DNA from: Maribacter sp.
Lineage (GTDB): Bacteria > Bacteroidota > Bacteroidia > Flavobacteriales > Flavobacteriaceae
Assembly: GCA_018679695.1 (NCBI GenBank)
Contig: JAHHKH010000300.1
Coordinates: 1-46,418, forward strand
DNA length: 46,418 nucleotides
Direction: 5' to 3'
This document shows positions 1-46,418 of the stretch, one piece after another (position 1 is the stretch's first letter; each line of letters begins with the position of its first letter). The position numbers were made by a program, and so were the translations under genes. A model generated the notes under the pieces. The model was not told where the DNA came from. It saw only the letters and a program-made list of their open reading frames with translations, and searched no databases.

Positions 1-1036
1 AGCTGCTGCCCGCCCCGGCGGTACAACCATAGCAATGTTGTGAAATAATGATGTTTCTATCGTTCAAGAGGTCTTCATTGTAATCTTTAATATGTTTCAC
101 CTTACTAGCTACTTTCAAATCTAACATTTGGTTGAAATCACAATCATAAAGCCATCCGTCCCAACTAATGGAAATGGTATTTGTGCACATTACATTCTCA
201 ACAGCTGTAGGGTTATAGGCCTCAACCAAGGCATACATATAGTCTTCATAGTTTTCAGAAGCGATCAAATAATCCAAAAATCGCGCAATGGGCAAATTGG
301 TAATTGCAAATAGATTATGAAACTGAATATCAAAATCTTCCTTAAGGGCCTTTTTAAAATCTTTTTCCATGGCCACTTGATCTCCAGGCAAATATGCCCC
401 AGAAGGATTGTATACCAGGTCCAAACGTAAGCTGTTATTTGGCAAACCATATCCAATCGCATTCAGTTCCTGAAGTGCCTTTATAGATTTGTCAAAAACA
501 CCATCGCCCCTCTGTCTGTCTGTTTTTCCCTTTGTATAGTGCGGCATGGAAGAAATGACATGTACATTATGTTTTTTAAAGAATTCAGGCAAATCGTGAT
601 ATTTTTTGTTAGCCCTGATAATGGTCAAATTAGAACGTACAATGAAATCCTTTATCCCTGCCTTTGACGCTTTTTCTACAAACCAGCGAAAATTGGGGTT
701 CATTTCAGGGGCACCACCAGTAAGGTCCAGCGTATGGGCCCCGGTATTTCGTATTACCTCTAGACATAATTGCATGGTTTCCCGGGTCATTATCTCTTTA
801 CGGTCTGGCCCCGCATCAACATGGCAGTGTTCACATACCTGATTACACATATAGCCTACATTGATCTGTAATATTTCCAATTTCTTTGGTTTCAATGGAA
901 AATGACCTGTATTGGCAATTTTGTCCCTAAAATAGGGGAGTTCACCTTCCGCGAAAATACCACCATTCAGGATTTTCAATTGCTCATTTGTTTCGGCAAG
1001 CTCGTCATGTCTTGCATGGAGTGATTTTGTTACCAT
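1..1036 (-). CDS. arsS: Arsenosugar biosynthesis radical SAM protein (ArsS-like; rSAM/Cys-rich domain), 3' end truncated by window edge
   Basis: Open minus frame from ATG at 1036 to the window edge: MVTKSLHARHDELAETNEQLKILNGGIFAEGELPYFRDKI..LEILQINVGYMCNQVCEHCHVDAGPDREIM (CxxxCxxC rSAM motif), ending ..HCYGCTAGAGSS at position 1. Confidence 0.85.
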   Translation of the reverse strand, partial: MVTKSLHARHDELAETNEQLKILNGGIFAEGELPYFRDKIANTGHFPLKPKKLEILQINVGYMCNQVCEHCHVDAGPDRKEIMTRETMQLCLEVIRNTGAHTLDLTGGAPEMNPNFRWFVEKASKAGIKDFIVRSNLTIIRANKKYHDLPEFFKKHNVHVISSMPHYTKGKTDRQRGDGVFDKSIKALQELNAIGYGLPNNSLRLDLVYNPSGAYLPGDQVAMEKDFKKALKEDFDIQFHNLFAITNLPIARFLDYLIASENYEDYMYALVEAYNPTAVENVMCTNTISISWDGWLYDCDFNQMLDLKVASKVKHIKDYNEDLLNDRNIIISQHCYGCTAGAGSS

Positions 1037-1107
1037 TGCACCTTATTATTCATAAATGCTTTGTAGTTGTTGGTTTGGAAAACTAACAAACAACACCAAA
1101 AACATGT

Positions 1108-1443
1108 TTACATACTCAATTTATTGTACTTGTTCATCATTTGAACACCATGAACAAGGGTTGCTCCACTTTCTATGGCAGCCCCTGCATGAACGGCTTC
1201 CATCATTTCCTCTTTTGTGATTCCCTTTTGCAATCCGTCTTTGGTATAGGCATCAATACAATAGGGGCATTTTACCACATGGGCAACTGCCAGTGCAATC
1301 AATGATTTTTCCCTTGCAGATAAGGCTCCCTCCTCAAAAACCTTACCGTAATAATCAAAAAATTTTGTGCCCAATTCCTCGCTCCATTCGGTGATTTTAC
1401 CAAATTTTCGAAGATCGGTTGGATCGTAATATGAATTTGCCAT
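1108..1443 (-). CDS. Arsenosugar biosynthesis-associated peroxidase-like / carboxymuconolactone decarboxylase (AhpD-like) family protein
   Basis: 111 aa with AhpD-like motif CPYCIDAYTKDGLQKGITKEEMMEAVHAGAAI; adjacent to the ArsS-like gene on the same strand. Confidence 0.8.
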   Translation of the reverse strand: MANSYYDPTDLRKFGKITEWSEELGTKFFDYYGKVFEEGALSAREKSLIALAVAHVVKCPYCIDAYTKDGLQKGITKEEMMEAVHAGAAIESGATLVHGVQMMNKYNKLSM

Positions 1444-1563
1444 TGTATAATTTTAGATGAATTATGATTAAATGAGCGAAAATACCATTCACCTTGTAGC
1501 GAACAGAAAAATCACTGGCTGCTTAATTAAAATGATTGTTAATTTGAATCCGTCTAGGAATAT

Positions 1564-2268
1564 CTAAATAGGATAAAAGCTTAGAAGAAAGGGTGAGCCT
1601 CTATTATGATGCTTGTCAAGTTGAAACAAACCCAATATAGGAGAATCAACTCTAAGGTTAATGGAAGATGGTAATATGATCGATAGAATTACCTTATAAA
1701 TAAGGTTCGATAGGTTCTTGGTGAATTTAAGAATGATTTTCAAATCATTTTCACTGTCTATATCGTGAAACCGGCTTAATTCAACAATTTCAACTTTAGT
1801 GGAATACAATTCTCTCCTAAATTGTTTCCACAACTGGGCAGTTTGCCAGGGTAATCCCTTAAATGATGCAATATTAAAATCGGTTTTATGCAATCCCATT
1901 AGATAAAAGCCACCATCTGTTGAAGGTCCCAAAACAGCCTTTCCTGCTGCCATTATATTGGCACTTTTAAGAATTTGGGGTGCTCTAAGGTGCGGAGAAT
2001 CGTTGCCGATTGTAATAATCTGATCGTAACCCCTGTCATAAATAAACTGAATGGCATTGGCAAAGCGCTCGCCAAAAGTATTGCCTTTTTGTTCTTTCTC
2101 AGTTAAATGAAAATAGGGAAGCCCAGTTTTTTGAACGGTTTTCAAGGTGTGGTCCGAGAGTGCTTGGAACAAAACCTTAGCATTGTTGATCTTTTTGCAC
2201 TTCAACTCTTCCTTTGAAGAAAGGGCAAAAACTAAAATGGCCGTTTTATGTTCGTTCTTATCCTGCAT
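1564..2268 (-). CDS. DUF2064 / TIGR04282-like glycosyltransferase (rSAM/selenodomain-associated transferase 1)
   Basis: GDSPHLRAPQIL and VLGPSTDGGFYLMGL motifs typical of CofC-like DUF2064 proteins. Confidence 0.7.
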   Translation of the reverse strand: MQDKNEHKTAILVFALSSKEELKCKKINNAKVLFQALSDHTLKTVQKTGLPYFHLTEKEQKGNTFGERFANAIQFIYDRGYDQIITIGNDSPHLRAPQILKSANIMAAGKAVLGPSTDGGFYLMGLHKTDFNIASFKGLPWQTAQLWKQFRRELYSTKVEIVELSRFHDIDSENDLKIILKFTKNLSNLIYKVILSIILPSSINLRVDSPILGLFQLDKHHNRGSPFLLSFYPI

Positions 2269-2563
2269 TATGAAAAGTATCGTCGTAAATTTACAACAAT
2301 ACCTATTGAATATATGTCGTTATTGAGCAATATTCTTTACGATAGACAGTTTTTCCCGAAAATAACCTTATTATCCAAAAATGACCAACTAGTCTCTTTT
2401 CTAGTTTTAAAATAATATCATACCATCCAGCTAAAGGGTCCATTTCCTTCGTTTTATCGACAAAATACACAATCCTTTCTATTTGGAATTCAAATCCGGA
2501 AACAACAGACCAAGGAGTTTGTGAATTACAGAAACAAAGAATTTCATTTATGCGAATAAATGA

Positions 2564-3616
2564 TTAAACATCGTCATAATCGACCTTTAGGGTAGGTGTT
2601 AAAGGTTTCGCCTGGCAGGTTAGGATGAAACCTTCTTGAATCTCACCATCGGTAAGTATCTGGTTTTTTACCATTTCGGCTTTTCCTTCAGTTATTCGGG
2701 CAATACAGGTGCTACAAACTCCACCTTGACAGGAATAAGGGGCGTCAATATTTTCTTTTAGAACGGTATCTAGTACAATATCGTTCTTGCCCATGGTCAA
2801 GGAAAACTCTTCATCATCCAATATGACCGTTAACTGGGTTTTACCATCTGAGGCAATCGGTGCGGTTTCTGCAATGGTTTCTGATGTTGTGAACAATTCG
2901 AAATAGATTTTTTCTTTCTCAATACCATTTTCCTGAAGGGTATTGCTTACCAAGTGGATCATGTCCTCGGGGCCACAAAGGTAAAAGGCATCAAAAGCGA
3001 TATCCTTATGTTTGTTTTTTAAGGCGTAATTAACGGTCGAGGTATCAATTCGCCCAAAAAGAGAACCTTCTTCGGGGGTTTTGCTATTGGTGAAGTAGAT
3101 AAAAAACCGATTGGCATATTCTAATTGCAGTTTAACCAATTCTTTATAGAACATGGTTTCTTTGTTTGATCTATTACCATACACCAATACAAATTTATTA
3201 TTGTGATTGCTGGCCAAAACAGCTTTTATTATACTCATAATCGGGGTAATTCCGCTGCCAGCGGCAAAGGCCGCAATATTTTTGGGCTCATCGCTTCTTT
3301 TAAAAAGAAACCGACCTTCAGGTGGCATTACTTCAAGTACATCGCCTTCTTTCAATTTGGTATTGGCAAATTCCGAGAATCCACCCTTATCCACCCTTTT
3401 CACACCAATGGTCATATAATCCCGTTTGGGCGAGGAGCTGATTGAATAGGCCCTTCGCAGCTCCTTTCCCTTAATTTCTTTCCTAAGGGTAATATACTGT
3501 CCGGGAACAAAGGCAAAGACCTGTTTTAACTCTTTAGGAATTTCAAACGTTATTGCGACCGAAGTTGGGGTCAGTTGTTTTATATTTTGTACGGTTAGCG
3601 GGTAAAAATCGGCCAT
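2564..3616 (-). CDS. Ferredoxin-NADP reductase fused to plant-type 2Fe-2S ferredoxin (PaaE-like)
   Basis: RRAYSISSSP FAD motif, AAGSGITPIMSI NAD-binding motif, C-terminal YSCQGGVCSTCIARI 2Fe-2S motif. Confidence 0.85.
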   Translation of the reverse strand: MADFYPLTVQNIKQLTPTSVAITFEIPKELKQVFAFVPGQYITLRKEIKGKELRRAYSISSSPKRDYMTIGVKRVDKGGFSEFANTKLKEGDVLEVMPPEGRFLFKRSDEPKNIAAFAAGSGITPIMSIIKAVLASNHNNKFVLVYGNRSNKETMFYKELVKLQLEYANRFFIYFTNSKTPEEGSLFGRIDTSTVNYALKNKHKDIAFDAFYLCGPEDMIHLVSNTLQENGIEKEKIYFELFTTSETIAETAPIASDGKTQLTVILDDEEFSLTMGKNDIVLDTVLKENIDAPYSCQGGVCSTCIARITEGKAEMVKNQILTDGEIQEGFILTCQAKPLTPTLKVDYDDV

Positions 3617-3643
3617 ATTTTCTTATTTCATAAAGTTGAAGTG

Positions 3644-3651
3644 CAAAATTA
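3644..3651 (-). promoter_or_regulatory. Bacteroidota -7 element (TAATTTTG on minus strand) for the PaaE-like gene
   Basis: caaaatta on + strand; matches TAnnTTTG, 28 nt upstream of the minus-strand ATG at 3616. Confidence 0.5.
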
Positions 3652-3702
3652 AGCATTGGTGTTTCGATATAAAACGGAAACAGGAAAAAAACATACCTAA
3701 AA

Positions 3703-3718
3703 TACTTATGCATAAGTA
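3703..3718. promoter_or_regulatory. Perfect 16-bp palindrome TACTTATGCATAAGTA, candidate PadR operator
   Basis: TACTTATG|CATAAGTA; sits immediately upstream of a TAnnTTTG element in front of padR. Confidence 0.55.
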
Positions 3719-3727
3719 AATTATGTA

Positions 3728-3735
3728 TATATTTG
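3728..3735 (+). promoter_or_regulatory. Bacteroidota -7 element TATATTTG for the padR operon
   Basis: Match to TAnnTTTG, 65 bp upstream of the likely padR ATG at 3801. Confidence 0.5.
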
Positions 3736-3800
3736 AACGGCATATCAAAACGAGCATGCTTGTTTGTTTGACAGGCAGTCGAGAACGAAGTAATCAATAC

Positions 3801-4139
3801 ATGGGAAACTCCAAACTATACAAAGGAAGTCTTAACACTATTATCTTGAAGTTGCTTGAAGAGCAGGGCAAGATGTATGGGTATGAGATTACGCAAAAAG
3901 TAAAGGAATTGACCAAAGGGCAATTGAAAATTACCGAGGGGGCATTGTATCCTGCCTTACACAAATTAGAGGCAGAAGGACTTTTGGATGTTGAGGTGGC
4001 CAAGGTAGATAACCGGCTTCGCAAGTATTATAAGTTGACCGAGGAAGGCGAAAAGGAAACTGTAAACCGCTTGGCTGAATTGGAGGACTTTATTCGCAGT
4101 ATGCAACATTTGGTAAACCCGGATTGGAGTATTAATTGA
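3801..4139 (+). CDS. PadR family transcriptional regulator
   Basis: MGNSKLYKGSLNTIILKLLEEQGKMYGYEITQKVKELTKGQLKITEGALYPALHKLEAEGLL; PadR winged-helix signature. The track start at 3723 lies in the promoter, so ATG 3801 is preferred. Confidence 0.9.
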   Translation: MGNSKLYKGSLNTIILKLLEEQGKMYGYEITQKVKELTKGQLKITEGALYPALHKLEAEGLLDVEVAKVDNRLRKYYKLTEEGEKETVNRLAELEDFIRSMQHLVNPDWSIN

Positions 4140-4147
4140 ATAAGGCC

Positions 4148-4813
4148 ATGAAACTAACACAAGACCAAATACTGCAAATAGAGACCTACCTTAATTTTAA
4201 GGAGTTGACCCATTTAGATTTACAAAATGAGGTATTGGATCATATGGCCACTGATATTGAAAAGCATATTAGGCATGGATCAAATTTTAAACAAGCTTTC
4301 AAAAATGTCATTTCCGATTGGAATCATGAATTATCTGAACATTCGAGTTGGTTTATTGGATGGGTATGGACCGGACCTCGGATTTTGATTGATAAGGGAG
4401 TTAAAAAGACAAAACAAATATATCTAAGAACGCTGCTTGCAACTCTTGCTGTTGCAATGACTATTCATTTAATCCATAATACTTTAATTGATATGGAGCC
4501 AAGTAAGTTTTTGAATCTAATTGTTGGGTCTGCCTATATCGTTATTTTCTTTTTGATTCTCCTTTTCTTTTGGAGAATAAAGGCAACCGATTATCAATCT
4601 ACGTATAGTTTTTTATTTAAAATCAACGCCATAGGTTTTGCCTTTATGTACCTTGCTTTTAATCCAATCTTGCTGGATAGAACCATGATTTTCGGGAAAG
4701 AAGAAACGTATTATTGGGCATTGTTATTCCATTCTTTTCTCTTTTCTTTTGCGTATTCATTTTGGGATTTATATAAATCACACTTTTCTTCTAAAAAACT
4801 AGTATTAAGTTGA
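4148..4813 (+). CDS. Membrane protein with N-terminal helical domain (HAAS/DUF1700-like, tentative) plus TM segments
   Basis: MKLTQDQILQIETYLNF..HLDLQNEVLDHMATDIEKHI followed by several hydrophobic segments; paralogous N-terminus to the next gene; directly follows padR. Confidence 0.7.
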   Translation: MKLTQDQILQIETYLNFKELTHLDLQNEVLDHMATDIEKHIRHGSNFKQAFKNVISDWNHELSEHSSWFIGWVWTGPRILIDKGVKKTKQIYLRTLLATLAVAMTIHLIHNTLIDMEPSKFLNLIVGSAYIVIFFLILLFFWRIKATDYQSTYSFLFKINAIGFAFMYLAFNPILLDRTMIFGKEETYYWALLFHSFLFSFAYSFWDLYKSHFSSKKLVLS

Positions 4814-5502
4814 ATCTATCCCAAGACCAAATACAAGAACTTTATAAATTCACCCGCAAGCATTTTGTTGAACACTTCGATTTACAAACCGAGTTGATGG
4901 ATCATTTGGCCAATGGAATTGAGCAGCAAATAGCTCGGCAGCCTAAATTGACCTTTAAAGAAGCGCTTGATTTGGAATTCAAGAAATTCGGGGTCTTTGG
5001 TTTTCACGATGTTGTTAAGGAAAAGACCAAGGCCATGGAAAAGCGCTATTGGAAAATTTTCCTTGGTTTTTACAAAGAATATTTTAAACCTCCAAAGGTG
5101 CTCATATTATTTGCTGCAACGATATTGTTATTTCTTGTATTGGGAGTACTGCCCGTTGAAACCAGCAAATATATTCCTGGACTGGCAATAATGCTTGTTT
5201 TAGTTTTATTTCTTATCAATGTTTTTCGAAACAAAAGAAAACAAAGATCCAAAACCAGAAAATGGTTATTGGAGGATATGATTGCGGCTAATGGCAATAT
5301 TTTTATGTATTTAAATTTTGCACTACAGATTTTGCTTTTCCCTAATCTCATAAAATGGCCTTTGGTAAGTTCCCTTGGTATGTTTATGGTTTCTTTTGTG
5401 GTGGTCCTCATAGGTGTATTATTTCATGTTATGGTCAATATTATCCCTAAAAAAACCGAAGAACTCTTAGCTGAAACCTATCCTGAGTACAAAATGGAAT
5501 GA
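4810..5502 (+). CDS. Membrane protein, paralogous N-terminal helical domain (HAAS/DUF1700-like, tentative)
   Basis: MNLSQDQIQELYKFTRKHFVEHFDLQTELMDHLANGIEQQI; TTG start overlapping the upstream TGA. Confidence 0.7.
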   Translation: MNLSQDQIQELYKFTRKHFVEHFDLQTELMDHLANGIEQQIARQPKLTFKEALDLEFKKFGVFGFHDVVKEKTKAMEKRYWKIFLGFYKEYFKPPKVLILFAATILLFLVLGVLPVETSKYIPGLAIMLVLVLFLINVFRNKRKQRSKTRKWLLEDMIAANGNIFMYLNFALQILLFPNLIKWPLVSSLGMFMVSFVVVLIGVLFHVMVNIIPKKTEELLAETYPEYKME

Positions 5503-5561
5503 ATTATGTAACAAAATCACTTTTATAAATACTAACTCCACAGAACAAATTACCAACCCCT

Positions 5562-7031
5562 ATGTTCAAACTCTTTTTTAGCCTTCAATGGAAAGCCTTT
5601 TTCAGATCTTCGAACTTTGGAAAAAGCCTCGCGCTGAAATTACTAATGGGCTTTTTTGCCATTTATATGATGGTCTCTTTTGCAGGTCTAGGTGCGGCCC
5701 TCTTTTTTATCCTAAAGAAAATCTACCCCGATATTGATCCTATGCTTACCCTTAGTGGCTATATGTTGTATTGGATCCTGATAGAGCTATTCGTACGCTA
5801 TTTTATGCAAAAACTTCCGGTAATGGACGTGAGGCCAATGTTAATCAATCCCATAAAAAAGAGCAGTATCACACATTATATTCTCGCAAAATCAGGATTC
5901 TCGGGGTACAATTTCATGGCCTTATTCATGGCTGTGCCATTTGCCGTGGTATTATTGTCTCAAGGTTATCCCATATTGAATGTATTGATCTGGTTATTTA
6001 CCATTATTTGTATTGTGCTTACGATCAACTACACAAATTTCATCATCAATAAGAGCGATAAAGTACTTATTGTATTAGGCGGGTTAATTGCAGTACTATA
6101 CGGTTTGGAAAATTTTGGTGTACTCCCGGTAAAGGAGTTCGCAGGAAAAGTGTTTTATAGTTTGTACCAAAATCCCATTTTGGCTTTGATTCCTTTGGGT
6201 CTTGTCCTAGGCACCTATTTTGTCAATTATAATTTCTTAAGAAAAAAGCTATACTTGGATGCATCCCTTAAGAAGAAGACCAAAGAAGCTGTAACCGCAG
6301 ACCTGTCATGGACAAAACGTTTTGGTGACATCGCTCCTTTTCTTCAGTTGGATCTAAAATTGATCTGGAGAAATAAACGTACCAAAATGCAGGTGTTCAT
6401 TTCCCTGGCGATGATCCTTTATGGACTTATTTTTTATGGAATGGATGCTTACGGGGAAACAAGTACCATTTACCTCTTCGTGGGTATTTTTATGACAGGG
6501 ATCTTCCTATCAAACTTTGGGCAGTTTATACCGGCATGGGACAGTGAATACTATGGTATGATGATGTCACAGAATATTCCACTAAGAAAATATTTGGAAT
6601 CTAAGGCTGGACTCATTTATGTGAGCGTGGTCGTTATGTTTTTACTTTCAATACCCTATGTGTACTTTGGCTGGAAGGCCCTGGCGATCAATTTCAGTTC
6701 TGCCCTATATAATTTAGGAGTTAATGTCCCGGTAATTTTGTTTTTTGGTTCCATGAACAAAAAACGAATAGACCTTGGTAAAAGTGCAATTGGGAATACA
6801 CAGGGAATCAGCGCTACCCAATTTTTGGTGATGTTGCCTCTAATGCTTGTACCTTGCCTAATCTATTTTGGGTTAAAGATGCTCATTTCTTTCGAGGTGG
6901 CAATAGCGGCTCTTACTATGATGGGGATTATTGGTTTTGCCTTTAGAAAGCCACTTTTGGATAGGGTTACAGAGGCCTATAGAAAAAAGAAATACGGTAT
7001 GATAGCCGGTTTTAAAGAACAAAACAGTTAA
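5562..7031 (+). CDS. DUF5687 family multi-pass membrane protein (ABC-2-like permease)
   Basis: 489 aa, multiple TM segments, followed by an ABC ATPase gene. Confidence 0.7.
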   Translation: MFKLFFSLQWKAFFRSSNFGKSLALKLLMGFFAIYMMVSFAGLGAALFFILKKIYPDIDPMLTLSGYMLYWILIELFVRYFMQKLPVMDVRPMLINPIKKSSITHYILAKSGFSGYNFMALFMAVPFAVVLLSQGYPILNVLIWLFTIICIVLTINYTNFIINKSDKVLIVLGGLIAVLYGLENFGVLPVKEFAGKVFYSLYQNPILALIPLGLVLGTYFVNYNFLRKKLYLDASLKKKTKEAVTADLSWTKRFGDIAPFLQLDLKLIWRNKRTKMQVFISLAMILYGLIFYGMDAYGETSTIYLFVGIFMTGIFLSNFGQFIPAWDSEYYGMMMSQNIPLRKYLESKAGLIYVSVVVMFLLSIPYVYFGWKALAINFSSALYNLGVNVPVILFFGSMNKKRIDLGKSAIGNTQGISATQFLVMLPLMLVPCLIYFGLKMLISFEVAIAALTMMGIIGFAFRKPLLDRVTEAYRKKKYGMIAGFKEQNS

Positions 7032-7131
7032 AAATTATTGTCACATAGAGTACAGTCGGGATGGTTAGGAACACGAAGCGACTTTGAATATATTCGGACT
7101 ACAGCTCTACTAGTAATTTAGAATTTAAATA

Positions 7132-7851
7132 ATGATAACAACACAAAATTTAACCAAGAAGTACGGGAACCAATTGGTTTTGAATATAGAACATCTGGAG
7201 ATTCCCAAAGGGCAGAGTTTTGGTCTGGTGGGCAACAATGGTGCGGGCAAGACCACTTATTTTAGTTTATTACTGGATCTGATCCAACCTACTACCGGCC
7301 ATATTATCAATAACGGTGTTCAGGTGAATACCAGTGAAGACTGGAAACCCTTCACCTCCTCCTTTATTGATGAATCGTTTTTGATCGGTTACCTGACTCC
7401 AGAGGAGTATTTCTATTTCATTGGTGAATTACGGGGTGAGAACAAAGCGGATGTAGATGCGTTGCTGTCGAATTTCGAAGACCTCTTCCATGGTGAAATA
7501 TTGAACCAAAAAAAGTTTTTACGGGACCTATCCAAAGGCAACCAAAAGAAAGCCGGTATTGTTGCTTCCTTCATTGGGAATCCCGAAGTAATTATATTGG
7601 ATGAACCTTTTGCCAATTTGGATCCGACCACACAAATACGATTAAAGGCCATTATAAAAGATTTGGCTGCCCGGCAAGGGGTAACGGTTTTAGTATCGAG
7701 TCATGACCTTATGCACGTGACCGAGGTTTGCGAACGTATTGTCGTATTGAACAAGGGCGAAGTTGTTAAGGATATTCAAACATCTACCGAGACCTTGAAA
7801 GAACTCGAAAACTTCTTTGCCGGCACACCTTTAAGTGTTGACGAAGAATAA
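7132..7851 (+). CDS. ABC transporter ATP-binding protein
   Basis: Walker A GNNGAGKTT, signature LSKGNQKK, Walker B VIILDEPFANLDP. Confidence 0.9.
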   Translation: MITTQNLTKKYGNQLVLNIEHLEIPKGQSFGLVGNNGAGKTTYFSLLLDLIQPTTGHIINNGVQVNTSEDWKPFTSSFIDESFLIGYLTPEEYFYFIGELRGENKADVDALLSNFEDLFHGEILNQKKFLRDLSKGNQKKAGIVASFIGNPEVIILDEPFANLDPTTQIRLKAIIKDLAARQGVTVLVSSHDLMHVTEVCERIVVLNKGEVVKDIQTSTETLKELENFFAGTPLSVDEE

Positions 7852-8006
7852 CCTTCAAAGCAAATAACAAGCCTATTTTTAACCTTCCTAGTGCTTACTC
7901 CTTTATTTTGTAAATAAGGGATCGGTGTAAAAACTGCATTTTGTCGATAAACTGCATAATAATCCCGCTGTTTTTCAGTTTACTAGATGTACGAATACAG
8001 ATAATT

Positions 8007-10562
8007 TTGAAGCTTCAACATAAAATCATCATTAATGCGGTTTTGGCCGTACTGATCTTAAGCGCATGCTCTACGAAAAAGGATGCATTTGTCAATAGGA
8101 ATTGGCATGCCATGAACACCAAGTTCAACACTTTGTATAATGGCAATATTGCTTTTGAACAAGGACGTGAAGAACTTAATGCGAGTTATCAGGATGACTA
8201 CTGGGAAATTCTACCCATTGAGCGCTTGGAATTTACCGATGATATTAAGCTCGACTCCGAGGATAACAATCCAAATTTTATTATCGCAGAGGAGAAAGCT
8301 ACCAAGGCCATACAAAAACACAGTATGGATATCAACGAGGAGGAACGCAATCCGCAGACCGATGAGGCATTCTTGCTTCTTGGAAAAGCCAGGTATTTCG
8401 ACCAACGATATATACCCGCGTTAGAGGCTTTTAATTATGTTTTGCGAAAATATAGCGAAAGTGACAAACTGAATGAAGCCAATATCTGGAGGGAGAAAGT
8501 GAATATCCGTTTGGAAAACGAGGAATTGGCCATCAAGAACTTGAAACGCTTGATGAAATTGGAAGACCTAAAGGATCAGGAATACGCCGATGCACGTGCC
8601 ATGATGGCACAGGCATATATTAATCTAAAGGTTATCGATACGGCAATACAGCACTTGAAGGTTGCATCGTATTACACAAAAAAGAATCCTGAAAAAGGAC
8701 GTTACTATTACATCATTGGCCAATTGTACAATCAATTGCAACATAAAGATAGTGCAGGCTATGCTTTTGACAGGGTCATTGAACTCAACAGAAAATCACC
8801 CCGTGTTTATTGGATCAATGCACATTTACAGAAAATCAGGAATACGGAACTTACAGACGATAACAGGGAAGAATTATTGGAGTATTTGACCGATTTGGAA
8901 GAGAATAGGGAGAACCGTCCTTATTTGGATAAAATTTATCGCCAATTGGCAGCGTATCATCTAAACAACGCTTCAGACAGTTTGGCCGTCGCATACTTCA
9001 ATAAATCGCTGAGGGCCACACAGAACGAACCAAAACTTAATGCGCTTAATTACGAGAATTTGGCAATCCATAATTTTGACCTGAACGAATACAAAATGGC
9101 AGGCTCCTATTATGATAGCGTTTTGACCAATCTTTCGGAAAACACGAAAAAATACCGGGCTATTAAAAAGAAATTGGACAATCTGGAAGATGTGATCAAG
9201 TACGAGGATATTGCCCAATACACAGACAGTGTTATTACGCTCTACGATTTACCCAAGGACAGACAAATAGCTTTTTTCGAAGCCCATATCGAAGCCTTGA
9301 AAAAAGCCCAGGAAGAAGCAGAAAAAAAAGAATTGGAACGAATTGCTGAAGGTTTTGCGGCCTTTGCCGAAAGCAAGGGAGGAAAAGAGAACAAAGGCAA
9401 ATTCTATTTTTACAATATAACCAGCCTGGGTTATGGTAAGAATGATTTTACCAACAAGTGGGGTAACCGAGTGCTTGAAGATGATTGGAGATGGTCTAAC
9501 AAAAACACAATCTCTATTGCCGATGAAGAAGCAGAAATAATAGTAGACGGCGGTGGCCCACAATCGGAACCAACTGATGATGAAAAATTCTCAGTGGAGT
9601 TCTATATGGATAAAATACCTACCGATGTTGCGATAATAGACAGTCTTAAATCGGAACGGAACTTTGCCAATTACCAATTAGGATTGATTTATAAGGAAAA
9701 ATTCAAGGAGAACCTATTGGCATCCGGCAAATTGGAGGAAGTTTTAAAATCGAATCCTGAAGAACGTTTGATACTACCGTCCAAATACAATTTGTACAAG
9801 ATTTATGATGAAGAGGGTAGCCCTTTGGCAGCAACGATGAAAGAGAATATCATTAATAACCATGGCGATTCACGTTATGCGGAGATCTTATTGAATCCGG
9901 CAGCCGTGCTTGCGGGTAATGCGGATAGTCCCGATGCCCAATACGTCATGCTTTATAAATTATTCCAGGAACAGGAATTCTTGAAAGTGATAACTGCAAC
10001 AGAGGAAAGTATAAGCAAGTATACCGGAGACCCAATCGTCCCCAAGTTTGAGATGTTAAAGGCCAACGCTATCGGTAGATTGCAGGGGTTCAATGATTTT
10101 AAGGAAGCTTTGAATTATGTAGCATTGACATATCCCAACAATCCTGAGGGGAAAAAAGCGGAACAAATGGTGGCCGAACAATTGCCCAAATTGGAACCAA
10201 AGGAATTTTCATCGGAATCGGGTGCTGCAGGAACCGGTAATTGGAAAGTGGTCTTTCAATTCAAAAGACATAACGATCAAGAAGCCATAAAATTAAAGGA
10301 ACTTTTAGAGAAATCGATAAAGGACCTTAATTACAAGAATATTGTTTCAAAGGACATTTACAACCTTGAAGATCAATTTGTGGTAGTTCACGGTTTTAAG
10401 TCAAGGGAATTTGCGCTAGGATATGCCGAACTGCTAAAAAATAACAGGGATTACAGGATTAGCAAGGAGAATTTTGTAATTTTATCTTCCAACTATAAAA
10501 TCATACAAGTACACAAAAACCTATTGGATTATAAGAATTTCGTTTTAACCCCAAAACCATAA
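8007..10562 (+). CDS. sprE: Type IX secretion / gliding motility TPR lipoprotein SprE (PorW)
   Basis: Lipobox LILSACSTKKDAFVNRNWHAMNTKFNTLYNGNIAFEQG, TPR-rich, SPOR-like C-terminus. A TTG start at 8007 (MKLQHKIIINAVLAVLILSAC) gives a clean lipoprotein signal; the track ORF starts at 7941. Confidence 0.8.
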   Translation: MKLQHKIIINAVLAVLILSACSTKKDAFVNRNWHAMNTKFNTLYNGNIAFEQGREELNASYQDDYWEILPIERLEFTDDIKLDSEDNNPNFIIAEEKATKAIQKHSMDINEEERNPQTDEAFLLLGKARYFDQRYIPALEAFNYVLRKYSESDKLNEANIWREKVNIRLENEELAIKNLKRLMKLEDLKDQEYADARAMMAQAYINLKVIDTAIQHLKVASYYTKKNPEKGRYYYIIGQLYNQLQHKDSAGYAFDRVIELNRKSPRVYWINAHLQKIRNTELTDDNREELLEYLTDLEENRENRPYLDKIYRQLAAYHLNNASDSLAVAYFNKSLRATQNEPKLNALNYENLAIHNFDLNEYKMAGSYYDSVLTNLSENTKKYRAIKKKLDNLEDVIKYEDIAQYTDSVITLYDLPKDRQIAFFEAHIEALKKAQEEAEKKELERIAEGFAAFAESKGGKENKGKFYFYNITSLGYGKNDFTNKWGNRVLEDDWRWSNKNTISIADEEAEIIVDGGGPQSEPTDDEKFSVEFYMDKIPTDVAIIDSLKSERNFANYQLGLIYKEKFKENLLASGKLEEVLKSNPEERLILPSKYNLYKIYDEEGSPLAATMKENIINNHGDSRYAEILLNPAAVLAGNADSPDAQYVMLYKLFQEQEFLKVITATEESISKYTGDPIVPKFEMLKANAIGRLQGFNDFKEALNYVALTYPNNPEGKKAEQMVAEQLPKLEPKEFSSESGAAGTGNWKVVFQFKRHNDQEAIKLKELLEKSIKDLNYKNIVSKDIYNLEDQFVVVHGFKSREFALGYAELLKNNRDYRISKENFVILSSNYKIIQVHKNLLDYKNFVLTPKP

Positions 10563-10564
10563 AC

Positions 10565-11041
10565 ATGTTTTCAGATAAACAAAAACCTAGAACTATGAAT
10601 GAATTAGGCGGACAACCCAACAGAATCGAGAAAAACACAAAAATCAAAGGCGACATTGTATCCGAAGCTGATTTCCGAATCGATGGAAAATTAGACGGTA
10701 ACGTTAAAACTTCTGGGAAAGTGGTCATTGGTAAAGATGGCTACATTCACGGAAAAGTGGAATGTGTAAATGCCGATATCGAAGGTAACTTCAATGGCGA
10801 GCTTTTAGTATCTGATTTATTGTCCTTAAAAGCTTCTGCTGTGATAGAGGGTACAGTTTCGGTAACCAAATTGGCAGTTGAGCCAGGCGCTACCTTTAAT
10901 GCATCCTGTACGATGAAGGGCAAAGGTGGTTCGTTTAAAAGTGGAACCCCAGCAGCTACATCTACTGGTAGTTCCAGTGGATTTAAATCAACCATAGGCA
11001 GCAGTGCTTCAAGCAACAATGGCCCAGCAAAAGCCTCCTAA
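10565..11041 (+). CDS. Bactofilin / polymer-forming cytoskeletal protein
   Basis: NRIEKNTKIKGDIVSEADFRIDGKLDGNVKTSGKVVIGKDGYIHGKVECVNADIEG; beta-helix bactofilin repeats. Confidence 0.9.
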   Translation: MFSDKQKPRTMNELGGQPNRIEKNTKIKGDIVSEADFRIDGKLDGNVKTSGKVVIGKDGYIHGKVECVNADIEGNFNGELLVSDLLSLKASAVIEGTVSVTKLAVEPGATFNASCTMKGKGGSFKSGTPAATSTGSSSGFKSTIGSSASSNNGPAKAS

Positions 11042-11249
11042 TAAGAAGAACAACCTTAAGAATATTGCAATGCTTTCGGGTATTGCTTTTGAGATGGGCG
11101 CCATAATTTTTTTAGCGGCCAAAGGAGGCATATGGCTCGATGAGCACTACCAAACCGATAAAAGAATATTTACTGCCATTGCCACGCTTATTGGGGTGGC
11201 AATTGCTATTTGGGTAGTTTTGAGACAGCTTAAAAAAATAGACTATTAA
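11019..11249 (+). CDS. AtpZ/AtpI-family small membrane protein
   Basis: Two TM helices (IAFEMGAIIFLAAKGGIWLDEHY..); overlaps the bactofilin end; precedes the atp genes. Confidence 0.75.
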   Translation: MAQQKPPNKKNNLKNIAMLSGIAFEMGAIIFLAAKGGIWLDEHYQTDKRIFTAIATLIGVAIAIWVVLRQLKKIDY

Positions 11250-11641
11250 TGTCGCGGATCAACCCCATTATACAATTTCTTGCAATTTTGATTGTTGCTT
11301 TAGGCCTAGCCTTTATTGTGCATATTGCCGTTCTAAACAGCAGCGCACTACCACAATTCGAAAATTTGATTGTTCTTTCCTATGTTGTTAATTGCCTACT
11401 TGCCGCAACTATTTTTGTAGCGCTCTATATTTTTCGGAAATCATTGAAAAACCAGATTGGTTTTCTTTTTATGGGAGGAAGCTTCCTGAAATTCATCTTT
11501 TTCTTCATTTTGTTTTATCCAACCTATAAGGCCGATGGGGACATGAGTCGATTGGAATTCGCCGCCTTTTTTATACCCTATGGAATCTCGTTGATTGTCG
11601 AAACGGTTTTTACGGCTAAAATGCTTAAGAAACTGTATTGA
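11249..11641 (+). CDS. DUF6168-like four-TM membrane protein of the ATP synthase locus
   Basis: 130 aa hydrophobic protein between atpZ-like and atpB, 1-nt overlap with the upstream gene. Confidence 0.6.
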   Translation: MSRINPIIQFLAILIVALGLAFIVHIAVLNSSALPQFENLIVLSYVVNCLLAATIFVALYIFRKSLKNQIGFLFMGGSFLKFIFFFILFYPTYKADGDMSRLEFAAFFIPYGISLIVETVFTAKMLKKLY

Positions 11642-11717
11642 TTATAGCATTCAGTTATCTTGCCCAACTCCCTTGAAATAAACTCAAAAATGCTTTTTTC
11701 TTTTTAAGAGAATAGCT

Positions 11718-11725
11718 TACATTTG
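11718..11725 (+). promoter_or_regulatory. Bacteroidota -7 element TACATTTG upstream of atpB
   Basis: Match to TAnnTTTG, 33 bp upstream of the preferred atpB ATG 11759. Confidence 0.5.
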
Positions 11726-11758
11726 CACCGATTTTTAGAGACCGATATTTTAAGCGAT

Positions 11759-12892
11759 ATGCGTAAACCGTTTTTATTGAAAGTTCTTTTGGCTGCTGTG
11801 CTACTTTTGAGCAACAGTGCTTTCGCAAATGTAAAAGAGGATACATCCGATGGGCCTAAAAAGGATCTCAAGACCGAAATCAAGGAATATATAAGCCACC
11901 ACTTACAGGATTCACATGATTTTTCATTGTTTTCGTATACTAACGATGCGGGTGAACATGTGTACGTTGGCTCTCCCTTACCCGTAATTCTCTGGGATAA
12001 CGGTTTAAAGGTTTTTTCCTCATCAAAATTTCACCATGGCGAAACATTGGCCGAAGTTGATGGCAATTATTACAAATTATACCATAGTAAAATTTATAAA
12101 ACAGATGCCGAAGGCACCATCAATTATGATGAAGACCATCATGCAACCAATGTAAAGCCTTTGGATTTTTCAATTACCAAGAATGTGGTCATGATCATCG
12201 TCACTGGTCTTTTGATGCTTTGGCTGTTTACAAGTTTGGCCAAATCCTATGCAAAGAACAATGGTGTCCCAACAGGGATGGGACGTTTCTTTGAACCAAT
12301 TGTTTTATATATAAGGGACGACATCGCAAGACCGAATATAGGCGAGAAAAGATATAGAAAGTATATGCCGTTCTTGTTGACCATATTCTTCTTTATTTGG
12401 TTTTTGAATATGTTCGGATTGACCCCGCTCGGCATTAATGTTACCGGAAATATAGCCATCACATTTTCTTTGGCCATAATGACTTTTTTCATTACCAATT
12501 TAACCGGTACCAAGGACTATTGGATGCACCAGTTTAATCCGTTGGGCGATTCCATGCCATGGTATGCTAAAATACCCTTGTATATAATTTTAATTCCAAT
12601 TGAAATATTGGGATTGTTTATCAAGCCATTTTCATTATTGATTCGTTTGTATGCGAACATGCAGGCGGGCCATATCGTTTTGATGAGCCTTATAGGTTTA
12701 ATGTTCATTTTTAAAAGTTGGCTGGGTAGCCCCTTGTCATTTGCATTGGCATTTGCCATCTCATTGATAGAAATTTTAGTAGCCCTTTTACAGGCCTATA
12801 TATTTACTATGCTTTCAGCGCTATATTTTGGTTTTGCATCTGAGGAGCATGATCATGAACATGAGGAGGATGCCGAATTGGCGCACTCATAG
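11759..12892 (+). CDS. atpB: F0F1 ATP synthase subunit a
   Basis: Signal-like N-terminus MRKPFLLKVLLAAVLLLSNSAFA, C-terminal PFSLLIRLYANMQAGHIVLMSLI typical of subunit a. Confidence 0.95.
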   Translation: MRKPFLLKVLLAAVLLLSNSAFANVKEDTSDGPKKDLKTEIKEYISHHLQDSHDFSLFSYTNDAGEHVYVGSPLPVILWDNGLKVFSSSKFHHGETLAEVDGNYYKLYHSKIYKTDAEGTINYDEDHHATNVKPLDFSITKNVVMIIVTGLLMLWLFTSLAKSYAKNNGVPTGMGRFFEPIVLYIRDDIARPNIGEKRYRKYMPFLLTIFFFIWFLNMFGLTPLGINVTGNIAITFSLAIMTFFITNLTGTKDYWMHQFNPLGDSMPWYAKIPLYIILIPIEILGLFIKPFSLLIRLYANMQAGHIVLMSLIGLMFIFKSWLGSPLSFALAFAISLIEILVALLQAYIFTMLSALYFGFASEEHDHEHEEDAELAHS

Positions 12893-12898
12893 TATGAA

Positions 12899-12924
12899 TT
12901 GTCATTCCTGCGAAGGCAGGAATC
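12899..12924. repeat. Partial REP-like element TTGTCATTCCTGCGAAGGCAGGAATC (hairpin)
   Basis: Perfect inverted repeat ATTCCTGC-GAAG-GCAGGAAT; same 5' half as the element at 15913-15976. Confidence 0.7.
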
Positions 12925-12959
12925 TGAATTGAATTTTTAATTTTTAAACTAGATAGATT

Positions 12960-13151
12960 ATGGAAATTCCAGTAATGGTAGGTGCAGGTTTGATTGTTAT
13001 CGGTGTTGGTATCGGTATTGGTAGGATCGGTGGTTCAGCAATGGATGCGATTGCCCGTCAACCTGAAGCTTACGGTAAGATTCAAACAGCGATGTTGATT
13101 GCAGCAGCGCTAATTGAAGGAATTGGTTTTGCTGCCTTATTCGCAGTATAA
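12960..13151 (+). CDS. atpE: F0F1 ATP synthase subunit c
   Basis: 63 aa; GIGRIGGSAMDAIARQPEAYGKIQTAMLIAAALIEGIGFAALF. Confidence 0.97.
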   Translation: MEIPVMVGAGLIVIGVGIGIGRIGGSAMDAIARQPEAYGKIQTAMLIAAALIEGIGFAALFAV

Positions 13152-13233
13152 ACTTAAACTTTAGAACAAATAGCTGTAACGGTTGGTTGCAGCTATTGTT
13201 TCTGTTTAAAAATTATGCTATAAAATTTAAGAA

Positions 13234-13734
13234 ATGGAAAAACTACTTAACGAATTTTCAATCGGATTGTTCTTCTGGCAGACCTTATTGTTTGCACTTT
13301 TATTGCTCCTTCTATGGAAATTTGCTTGGAAACCAATTCTCAATGCAGTGAATGACCGAGAGGATGGTATCAAAGATGCCTTGGCGGCAGCTGAGAATGC
13401 CAAAAAGGAAATGCAGAACGTTACCGCAGACAGTGAGAAGCTTTTAAAAGAAGCACGTGCTGAACGCGAAGCGATGTTGAAAGAAGCCCGTGAGATAAAG
13501 GATAAGATGATTGCCGAATCTAAGAATCAGGCCAAAGTTGAAGGCGACAAAATGATAAGACAGGCCCAGGCTACAATAGAAAGTGAAAAGAAAGCTGCTG
13601 TGGCCGATATCAAAAACCAAGTAGCCGAACTTTCTGTCGATATTGCTGAGAAGGTCATCAAGGAACAATTGTCCAATAAAGACAAACAATTGAAGTTGGT
13701 TGATGATATGTTGGGCGACATTAAATTGAATTAA
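13234..13734 (+). CDS. atpF: F0F1 ATP synthase subunit b
   Basis: Single N-terminal TM plus long coiled coil, WKFAWKPILNAVNDRE. Confidence 0.95.
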   Translation: MEKLLNEFSIGLFFWQTLLFALLLLLLWKFAWKPILNAVNDREDGIKDALAAAENAKKEMQNVTADSEKLLKEARAEREAMLKEAREIKDKMIAESKNQAKVEGDKMIRQAQATIESEKKAAVADIKNQVAELSVDIAEKVIKEQLSNKDKQLKLVDDMLGDIKLN

Positions 13735-13740
13735 GCAAGA

Positions 13741-14280
13741 ATGAAAGATACTAGAGCAGCTATTCGATACGCAAAAGCGATTTTGGACATTGCGGTTGAC
13801 AACAAGGCTACCGATGCTGTTGAAAATGACATGCGCTCTGTGGTCACTACCATTTCCAATAGTAAGGAATTGAAGGACTTATTGGCAAGTCCCGTGGTTA
13901 GGGGTGAGGACAAAAAAAGTGCACTTTCCAAGATTTTCAAGGGAAGTCATACTATTACCGAAGGTCTGCTTAAACTCTTGGTTGATAACAAAAGAGTGGG
14001 TATGTTGAATGAAGTGGCATTGAAGTACATCATTCTTAATGAACAATTAAAAGGTCAGGATGTAGCTGTAGTCACCACTGCGTTGCCATTGACCAAGGAT
14101 TTGGAAAAAAAGATCTTGGCACAGGTTGCCAAAATTACCGGTAACGAGGTTGCCATAGAGAACAAAATCGATGAAGCTATTATCGGTGGATTTGTACTAA
14201 GGGTTGGCGATCTGCAATTTGACGCGAGTGTCGCCAATAAATTGAGCAATTTAAGGAGAGAATTTACAAATAGTCTATAA
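13741..14280 (+). CDS. atpH: F0F1 ATP synthase subunit delta
   Basis: AIRYAKAILDIA N-terminus; IIGGFVLRVGDLQFDASVANKLSNLRREF C-terminus. Confidence 0.95.
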   Translation: MKDTRAAIRYAKAILDIAVDNKATDAVENDMRSVVTTISNSKELKDLLASPVVRGEDKKSALSKIFKGSHTITEGLLKLLVDNKRVGMLNEVALKYIILNEQLKGQDVAVVTTALPLTKDLEKKILAQVAKITGNEVAIENKIDEAIIGGFVLRVGDLQFDASVANKLSNLRREFTNSL

Positions 14281-14326
14281 TACATTTTAAGGCCTATAGG
14301 GTCTAAATCTTTATATCTAAAAACAA

Positions 14327-15907
14327 ATGGCAGGAGTAAAAGCCGCTGAGGTATCAGCAATTTTAAAGCAGCAATTATCAGGATTTGAAGCAACCGCTAC
14401 ATTAGATGAAGTTGGTACTGTATTGCAAGTAGGTGATGGTATTGCAAGGGTATACGGACTATCCAATGTCCAATATGGCGAATTGGTTGAGTTCGAGGGA
14501 GGCCTTGAAGGTATTGTCTTGAACTTGGAGGAAGATAATGTTGGTGTGGTACTTTTAGGACCATCAAAAGAGATAAAAGAAGGGGCTACGGTAAAACGTA
14601 CCCAACGAATTGCATCGATAAAGGTAGGTGAAGGTATCTCTGGTCGTGTAGTGAACACGCTAGGAGTCCCTATTGACGGTAAAGGTGCTATTACCGGTGA
14701 ATTATATGAAATGCCATTGGAACGTAAAGCCCCTGGTGTAATTTTCCGTCAGCCGGTGAACGAACCATTGCAAACAGGTGTTAAAGCGATTGATGCCATG
14801 ATCCCTGTAGGTCGTGGTCAACGGGAGTTGGTGATTGGTGACCGTCAGACAGGTAAAACAACGGTATGTATCGATACCATCCTTAACCAAAAGGAATTTT
14901 ACGATGCTGGTGAGCCAGTATATTGTATCTATGTCGCAGTTGGTCAAAAAGCATCGAATGTAGCTGCGATTGCAAAAGTATTGGAAGATAAAGGTGCCTT
15001 GGCATATACCACTATTGTGGCTGCAAATGCTTCGGATCCTGCACCAATGCAGGTATATGCTCCATTTGCAGGAGCTGCAATTGGTGAATACTTCAGGGAT
15101 TCGGGGAGACCGGCTTTGATTATCTATGATGACCTTTCCAAGCAGGCTGTTGCCTATCGTGAGATTTCATTGTTATTAAGACGTCCACCGGGACGTGAAG
15201 CGTATCCTGGGGATGTTTTCTATTTACATTCCAGATTATTGGAGCGTGCCGCAAAGGTTATTGATGATGATGATATAGCAAAAAATATGAACGATTTACC
15301 CGAGCCTTTAAAACCTTTGGTTAAAGGAGGGGGATCATTGACCGCGTTACCTATTATTGAAACCCAGGCCGGTGACGTATCAGCTTATATTCCAACAAAC
15401 GTGATTTCAATTACCGATGGTCAAATATTCTTGGAGCAAGATTTGTTCAACCAAGGTGTTCGTCCTGCCATTAACGTGGGTATTTCAGTGTCAAGGGTTG
15501 GGGGTAACGCTCAGGTGAAATCAATGAAGAAAGTAGCGGGGACCTTAAAATTAGACCAGGCACAGTTTAGGGAATTAGAGGCATTCTCCAAATTTGGTTC
15601 CGATTTGGATGCCGCGACCTTGAACGTAATTGAAAAAGGACGACGTAATGTTGAAATCCTAAAACAGGCACAAAATGACCCCTATACGGTTGAAGATCAA
15701 ATAGCAATAATTTACACAGGTTCTAAGAACTTGTTGCGTGATGTTCCTGTTGAAAAAGTAAAGGAATTTGAGAACGACTATATTGAGTTTTTGAATGCCA
15801 AACATAGGGATGTACTGGATTTGTTAAAAGCTGGTAAATTGACTGATGAAGTTATCGATACATTAACAAATGTATGTAAGGACTTAACTGGAAAATATAG
15901 ATCATAG
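14327..15907 (+). CDS. atpA: F0F1 ATP synthase subunit alpha
   Basis: [19 protein letters not shown]-loop, [48 protein letters not shown]. Confidence 0.98.
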
Positions 15908-15912
15908 AGTAA

Positions 15913-15976
15913 TTGTCATTCCTGCTCAAGTAGGAATCCAAATTCACCAGATTTCGCATTCATTGCGCAATGACAA
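15913..15976. repeat. 64-bp REP/MITE-like palindromic intergenic element
   Basis: Terminal inverted repeats TTGTCATT (15913-15920) / AATGACAA (15969-15976); internal hairpin ATTCCTGC..GTAGGAAT and palindrome CATTGCGCAATG. Confidence 0.7.
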
Positions 15977-15985
15977 ATAAAAAGA

Positions 15986-16846
15986 ATGGCAAACTTAAAG
16001 GAAATACGTAATAGAATATCATCGATTTCTTCAACGATGCAGATTACCAGTGCCATGAAAATGGTTTCTGCTGCAAAGCTAAAGAAAGCACAAGATGCAA
16101 TTACCGCAATGCGGCCTTATGCCGACAAGCTCACCGAACTTTTACAAAATTTAAGTGCCAGCTTGGACGCAGATTCTGGAAGCACCTTTGCCGATGATCG
16201 ACCTGTTAATAAGGTCTTGGTTGTGGCCATTACCTCAAATCGAGGATTGTGCGGGGCTTTCAATACCAATATCATTAAACAATGTACTGCATTGACCCAT
16301 GAATCGTTTTCTGGCAAGCAAGTAGATTTTGTCGTCATTGGAAAGAAAGCCAATGACATTTTAAGCAAAAATTTCCACATACATTCTAATCACAGCGATG
16401 TGTATGACCACCTGACATTTGAGAATGTAGCTGTGATTGCTGAACAGTTGATGGATTTGTTCAAAGAGGGTACCTATGATCGTATTGAATTGGTTTATAA
16501 CAAATTCAAGAATGCGGCTACCCAAATTGTAATGACCGAACAGTTTTTACCCATTGTTCCTTCAGAAGGTACTGAGCGTTCTAATACCGATTATATATTT
16601 GAGCCTTCTGAAGCCGAAATAGTAGAGCAATTGATACCCAAATCGCTTAAAACACAATTATTTAAGGCTGTGCGTGATTCATTTGCCAGTGAGCATGGGG
16701 CACGAATGACGGCAATGCATAAAGCTACCGATAATGCAACCGAGTTGAAAGACCAGCTTACATTGACTTACAACCAGGCGAGACAGGCGGCAATTACGAA
16801 TGAAATCCTAGAAATAGTTGGAGGAGCGGAAGCACTCAACAATTAG
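15986..16846 (+). CDS. atpG: F0F1 ATP synthase subunit gamma
   Basis: MANLKEIRNRISSISSTMQITSAMKMVSAAKLKKAQ; C-terminal RQAAITNEILEIVGGAEAL. Confidence 0.97.
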   Translation: MANLKEIRNRISSISSTMQITSAMKMVSAAKLKKAQDAITAMRPYADKLTELLQNLSASLDADSGSTFADDRPVNKVLVVAITSNRGLCGAFNTNIIKQCTALTHESFSGKQVDFVVIGKKANDILSKNFHIHSNHSDVYDHLTFENVAVIAEQLMDLFKEGTYDRIELVYNKFKNAATQIVMTEQFLPIVPSEGTERSNTDYIFEPSEAEIVEQLIPKSLKTQLFKAVRDSFASEHGARMTAMHKATDNATELKDQLTLTYNQARQAAITNEILEIVGGAEALNN

Positions 16847-16898
16847 GGGAAGAATAGTGCGGGTGCCATATAGGTTGCTTGGCGTTAATATAGAACAG

Positions 16899-16925
16899 GC
16901 CTCACATATTGTGCGGCTTTTTTTT
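16899..16925 (+). terminator. Intrinsic terminator after atpG
   Basis: GCC-T-CACA tat TGTG-C-GGC followed by TTTTTTTT. Confidence 0.65.
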
Positions 16926-17001
16926 GGTCTGTTACCAATTGAATTGTCCTTCTTTGTCGCCTTGGCATAATTACCTATTTTTAGGCGCTAATTACTCTCA
17001 T

Positions 17002-18462
17002 TTGAACCTATTGAACAAACTTTTTAAGCAAACGGCAATCTATGGTTTGGCTACCGTATTTCCAAGAATGCTTTCATTTCTATTGTTGCCATTCCATACC
17101 GATATCTTGCAAACGGCGGATTATGGCCAGCTATCGGTGATATATGCTTGGTTTGCTATTTTCAATGTGTTCTTGGCTTATGGTATGGAAACCGCCTTTT
17201 TCCGCTTTTATAATGGAACAGATAATAAAAGCAAGGTAAATTCGACCTCTTTACTATCAATTTTGATCACATCATTGGCGTTTATGGTCATTGCACTACT
17301 GCTTCAAAATAGTATTGCCAAGGCCACGGATATAAGCCCACATTATTTAAGGTATGCCATATTGATATTGACTTTGGATGCCTTGGTCATCATCCCGTTT
17401 GCATGGTTACGAGCCAATGAAAAACCAATCCGTTATGCCGTCGTGAAGATTTTGAATGTGGTCGTTAATCTTGGGTTGAATGTGTTTTTCCTTTATCTCT
17501 TGCCAAGGATGGCCGAAACAAATCCCGATGGCTTATTGAATAGCATTTACAAGCCGAACTTTGAAATATCTTACATTTTCATCGCCAACTTAATTGCCAG
17601 TGCCTTAACGTTGTTGTTGATGCTTCAATTATATCTGAAGACCAAGTACGTATTCGATAAGGTACTTTGGAAGAAAATGATGAAATATGCCATGCCAGTT
17701 CTTGTGGCGGGTGTAGCGTTTACCATAAATGAAGTATTTGATCGGATTTTATTGGAAAAATTACTTCCGGAAGATGTTGCCGATAGTGAGGTAGGGATGT
17801 ATTCCGCTTGTTATAAATTAGCTTTGTTCATGACCTTGTTTGCCACGGCGTTCCGAATGGGTATAGAACCTTTCTTTTTCAGTCATTCAAATACCGAGAA
17901 CCCGCAAAAGGCCTATGCCCAGATTACCAACTATTTTGTGGTATTGGGGAGTGTCATCCTACTGGGAGTCGTTGTATTTGCTGATGTTTTGAAAGAATTA
18001 TTCGTTAGGGACCCAAAATACTGGGAAGCCATGAATATCGTACCTATTATTATCCTTGCCAGCTTCTTTCTAGGAATTTACCATAACCTTTCAGTTTGGT
18101 ACAAAGTTACGGATAGAACCAAATTCGGGGCTTATATATCAATGATTGGGGCCACTCTTACGATAATCATTAACTTCGTTTTCATTCCACATTTTGGATA
18201 CATGGCTTCCGCGATTGCGACTTTGGTAGCGTATGGAACTATGATGACATTGTCTTTTGTCTTTGGTAGAATGTATTATCCCATCCCTTATAATTTTAGA
18301 AAAATCACTTTTTATCTTCTAATTTCTATTTTGTTTTCGGTCTTGTCATTTTATGTACTTAATCGTAATCTATACTATGGCATTCCTTTATTACTTATAT
18401 TTTTGGGAATGGTGTACAAGCTTGAAAATGATAATCTCAGAAAAATATTCCTAAAAAAATGA
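17002..18462 (+). CDS. Polysaccharide biosynthesis / oligosaccharide flippase (Wzx-like) family protein
   Basis: About 486 aa multi-[50 protein letters not shown] start at 17002 preferred because the track start (16909) lies inside the atp terminator. Confidence 0.85.
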
Positions 18463-18893
18463 ATATCAAGATCATTAACAATTCCGCTCATCCGCTGCCC
18501 CATTATGAGACTTTGGCCTCTGCCGGGATGGATTTACGGGCAAATATTACAGAGGCCGTAACACTGCAGCCTTTGGAACGTACAATTGTGAAGACTGGTT
18601 TATTCATAGAATTACCCATCGGATATGAGGCCCAAGTTCGCCCAAGAAGTGGTCTGGCCGCAAAAAAGGGAGTAACCGTACTTAATGCACCGGGTACTAT
18701 AGATGCGGATTACCGCGGCGAGATTGGGGTTATATTGGTTAATTTGTCCAATGAACCTTTTACTATTGAAAATGGTGAACGTATTGCCCAATTGATTATC
18801 GCTAAACACGAACGTGCCGAATGGAAAGAGGTAACTGGGTTATCCAATACTTCGAGGGGATCTGGGGGTTTCGGTAGTACAGGGACTAAATGA
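18459..18893 (+). CDS. dut: dUTP diphosphatase
   Basis: [52 protein letters not shown] dUTPase motifs; 4-nt overlap with the flippase gene. Confidence 0.97.
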
Positions 18894-19046
18894 TTTTATC
18901 AACCCATGTCCATTCTGAACTTTCATTTACCATACCTTTCCATATGGTTTTAAGGGTGTTTTAACAGAAAAGATAGATGCTCTGGAATACTTATTGATAA
19001 TTTTACTGCGTTATCCCTTTAAAAAGGGTATATCCAAAAACGAATA

Positions 19047-19979
19047 ATGAAAAGAACACGAATCATATTTTTACTTTCAATTGGACTAGTGCTTATGCTA
19101 CATCGTGGGTTGGCGCAAGACCAGGAAATAAATGTAGAGGAGAGCGCCGAAGTGTTTCTTGAGGAATATTCCGATGCATTTCAGGAGAATTTCTTTGAGG
19201 CTTTAAAGCAAAAGGGTATAGAAAACTATGATAAGGCCATTAATCTACTGTTGGAATGTAAGTTGATTGATCCAAACAATCATGTTGTGGACCATGAACT
19301 GGCTAAGGTATACTTCGTTGATAAGCAATATATATCTGCCCAGGATTATGCCTTTTCGGCTTTGATATCACAGCCAGCTAACCTTTGGTATCTAGACACT
19401 TTGGTGAACGCTATTCAAATGCAAGGCAGTTCATTGGATCAAATGGATATCAATATTCCTTATGAAAACAAAAAACTCCAAGAAAATTTAGCTTTGATTT
19501 ATTTCAAGCAAAAAAATTATCAAAAAGCCTTAACTGTCTTAGAGGGGATTAAAAGTTCAACCTTTGCTATGGATTTATCGACAAAGATCAATGATTCTAT
19601 AAGAAGGAATGAGGTTAAGAAAAACCAGGAGGAAGTCCCACTTGAAACCGAAATCAAAGAAAATCCGATAGAGGAACTTAAGGGACAAATGGCCGAACTT
19701 ATGGTTCAAAATAAGAATTTGGAATTGGTAGATCAAAGTGAGCAGGCTATGGAAAATTACCCGTCCCAACCTTATTTTTACTATGTAAATGGGTATGCAC
19801 TGAATAAGATATCCAAGCACAAGGAAGCCATTGAAGTTCTGGAAGCTGCATTGGATTATATGTTGGATGACGTTCCGTTATTGAACAAAATATATCAGGA
19901 ATTGGTAGATGCACATACGGCATTGAATAATTCTTCCAAAGCAAATATGTATCTTCGTATGATAAAACCCGGGTTTTAG
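19047..19979 (+). CDS. TPR repeat-containing protein with signal peptide
   Basis: Signal peptide to LAQDQ; TPR-like helices. Confidence 0.7.
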   Translation: MKRTRIIFLLSIGLVLMLHRGLAQDQEINVEESAEVFLEEYSDAFQENFFEALKQKGIENYDKAINLLLECKLIDPNNHVVDHELAKVYFVDKQYISAQDYAFSALISQPANLWYLDTLVNAIQMQGSSLDQMDINIPYENKKLQENLALIYFKQKNYQKALTVLEGIKSSTFAMDLSTKINDSIRRNEVKKNQEEVPLETEIKENPIEELKGQMAELMVQNKNLELVDQSEQAMENYPSQPYFYYVNGYALNKISKHKEAIEVLEAALDYMLDDVPLLNKIYQELVDAHTALNNSSKANMYLRMIKPGF

Positions 19980-19982
19980 GCT

Positions 19983-20768
19983 ATGGCTTCCATAATTCGA
20001 TGGGCACGTCTTTGTGTTTTCATTTTACTTCTGATTTCCTGTAAAGCCAAAAAAGTTGTCTCTGGCGGTACCGTTGATGAAAGTTTGTCAGCGAAGAACA
20101 TTATTAAAACACATTATCAAAATCAAATAAACTTCAAGACCCTTAGCGGAAGAATGAAAATTGGCTTTTTCGATGGGAAATCTACGAAAAGTGTTACGGT
20201 CAGTTTGCGAATGGAAAAAGACAAGGCCATTTGGATCAGTGCCCCATTGGGGATTGTAAAAGCTTATGTGACACCAAAGAGGGTTACTTTTTATAATAAA
20301 TTGCAAAACGAATATTTTGATGGGGACTTTTCATATTTGAGCGATATGGTGGGCACCGAACTTGATTTTGATAAAGTACAAAACCTACTCTTGGGGCAAG
20401 CTCTTTTCGATTTAAGGGACGCAAAGTATAACGCTTCGATCTCAGAATCCGATTATGTCTTAAAACCTAAAAAACAATTGGTCCTATTCAAGACCATGTA
20501 TATGATCGAGCCTGATAATTTCAAGATTTCAACACAACAATTATCCCAACCTTTAAAGAAAAGAATATTGGACATTGAATATAAGAACTATCAAAAAATC
20601 AATGAAAGGATACTTCCCAATGAAATTGTGATTACGGCGATTGAAGAGAATGATAAGAATATCATTGACATAGATTATCGTAGTATAGAGTTTAATAGGA
20701 CATTGAATTTCCCATATAAAATCCCAAAAGGATTTAAAAAGATCGTATTGAACACCAATGCTTTGTAG
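19983..20768 (+). CDS. DUF4292 lipoprotein (LolB-like fold, tentative)
   Basis: Lipobox ILLLISCKAKK; FKTLSGRMKIGFFDGKSTKSVTVSLRMEKDKAIWISAPLGIVKAYVTPKRVTFYNKL. Confidence 0.7.
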   Translation: MASIIRWARLCVFILLLISCKAKKVVSGGTVDESLSAKNIIKTHYQNQINFKTLSGRMKIGFFDGKSTKSVTVSLRMEKDKAIWISAPLGIVKAYVTPKRVTFYNKLQNEYFDGDFSYLSDMVGTELDFDKVQNLLLGQALFDLRDAKYNASISESDYVLKPKKQLVLFKTMYMIEPDNFKISTQQLSQPLKKRILDIEYKNYQKINERILPNEIVITAIEENDKNIIDIDYRSIEFNRTLNFPYKIPKGFKKIVLNTNAL

Positions 20769-21999
20769 ACGCTATATTCTAATTAGTTTTCTCGCACTTT
20801 CGACATTTATGTCGATAGACTCCATTTATGCCCAAACCAATGAGCAGAAGGCACTGGAAGCCAAACGGGAACAACTTCAAAAGGAAATAAGTGAAATAAA
20901 CCGTTTGTTGTTTGCTGAAAAGAAGGAAAAGGGAAATGTTTTGGACCAGATGGAAGCCTTGGACAATAAAATAAACGTCCGTCAACAATTGATACGCGTT
21001 ACCAACCAACAATCCAATTTATTGAACCGGCAAATCAATGCGAATATTCGCAATATTTCCAAGTTACGCAATGATTTGAAATCCCTTAAAGAGGAATATG
21101 CCACTATGATACAGAAATCGTATCAAAATAAATCGAAACAAAGTAGATTAATGTTTCTTTTATCCTCCGAGAACTTTTACCAGGCCTTTAAACGCATGCA
21201 GTATATGAAACAATATACTGAGTATCGCAAGGAGCAGGGAGAACAGATAATGGAAAAAACGGAGGATCTTACCCAATTGAATATTGATCTTACAGACCAA
21301 CGCAAGGAGAAGGATCAATTGATAGCTATGAACAATAGGGCTAAGGCGCAATTGATGAAGGAGATGAAATCGCAAAAGGAATTGTTAGGTAGTATTCGTC
21401 AGAACGAGAGCAGGTATGCCGCCGCCATTCAAAAGAAAAAAAGGGAAGCACGTAAAATAGATGAGCAAATTGAAAAGTTGATACGTAGCGCAATTGCTGC
21501 CTCGAACAAAAAGGCTGGAACAGGAAGAGTTGCGAAGGCATCCGCGAACAAGTTCATTCTTACCCCTGAAGCCACCTTGGTGGCCAATAATTTTTCTGCC
21601 AATAAGGGAAAACTTATTTGGCCTGTTGAGAAGGGAATTAAAAGTCAAGGTTTTGGTGTATATAAAGATGCGGTCTATCCAGGAATCAAGCATCAAAGCA
21701 ATGGTGTTATAATAACTACAGATCAAGGTGCAAAGGCCAGGGCCATTTTTGAAGGAGAGGTTATAGCAATTCTCTCTGTTCCAGGTGGAAACAAAGGGGT
21801 ACAAATAAAGCATGGTAATTACATAAGTACGTATTACAATCTATCGGACCTTTACGTGAAAAAAGGGGACAAAGTTATGATTAAAGAAGAGCTTGGTAAG
21901 ATATACACCAATCGGTCTAATGGCCAAACACGCCTGAAATTCTACCTTTACCAGGATACTTCCCGTTTAAATCCCGAAGAATGGGTATATCAACTTTAA
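20758..21999 (+). CDS. EnvC-like murein hydrolase activator, coiled coil plus M23 (LytM) domain
   Basis: Signal peptide, long coiled coil, C-terminal GKLIWPVEKGIKSQGFGVYKDAVYPGIKHQSNGVIITTDQGAKARAIFEGEVIAIL; 11-nt overlap with the upstream gene. Confidence 0.85.
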   Translation: MLCRRYILISFLALSTFMSIDSIYAQTNEQKALEAKREQLQKEISEINRLLFAEKKEKGNVLDQMEALDNKINVRQQLIRVTNQQSNLLNRQINANIRNISKLRNDLKSLKEEYATMIQKSYQNKSKQSRLMFLLSSENFYQAFKRMQYMKQYTEYRKEQGEQIMEKTEDLTQLNIDLTDQRKEKDQLIAMNNRAKAQLMKEMKSQKELLGSIRQNESRYAAAIQKKKREARKIDEQIEKLIRSAIAASNKKAGTGRVAKASANKFILTPEATLVANNFSANKGKLIWPVEKGIKSQGFGVYKDAVYPGIKHQSNGVIITTDQGAKARAIFEGEVIAILSVPGGNKGVQIKHGNYISTYYNLSDLYVKKGDKVMIKEELGKIYTNRSNGQTRLKFYLYQDTSRLNPEEWVYQL

Positions 22000-22009
22000 T
22001 TTTTTTAAA

Positions 22010-22858
22010 ATGGCAACATCAAATAAAATTATCACTGATTTACAAGGAACTTTTGAATTACATAATGGGGTTCAAATGCCGTATTTTGGATTAGGGGTCT
22101 ATTTATCCGAAGATGGACAAGAAGTTATCAATGCGGTAAAATGGGCAATCGAATCAGGATACCGCCATATTGATACGGCTTCTATCTATAATAATGAGGA
22201 AGGTGTTGGGAAGGGGATCAAGCAGAGTGGAATAGATAGAAAGGAAATTTTTGTGGTCAGTAAGGTATGGAATTCGGACCAAGGCTATGAAACTACACTA
22301 AAAGCTTTTAACGATAGTCTTAAACGGCTTGATTTGGACTACTTGGACCTTTATCTTATCCATTGGCCAGTAAAGGGAAAATACAAGGAAACATGGCGTG
22401 CTTTGGAGCAGTTGTATCGCGAAAAGAAGATTAGGGCAATAGGAGTAAGTAATTTTCTAAGACATCATTTAGAAGACCTGTTACCAACTGTTGAAATTGT
22501 GCCAATGGTCAATCAAATGGAGTTTCATCCATATTTGGTTCAACAAGATTTACTGGATTATTGTAACGTTCACAAAATACAGTACGAGGCATGGTCACCA
22601 TTGATGCAGGGACGAATATTTGATTTGGCAGCTATTAAGGAAATTGCTGAAAAATATGACAAATCGGTTGCTCAGGTTGTCTTGCGTTGGGACCTTCAAA
22701 AGGGCGTTGTTACAATCCCTAAATCAGCTAAGAAAGAACGCATAATCGCCAATGCCGATATCTTTGATTTTGAGCTCTCGATTGAAGATATTGCCTCCTT
22801 GGATAGTCTGGAGCGCGGACAAAGGTTTGGACCAGACCCCGATACTTTTGATTTTTAA
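22010..22858 (+). CDS. Aldo/keto reductase
   Basis: VQMPYFGLGVY, YRHIDTASIYNNEEGVGKGI, DLYLIHWPV, AIGVSNF. Confidence 0.93.
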   Translation: MATSNKIITDLQGTFELHNGVQMPYFGLGVYLSEDGQEVINAVKWAIESGYRHIDTASIYNNEEGVGKGIKQSGIDRKEIFVVSKVWNSDQGYETTLKAFNDSLKRLDLDYLDLYLIHWPVKGKYKETWRALEQLYREKKIRAIGVSNFLRHHLEDLLPTVEIVPMVNQMEFHPYLVQQDLLDYCNVHKIQYEAWSPLMQGRIFDLAAIKEIAEKYDKSVAQVVLRWDLQKGVVTIPKSAKKERIIANADIFDFELSIEDIASLDSLERGQRFGPDPDTFDF

Positions 22859-22871
22859 ATGGATAAGGGAA

Positions 22872-23387
22872 CTAATCCCCCATAAACAAAGCTCTAAGTT
22901 CAGTAGCTTCATTAGGTTTCATTTTACCGGCAAGAACCAAACTCAATTGTTTTCTTCGCAATGCCCCTGCAAATCGTTCTTTTTCCAAATCGGTAACAGG
23001 TTCAAGGGATGGAACTTCGGTGGGTTTCCCAGACTCATCTACAGCGACGAAGGTATAGATCGCCTCATTGGCCTTGGAACGTTTTCCATTATAGCGATCT
23101 TCCATCCAAACATCAAGATATACCTCCATCGAAGTATTAAAAGCTCTAGAAACAGCCGCCTCAACCGTAAGAACACTACCCAAAGGAACAGCATGATTAA
23201 AGGCTACATGGTTTACAGAAGCCGTTACGGTGATGCGTCTACTATGCCGACGTGCTGCGATACTCGCTGCCCGATCCATCCGGGCCAAGAGGTCACCTCC
23301 AAAAAGGTTATTCAAAGGATTGGTTTCACTTGGGAGCACCAAATCAGTCATTATCGTACGCGAATCGTTTGGGTTCTTTGGCTTCAT
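22872..23387 (-). CDS. Acyl-CoA thioesterase (hotdog fold)
   Basis: TDLVLPSETNPLNNLFGGDLLARMDRAASIAARRHSRRITVTASVNHVAFNHAVPLGSVLTVEA. Confidence 0.9.
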   Translation of the reverse strand: MKPKNPNDSRTIMTDLVLPSETNPLNNLFGGDLLARMDRAASIAARRHSRRITVTASVNHVAFNHAVPLGSVLTVEAAVSRAFNTSMEVYLDVWMEDRYNGKRSKANEAIYTFVAVDESGKPTEVPSLEPVTDLEKERFAGALRRKQLSLVLAGKMKPNEATELRALFMGD

Positions 23388-23441
23388 AATAAAATTTTCC
23401 GCAAAGATACTTTATTAAAAAGCATATGAAAGGAAATGAAA

Positions 23442-24392
23442 CTATCTAATTGATAGTAACCAAGCATCCTGGGACTGTGTTCTTTTTACCATTCGTAGGG
23501 TTTGTAGCGCTTCATCAACATCACTATGACTGCTGTAGGTTACCATATGCAGTCCATGTTTATTGGTGCCTAAATAGGCTGCCTCATAACCTCGTCTTTT
23601 TAGGATACGTATTTTTTTGTCTGCATTTGTCTTGAATCTAAAAGCACCAGCGACAATGTGGTGCATTGCAATATCGGGTTTCTTGGTAATTACGTTTAGT
23701 TTCAACGTCGGGAGCTCTAACGGCGCCGTGTCGAAGAAAGTGGCTTCCTGAATGCTTTTTGATACTTCTTCCTGGGCCCTTTCGACTACCATTTGTCTTT
23801 GGCTAAGATTTTCATTATACAACCTGTACCCGGTCAACCCAGTTGAAAATGCCAAAAGTATAATAGCGGCATATTTTAAATAGGGCCGCATTGAAGATTC
23901 CTTTCTTCTTTCTTGAGTAATAATAAATGGCACTTTTTCTTCTATAGCCGCAACCTCTTTTTTCAATATTTCCCTAGTAATAGCAGGAGAAACAAAGGAA
24001 GTCAATCCAAAAGAGGAAGTTAAATGGTTGACTTGATAGGTAGGCTGAAATAAGATTTTCCCCTCCTTATTTGACTTTAGTTCCCCAATGTGCTTTAATG
24101 TCAATCGCTCGCCCTTTTCTAACACCTGTTTCCACTTTTCCACTTTTTTTAGGACTTTTTGAAGCATTTCCTCATAGGAACAGTTTTCCAATTCGGCCAT
24201 ATGCGAGACCAAAAGACCATCATTTGACGTCAATTGCTTGTTAAATGACAATGATTTTGAAGGTGGATAAAATGAATGGGTCTGTTCATTGAGCACAGCC
24301 GATTTAGGATGTGACAAGAAAGCACCAAAACCAGGGACGACCACACAGCTGTAACGATACATTAAATCGGAGATATAGTGTTCTAAGACCAT
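23442..24392 (-). CDS. HU-CCDC81 domains - TM - SPOR domain protein
   Basis: LEHYISDLMYRYSCVVVPGFGAFLSHPKSA (HU-CCDC81-like), one TM (YLKYAAIILLAFSTGLTGY), C-terminal SPOR-like HHIVAGAFRFKTNADKKIRILKRRGYEAAYLG. Confidence 0.75.
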   Translation of the reverse strand: MVLEHYISDLMYRYSCVVVPGFGAFLSHPKSAVLNEQTHSFYPPSKSLSFNKQLTSNDGLLVSHMAELENCSYEEMLQKVLKKVEKWKQVLEKGERLTLKHIGELKSNKEGKILFQPTYQVNHLTSSFGLTSFVSPAITREILKKEVAAIEEKVPFIITQERRKESSMRPYLKYAAIILLAFSTGLTGYRLYNENLSQRQMVVERAQEEVSKSIQEATFFDTAPLELPTLKLNVITKKPDIAMHHIVAGAFRFKTNADKKIRILKRRGYEAAYLGTNKHGLHMVTYSSHSDVDEALQTLRMVKRTQSQDAWLLSIR

Positions 24393-24496
24393 TTCAACAA
24401 ATATTATAAAAAAATCAGAGCATCATTGGATAGTAAATGACTTTTTATTAACATTATATTTTAGGTAATTTGTGGATAACTAAGAAGTGGATATAA

Positions 24497-25600
24497 ATGA
24501 CTACAGATGAATTGATTGCAATACTAAGATTGCAAAATATTCCGAACATAGGCGATATTACGGCGAAAAAGCTTATTGCCAATTGTGGTAGTGCAACGGC
24601 AGTTTTTGGCGATAAGCTGCAAAATCTGCTCAAGATAGATGGGATTGGTTCCTATACCATCAAGGGATTGTACGATAGTGAATATTTAGAGGCTGCTGAG
24701 GAAGAACTGCAATACATCCAGGCCCATGATATTGCCTATTCATACTTTACCGATAGTCATTATCCAAGCTATTTGAAACATTGTATAGACAGTCCTTTGC
24801 TATTATTCCATAGAGGGAATATAAACTTGGAAGGTCGTAAAATTATAAGCATTGTCGGTACTCGAAACAGCACAAGTTACGGAACAGCCTTTTGTGAGAG
24901 ACTAATCGACGAAATAGCCCCACTTGACCCTATAATAGTCAGTGGATTTGCTTATGGAATTGATATTTGCGCCCAAAAAGCAGCTGTGACACATGGATTA
25001 CAGACCATTGGAATTTTGGCCCACGGATTGAATCAGACCTATCCGAAGGTTCATTCGAGATTTCTTCCTGATATAGAAAAAAACGGCGGTTTTATTACCG
25101 AGTTTTGGAGTACAAGCAATCCCGACAGGGAGAATTTCCTGAGGAGGAACCGAATTATTGCAGGCATGTGTGAGGCCACCATTGTGGTAGAATCGGCTGA
25201 AAAAGGAGGTAGTTTGGTTACAGCCGATATTGCAAATAGTTATGATCGAGAGGTGTTTGCCGTTCCTGGAAGGGCCAATGACAAGTATAGTTTGGGCTGT
25301 AATGATCTTATAAAAAGGCAAAAAGCACAAATGATCACCTCAGCTGCCGATTTAATTTATCATTTGAATTGGGAATTGGAACAAAAGGAAACCAAACCTG
25401 TTCAAAAGGAATTATTTGTAGAATTGGATGAAATCGAGAAGTCTATTTATTCCTATTTGCAAAAAGAGGGCAAACAATTATTGGATAGTATTGCGCTTGA
25501 TTGCAAGTTGCCAATCTTCAAAGTCTCATCGACTTTATTGAATATGGAAATGAAAGGGGTTATTAGACCCCTACCTGGAAAATTGTTCGAAGCCATATAA
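24497..25600 (+). CDS. dprA: DNA-processing protein DprA
   Basis: IISIVGTRNSTSYGTAFCERLI, VSGFAYGIDICAQKAAV, FLRRNRIIAGMCEATIVVESAEKGGSLVTA. Confidence 0.95.
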   Translation: MTTDELIAILRLQNIPNIGDITAKKLIANCGSATAVFGDKLQNLLKIDGIGSYTIKGLYDSEYLEAAEEELQYIQAHDIAYSYFTDSHYPSYLKHCIDSPLLLFHRGNINLEGRKIISIVGTRNSTSYGTAFCERLIDEIAPLDPIIVSGFAYGIDICAQKAAVTHGLQTIGILAHGLNQTYPKVHSRFLPDIEKNGGFITEFWSTSNPDRENFLRRNRIIAGMCEATIVVESAEKGGSLVTADIANSYDREVFAVPGRANDKYSLGCNDLIKRQKAQMITSAADLIYHLNWELEQKETKPVQKELFVELDEIEKSIYSYLQKEGKQLLDSIALDCKLPIFKVSSTLLNMEMKGVIRPLPGKLFEAI

Positions 25601-25800
25601 ACGAATCCCAATTTTTGTCTTCACCGCGAAAGTGCGAAGCCGTAAATCAAAGACCAGGTAGTTGGTTCATCTTCCCTATTTCCTTAATATTTACTGTAAG
25701 ACGGTATTTCAACGATAAAGAACGGACGAAAATCAGCGATTTTTTTGGGTGATAAATTATGCTCGAACCACAACCAACTGTAGGGTTTGTATGTTCAAAA

Positions 25801-26769
25801 TTAATACCCAACCTTGTTTCTAACCCTTTCGAGTACTTCATTAGCCACTTTTTTGGCCTTTTCGGCACCTATTTCAAGGGCATTATCAATTTCATGAAGA
25901 TGGCTCATATAATAATCGAACCTTTCACGGGCAGGATTGTATTTTTCCAATATGACTTCGAATAAAGCTTGTTTGGCATGACCATATCCATAATTTCCAC
26001 CGAGATAATTGGCCCTCATTTGAGCAATTTGCTCTGGGTTTGCCAAGATCTTGTATAGTGCAAAAACATTGTCCGAATCTGGATTTTTTGGGTCTTCCAT
26101 GGGCGTGCTATCTGTCTTGATGCCCATGATCTGTTTGCGTAGCTTTTTGTCAGGTTGAAAGATATTGATAAGATTGCCCTTGCTTTTACTCATCTTTTGG
26201 CCATCAGTGCCAGGAACGTACATGGTGCCTTCATGTACTTTTCCTTTAGGCAGGATAAAGGTTTCACCCAATTGGGCATGAAATCTTGAGGCTACGTCCC
26301 TTGTCATCTCAATATGCTGTAGTTGGTCCTTGCCAACAGGAACAATGTGCGCATCGTATAATAAAATATCGGCAGCCATGAGCATAGGGTAGTTGAATAA
26401 TCCTGCATTTACATCTTCCAGCCGATCCGCCTTATCTTTAAATGAATGGGCCAAAGTAAGTCGTTGATATGGAAAAAAGCAGCTGAGGTACCAAGCCAGC
26501 TCGGTCACCTGGGGAACATCGCTTTGTCTGTAAAAAACGGTCTCTTCAATATCCAATCCAAAAGCAAGCCAGGTGGCGGCTGTTGCGTAGGTGTTGTTTC
26601 TTAATTCATCCCCATTTTTTATCTGGGTCAATGAATGCATATCCGCAATGAATAAAAATGATTCGTTTTTTGGATCTTGCGCCATTTTTATTGCTGGTGC
26701 AATGGCTCCGAGGATATTTCCCAAATGGGGAATGCCCGTGCTTTGTATGCCTGTTAGTATTCTTGCCAT
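25801..26769 (-). CDS. trpS: Tryptophan--tRNA ligase
   Basis: GIQSTGIPHLGNILGAI, KMSKSKGN (KMSKS) motif. Start MARILTG at 26769 preferred: a TAnnTTTG element covers the track start at 26793. Confidence 0.95.
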   Translation of the reverse strand: MARILTGIQSTGIPHLGNILGAIAPAIKMAQDPKNESFLFIADMHSLTQIKNGDELRNNTYATAATWLAFGLDIEETVFYRQSDVPQVTELAWYLSCFFPYQRLTLAHSFKDKADRLEDVNAGLFNYPMLMAADILLYDAHIVPVGKDQLQHIEMTRDVASRFHAQLGETFILPKGKVHEGTMYVPGTDGQKMSKSKGNLINIFQPDKKLRKQIMGIKTDSTPMEDPKNPDSDNVFALYKILANPEQIAQMRANYLGGNYGYGHAKQALFEVILEKYNPARERFDYYMSHLHEIDNALEIGAEKAKKVANEVLERVRNKVGY

Positions 26770-26790
26770 TGAATTGGTTTCAAAGAAGCA

Positions 26791-26798
26791 CAAAGGTA
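26791..26798 (-). promoter_or_regulatory. Bacteroidota -7 element TACCTTTG (minus strand) for trpS
   Basis: caaaggta on + strand. Confidence 0.5.
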
Positions 26799-26829
26799 AA
26801 ACAAATGTTAAATAACGACATCAAATTGT

Positions 26830-26837
26830 TACTTTTG
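26830..26837 (+). promoter_or_regulatory. Bacteroidota -7 element TACTTTTG for plsC-like gene
   Basis: TAnnTTTG match only 4 nt before the ATG at 26842. Confidence 0.4.
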
Positions 26838-26841
26838 ATCA

Positions 26842-27591
26842 ATGTCAAGGTTTGTACAGAACATAGGATATATTTTATATCGCATTTGGTTTTATGTATT
26901 GGTAGCCCTACCAATAATTGTTTTCTTGCCATTATTAGCTATCTCCACTTTATCGGAAAAATGGTATCCACAGTTTTTTTGGTTGGCTAGAAATCTTTGG
27001 GCAAGACCCATTTTACTAGGTATGGGTTGCCCGCAAAAGATTGAATGGGAACAGAGAATGGAACGGGGCAAAAGCTATATGTTGGTCGCCAATCATACAA
27101 GTATGTTGGATATTATGTTGATGTTGCGCATTAGTAAAAACCCTTTCGTTTTCGTTGGAAAAAAGGAATTGGTGAAAATACCGCTTTTTGGCTTTTTTTA
27201 TAAGCGGGTGTGTATACTGGTCGATAGGGAAGACCATCGTAGTAGAACCGGTGTCTATCGAAGGGCACAACGGCGACTCGACCAAGGTTTGAGTATTTGT
27301 ATTTTTCCTGAAGGAGGAGTGCCTGAAGAAGACAAGCTATTGGACGATTTCAAAGACGGTGCCTTTAAGATGGCCATTGCCCATAATATACCCGTGGTAC
27401 CTATGACATTCTACGACAATAAGAAAAGATTTTCTTTTACCTTTTATAGTGGGGGACCAGGACTACTGCGGGTCAAAGTACATTCCTTTTTTGAAACTGC
27501 CATTCTAGAGGATGAGGACAAAACCACGTTACGCGAAGAGGTACGAAATGTTATATTAAATGAACTGAAGAGTCAAACTGAAATAAAATAA
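26842..27591 (+). CDS. plsC: 1-acyl-sn-glycerol-3-phosphate acyltransferase
   Basis: NHTSMLDIMLM (NHxxxxD) and FPEGGVPEE motifs. Confidence 0.9.
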   Translation: MSRFVQNIGYILYRIWFYVLVALPIIVFLPLLAISTLSEKWYPQFFWLARNLWARPILLGMGCPQKIEWEQRMERGKSYMLVANHTSMLDIMLMLRISKNPFVFVGKKELVKIPLFGFFYKRVCILVDREDHRSRTGVYRRAQRRLDQGLSICIFPEGGVPEEDKLLDDFKDGAFKMAIAHNIPVVPMTFYDNKKRFSFTFYSGGPGLLRVKVHSFFETAILEDEDKTTLREEVRNVILNELKSQTEIK

Positions 27592-27617
27592 AGCCCCAAC
27601 GAGACCGTCAGGGCTTT
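27591..27617. terminator. Hairpin terminator after plsC
   Basis: AAGCCC..GGGCTT stem flanked by A-rich and T-rich ends, between convergent genes. Confidence 0.55.
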
Positions 27618-27659
27618 GAAAGTCATTGTTGTTAACAACAACCTACCTAACCAACATCT

Positions 27660-29192
27660 TTAAAACCTAAAGTTAAGCCCACTATAAACACCAACACTGA
27701 AAGGTTGAAAATTACCGGAAGTATCAGAAAAAGTGTTTAATTGATATTTAAAAACAGGCTCTATATTCAATTGTATTTTTGGGGAGAATTTGTAATTGAC
27801 CCCAAAACCAATATTAGTGCTAAAATTCACATCATTCACATTATTTGCCTCACCCATTTCGGTTATTAATTCACCGGAGGTAAGGGTTACCGAATTATCA
27901 ATTAAAAATAGGGAACTCATACCTCCAATTAAGTTGATTCCGAATTTACGATCAAGCAGCGTATAATTCAACTCCAAAGGCACTTCCAAGTACCCAAATT
28001 GCTGGGCCATAACCCCTAATAGTGAGGGGTCTTGTGCGGAAACTTCCAAGGTCGAATTTTCCGTTAGGGAATTACCGACGGTTGCCTTACTTTCAACCAC
28101 AATATTCCTTGAGGCACGGCTATAATCAATATTATCAATTTGACCATTTCCAAAACCCGTTAATGTTGAGGAAAACTGTACATCATTGGTATTATAACCA
28201 TAATCTACCTTATGAACACCTGTTTTTATAGACAGCTTTTTGTTTATTTCATAAGAAACAGCCAGACCATAACTTAGATTAACATCACCCGATTTTGAAT
28301 TAGGTACGAAAATTGAAGAGACCGGAGAACCTTCTCCAATAGCGCTGAAATAAACGGGTGCAATACTTGGTCCTGCGGACCATTTGCCTTTCGCGGTCTC
28401 TGCGACCTCCGATTCTTCTTCCTGTTCTGCAATTTCATCAAAGATTGACTTTTTACCTTCCGCGGTCTTCTTGTCGGGATCTTCAGTATTCACTTGGGCA
28501 ACTGTTTCTTCAGTATTTTCATCACTATTTTCTTTTCCATTTTTTTCATTCCCCGATTGCGTGAAATCCTCGTTTAAGGCCGGTTTTTTAGTTGATTTTG
28601 CAGCTTCATTAATTGCTATAACGCTTTCTTTATCCTGGGTGGTAACATCCTTGAATTTATCCACTAATCTGGCCTTACCATTCTTTTTGTTCACAATTGC
28701 AATACGTGAATTCGTTGGTTTTGGTTCATTGAATACACTTTTTGGATTACCATTCTTCACAGTCTTTCCATTCTCCATAGAGGTAGTTTGGGAATCAGAT
28801 TCCCTAGTTCGATCTAAACTGGGATCAATCGCATTTGTTTTAATCTTTTGGGTATTATCGGATTTCGAACCCTCAGTAACTTGAGGTGTATTTGCGATGG
28901 GTAGATCATCAATAGGATTTACTTCCTCTTGCTGTTTTTCCTTCACGTTCTCAACCTCAGTACTTATAGGGTTGGTTTCATTATCTTGATCCTTGAAGGG
29001 ATTGATAAGAAACATGCCAATTGCCAATACCGCGGCAATACCGCCCAGTTTCCACCAGAAGGGGATGACTGTTCGGGTTTTTTTCTTTTTATTCAAAGAG
29101 CTTTCAATGGATTTCCAGACTTTTTCTGTAGGGAAGTCCGAATAATCCTTGAATTTCTCTTGGAATATTTTGTCTAGGTTCTTTTTGCTCAT
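27660..29192 (-). CDS. Single-TM plus outer-membrane beta-barrel protein (sigma-factor-linked, anti-sigma-like topology)
   Basis: N-terminal cytoplasmic about 45 aa, TM (WWKLGGIAAVLAIGMFLI), long charged low-complexity linker, C-terminal beta-barrel ending SVGVYSGLNFRF. Confidence 0.65.
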   Translation of the reverse strand: MSKKNLDKIFQEKFKDYSDFPTEKVWKSIESSLNKKKKTRTVIPFWWKLGGIAAVLAIGMFLINPFKDQDNETNPISTEVENVKEKQQEEVNPIDDLPIANTPQVTEGSKSDNTQKIKTNAIDPSLDRTRESDSQTTSMENGKTVKNGNPKSVFNEPKPTNSRIAIVNKKNGKARLVDKFKDVTTQDKESVIAINEAAKSTKKPALNEDFTQSGNEKNGKENSDENTEETVAQVNTEDPDKKTAEGKKSIFDEIAEQEEESEVAETAKGKWSAGPSIAPVYFSAIGEGSPVSSIFVPNSKSGDVNLSYGLAVSYEINKKLSIKTGVHKVDYGYNTNDVQFSSTLTGFGNGQIDNIDYSRASRNIVVESKATVGNSLTENSTLEVSAQDPSLLGVMAQQFGYLEVPLELNYTLLDRKFGINLIGGMSSLFLIDNSVTLTSGELITEMGEANNVNDVNFSTNIGFGVNYKFSPKIQLNIEPVFKYQLNTFSDTSGNFQPFSVGVYSGLNFRF

Positions 29193-29251
29193 TTTGCTAA
29201 TTGTAAAGCAATGTTCATGTTTTTGATTCTAATGCGAACAACACATATACC

Positions 29252-29818
29252 TTATATTGTTCCTCCCAGGGCAACTATTAAAATGCCAATAATTGCTCTG
29301 GATGTTTTGTTTTCTATTTTTTCCTTCAAGATCATTCTAGCACGAGCGAGATTTGATTTTGAGGTGCCAGGGGATGTGCCTAACATTGAACTTATCTCCT
29401 TGTGTGAATACCCATCCAACACATAGAGATTGAAAGTCAATCGATATTTGTTCGGTAATTCCTGTATATATTTTAAAAGCGTTTGTAAGCCGATGTCCTC
29501 ATATTCCGATTCTACATCTACTTCTTCTGTCACATTATCCGAAACCACTTTCAGGTATTCTTCTTTTCTGTATTTCTGTAAAACTGTATTAATGGTTATT
29601 CTTTTAATCCATCCTTCGAAGGAGCCTTTGGACTTATATTGACCTATTTTTTCAAAAATGGTCATAAAACTATCATGAAGGCTATCTTCTGCCTCCGCTT
29701 TATTGCGCGAATATTTGAGACAGATACCGAACAGTATATTGGAATATTTCCGATACACTTGTTCTTGTGCCTTTCTATTGCCTTTTTTACATTTTTCTAT
29801 GAGTTCTTCCAGACTCAA
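29252..29818 (-). CDS. ECF-type RNA polymerase sigma factor
   Basis: SLEELIEKCKKGNRKAQEQVYRKYSNILFGICLKYSRNKAEAEDSLHDSFMTIFEKI; region 4 YSHKEISSMLGTSPGTSKSNLARAR. Confidence 0.92.
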   Translation of the reverse strand: MSLEELIEKCKKGNRKAQEQVYRKYSNILFGICLKYSRNKAEAEDSLHDSFMTIFEKIGQYKSKGSFEGWIKRITINTVLQKYRKEEYLKVVSDNVTEEVDVESEYEDIGLQTLLKYIQELPNKYRLTFNLYVLDGYSHKEISSMLGTSPGTSKSNLARARMILKEKIENKTSRAIIGILIVALGGTI

Positions 29819-29844
29819 AATGTTGGTTAGGTTATAAAAACAAT

Positions 29845-30264
29845 TTAATTCACCGGAACTTCAACTTCTAAAAACTGTTGTTCTCCGTTAGCATCTTCTC
29901 CTTGATAAAATCTAAACAAATATTCCTGATCGTAAAGCACTACAAAATCGAAAGAGGCCATTTCTTGCCTCACAACTTCTGTACAAGCCTCCTGATCAGT
30001 TCGCTTTGCACCCACAGCAACTACCTTACGTATACTTGTTGCTTCCTTGACTACATCGAATCCTTCATAAAAGGTACATCCGTCAGGAATGGTATACGTA
30101 ACATTGATTTCGTAAGTTTCATTGAGGTCAAACGATTCAGGCATCTCAACACTTTCTATTACCAAGGGTACAAAATGAAAGTTTGGGCCATCATCTCCCA
30201 AATCACAAGAAGTAAAAGATAGGGATACCAAAATGGCAATAAGCACTAAAAACGTCCTATTCAT
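29845..30264 (-). CDS. Hypothetical lipoprotein
   Basis: Lipobox LVSLSFTSCDLGDDG; same strand directly upstream of the sigma factor gene. Confidence 0.65.
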   Translation of the reverse strand: MNRTFLVLIAILVSLSFTSCDLGDDGPNFHFVPLVIESVEMPESFDLNETYEINVTYTIPDGCTFYEGFDVVKEATSIRKVVAVGAKRTDQEACTEVVRQEMASFDFVVLYDQEYLFRFYQGEDANGEQQFLEVEVPVN

Positions 30265-30394
30265 AAGCTAATAATTTTATTTCTAAGATGAAACTATTTG
30301 ATTATGGTTGCGTTCATTGACGTTAAGGTACAAGAAAAGTAGTTTAGTTCTAAGATCAGCTTTACCAAAAGGATCAAAATTCACCTTGTAAGCA

Positions 30395-30421
30395 AATTAG
30401 GCGCCCGTATGGCGCCTAATT
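30395..30421 (-). terminator. Hairpin downstream of recA, candidate terminator
   Basis: 11-bp perfect stem AATTAGGCGCC/GGCGCCTAATT with 5-nt loop; only a weak T-tract follows. Confidence 0.5.
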
Positions 30422-30444
30422 AATAATTGATATGCAAAGTATTT

Positions 30445-31449
30445 TTAATGAACCGCTTTGATAGCTTCCCGAATTTTGGCATCCAATTCTTCATACAACT
30501 CAGGATTGTCATTCAAAAGGGCTTTAACGGCATCTCGACCTTGCCCTAGTTTGGTATCACCGTAACTGAACCAAGAACCACTTTTCTTTATGATTTCATA
30601 TTCTACCCCTAAGTCGATGATTTCACCCACTTTGGATATACCTTCACCATACATGATATCGAATTCGGCCAGTTTAAAGGGTGGGGCCACCTTATTTTTA
30701 ACCACTTTTACCCTGGTTTTATTACCTTGAACCCCCCCATCTGTATCTTTGATTTGTGTTGACCTCCTGATATCCAATCGTACCGAAGCATAGAACTTCA
30801 ATGCATTACCCCCGGTAGTGGTTTCAGGATTACCGAACATGACCCCGATTTTTTCCCTCAATTGGTTAATGAAAATGACCGTACAATTGGTTTTGCTGAT
30901 AGATCCGGTTAATTTTCGCAAAGCCTGGGACATTAATCGTGCATGTAGCCCCATTTTAGAATCCCCCATTTCACCTTCAATTTCACTTTTAGGGGTCAAG
31001 GCGGCTACAGAATCGATTACAACGATATCGATAGCACCTGATCGGATTAAATTATCAGTAATTTCCAGGGCTTGTTCACCATTGTCGGGCTGCGAAATAA
31101 TCAAGTTATCGATATCAATACCTAATTTTTCAGCATAAAAACGATCAAAGGCATGCTCAGCGTCAATAAAAGCTGCTATACCCCCATTTTTTTGTGCCTC
31201 GGCAATAGCATGGAGTGTTAAGGTGGTTTTACCTGAAGATTCAGGCCCATATATTTCTATTACCCTTCCACGGGGATACCCCCCCACACCTAAGGCAATA
31301 TCAAGACCCAAAGAACCCGAGGGTATTACTTCAACATCTTCAACAATACTATCTCCCATCTTCATTACGGCTCCTTTGCCGTAAGTCTTGTCCAATTTAT
31401 CTAAGGTAAGTTTTAATGCTTTTAATTTTGCGTCTTTTTCAGAACTCAT
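30445..31449 (-). CDS. recA: Recombinase RecA
   Basis: [60 protein letters not shown]. Confidence 0.98.
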
Positions 31450-31465
31450 TTCGTATAAAATTAGG

Positions 31466-31482
31466 AATGCTAATTTAGCATT
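31466..31482. promoter_or_regulatory. 17-bp inverted repeat AATGCTAA-T-TTAGCATT upstream of recA
   Basis: Perfect 8-bp arms with 1-nt spacer, starting 17 nt upstream of the recA ATG. Confidence 0.4.
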
Positions 31483-31611
31483 TCTTTTTGCATAAAACCA
31501 TCACCTCAAATTATTTTATACACAGTTTCACGTGTCAGTATTTTTTCTAGACGCAACCTTTTAGTAAATATCACATCTAAACTTAAAAGGGTACTCACTA
31601 ACTCTATATAT

Positions 31612-31738
31612 AAACCATTTGTCTTAGGACAATGGGCCTCGGTGGCCATTTCCTTTTTACCTTTCATAAGAATGCTATGAAAAAGAAAAATAGGGTGGCC
31701 AATTAAGAGTCTTGATAATTTCAGGACTCTTTTTTTGT
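31612..31738 (+). ncRNA. Candidate structured small RNA (or leader RNA) with intrinsic terminator; possibly 6S-like, unverified
   Basis: Hairpin CCATTTGTC-TTAG-GACAATGG (615-635 of 31k), rod hairpin 31644-31701 closed by GGCCA/TGGCC, terminator 31706-31732 followed by T tract. Confidence 0.5.
31706..31738 (+). terminator. Intrinsic terminator, + strand, with no upstream + strand annotated gene
   Basis: AAGAGTCTTGA-taatt-TTCAGGACTCTT (one G-T pair), then TTTTTT run. Confidence 0.8.
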
Positions 31739-31807
31739 TTTGTGACCCATTCTAATCCTTCAAGAAATACCATAGGTCGCTTATGCCTTTAATTTTTCCA
31801 TAAAATG

Positions 31808-31815
31808 TATCTTTG
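31808..31815 (+). promoter_or_regulatory. Bacteroidota -7 element TATCTTTG for the U32 gene
   Basis: TAnnTTTG match, 14-26 nt before the candidate start codons 31830/31842. Confidence 0.5.
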
Positions 31816-31829
31816 CAATCCTGAAGGTT

Positions 31830-33083
31830 ATGCTTGAATTCATGACAAGAAACGGACAAATAGAACTGATGGCTCCAGCTGGGAATTTCGAATCACTCCA
31901 AGCAGCTATCGCCAATGGAGCTGACTCGGTATATTTTGGTGTTGAGCAATTGAATATGCGGGCCAGGGCGAGTATTAACTTTACATTGGAAGACTTGCCA
32001 GAGATTGCGAAGCGATGCAAAAAAGGCGGTATAAGAACGTATCTTACTTTAAATACGATAATTTACGATCATGATTTATCGATAATCAAAATCATGTTGG
32101 ATGAGGCCAAAAATGCGAATATTACAGCTGTAATAGCAATGGACCAGGCTGTCATTGCCTATGCAAGGCAAATTAACATGGAGGTGCATATTTCCACTCA
32201 AATAAACATTACCAACATTGAAACTGTGAAGTTTTATTCCCTTTTTGCCGATACCGTTGTTCTGAGTCGTGAATTGAGTTTGCGTCAAATAAGGAATATA
32301 TGCAACCAAATTAAAAAAGGGAATATAAAGGGACCCTCAGGCAATTTGGTAGAAGTTGAGGTTTTTGGTCATGGGGCCCTTTGCATGGCAGTATCGGGTA
32401 AATGCTATTTAAGTCTACACTCCCATAATTCATCAGCCAATAGAGGTGCCTGTAAGCAAAATTGTCGTAAAAAATATACTGTCATTGATCAAGAAAGTGG
32501 TTTTGAGATTGAGATTGACAATGAATACATGATGTCGCCCAAAGATTTGTGCACTTTGGACTTTTTAGATCAAATTATCGATTCCGGGGTAAAAGTCTTA
32601 AAGATTGAGGGTAGAGGTCGATCGTCAGAATATGTTGCAACGGTTATAAAAACGTATAGAGAGGCGATTGATGCACATACAGAAGGAACATTTTCCAAGG
32701 ATAAGGTTGCCATTTGGATGAAAGAACTCCAAAAAGTTTATAATAGAGGTTTTTGGGGGGGATATTACCTCGGACAAAAACTTGGGGAATGGAGTGATGG
32801 TCCGGGCACACAGGCGAGTCAAAAGAAATTATACATAGGCAAAGGCGTTCACTATTATCCTCGACCCGGTATTGCAGAGTTCAAGATTGAGGCTTTTGAT
32901 ATACAGGTGGGGGATTCCCTGCTCATCACTGGCCCAACGACCGGGGTAAGGGAAATTGAATTGGAACAGATGATGGTTGATGACCTCTATGCGTCAAAGG
33001 CAAAAAAGGGAAAGAACTGCACCTTTCCTACCGGTTTTAAAATAAGGCCATCGGACAAACTTTATAAACTTGTCAAAGAGTAA
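31830..33083 (+). CDS. trhP: Peptidase U32 family protein, TrhP (YegQ)-like tRNA hydroxylation protein
   Basis: ELMAPAGNFESLQAAIANGADSVYFG, VVLSRELSLRQI, EVFGHGALCMAVSGKCYLS, RGACKQNCRKKY, LKIEGRGRSSEYVATVIKTYREAID. Alternative start ATG 31842. Confidence 0.8.
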   Translation: MLEFMTRNGQIELMAPAGNFESLQAAIANGADSVYFGVEQLNMRARASINFTLEDLPEIAKRCKKGGIRTYLTLNTIIYDHDLSIIKIMLDEAKNANITAVIAMDQAVIAYARQINMEVHISTQINITNIETVKFYSLFADTVVLSRELSLRQIRNICNQIKKGNIKGPSGNLVEVEVFGHGALCMAVSGKCYLSLHSHNSSANRGACKQNCRKKYTVIDQESGFEIEIDNEYMMSPKDLCTLDFLDQIIDSGVKVLKIEGRGRSSEYVATVIKTYREAIDAHTEGTFSKDKVAIWMKELQKVYNRGFWGGYYLGQKLGEWSDGPGTQASQKKLYIGKGVHYYPRPGIAEFKIEAFDIQVGDSLLITGPTTGVREIELEQMMVDDLYASKAKKGKNCTFPTGFKIRPSDKLYKLVKE

Positions 33084-33313
33084 TGGTCGTAGTTACCCTT
33101 CAACGAAAAAAATGTATCGGTTGCAATTATTGTGTGGAATTGGCCCCAGGACAATTCCAAATGTCGAAAAAAGATGGCAAAAGTGTATTGTTGCAATCAG
33201 CTGATAAAAAGGGATTCTTTACTATTAAAACACATGACCATGGTTGTTATGAGCCCTGTAAGCAGGCCCAACTGGCTTGCCCTGTCAAAATCATCACCAC
33301 AAAAATAATCTAG
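33083..33313 (+). CDS. Ferredoxin (single 4Fe-4S type)
   Basis: KKCIGCNYCVELAPGQF and EPCKQAQLACPVKII; start codon overlaps the U32 stop (TAATG). Confidence 0.85.
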   Translation: MVVVTLQRKKCIGCNYCVELAPGQFQMSKKDGKSVLLQSADKKGFFTIKTHDHGCYEPCKQAQLACPVKIITTKII

Positions 33314-33321
33314 GAATATCC

Positions 33322-33329
33322 TATCTTTG
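33322..33329 (+). promoter_or_regulatory. Bacteroidota -7 element TATCTTTG for trhO
   Basis: Same TATCTTTGCA as upstream of the U32 gene. Confidence 0.5.
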
Positions 33330-33368
33330 CAGCTCTAATATATTCTTTAACTTAACGATTGGTATAGC

Positions 33369-34400
33369 ATGCAACTGTACAATACATTAAGTGCAAAAGA
33401 AAGGGAAACGCTTATAGAGGAGGCTGGACAAGATCGGCTGACCATTTCCTTTTATAAATATGCACATATAGGTAATCCTCAAATTTTTAGGAACCATTTA
33501 TTCATTAACTGGAACGAATTGGACGTCTTAGGACGCATATATGTTGCAAATGAAGGGATTAACGCCCAACTATCGGTACCGGCTGTAAATTTTGATGCGT
33601 TTAAAGCCCATTTAGACAGTATTTCATTTTTAAAAGGAGTGCGATTGAACATTGCCATAGAACAAGACAATAAATCATTCTTGAAGTTAAAGGTAAAAGT
33701 AAGAAAGAAAATATTGGCTGATGGTCTTAATGATGCAACCTTTGATGTAACCAATAAGGGCATACATGTGAATGCGAAGGAGTTCAATGAACTCATTGAA
33801 GATTCCAACACGGTTTTAGTGGATATGAGAAACCATTATGAAAGTGAAATAGGACATTTTAAAAATGCCATTACGCCAGATGTTGATACCTTTCGCGACT
33901 CACTCGATATTATTGGGAAAGAGCTTGAAGGATTTAAAGAAGAAAAAAAATTGGTCATGTATTGCACCGGTGGTATACGATGTGAAAAGGCCAGTGCCTA
34001 TTACAAGCACAAAGGCTTTAAGAAGGTCTATCAGTTAGAAGGGGGTATCATCGAGTATGCCAGACAAACCAATGATCAGAATCTTGAGAACAAATTCATT
34101 GGAAAGAACTTTGTTTTTGACCATCGCAGGAGTGAGCGCATATCCACAGACGTGATTGCACAGTGCCATCAGTGTGGTGAACCTTGCGACACCCATGTTA
34201 ACTGTGCGAACGAAGCTTGTCATTTGTTGTTCATCCAATGCGAGGATTGTGCCGAAAAAATGGATGATTGTTGTTCAGACGATTGTAAAAAGATCCATGC
34301 GCTGCCTTATGAAGAGCAAAAAAGGTTGCGAAAGGGCAAAATGGTTAGTAATAAAATCTTTAAAAAAGGCCGTTCTGAGGTCTTGAAGTTCAAAAATTAG
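33369..34400 (+). CDS. trhO: Oxygen-dependent tRNA uridine(34) hydroxylase TrhO (rhodanese family, YceA)
   Basis: LVMYCTGGIRCEKASAYYKHKGFKKVYQLEGGIIEYARQ rhodanese loop and Cys-rich C-terminal domain. Confidence 0.92.
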   Translation: MQLYNTLSAKERETLIEEAGQDRLTISFYKYAHIGNPQIFRNHLFINWNELDVLGRIYVANEGINAQLSVPAVNFDAFKAHLDSISFLKGVRLNIAIEQDNKSFLKLKVKVRKKILADGLNDATFDVTNKGIHVNAKEFNELIEDSNTVLVDMRNHYESEIGHFKNAITPDVDTFRDSLDIIGKELEGFKEEKKLVMYCTGGIRCEKASAYYKHKGFKKVYQLEGGIIEYARQTNDQNLENKFIGKNFVFDHRRSERISTDVIAQCHQCGEPCDTHVNCANEACHLLFIQCEDCAEKMDDCCSDDCKKIHALPYEEQKRLRKGKMVSNKIFKKGRSEVLKFKN

Positions 34401-34540
34401 AGAATTGTCAGCAATGATATTTTTTCAATTGCCCCAATCCACTTTATATCTGCAACAAATTATACTATCTTTACAATTAAGATATATATGAACCTTTTTT
34501 GGGAAGAATCTTCGATTTTTTCCAAATCAAGATACAAAAT

Positions 34541-35707
34541 ATGGGTTGTAACAGTTGTTCAACCGGTAAGGACGGACAACCTAAAGGGTGCAAGAACAAT
34601 GGTACTTGTGGCACAGATGGTTGTAATAAGTTAACGGTATTTGATTGGCTATCCAACATGTCTCTTCCAAGCGGTGCAAAACCGTTCGACATTGTAGAAG
34701 TCCGATTTAAAAATAGCAGAAAAGAATTCTTCAGAAATCCAGAGAACCTTTCACTCTCTATTGGCGATATTGTTGCCACACAGACCCAATCGGGCCACGA
34801 TATTGGAATGGTCACATTAACAGGGGAACTTGTTAAAGTGCAAATGAAAAAGAAAAAGGTAGATTACAATTCTGACGAAATCCCGAAATTGTATCGAAAA
34901 GCTACCCAAAAAGACATAGATACATGGCAAAAATCCAGGGATAGGGAAGAAGAAATAAAAAAGCGTTCTCGAGAAATAGCCATAATCCTTAATTTACAGA
35001 TGAAAATCTCCGATGTTGAATTTCAAGGGGATGGTTCCAAGGCGACTTTCTATTATACCGCTGAAGAACGCGTAGATTTTCGGCAATTGATCAAAGATAT
35101 GGCCAAGGCTTTCGGTATTCGTATAGAGATGCGCCAGATTGGGTATAGACAGGAAGCACAGCGCTTGGGTGGCATTGGTTCTTGCGGAAGGGAATTATGT
35201 TGTTCTACATGGTTGACTGATTTTAGATCGGTAAGCACATCCGCAGCCCGTTACCAACAATTATCATTAAATCCCCAAAAACTGGCCGGGCAATGTGGAA
35301 AGTTAAAATGCTGTCTAAATTATGAGCTCGATTTGTACTTGGAGGCTTTGAAGGACTTTCCACCTCAGGACACCAAATTATTTACCCAAAAAGGGATGGC
35401 ATTTTGCCAAAAATCCGATATTTTCAAATCTACTTTGTGGTTTTCTTATAAAGATGAACCTTCCAATTGGCACGTGCTTTCAAAAGAACAGGTATTAACG
35501 ATTATTGCCAAAAATAAAAAGAAGGAAAAGGTAGCTAGTTTAGAAGAATATGCTGCAGATAATATTGTTGAGGATAAGGTAGTTTTCGAAAATGTAGTCG
35601 GCCAGGATAGCCTTACCCGTTTTGATAGACCAAAGCGTCGGAGTAGCAGAAACAAGAACAAGAAAAGAAGGAGTAACAATAGAAAAAGACGTCAAAAAAA
35701 TGTTTAG
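34541..35707 (+). CDS. PSP1 domain (RicT/YaaT-like) protein with Cys-rich N-terminus and basic tail
   Basis: LGGIGSCGRELCCSTWLTDFRSVSTSAARYQQLSLNPQKLAGQCGKLKCCLNYE; N-terminus MGCNSCSTGKDGQPKGCKNNGTCGTDGC; tail RPKRRSSRNKNKKRRSNNRKRRQKNV. Confidence 0.88.
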   Translation: MGCNSCSTGKDGQPKGCKNNGTCGTDGCNKLTVFDWLSNMSLPSGAKPFDIVEVRFKNSRKEFFRNPENLSLSIGDIVATQTQSGHDIGMVTLTGELVKVQMKKKKVDYNSDEIPKLYRKATQKDIDTWQKSRDREEEIKKRSREIAIILNLQMKISDVEFQGDGSKATFYYTAEERVDFRQLIKDMAKAFGIRIEMRQIGYRQEAQRLGGIGSCGRELCCSTWLTDFRSVSTSAARYQQLSLNPQKLAGQCGKLKCCLNYELDLYLEALKDFPPQDTKLFTQKGMAFCQKSDIFKSTLWFSYKDEPSNWHVLSKEQVLTIIAKNKKKEKVASLEEYAADNIVEDKVVFENVVGQDSLTRFDRPKRRSSRNKNKKRRSNNRKRRQKNV

Positions 35708-36185
35708 GCTGCTTCTTTCATGTCTAGTTATTGTCCTATTGTCTTCTTGCAATGATTCTATTGTAAAAACAGATTTTAGGGCTACGACCAATGGTTCATG
35801 GAATAAGGATAACATTGTTGAATTCAGTTTTTCAGAAATGGACACCCTTCAGAAACACCATATGTTTATCAATGTCCGAAATGATAATACTTTTCCTTTC
35901 AGTAACCTGTTTTTGATAGCCCAATTGGATTATCCGAACGGTGAAACGGTAACCGACACATTGGAATTCATGATGGCTCGCCCAGACGGGACATGGCTGG
36001 GAAAAGGGTATGGCAGTATGAAGGAGAATAAATTATGGTATAAAGAAAACATCGTTTTTCCCTCTTCTGGCGTATATACTTTACGATTATCCCATGCGAT
36101 GCGAAAGAACGGCAATGTTGATGGGGTAATTAATTTGGAAGGCATCACGGATGTTGGGTATGAAATTGTAAAAAGTAATGAGTAA
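35700..36185 (+). CDS. gldH: Gliding motility lipoprotein GldH
   Basis: MFRLLLSCLVIVLLSSCNDSIVKTDF lipobox; overall GldH-like; start overlaps the PSP1 gene end. Confidence 0.85.
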   Translation: MFRLLLSCLVIVLLSSCNDSIVKTDFRATTNGSWNKDNIVEFSFSEMDTLQKHHMFINVRNDNTFPFSNLFLIAQLDYPNGETVTDTLEFMMARPDGTWLGKGYGSMKENKLWYKENIVFPSSGVYTLRLSHAMRKNGNVDGVINLEGITDVGYEIVKSNE

Positions 36186-38538
36186 ACGTAGAGTAAAGGC
36201 CAAAAAAAAGACTTCGAATTCTGGCTTTTTTAAATTTATTAAATGGTTTTGGCTGCTATTTGCCACAGGTATACTTGCTGCGGCCATGCTTTTTCTATTG
36301 GCTTCATGGGGTGCATTTGGCGAAATGCCGCCTTTTGAACATTTGGAAAACCCACAAACCAATTTAGCAACTGAAATATTCTCTTCAGATGGCAAGACTT
36401 TAGGAAAGTACTATAAAGATGACAACCGCACACCTGTCAAATTTGAGGATTTACCCAGAAATTTGGTCAATGCCTTGGTAGCTACCGAGGATGCACGGTT
36501 TTTTGAACATTCCGGAATAGATGCTAGAGGAACACTAAGGGCATTTGTCTATTTAGGAAAAAAGGGAGGTGCAAGTACCATTTCCCAACAGCTGGCTAGA
36601 CAGCTGTTCATTGGTGCACGTGAAAAAGAGAAAAAAACCCAGGCAGTTCTTCAAAAAGTCAAAGAATGGGTGCTGGCAACAAGATTGGAAAGACAGTACA
36701 CCAAAGAAGAAATCATAGCAATGTACCTTAATATCTATGATTTTGGATACGCGGCCGATGGCATTCGGTCTGCTTCCAAGATCTATTTTGGTAAAGAACC
36801 GACGAATCTTAAAATCGAGGAATCTGCAATGTTGGTAGGGATGTTAAAGAATTCATCGTATTACAACCCTTTGAGAAGGGAAGAGTTGGTTTTTAACAGG
36901 AGAAATACGGTTTTGGCCCAAATGGCGAAATACGGTTACCTTACCGAGACCGAAAAAGATTCACTACAGGCTTTGAAAATGGATGTCAATTTCAATCCGG
37001 AAAATCACCGGGAAGGACTCGCCACTTATTTTAGAATGTACCTACAAGGTTTTATGAACGATTGGATAGCGAAAAACCCAAGACCGGCCATGGAAGGGGA
37101 GCGGGATCGATGGAGCCTTTACCTGGATGGATTGAAAATTTACACTACGATAGATTCCCGTATGCAGGCCAATGCCGAAGAAGCAGTACAGGAACATATG
37201 AAAAAGCTACAAGCTGAATTTTTTCATCAAAACACGCCGGAGCGCAACAAAACAGCTCCGTTTTTGGATTTGGAAAAGGAGGAGATTGATATTATTATGG
37301 AACGCGCCATGAAAAATTCGGACCGTTGGCGGGAAATGAAAAAGCAAGGCAAAGCAGAAAAGGATATTCGTAATTCCTTTAATATAAAAACAGAAATGAC
37401 GGTTTTTGATTGGAAGAGTGAGACCCGCCAGAAAGATACTATTATGACTCCAATGGATTCAATTAGGTATTATAAAACATTCCTTAGAACGGCGATGATG
37501 TCAATGGAGCCTCAGACCGGTCATGTTAAGGCTTGGGTTGGCGGCGTTGATTATAGGCACTTTCAATATGATAATGTGTATCAAGGTTCCAGACAGGCGG
37601 GGTCTACTTTTAAGCCCTTCATATATGCGGCTGCTATTGATCAACTAAGGCTATCACCATGTTACGAATTACCAGACACTCAATATTGTATTGAAGCAGA
37701 AAAGCATGGTAACCCTGAAGCTTGGTGTCCCAAAAATTCAAGCGGAAAATATTCGGGCAATATGTATACCTTGAAAAAGGCATTGGCCAATTCCAAGAAT
37801 ACCGTCACCGCTCAATTAATCGATATGGTAGGACCAAAATCGGTGGTCTCTATTGTCAAGAACTTAGGTCTAACCGGAGAGATTCCCGAAGTACCTTCGA
37901 TAGCTTTGGGAACTCCAGATTTTAATGTTTACGAAATGGTCGGCGCCTATGGTACCTTCGTAAACCAAGGGGTATATGTTAAGCCCGTGATGGTAACCCG
38001 AATAGAGGATAAGAACGGGACGGTTTTATATGAGTATGTTCCAGAGACAAAAGATGTATTGAGCAAAGAGGTGTCTTATGCCATGATCAATTTAATGGAA
38101 GGGGTGACCCAAGGAGGTTCTGGAACCCGATTGAGAACTACGGGAGTTAATAAATGGAAGAAGGAGTACGATGAAATAATTACGGGGTACCCATATGAGT
38201 TCAAAAACCCAATTGCTGGCAAAACCGGAACCACCCAAAACCAAAGTGATGGTTGGTTCATGGGCATGGTTCCCAATTTGGTTACCGGCGTTTGGGTAGG
38301 TGGGGATAACAGATCTATACATTTTAAGTCGATTACATACGGCCAAGGAGCTTCAATGGCCCTTCCAATATGGGGGTTATATATGAAAAAGAACTATGAA
38401 AATAAGGAGTTGGGAGTTTCTGATGGTGAGTTCCCCGAACCCTCGGATATGTCAATTAATTTAGACTGCACCAAACCGATCGAGGATCCAAATAAACCCG
38501 CGGATATTGATGAGGACTTAGAGGATTTGGATTTCTAA
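36178..38538 (+). CDS. Penicillin-binding protein 1A-type transglycosylase/transpeptidase
   Basis: ATEDARFFEHSGIDARGTLRAF, GGASTISQQLARQLF, GSTFKPFIYAAAID, KTGTTQNQSDGWFMG. Confidence 0.95.
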   Translation: MSKRRVKAKKKTSNSGFFKFIKWFWLLFATGILAAAMLFLLASWGAFGEMPPFEHLENPQTNLATEIFSSDGKTLGKYYKDDNRTPVKFEDLPRNLVNALVATEDARFFEHSGIDARGTLRAFVYLGKKGGASTISQQLARQLFIGAREKEKKTQAVLQKVKEWVLATRLERQYTKEEIIAMYLNIYDFGYAADGIRSASKIYFGKEPTNLKIEESAMLVGMLKNSSYYNPLRREELVFNRRNTVLAQMAKYGYLTETEKDSLQALKMDVNFNPENHREGLATYFRMYLQGFMNDWIAKNPRPAMEGERDRWSLYLDGLKIYTTIDSRMQANAEEAVQEHMKKLQAEFFHQNTPERNKTAPFLDLEKEEIDIIMERAMKNSDRWREMKKQGKAEKDIRNSFNIKTEMTVFDWKSETRQKDTIMTPMDSIRYYKTFLRTAMMSMEPQTGHVKAWVGGVDYRHFQYDNVYQGSRQAGSTFKPFIYAAAIDQLRLSPCYELPDTQYCIEAEKHGNPEAWCPKNSSGKYSGNMYTLKKALANSKNTVTAQLIDMVGPKSVVSIVKNLGLTGEIPEVPSIALGTPDFNVYEMVGAYGTFVNQGVYVKPVMVTRIEDKNGTVLYEYVPETKDVLSKEVSYAMINLMEGVTQGGSGTRLRTTGVNKWKKEYDEIITGYPYEFKNPIAGKTGTTQNQSDGWFMGMVPNLVTGVWVGGDNRSIHFKSITYGQGASMALPIWGLYMKKNYENKELGVSDGEFPEPSDMSINLDCTKPIEDPNKPADIDEDLEDLDF

Positions 38539-38851
38539 TTGACAAGTTTTTGCTATAAATGCCGTTTTTAAAGTGATCCATGAAGGTTTCAAACTTTGGG
38601 AACCTAAGTCGGGAGTGACTGTTGAATGTATAGAAAATTCAACAATGGTACTTTAATGGCGAATGGGTACATTCCTGAAATGTGGATTTAAGATGCAATC
38701 AAGTGTTATTCATCGATGAAATCAACCTTTCATTTTTTTCACAACATTTTCAACATCCTTCACAACAATAATTTAGAGAACAGCTTCGTTTTAAACTAAA
38801 TTTATAGTGTAGTATTAGTTAAACCCCAAATCTAACGACAAACCTAATTAT

Positions 38852-38974
38852 TATGGAAGCCCAAATTAACCATGCCCCAATTGAGAAAGAAATACAAGTG
38901 TATCATAATGACTTTTTGAGCGGAGTTGTATTATTGACAAAAAAATTATTTATGCTTTAATTATTCTAGGATAA
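38852..38974 (+). CDS. Candidate 40-aa small protein MEAQINHAPIEKEIQVYHNDFLSGVVLLTKKIIYALIILG
   Basis: ATG to TAA small ORF with hydrophobic C-terminal half; stop is 10 nt before a perfect intrinsic terminator. Below the ORF-track length cutoff. Confidence 0.45.
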
Positions 38975-38984
38975 AATTGTTACT

Positions 38985-39015
38985 GAGCCACGCCCACAAC
39001 GTGGCTCTTTTTTTT
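38985..39015 (+). terminator. Strong intrinsic terminator
   Basis: GAGCCACG-cccacaa-CGTGGCTC followed by TTTTTTTT. Confidence 0.85.
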
Positions 39016-39042
39016 GTTTATTTTTATGGAATACAGATTACA

Positions 39043-39576
39043 ATGCAACTTGATTATAAAGAATGCTTCGAAGATGATCTTGAACTACTAGTTCAGATTT
39101 CAAAAACGACCTTTAGTGATGCTTTTAGAGCGGACAACGATCCAGATGATTTTAAAGCGTATTTGAACGCAGCCTTTAGTAAATCCAAACTGACTGAAGA
39201 GTTGGTGAATCCCTGCACCTCTTTTTACTTTGTTTTTGATGACAATAACCTAGTTGGCTACTTTAAGTTGAATATAAACGAGGCGCAATCCGATTTGAAA
39301 AGGGATGACTCGATAGAGTTGGAACGTATTTATGTAATTCAAGAATTTCAAGGGCAAGGCATCGGTAAGCGTATCTTGGATTATGCGAAAAGGCTGGCCG
39401 CCAAGACAACAAAGACATTCCTCTGGCTGGGTGTTTGGGAAAAGAACAAAGCGGCAATTAAATTCTACGAGCAAAACGGATTTTCCAAATTTGGTATGCA
39501 TCCCTACTACGTAGGAAAAGACAAACAAATGGATTGGTTAATGCGGTTTGATTTGATTAACTTCAACGATCATTAA
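39043..39576 (+). CDS. GNAT family N-acetyltransferase
   Basis: LERIYVIQEFQGQGIGKRILDYAKRLA, KNKAAIKFYEQNGFSKFG. ATG 39043 preferred; the track start 38977 is upstream of the terminator. Confidence 0.9.
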   Translation: MQLDYKECFEDDLELLVQISKTTFSDAFRADNDPDDFKAYLNAAFSKSKLTEELVNPCTSFYFVFDDNNLVGYFKLNINEAQSDLKRDDSIELERIYVIQEFQGQGIGKRILDYAKRLAAKTTKTFLWLGVWEKNKAAIKFYEQNGFSKFGMHPYYVGKDKQMDWLMRFDLINFNDH

Positions 39577-39589
39577 AATCCAGCGTCAA

Positions 39590-40744
39590 ATGCGTTCCAT
39601 TAAGTTACTTTTTGTATTCCTGTTATGTTTTCAATTCATTATTGCCCAAGAGAAGTATTACTTTCCAGAACGGAATGTCCAGTGGGCAGAAAGACCGGCT
39701 AGGGAATTTAATATCAAGGCCGGTAAACTTTTAGAAGTAGTTGACTTTGCACTTAATAATGAATACACGGGTTCCCGCGATTTAAGAATAGCCATTCTTA
39801 AAGGATTTGAAAGAGAACCTTTTCATGAAATCTTAGGACCCACCAAGAAAAGAGGGGGGCCGGCAGGAATGGTTCTTAAAAAGGGTTACCTGATTGCAAA
39901 ATGGGGAGACACAAAGCGGGTTGATATGACATTTAGTGTAACCAAGAGCTTTCTTTCCACTGTTGCCGGCTTGGCTAAAGATGAGGGCCTCATTGCAAAT
40001 ATGGATGATAAGGTAGGGCAATATATTTGGGATGGCACTTTTGGTGGAGAGCATAATGGCAAAATCACTTGGGAGCATCTACTGCAACAGAATTCTGCTT
40101 GGTCGGGTGAACTATGGGGTGGTAAGGATTGGGCCGATAGGCCCCCCAAAGAGGGAGGCATTGATGATTGGAAATTCGAAAAGCCTAAAGAACCGGGCGC
40201 GGTTATGGAGTACAACGATGTTCGTGTCAATGTATTGGCTTATGCACTAACGCATGTTTGGCGCAATCCCTTACCCAAGGTGTTGAAAGAAAACCTCATG
40301 GACAGGATTGGGGCATCTACTACTTGGCGTTGGTATGGCTATAGGAATGCATGGACTGAAATAGATGGTTTGCAGATGAAGTCAGTTACAGGAGGCGGAC
40401 ATTCAGGTGCAGGACTTTTTATTAATACTGAGGATATGGCCCGTTTTGGGCTTTTGTTTATGAACAATGGCAAATGGAAGAACGAGCAAATTATTAGTGA
40501 AGCATGGATTCAAAAAGCAGTGGAACCTTCCGAGCCCAATGTGAATTACGGTTATATGTGGTGGTTGAACAAAAAAGGCAATAGGCATTGGGAGAACCTT
40601 TCAGAAAACATCTATTATGCAGCAGGTTTTGGAGGCAATTTTATAGTCATTGATAAGGAACAGGAATTGGTCGTGGTCACCCGATGGTTGGAACCCAGTA
40701 AAATTGGAGAATTCATGACCAAACTAAATGCAGCATTGAATTAA
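39590..40744 (+). CDS. Serine hydrolase, beta-lactamase/PBP-like fold
   Basis: Signal peptide; SVTKSF (SxxK), VMEYNDVRVN (YxN-like), SGAGLFINTEDMARFGLL. Confidence 0.85.
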   Translation: MRSIKLLFVFLLCFQFIIAQEKYYFPERNVQWAERPAREFNIKAGKLLEVVDFALNNEYTGSRDLRIAILKGFEREPFHEILGPTKKRGGPAGMVLKKGYLIAKWGDTKRVDMTFSVTKSFLSTVAGLAKDEGLIANMDDKVGQYIWDGTFGGEHNGKITWEHLLQQNSAWSGELWGGKDWADRPPKEGGIDDWKFEKPKEPGAVMEYNDVRVNVLAYALTHVWRNPLPKVLKENLMDRIGASTTWRWYGYRNAWTEIDGLQMKSVTGGGHSGAGLFINTEDMARFGLLFMNNGKWKNEQIISEAWIQKAVEPSEPNVNYGYMWWLNKKGNRHWENLSENIYYAAGFGGNFIVIDKEQELVVVTRWLEPSKIGEFMTKLNAALN

Positions 40745-41898
40745 AGTCTGTTCAAAATTATTAGCGCTTTTTCTAGCGTTTTTTGGGTCTTGGCAAAGCA
40801 AAAACGCAATACCTTATTGTCTTTTTCGGCTACATTGAAAACCGAAATGGGAATACTGGCCAGTTGGTGTTCAACAATCAGTCTTTTGGCAAAATCAACA
40901 TCCCTTTCATTCGTTATATTGGAATACCCCAACAATTGAAAATAAGTGCCCTGTGAGGGGGTAAAGGTAAAACGTGAATCTTTCAAGGCGTTTAGAAAGA
41001 AATCCCTCTTTTCTTGATAAAAGTCGTTCAAGCCCAAATAATGTTCAGGTACTTGGAGATATTCCGCCAATGCCTGCTGCACAGGATGGTCAACACAAAA
41101 AACGTTGAATTGATGTGTTTTTCGAAATTCATGCATTAGTTCTGCGGGTGCCGCACAGTAACCCACTTTCCAACCCGTCACATGGAATGTTTTTCCAAAG
41201 GAGGCACAAATAAAGCTTCTGGAGGCCAAATCATCAAAACGCGATACACTTTCATGTTCATGTCCATCAAATATAATATGCTCGTATACCTCGTCACTGA
41301 TTACGATGATATTGGTATGCCTAAGGCTTTTCTCAAGCTCGATCATATCTGCTTTGGATAGAATAGTGCCACTGGGGTTATGAGGTGTGTTTATGATTAT
41401 CATTTTGGTTTTTGACGTAATCTTCCCACGAAATTCTTCCCAATCAATCGTATAATCCTTATCGTTTAGCCGAACATAAACCGGGATACCACCATTAACC
41501 TCGATTGCGGGTTCATAACAGTCATAGGCTGGTTTAAAGACGATGACCTCATCGCCTTTGCCAACAAAGGCAGTAACGGCAGTGAATATGGCCTGCGAGG
41601 CACCAATGGTAATTGTAATCTCATTTTCCGGATGATATTGTCGATCGTGCAAATGGTTTATTTTATCTGCAATAATTTCCCTTAGTCTGGGCAGACCAGC
41701 CATAGGTGCATATTGATTATGCCCTTGATTCATAGCTTTGGTAACCAAATCAAGCAAACGTTGATCAGGCTCAAAATTTGGGAAACCTTGGGATAGGTTT
41801 ACAGCCTTGTACTTGTTCGCCATTCTTCCCACGGTTGTGAATATCGTTGTTTTTACTTCGGGTAGTTTAGAAGTGATTTTGTGAGGATAGTTGGGCAT
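40741..41898 (-). CDS. Methionine aminotransferase / PLP-dependent class I aminotransferase
   Basis: LSQGFPNFEPDQRLLDLV, INTPHNPSGTILSKADMIELE, SFGKTFHVTGWKVGYCAAP. Confidence 0.9.
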   Translation of the reverse strand: MPNYPHKITSKLPEVKTTIFTTVGRMANKYKAVNLSQGFPNFEPDQRLLDLVTKAMNQGHNQYAPMAGLPRLREIIADKINHLHDRQYHPENEITITIGASQAIFTAVTAFVGKGDEVIVFKPAYDCYEPAIEVNGGIPVYVRLNDKDYTIDWEEFRGKITSKTKMIIINTPHNPSGTILSKADMIELEKSLRHTNIIVISDEVYEHIIFDGHEHESVSRFDDLASRSFICASFGKTFHVTGWKVGYCAAPAELMHEFRKTHQFNVFCVDHPVQQALAEYLQVPEHYLGLNDFYQEKRDFFLNALKDSRFTFTPSQGTYFQLLGYSNITNERDVDFAKRLIVEHQLASIPISVFNVAEKDNKVLRFCFAKTQKTLEKALIILNRL

Positions 41899-41933
41899 AG
41901 GATTATCTTACCGCATAAAAATAGTAAAACTGG

Positions 41934-42413
41934 CTAGTATTTGTTCGATTGCATCTTCAAATGGGAAATTACCTTGTGCAAGCAAGTGTCCAATTCCCTT
42001 TTTATTTCATTTTCCCAAAAACGGAATACTTTATACCCTAGTCGGGTTAATTCTTCATTCACTTCCGCATCACGCTGCTGATTGCGTTCGATCTTTGCTA
42101 TCCAGAAATCCCGATTTGTTTTTATTTTGGGCTTTCGGTCTTTCCATTTATAACCATGCCAAAATTCGCCATCAATGAATATTACGGTTTTGTACTTATT
42201 GAGTACAATATCGGGTCTTCCGATTAATTTTCTGGAGTCAATTCGGTAGCGATAACCCGATGCCCAAAGGGCCTTACGGAAGGCCAATTCGGGTTTCGTA
42301 TTCTTGCCGCGGATCTTCCCCATGATCTTGGAGCGTTCTGGGGTCGTATAAAAGCCCGATGCCTCATTAAATCGAGGGACCTTAATTCGATTTTTAGAAT
42401 AGGTTTTGGCCAT
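41934..42413 (-). CDS. vsr: Very short patch repair (Vsr) endonuclease
   Basis: RSKIMGKIRGKNTKPELAFRKALWASGYRYRI, RPDIVLNKYKTVIFIDGEFWHGY, DFWIAKIERNQQRDAEVNEELTRLGYKVFRFWENEI. Confidence 0.9.
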   Translation of the reverse strand: MAKTYSKNRIKVPRFNEASGFYTTPERSKIMGKIRGKNTKPELAFRKALWASGYRYRIDSRKLIGRPDIVLNKYKTVIFIDGEFWHGYKWKDRKPKIKTNRDFWIAKIERNQQRDAEVNEELTRLGYKVFRFWENEIKRELDTCLHKVISHLKMQSNKY

Positions 42414-42425
42414 AACTAAAGATAA

Positions 42426-42455
42426 AAAATCCCATCCGAAACCGGATGGGATTTT
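42426..42455. terminator. Bidirectional-type terminator after sdhB
   Basis: AAAATCCCATCCG-aaac-CGGATGGGATTTT perfect stem with flanking A and T tracts. Confidence 0.8.
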
Positions 42456-42480
42456 AATGATATCCTTTACGCTTCTTAAA

Positions 42481-43230
42481 TTAGAATTTAATCATGTTCG
42501 CTTTTACTAGTTCACGGTTCATACGTGCAATGTTCTCCAATGAAATTCCTTTAGGACATTCAACTTCGCAGGCCCCCGTATTGGTACAGTTCCCAAAACC
42601 TTCCAAATCCATTTGCGCCACCATGTTTTTAACGCGGTCTACGGCTTCAACTTGTCCTTGTGGTAAGAGGGCGTATTGTGAAACCTTGGCCCCGACGAAC
42701 AACATGGCCGATGAATTTTTACAAGACGCTACACAGGCACCACAGCCAATACAGGTAGCTGCATCCATTGCTGTATCTGCGGCATCCTTGGCAATTAATA
42801 TGTTATTGGCATCCTGGGTGTTCCCAGAAGTATTAACCGAAATAAACCCACCCGCTTGTTGAATGCGGTCGAAAGCCGATCGGTCTACGATCAAATCTTT
42901 GATTATAGGAAATGCTTTCGCTCTCCATGGCTCTATAGTAATAGTATCCCCATCCTTAAAACTGCGCATGTGCAGTTGGCAAACAGTGATTTCCCTATCC
43001 GGGCCATGGGCACGACCATTGATGAACATGGAACACATACCGCAAATTCCCTCACGGCAGTCATGATCAAAGGCGATTGGCTCCTCATCCTTATCAATTA
43101 AATCTTGGTTCAATACATCCAGCATTTCAAGAAAAGACATATCCGGAGAAACATCATTTAGATGATACTCCATCATCTTGCCTTTAGCTTTTGCATCGTT
43201 TTGACGCCATATTTTTAAGGTTAATTTCAT
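42481..43230 (-). CDS. sdhB: Succinate dehydrogenase/fumarate reductase iron-sulfur subunit
   Basis: [52 protein letters not shown]. Confidence 0.95.
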
Positions 43231-43237
43231 AGGTTTC

Positions 43238-45238
43238 CTATTTATAGCTTCTTTCTTTAACTTCTATGTCTTCGTATTTCAAATCTTCTTTATGAAGAAC
43301 GGCATCGCTTGGTTCTCCTTTATATTCCCATGCAGCGACATATTGGAATTCTTTCCTACGTTTGGCTTCGCCTTCTTCGGTCTGGTGTTCTTCCCTAAAG
43401 TGTCCACCGCAGGATTCTTCACGTTCTAAGGCATCTTTGGCAAATAATTCGCCCAATTCCAAGAAATCCGCTACGCGCCCTGCTTTGGCCAATTCCTCAT
43501 TATATTCATCAGCGCGCCCTGGTATTTTAACATCTTCCCAGAACTCTTTTCTGAGGGCTGCGATTTCATTAATGGCCTCTTTGAGATCTTTGGCATTACG
43601 GGACATTCCACATTTGTTCCACATGATTTTTCCTAGGCGTTTGTGGAAATGATCTACAGAATATTTACCCTTGTTATTGATCAATTTATCCAATCGTTCC
43701 CGAACATTGTTCTCTGCCTCATCAAATTCAGGGGTATCTATCGAAATAGGCCCTGTTCTAATATCATCTGCTAAATAATCACCTATGGTATAAGGTAAAA
43801 CAAAATAACCATCAGCCAAACCTTGCATAAGTGCTGACGCACCCAATCGGTTGGCACCATGATCGGAGAAATTGGCCTCGCCGATAGCGTATAAACCGGG
43901 GACAGTGGTCATCAAATTATAATCGACCCAAATTCCGCCCATTGTGTAATGTACTGCTGGGAAGATCATCATGGGTGTTTCATACGGATTTTCATCTATG
44001 ATTTTCTCATACATCTGGAATAAATTTCCATACTTGCTTTTAATCATCTCCTTCCCCAATTTCGTTACGAGAGCAGCATCATTTTCATCCAATCCCTTTA
44101 CATGGGCTTGCTCTTTCCCATAGCGTTGAATGGCTGCTGCAAAATCCAAATAAACGGCTTCACCGGTAGCGTTTACTCCAAAACCGGCATCACATCGTTC
44201 TTTTGCGGCTCTTGAGGCGACATCACGAGGCACCAGGTTTCCAAAAGCCGGATATCGACGTTCCAAGAAATAATCCCTATCCTCTTCCGCAATTTTTGTT
44301 GGTTTTAATTTACCCTCTTGAATGGCTTTTGCATCTTCCAATTTGGCAGGAACCCATATTCTTCCATCATTACGCAATGATTCTGACATTAATGTCAATT
44401 TTGATTGATGATCTCCGGAAACTGGAATACAGGTTGGATGGATTTGTGTAAAACAAGGATTTGCAAAAAAGGCTCCTCTTTTGTGTGCTTTCCAAGCTGC
44501 TGTTACATTACTTCCCATGGCATAGGTAGACAAATAAAAGGCATTGCCATACCCACCGGTTCCTAAAACTACGGCATGGGCAGAATGTCTTTCAATTTCA
44601 CCAGTAACCAGGTTACGGGCTATAATACCTCTGGCTTTACCATCAACAATCACCACATCCAACATTTCATGGCGATTATATGGCTTTATCTTACCACGTC
44701 CTATCTGACGGTTCATGGCGGAATAAGCACCAAGTAACAATTGTTGTCCGGTTTGTCCCTTGGCATAAAATGTTCGGGAAACCAATACACCACCAAAAGA
44801 GCGATTGTCCAACAATCCGCCATAATCACGCGCAAAAGGTACGCCTTGAGCCACACATTGGTCGATAATATTTACCGATACCTCTGCCAAGCGATGTACA
44901 TTCGCTTCACGGGAACGGTAATCGCCACCCTTTACCGTATCATAGAAGAGTCGGTAAGTAGAATCCCCATCACCTTGATAATTCTTTGCGGCATTAATCC
45001 CTCCTTGGGCGGCAATCGAGTGTGCTCTTCGCGGAGAATCTTGAAAACAAAAGGTCTTTACGTTGTAGCCTAGTTCTGCCAACGTAGCGGCAGCAGAACC
45101 TCCAGCCAAACCAGTTCCAACAACAATAACATCGATCAATCGTTTGTTGGCAGGGTTTACAAGATTTATTTTGTCCTTATAGGTGGTCCACTTGTCATTA
45201 ATTGGCCCTTTTGGCACTTTTGAGTCTAATACAGACAT
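43238..45238 (-). CDS. sdhA: Succinate dehydrogenase/fumarate reductase flavoprotein subunit
   Basis: [61 protein letters not shown]. Confidence 0.96.
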
Positions 45239-45250
45239 AAATAACTGGTA

Positions 45251-45928
45251 TTAATGGTTAAAATGATGGAAAAGCGCAATTACTATAAACCCTAATGGTA
45301 TAAGTATTGAATAGGCCTTACCAATATTTTGCATTGTTTTTTTTCTTCCCATGGTCGCACCAATAGATTGAAAAGCCGAAGTGAAGCCGTGCAATAGATG
45401 TAATGCTAACAAAACAAAGGCCAAAACATAAGCGCCAACTCTCAACGGGTTTTCAAATTTGTGAACCAATTCTTCGTAATATCTGTATCCATCACCATCG
45501 GATAACAAACCCGACATATCGCCTTGAATATATTTTACGTTCATCTCAGGAATCCAGAAATCAATAAAATGCAAGACCAGGAATGCCAAAACCACAGCAC
45601 CGCTCAGTAGCATATTTCTGCTCATCCACGACGAATTGGCCGACCCGGTATTCTTTACATATTTCACATTTCGAGCACTCCTATTTTTCATTTCCAAAAC
45701 AAAGCCCATAATAAAATGAAAAACAACACCGAAAATAAGTATCGGTTGCATTGCGAATTGCACCAACGGATTTGTCCCCATAAAATGGGAGAATTCATTA
45801 AAGACATCTTTACTGAAAAGTGAGGTCATGTTGACCGATAAATGAATAATCAAGAAAATAATAAGAAAAAAAGCAGAAAGGGCCATTGCATACTTTCTAC
45901 CTATCGAAGATTTAAAGAATCCGCTCAT
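45251..45928 (-). CDS. sdhC: Succinate dehydrogenase cytochrome b subunit
   Basis: 225 aa, 5-TM type; SSIGRKYAMALSAFFLIIFLIIHLSVNM; HLLHGFTSAFQSIG. Confidence 0.92.
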   Translation of the reverse strand: MSGFFKSSIGRKYAMALSAFFLIIFLIIHLSVNMTSLFSKDVFNEFSHFMGTNPLVQFAMQPILIFGVVFHFIMGFVLEMKNRSARNVKYVKNTGSANSSWMSRNMLLSGAVVLAFLVLHFIDFWIPEMNVKYIQGDMSGLLSDGDGYRYYEELVHKFENPLRVGAYVLAFVLLALHLLHGFTSAFQSIGATMGRKKTMQNIGKAYSILIPLGFIVIALFHHFNH

Positions 45929-45947
45929 TGATAGTTGATTTTGGTTG

Positions 45948-45979
45948 CAAATTTACATTACGGATAAATTTTGAACAAA
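45948..45979 (-). promoter_or_regulatory. Bacteroidota promoter for sdhCAB: -33 TTTG, 20 bp, -7 TAAATTTG
   Basis: Minus strand TTTG (45976-45979) and TAAATTTG (45948-45955), upstream of sdhC. Confidence 0.6.
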
Positions 45980-46157
45980 CTTTGAAGCTATAATATACGG
46001 TATTTATAACCAGTTTAAGAAATTGTCATTGCCCATTATCAAAAATTCAATTTATTTCAATTTTAAGGAATCATTAAAAACCAACATCCGGTTTGGGAGG
46101 AATTGTAATTTTTAACCGATATTACATTCCAATTCTATAACTAACCAAATTATTTAA

Positions 46158-46418
46158 ATGGATATTGGACTTCTATCGGTCAGTATGAATGTGTATTCTA
46201 CCAAGCGCATTGCAGAAGAGGCTGAAAATTTGGGACACTATATAGAATTGATCGATCATACCAAATGTTCGGTAAAACTGGGTTCAGGTAAACCAATGGT
46301 CTATTATCTGAATGAGAATGTAACCGATGCCTTTGATGCGATTATTCCGAGAATTGGGGCCAAAGTAACCAAGCATGGGGTGGCCATTGTAAAACAGTTC
46401 GAAATGAACGGCGTATTC
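46158..46418 (+). CDS. rimK: RimK-like ribosomal protein S6--L-glutamate ligase (ATP-grasp), truncated by window edge
   Basis: MDIGLLSVSMNVYSTKRIAEEAENLGHYIELIDHTKCSVKLGSGKPMVYYLNENVTDAFDAIIPRIGAKVTKHGVAIVKQFEMNGVF. Confidence 0.8.
   Translation, partial: MDIGLLSVSMNVYSTKRIAEEAENLGHYIELIDHTKCSVKLGSGKPMVYYLNENVTDAFDAIIPRIGAKVTKHGVAIVKQFEMNGVF

Follow-up and report, generated by a model that had tools for sequence, protein, structure and literature searches.

A recA-linked small RNA of Maribacter with an ECF-type promoter and predicted pairing to a dnaJ-linked small RNA of the Flavobacteriaceae

A strong intrinsic terminator with no gene before it on its own strand raises the question of which transcript it ends. 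Such a terminator lies in the 46,418-nucleotide stretch of Maribacter sp. DNA analysed here (the window), on the + strand between recA and a U32/TrhP gene, where a preliminary description made from the letters alone had noted it together with two upstream hairpins and had proposed a structured RNA, either a stand-alone (perhaps 6S-type) small RNA (sRNA) or a terminator-controlled leader of the tRNA-hydroxylation genes downstream. To our knowledge, most classical RNA regulators are missing from Bacteroidota, and the sRNAs of the Flavobacteriaceae are largely uncharacterized. We find that positions 31579–31738 of the + strand hold a stand-alone, structured and terminated RNA that had not previously been listed. 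It is almost certainly a small RNA and, as judged from the sequences of Maribacter and related marine bacteria, a conserved, presumably trans-acting sRNA of about 150 nucleotides. The features of the locus are as follows.

30445–31449, − strand: recA, the divergent neighbour of the sRNA (Pfam RecA, NCBIfam TIGR02012)
31551–31578, + strand: ECF-type promoter of the sRNA, with ACGCAACC at 31551–31558 (−35 like), a 15-nt spacer and CATCT at 31574–31578 (−10 like)
31585–31738, + strand: the sRNA, about 150 nt, from covariation on 35 sequences (match of the covariance model R1 at 31579–31735, 145.4 bits)
31597–31604, + strand: conserved, single-stranded 5' element ACTAACTC, almost invariant among the 35 sequences
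31615–31635, + strand: stem-loop 1, two-sided changes across relatives in 5 of 5 modelled pairs
31643–31702, + strand: stem-loop 2, a rod that presents the conserved loop, two-sided changes in 7 of 14 pairs
31675–31685, + strand: core of the conserved loop, CUAUGAAAAAG, which complements the seed CUUUUUCAUAG of a dnaJ-linked sRNA, the duplex continuing on both sides
31705–31738, + strand: intrinsic terminator, an 11-bp stem and T tract, with pairing in 100% of the cells of the 35 sequences
31808–31815, + strand: −7 box TATCTTTG of a U32 sigma-A promoter, separate from the sRNA (read from the sequence)

All the elements noted in the preliminary description are present at the positions given there. 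The terminator, which reads AAGAGTCTTGA-TAATT-TCAGGACTCTT and then runs into its T tract, is the single good + strand terminator here and is indeed preceded by no + strand gene, the principal genes between 27660 and 31449 all lying on the minus strand; two terminator-like sites of that quality were found, against 0.3 expected from shuffles of the region. The folding energy of 31560–31750 is −51.3 kcal/mol, compared with −35.8 ± 4.3 kcal/mol for dinucleotide shuffles (z −3.6, with none of 200 shuffles equalling it). Given the promoter at 31551–31578, an element which the preliminary description overlooked, the 5' end probably lies near 31585, 6–8 nt past the −10 element, and the 3' end presumably at the T tract, which would give a transcript of the length stated above. 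Both of the hairpins described earlier fold. Homologues do not generally have the apical TTTCAT/ATGAAA stem of the rod, and what is conserved there is an unpaired loop sequence.

The RNA belongs to a family whose members and common structure were computed from several searches. A DNA search of 60 relatives returned homologues in nine other genomes of the same genus and in three other genera, all adjoining recA, and a scan of the genomes of 84,980 species for the promoter together with the 5' element returned 36 stretches, mostly from Maribacter, Ulvibacterium, Kriegella, Pseudozobellia, Euzebyella and other Flavobacteriaceae, a few of them (L047, L077, L078 and L079) being unrelated or lipoprotein genes. 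Across 35 aligned transcripts the three-hairpin structure comprises 30 pairs, with 95% of cells paired and two-sided changes at 16 pairs, and the covariation is strong. There are 74 double-change cells compared with 25.7 for shuffles (none of 500 had as many), a comparison that is inflated by the relatedness of the sequences; the slid structure controls, in which 40–58% of cells are paired, are free of that weakness. A covariance model built from the transcript, with the promoter left out, matches 37 of 301 Flavobacteriaceae genomes at E values up to 1.7e-5, matches with E between 1e-4 and 0.01 being excluded from the count. At every locus inspected the sRNA is divergent from recA, and in all 20 of the additional genomes found with the model it adjoins recA, which is itself followed by a lipoprotein–ECF–anti-sigma operon. 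Of 20 further genomes picked by their ECF orthologue and without a model match, 13 have a diverged RNA at the corresponding position, again with this loop; one (L175, genome G210) has promoter and terminator with the loop missing, and six, L179 among them, have no RNA. Taken together, the structural evidence for a new sRNA family is strong. Several side observations were made at these loci. In G210 the match to the partner sRNA introduced below is weak (5.2e-5); in L179 a small lipoprotein gene behind an ECF-type promoter stands upstream of recA in place of the sRNA; and L173 and L174 hold two copies of the loop motif in the sRNA region (CTGTGAAAAAGAAG and CTATGAAAAAGGA). The recA leader itself, at about 31459–31495 of the window on the − strand, contains a conserved element near the recA start (GCTAAATTACCATTTCTTTTTGCATA in the + strand reading of relatives).

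These data bear directly on the two identities first suggested for the RNA. A 6S-type RNA that binds RNA polymerase would account for the rod-like shape and the A/U-rich internal parts before the terminator, but the conserved loop and the three-hairpin layout are unlike 6S-Flavo, and because the genome's one match to that family (RF01685) lies on a different contig (G000:C278:851-960, + strand, L001; 103.5 bits, the gathering score being 85 bits), the recA-adjacent RNA is not the 6S RNA, a reading to which we assign practically no weight. The search of Rfam proposed earlier yielded no match in the window at the gathering cut-offs and no RF01685 on 31450–31830 at an E value of 10; the matches that do appear at E up to 10 (rimP, SAM-II, AaHKsRNA82 and others) are weak, fall below the cut-off and are taken as chance. 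A terminator-controlled leader would make the RNA a riboswitch or attenuator that acts on the tRNA-hydroxylation gene behind it (U32/TrhP, or TrhO in relatives). In favour of this reading, many genomes have the RNA immediately upstream of such a gene and in the same orientation. We nevertheless regard it as very improbable, since U32 has its own sigma-A box, TATCTTTG, downstream of the terminator, as had already been pointed out (the −7 consensus being TAnnTTTG; PMC9723704), and since the terminator stem pairs in 35 of 35 sequences and the consensus holds no conserved competing pairing. Thus an independent downstream promoter is present and an alternative antiterminator was not found, the reverse of what a riboswitch or attenuator would display. 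Furthermore, U32 falls outside the flank read in several relatives, whereas recA and the ECF operon lie inside it in every case; the constant neighbour at all loci is the recA/ECF side, with its common stress promoter. The stand-alone sRNA with its own terminator is the reading that conservation, covariation and the conserved promoter support.

The genes on that side, together with a second copy of the promoter, are as follows.

30286–30312, − strand: second promoter copy, CGCAACC-N15-CATCT, before the lipoprotein/ECF operon, with the same motif and spacer
29845–30264, − strand: small lipoprotein gene that opens the ECF operon, an open frame with a lipoprotein-like signal, syntenic in relatives and with no Pfam match
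29252–29818, − strand: ECF sigma factor gene, whose product is proposed to activate the sRNA (Pfam Sigma70_r2 and Sigma70_r4_2, NCBIfam sigma70-ECF superfamily)
27660–29192, − strand: probable anti-sigma factor gene, 510 residues, with a C-terminal PF13568 OMP_b-brl_2 domain

The product of the last gene is a probable anti-sigma factor by its position and layout, which consists of a short N-terminal part, one hydrophobic segment, a long linker and a C-terminal outer-membrane beta-barrel domain; PF13568 was recognized in it and in four of the five orthologues tested. The promoter shared by the sRNA and the sigma operon is a computed result. GCAACC-N15-CATCT stands upstream of the sRNA in every homologue first collected, and the promoter is recognizable in 19 of 20 genomes found by the promoter-free model, an association which is independent because the searching model held no promoter. 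The −10 element is mostly CATCT, with TATCT and, once, CGTCT as variants in distant relatives. In ten whole genomes the exact CGCAACC-N15-CATCT occurs at 2–5 places per genome, which invariably include the sRNA and the ECF operon, and the reversed-pattern control gave 0 in nine of these genomes and 1 in the tenth. The exact motif is found just twice in G007, G009, G010 and G029, and in three Maribacter genomes at the sRNA and the ECF operon only; in the present genome it is found at the sRNA, at 30286–30312 and at one more place (reversed control 0). Sites with one mismatch did not exceed the reversed-pattern control in the two genomes in which they were counted (5 versus 5 and 12 versus 11), and a wider ECF regulon was discarded for these on that ground. 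Given the few exact copies per genome, the sRNA ranks among a very small number of direct targets predicted for the sigma factor, and looks like a main output of it. By the sequence criterion, then, the ECF-type promoter expected of an ECF- or sigma-E-dependent sRNA is present, and it is shared with the presumably autoregulated ECF operon. The sRNA is very probably ECF-driven, and from the shared motif and the position we infer that it is the neighbouring sigma factor which reads its promoter. Additional exact copies were observed directly before lipoprotein genes in L181, L201, L202 and L203, and with no clear gene behind them in L190 and L191; the stretches after the promoter in the latter two resemble each other (ATGACTA-STTTTTTTG) and may constitute another small transcript.

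What might such an RNA act upon? A search with the complement of its loop (CTTTTTCATAG) led to a single place, intergenic and orthologous in the three Maribacter genomes searched, flanked by dnaJ and an ABC-transporter gene, and this locus also accounts for the recurrent 19–20-nt matches in the DNA search of 60 relatives. In the present genome it is:

G000:C200:2333-2424 (L312), − strand: dnaJ-linked sRNA with the invariant seed UUUUCUUUUUCAUAGCAAUUUUUU

Its parts are, in order, the sigma-A box TATATTTG, a 5' hairpin, the single-stranded seed AAUUUUCUUUUUCAUAGCAAUUUUUUU and a terminator, and all 20 of 20 aligned sequences have this promoter, two hairpins and the invariant seed. The dnaJ-linked sRNA has no Rfam match, and a model of it matches 273 of 301 Flavobacteriaceae genomes, mostly in single copy, the weakest of these matches being possibly due to chance. 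Because this prevalence is 91%, the co-occurrence of the two sRNAs is weak evidence for their interaction.

The complementarity itself and the pattern of substitutions in it were both computed. Loop CUAUGAAAAAG and the partner seed share about 15–22 bp of complementarity, worth −22.5 kcal/mol in this genome. In the 26 genomes in which both RNAs were read, it is invariably the loop that forms the best duplex, with energies of −14.5 to −25.7 kcal/mol and z values of −2.4 to −6.9 relative to shuffled RNA. When whole RNAs were cofolded, nine of the ten tested showed a net gain of 10 to 19.5 kcal/mol, a gain which 0 of 40 loop shuffles matched for those nine; the exception, L055, has an incompatible A-to-C change and little net pairing energy. 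One insertion is present in the loop of L165. As the seed is invariant, the kind of change tolerated in the loop separates pairing from an mRNA-like constraint. Transitions were seen at all seven wobble-tolerant positions of the loop core (C1, A3 and A6–A10) and at none of the four at which they would break a pair (U2, U4, G5 and G11; Fisher p=0.003), in a test that comprises 11 positions and sequences that are related and hence non-independent. The eight positions directly 5' of the loop core vary in other ways. Loops other than the aligned ones were gathered with a regular expression that gave preference to A/G at certain positions. Neither the aligned set nor the model matches L081–L130 (all recovered) depend on this expression. 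Computationally, the loop thus has what is expected of a sponge, namely extended, accessible complementarity to the seed of another sRNA that is kept in evolution. We consider it likely that the recA-linked sRNA pairs with the dnaJ-linked RNA in the cell and, should it do so, a sponge role would be modestly favoured. The direction of control between the two is a guess, and the partner could instead destabilize the ECF-driven RNA.

Three other readings of the conserved parts deserve consideration. As the partner seed also matches mRNA starts of the type AUGAAAAAG, the loop could mimic such a start for another reason. It might likewise be a micro-ORF that encodes a short peptide from AUGAAAAAG: an AUG or GUG followed by lysine codons is conserved, and changes at position 8 are synonymous, but the frame after the lysines, its length and its stop differ between close relatives. 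Moreover, position 11 is always G, although A would be synonymous there if the triplet coded for lysine; this argues against a conserved peptide and fits pairing instead of coding; on frame and position 11 a small ORF in the loop was rejected, and we hold it to be a very slim chance. Pairing of the loop with the seed leaves the invariant 5' element of the sRNA unexplained. The third reading is direct action on mRNAs, in the manner of MicA or RybB of the E. coli sigma-E response. The 5' element ACUAACUCAA of the ECF-dependent sRNA would pair with UUGAGUUAGU sites in the 3' regions behind susD, outer-membrane glycan-uptake proteins would be lowered, and the loop would be a second site for pairing with mRNA or for binding a protein. 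This idea was suggested by the occurrence of the 5' element's complement, TTGAGTTAGT, after susD stops: in three Maribacter genomes it is nearly always intergenic, often 10–58 nt past the susD stop and before a terminator, sometimes twice, and the element (ACTAACTC / ACUAACUC) is itself almost invariant (n=35). However, the motif is as enriched in genomes of the family that have no recA-linked sRNA (G030, G100, G186, G220 and G251), it stays in G218, whose sRNA has lost ACTAACTC, and pairing in 3' regions instead of at start codons would be unusual. Co-variation of the susD 3' motifs with the 5' element across lineages found no support, as the motif also occurs where the sRNA is absent, and the susD link is a lead and not evidence. 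Direct action on these mRNAs is rather unlikely, and it can be compatible with pairing and titration of the dnaJ-linked sRNA. As an observation in its own right, TTGAGTTAGT(T) is enriched family-wide, with or without the recA-linked sRNA, and in L252–L281, L282, L298 and L306 it is often doubled and lies soon after the stops of susD and other genes, just before terminators.

The explanation that we favour, to which we would assign a probability of about 0.7, is that of an ECF-induced sRNA which pairs with and titrates the dnaJ-linked sRNA. The trigger is probably a signal of the outer membrane or envelope, because the putative, membrane-tethered anti-sigma partner carries an outer-membrane barrel domain, and the sigma factor two genes beyond recA, or one of the same specificity, would transcribe the sRNA from its ECF-type promoter. 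The purine-rich loop CUAUGAAAAAG of the sRNA would base-pair with the single-stranded seed of the family-wide dnaJ-linked sRNA, and the titration of the latter would relieve mRNAs with AUGAAAAAG-like starts, which encode exported and outer-membrane proteins. More tentatively, and as a bolder proposal that we would not yet back at even odds, the direct regulon of the ECF factor may consist essentially of its own operon and one sRNA, with the entire envelope response relayed by titration of a FopS-like, dnaJ-linked core sRNA.

Sigma-E-dependent sRNAs and sRNA sponges are kinds of regulator known elsewhere, the former including MicA, RybB and MicL of E. coli and the latter RbsZ (for RybB) and SroC (for GcvB), the known sponges being mostly processed from mRNAs. 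The recA-linked RNA would resemble RbsZ and SroC in mimicking an mRNA target and occupying the seed of another sRNA, and differs from them in having its own stress-sigma promoter. With MicA, RybB and MicL, as with FoxI and FoxJ of Fusobacterium (PMC11005410), sigma-E-dependent sRNAs of other phyla, it has in common an ECF-type promoter, an envelope-stress regulon (here a putative one) and an end at an intrinsic terminator. Unlike those RNAs, it lies beside the sigma operon, its exact promoter has hardly any other copies in the genome and the pairing partner with the best support is another sRNA; no relation in sequence is claimed. In Flavobacterium psychrophilum, an ECF-like motif, SM6, whose −10 is described as a CGT box, covers T9SS genes and drives an ECF/anti-sigma pair as well as the sRNA Rfp11 (PMC9723704). 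In the present case, too, ECF-type promoters precede both the operon of an ECF factor with its anti-sigma partner and a structured, conserved sRNA, and the bacteria belong to the same family (Rfp11 was compared by description); the difference is that the −10 is mostly CATCT and not the CGT box. The dnaJ-linked sRNA, for its part, recalls FopS of Bacteroides thetaiotaomicron, whose R1' seed consensus contains UUUUUCAUAG, which blocks susC translation at the start codon and which belongs to a multicopy family of Bacteroidaceae whose seed is at the 5' end (PMC11697453). The seed of the dnaJ-linked sRNA has the same 10 nt, UUUUUCAUAG, as the published 35-nt consensus, and this RNA thus shares the R1 seed of FopS/GibS. 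The seed is however placed between two hairpins and not at the 5' terminus, and the RNA is nearly always single-copy, behind dnaJ, and found in Flavobacteriaceae. A literature search with the promoter string and the seed string returned nothing relevant and, to the best of our search, a stress-sigma-driven sRNA that lies beside its own sigma operon and pairs with a family-wide sRNA is a new combination.

If the proposed circuit is true, the recA-linked sRNA is the working arm of an envelope-stress response, and the dnaJ-linked core sRNA would control the translation of exported and outer-membrane proteins. Neither of the two sRNA families matches Rfam at the thresholds applied, and one of them is nearly universal in the Flavobacteriaceae. 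Together with the sigma operon they outline a testable circuit of an anti-sigma factor with an outer-membrane barrel, an ECF sigma factor and an sRNA–sRNA interaction, and the promoter motif allows the regulon of this ECF group to be read from genomes.
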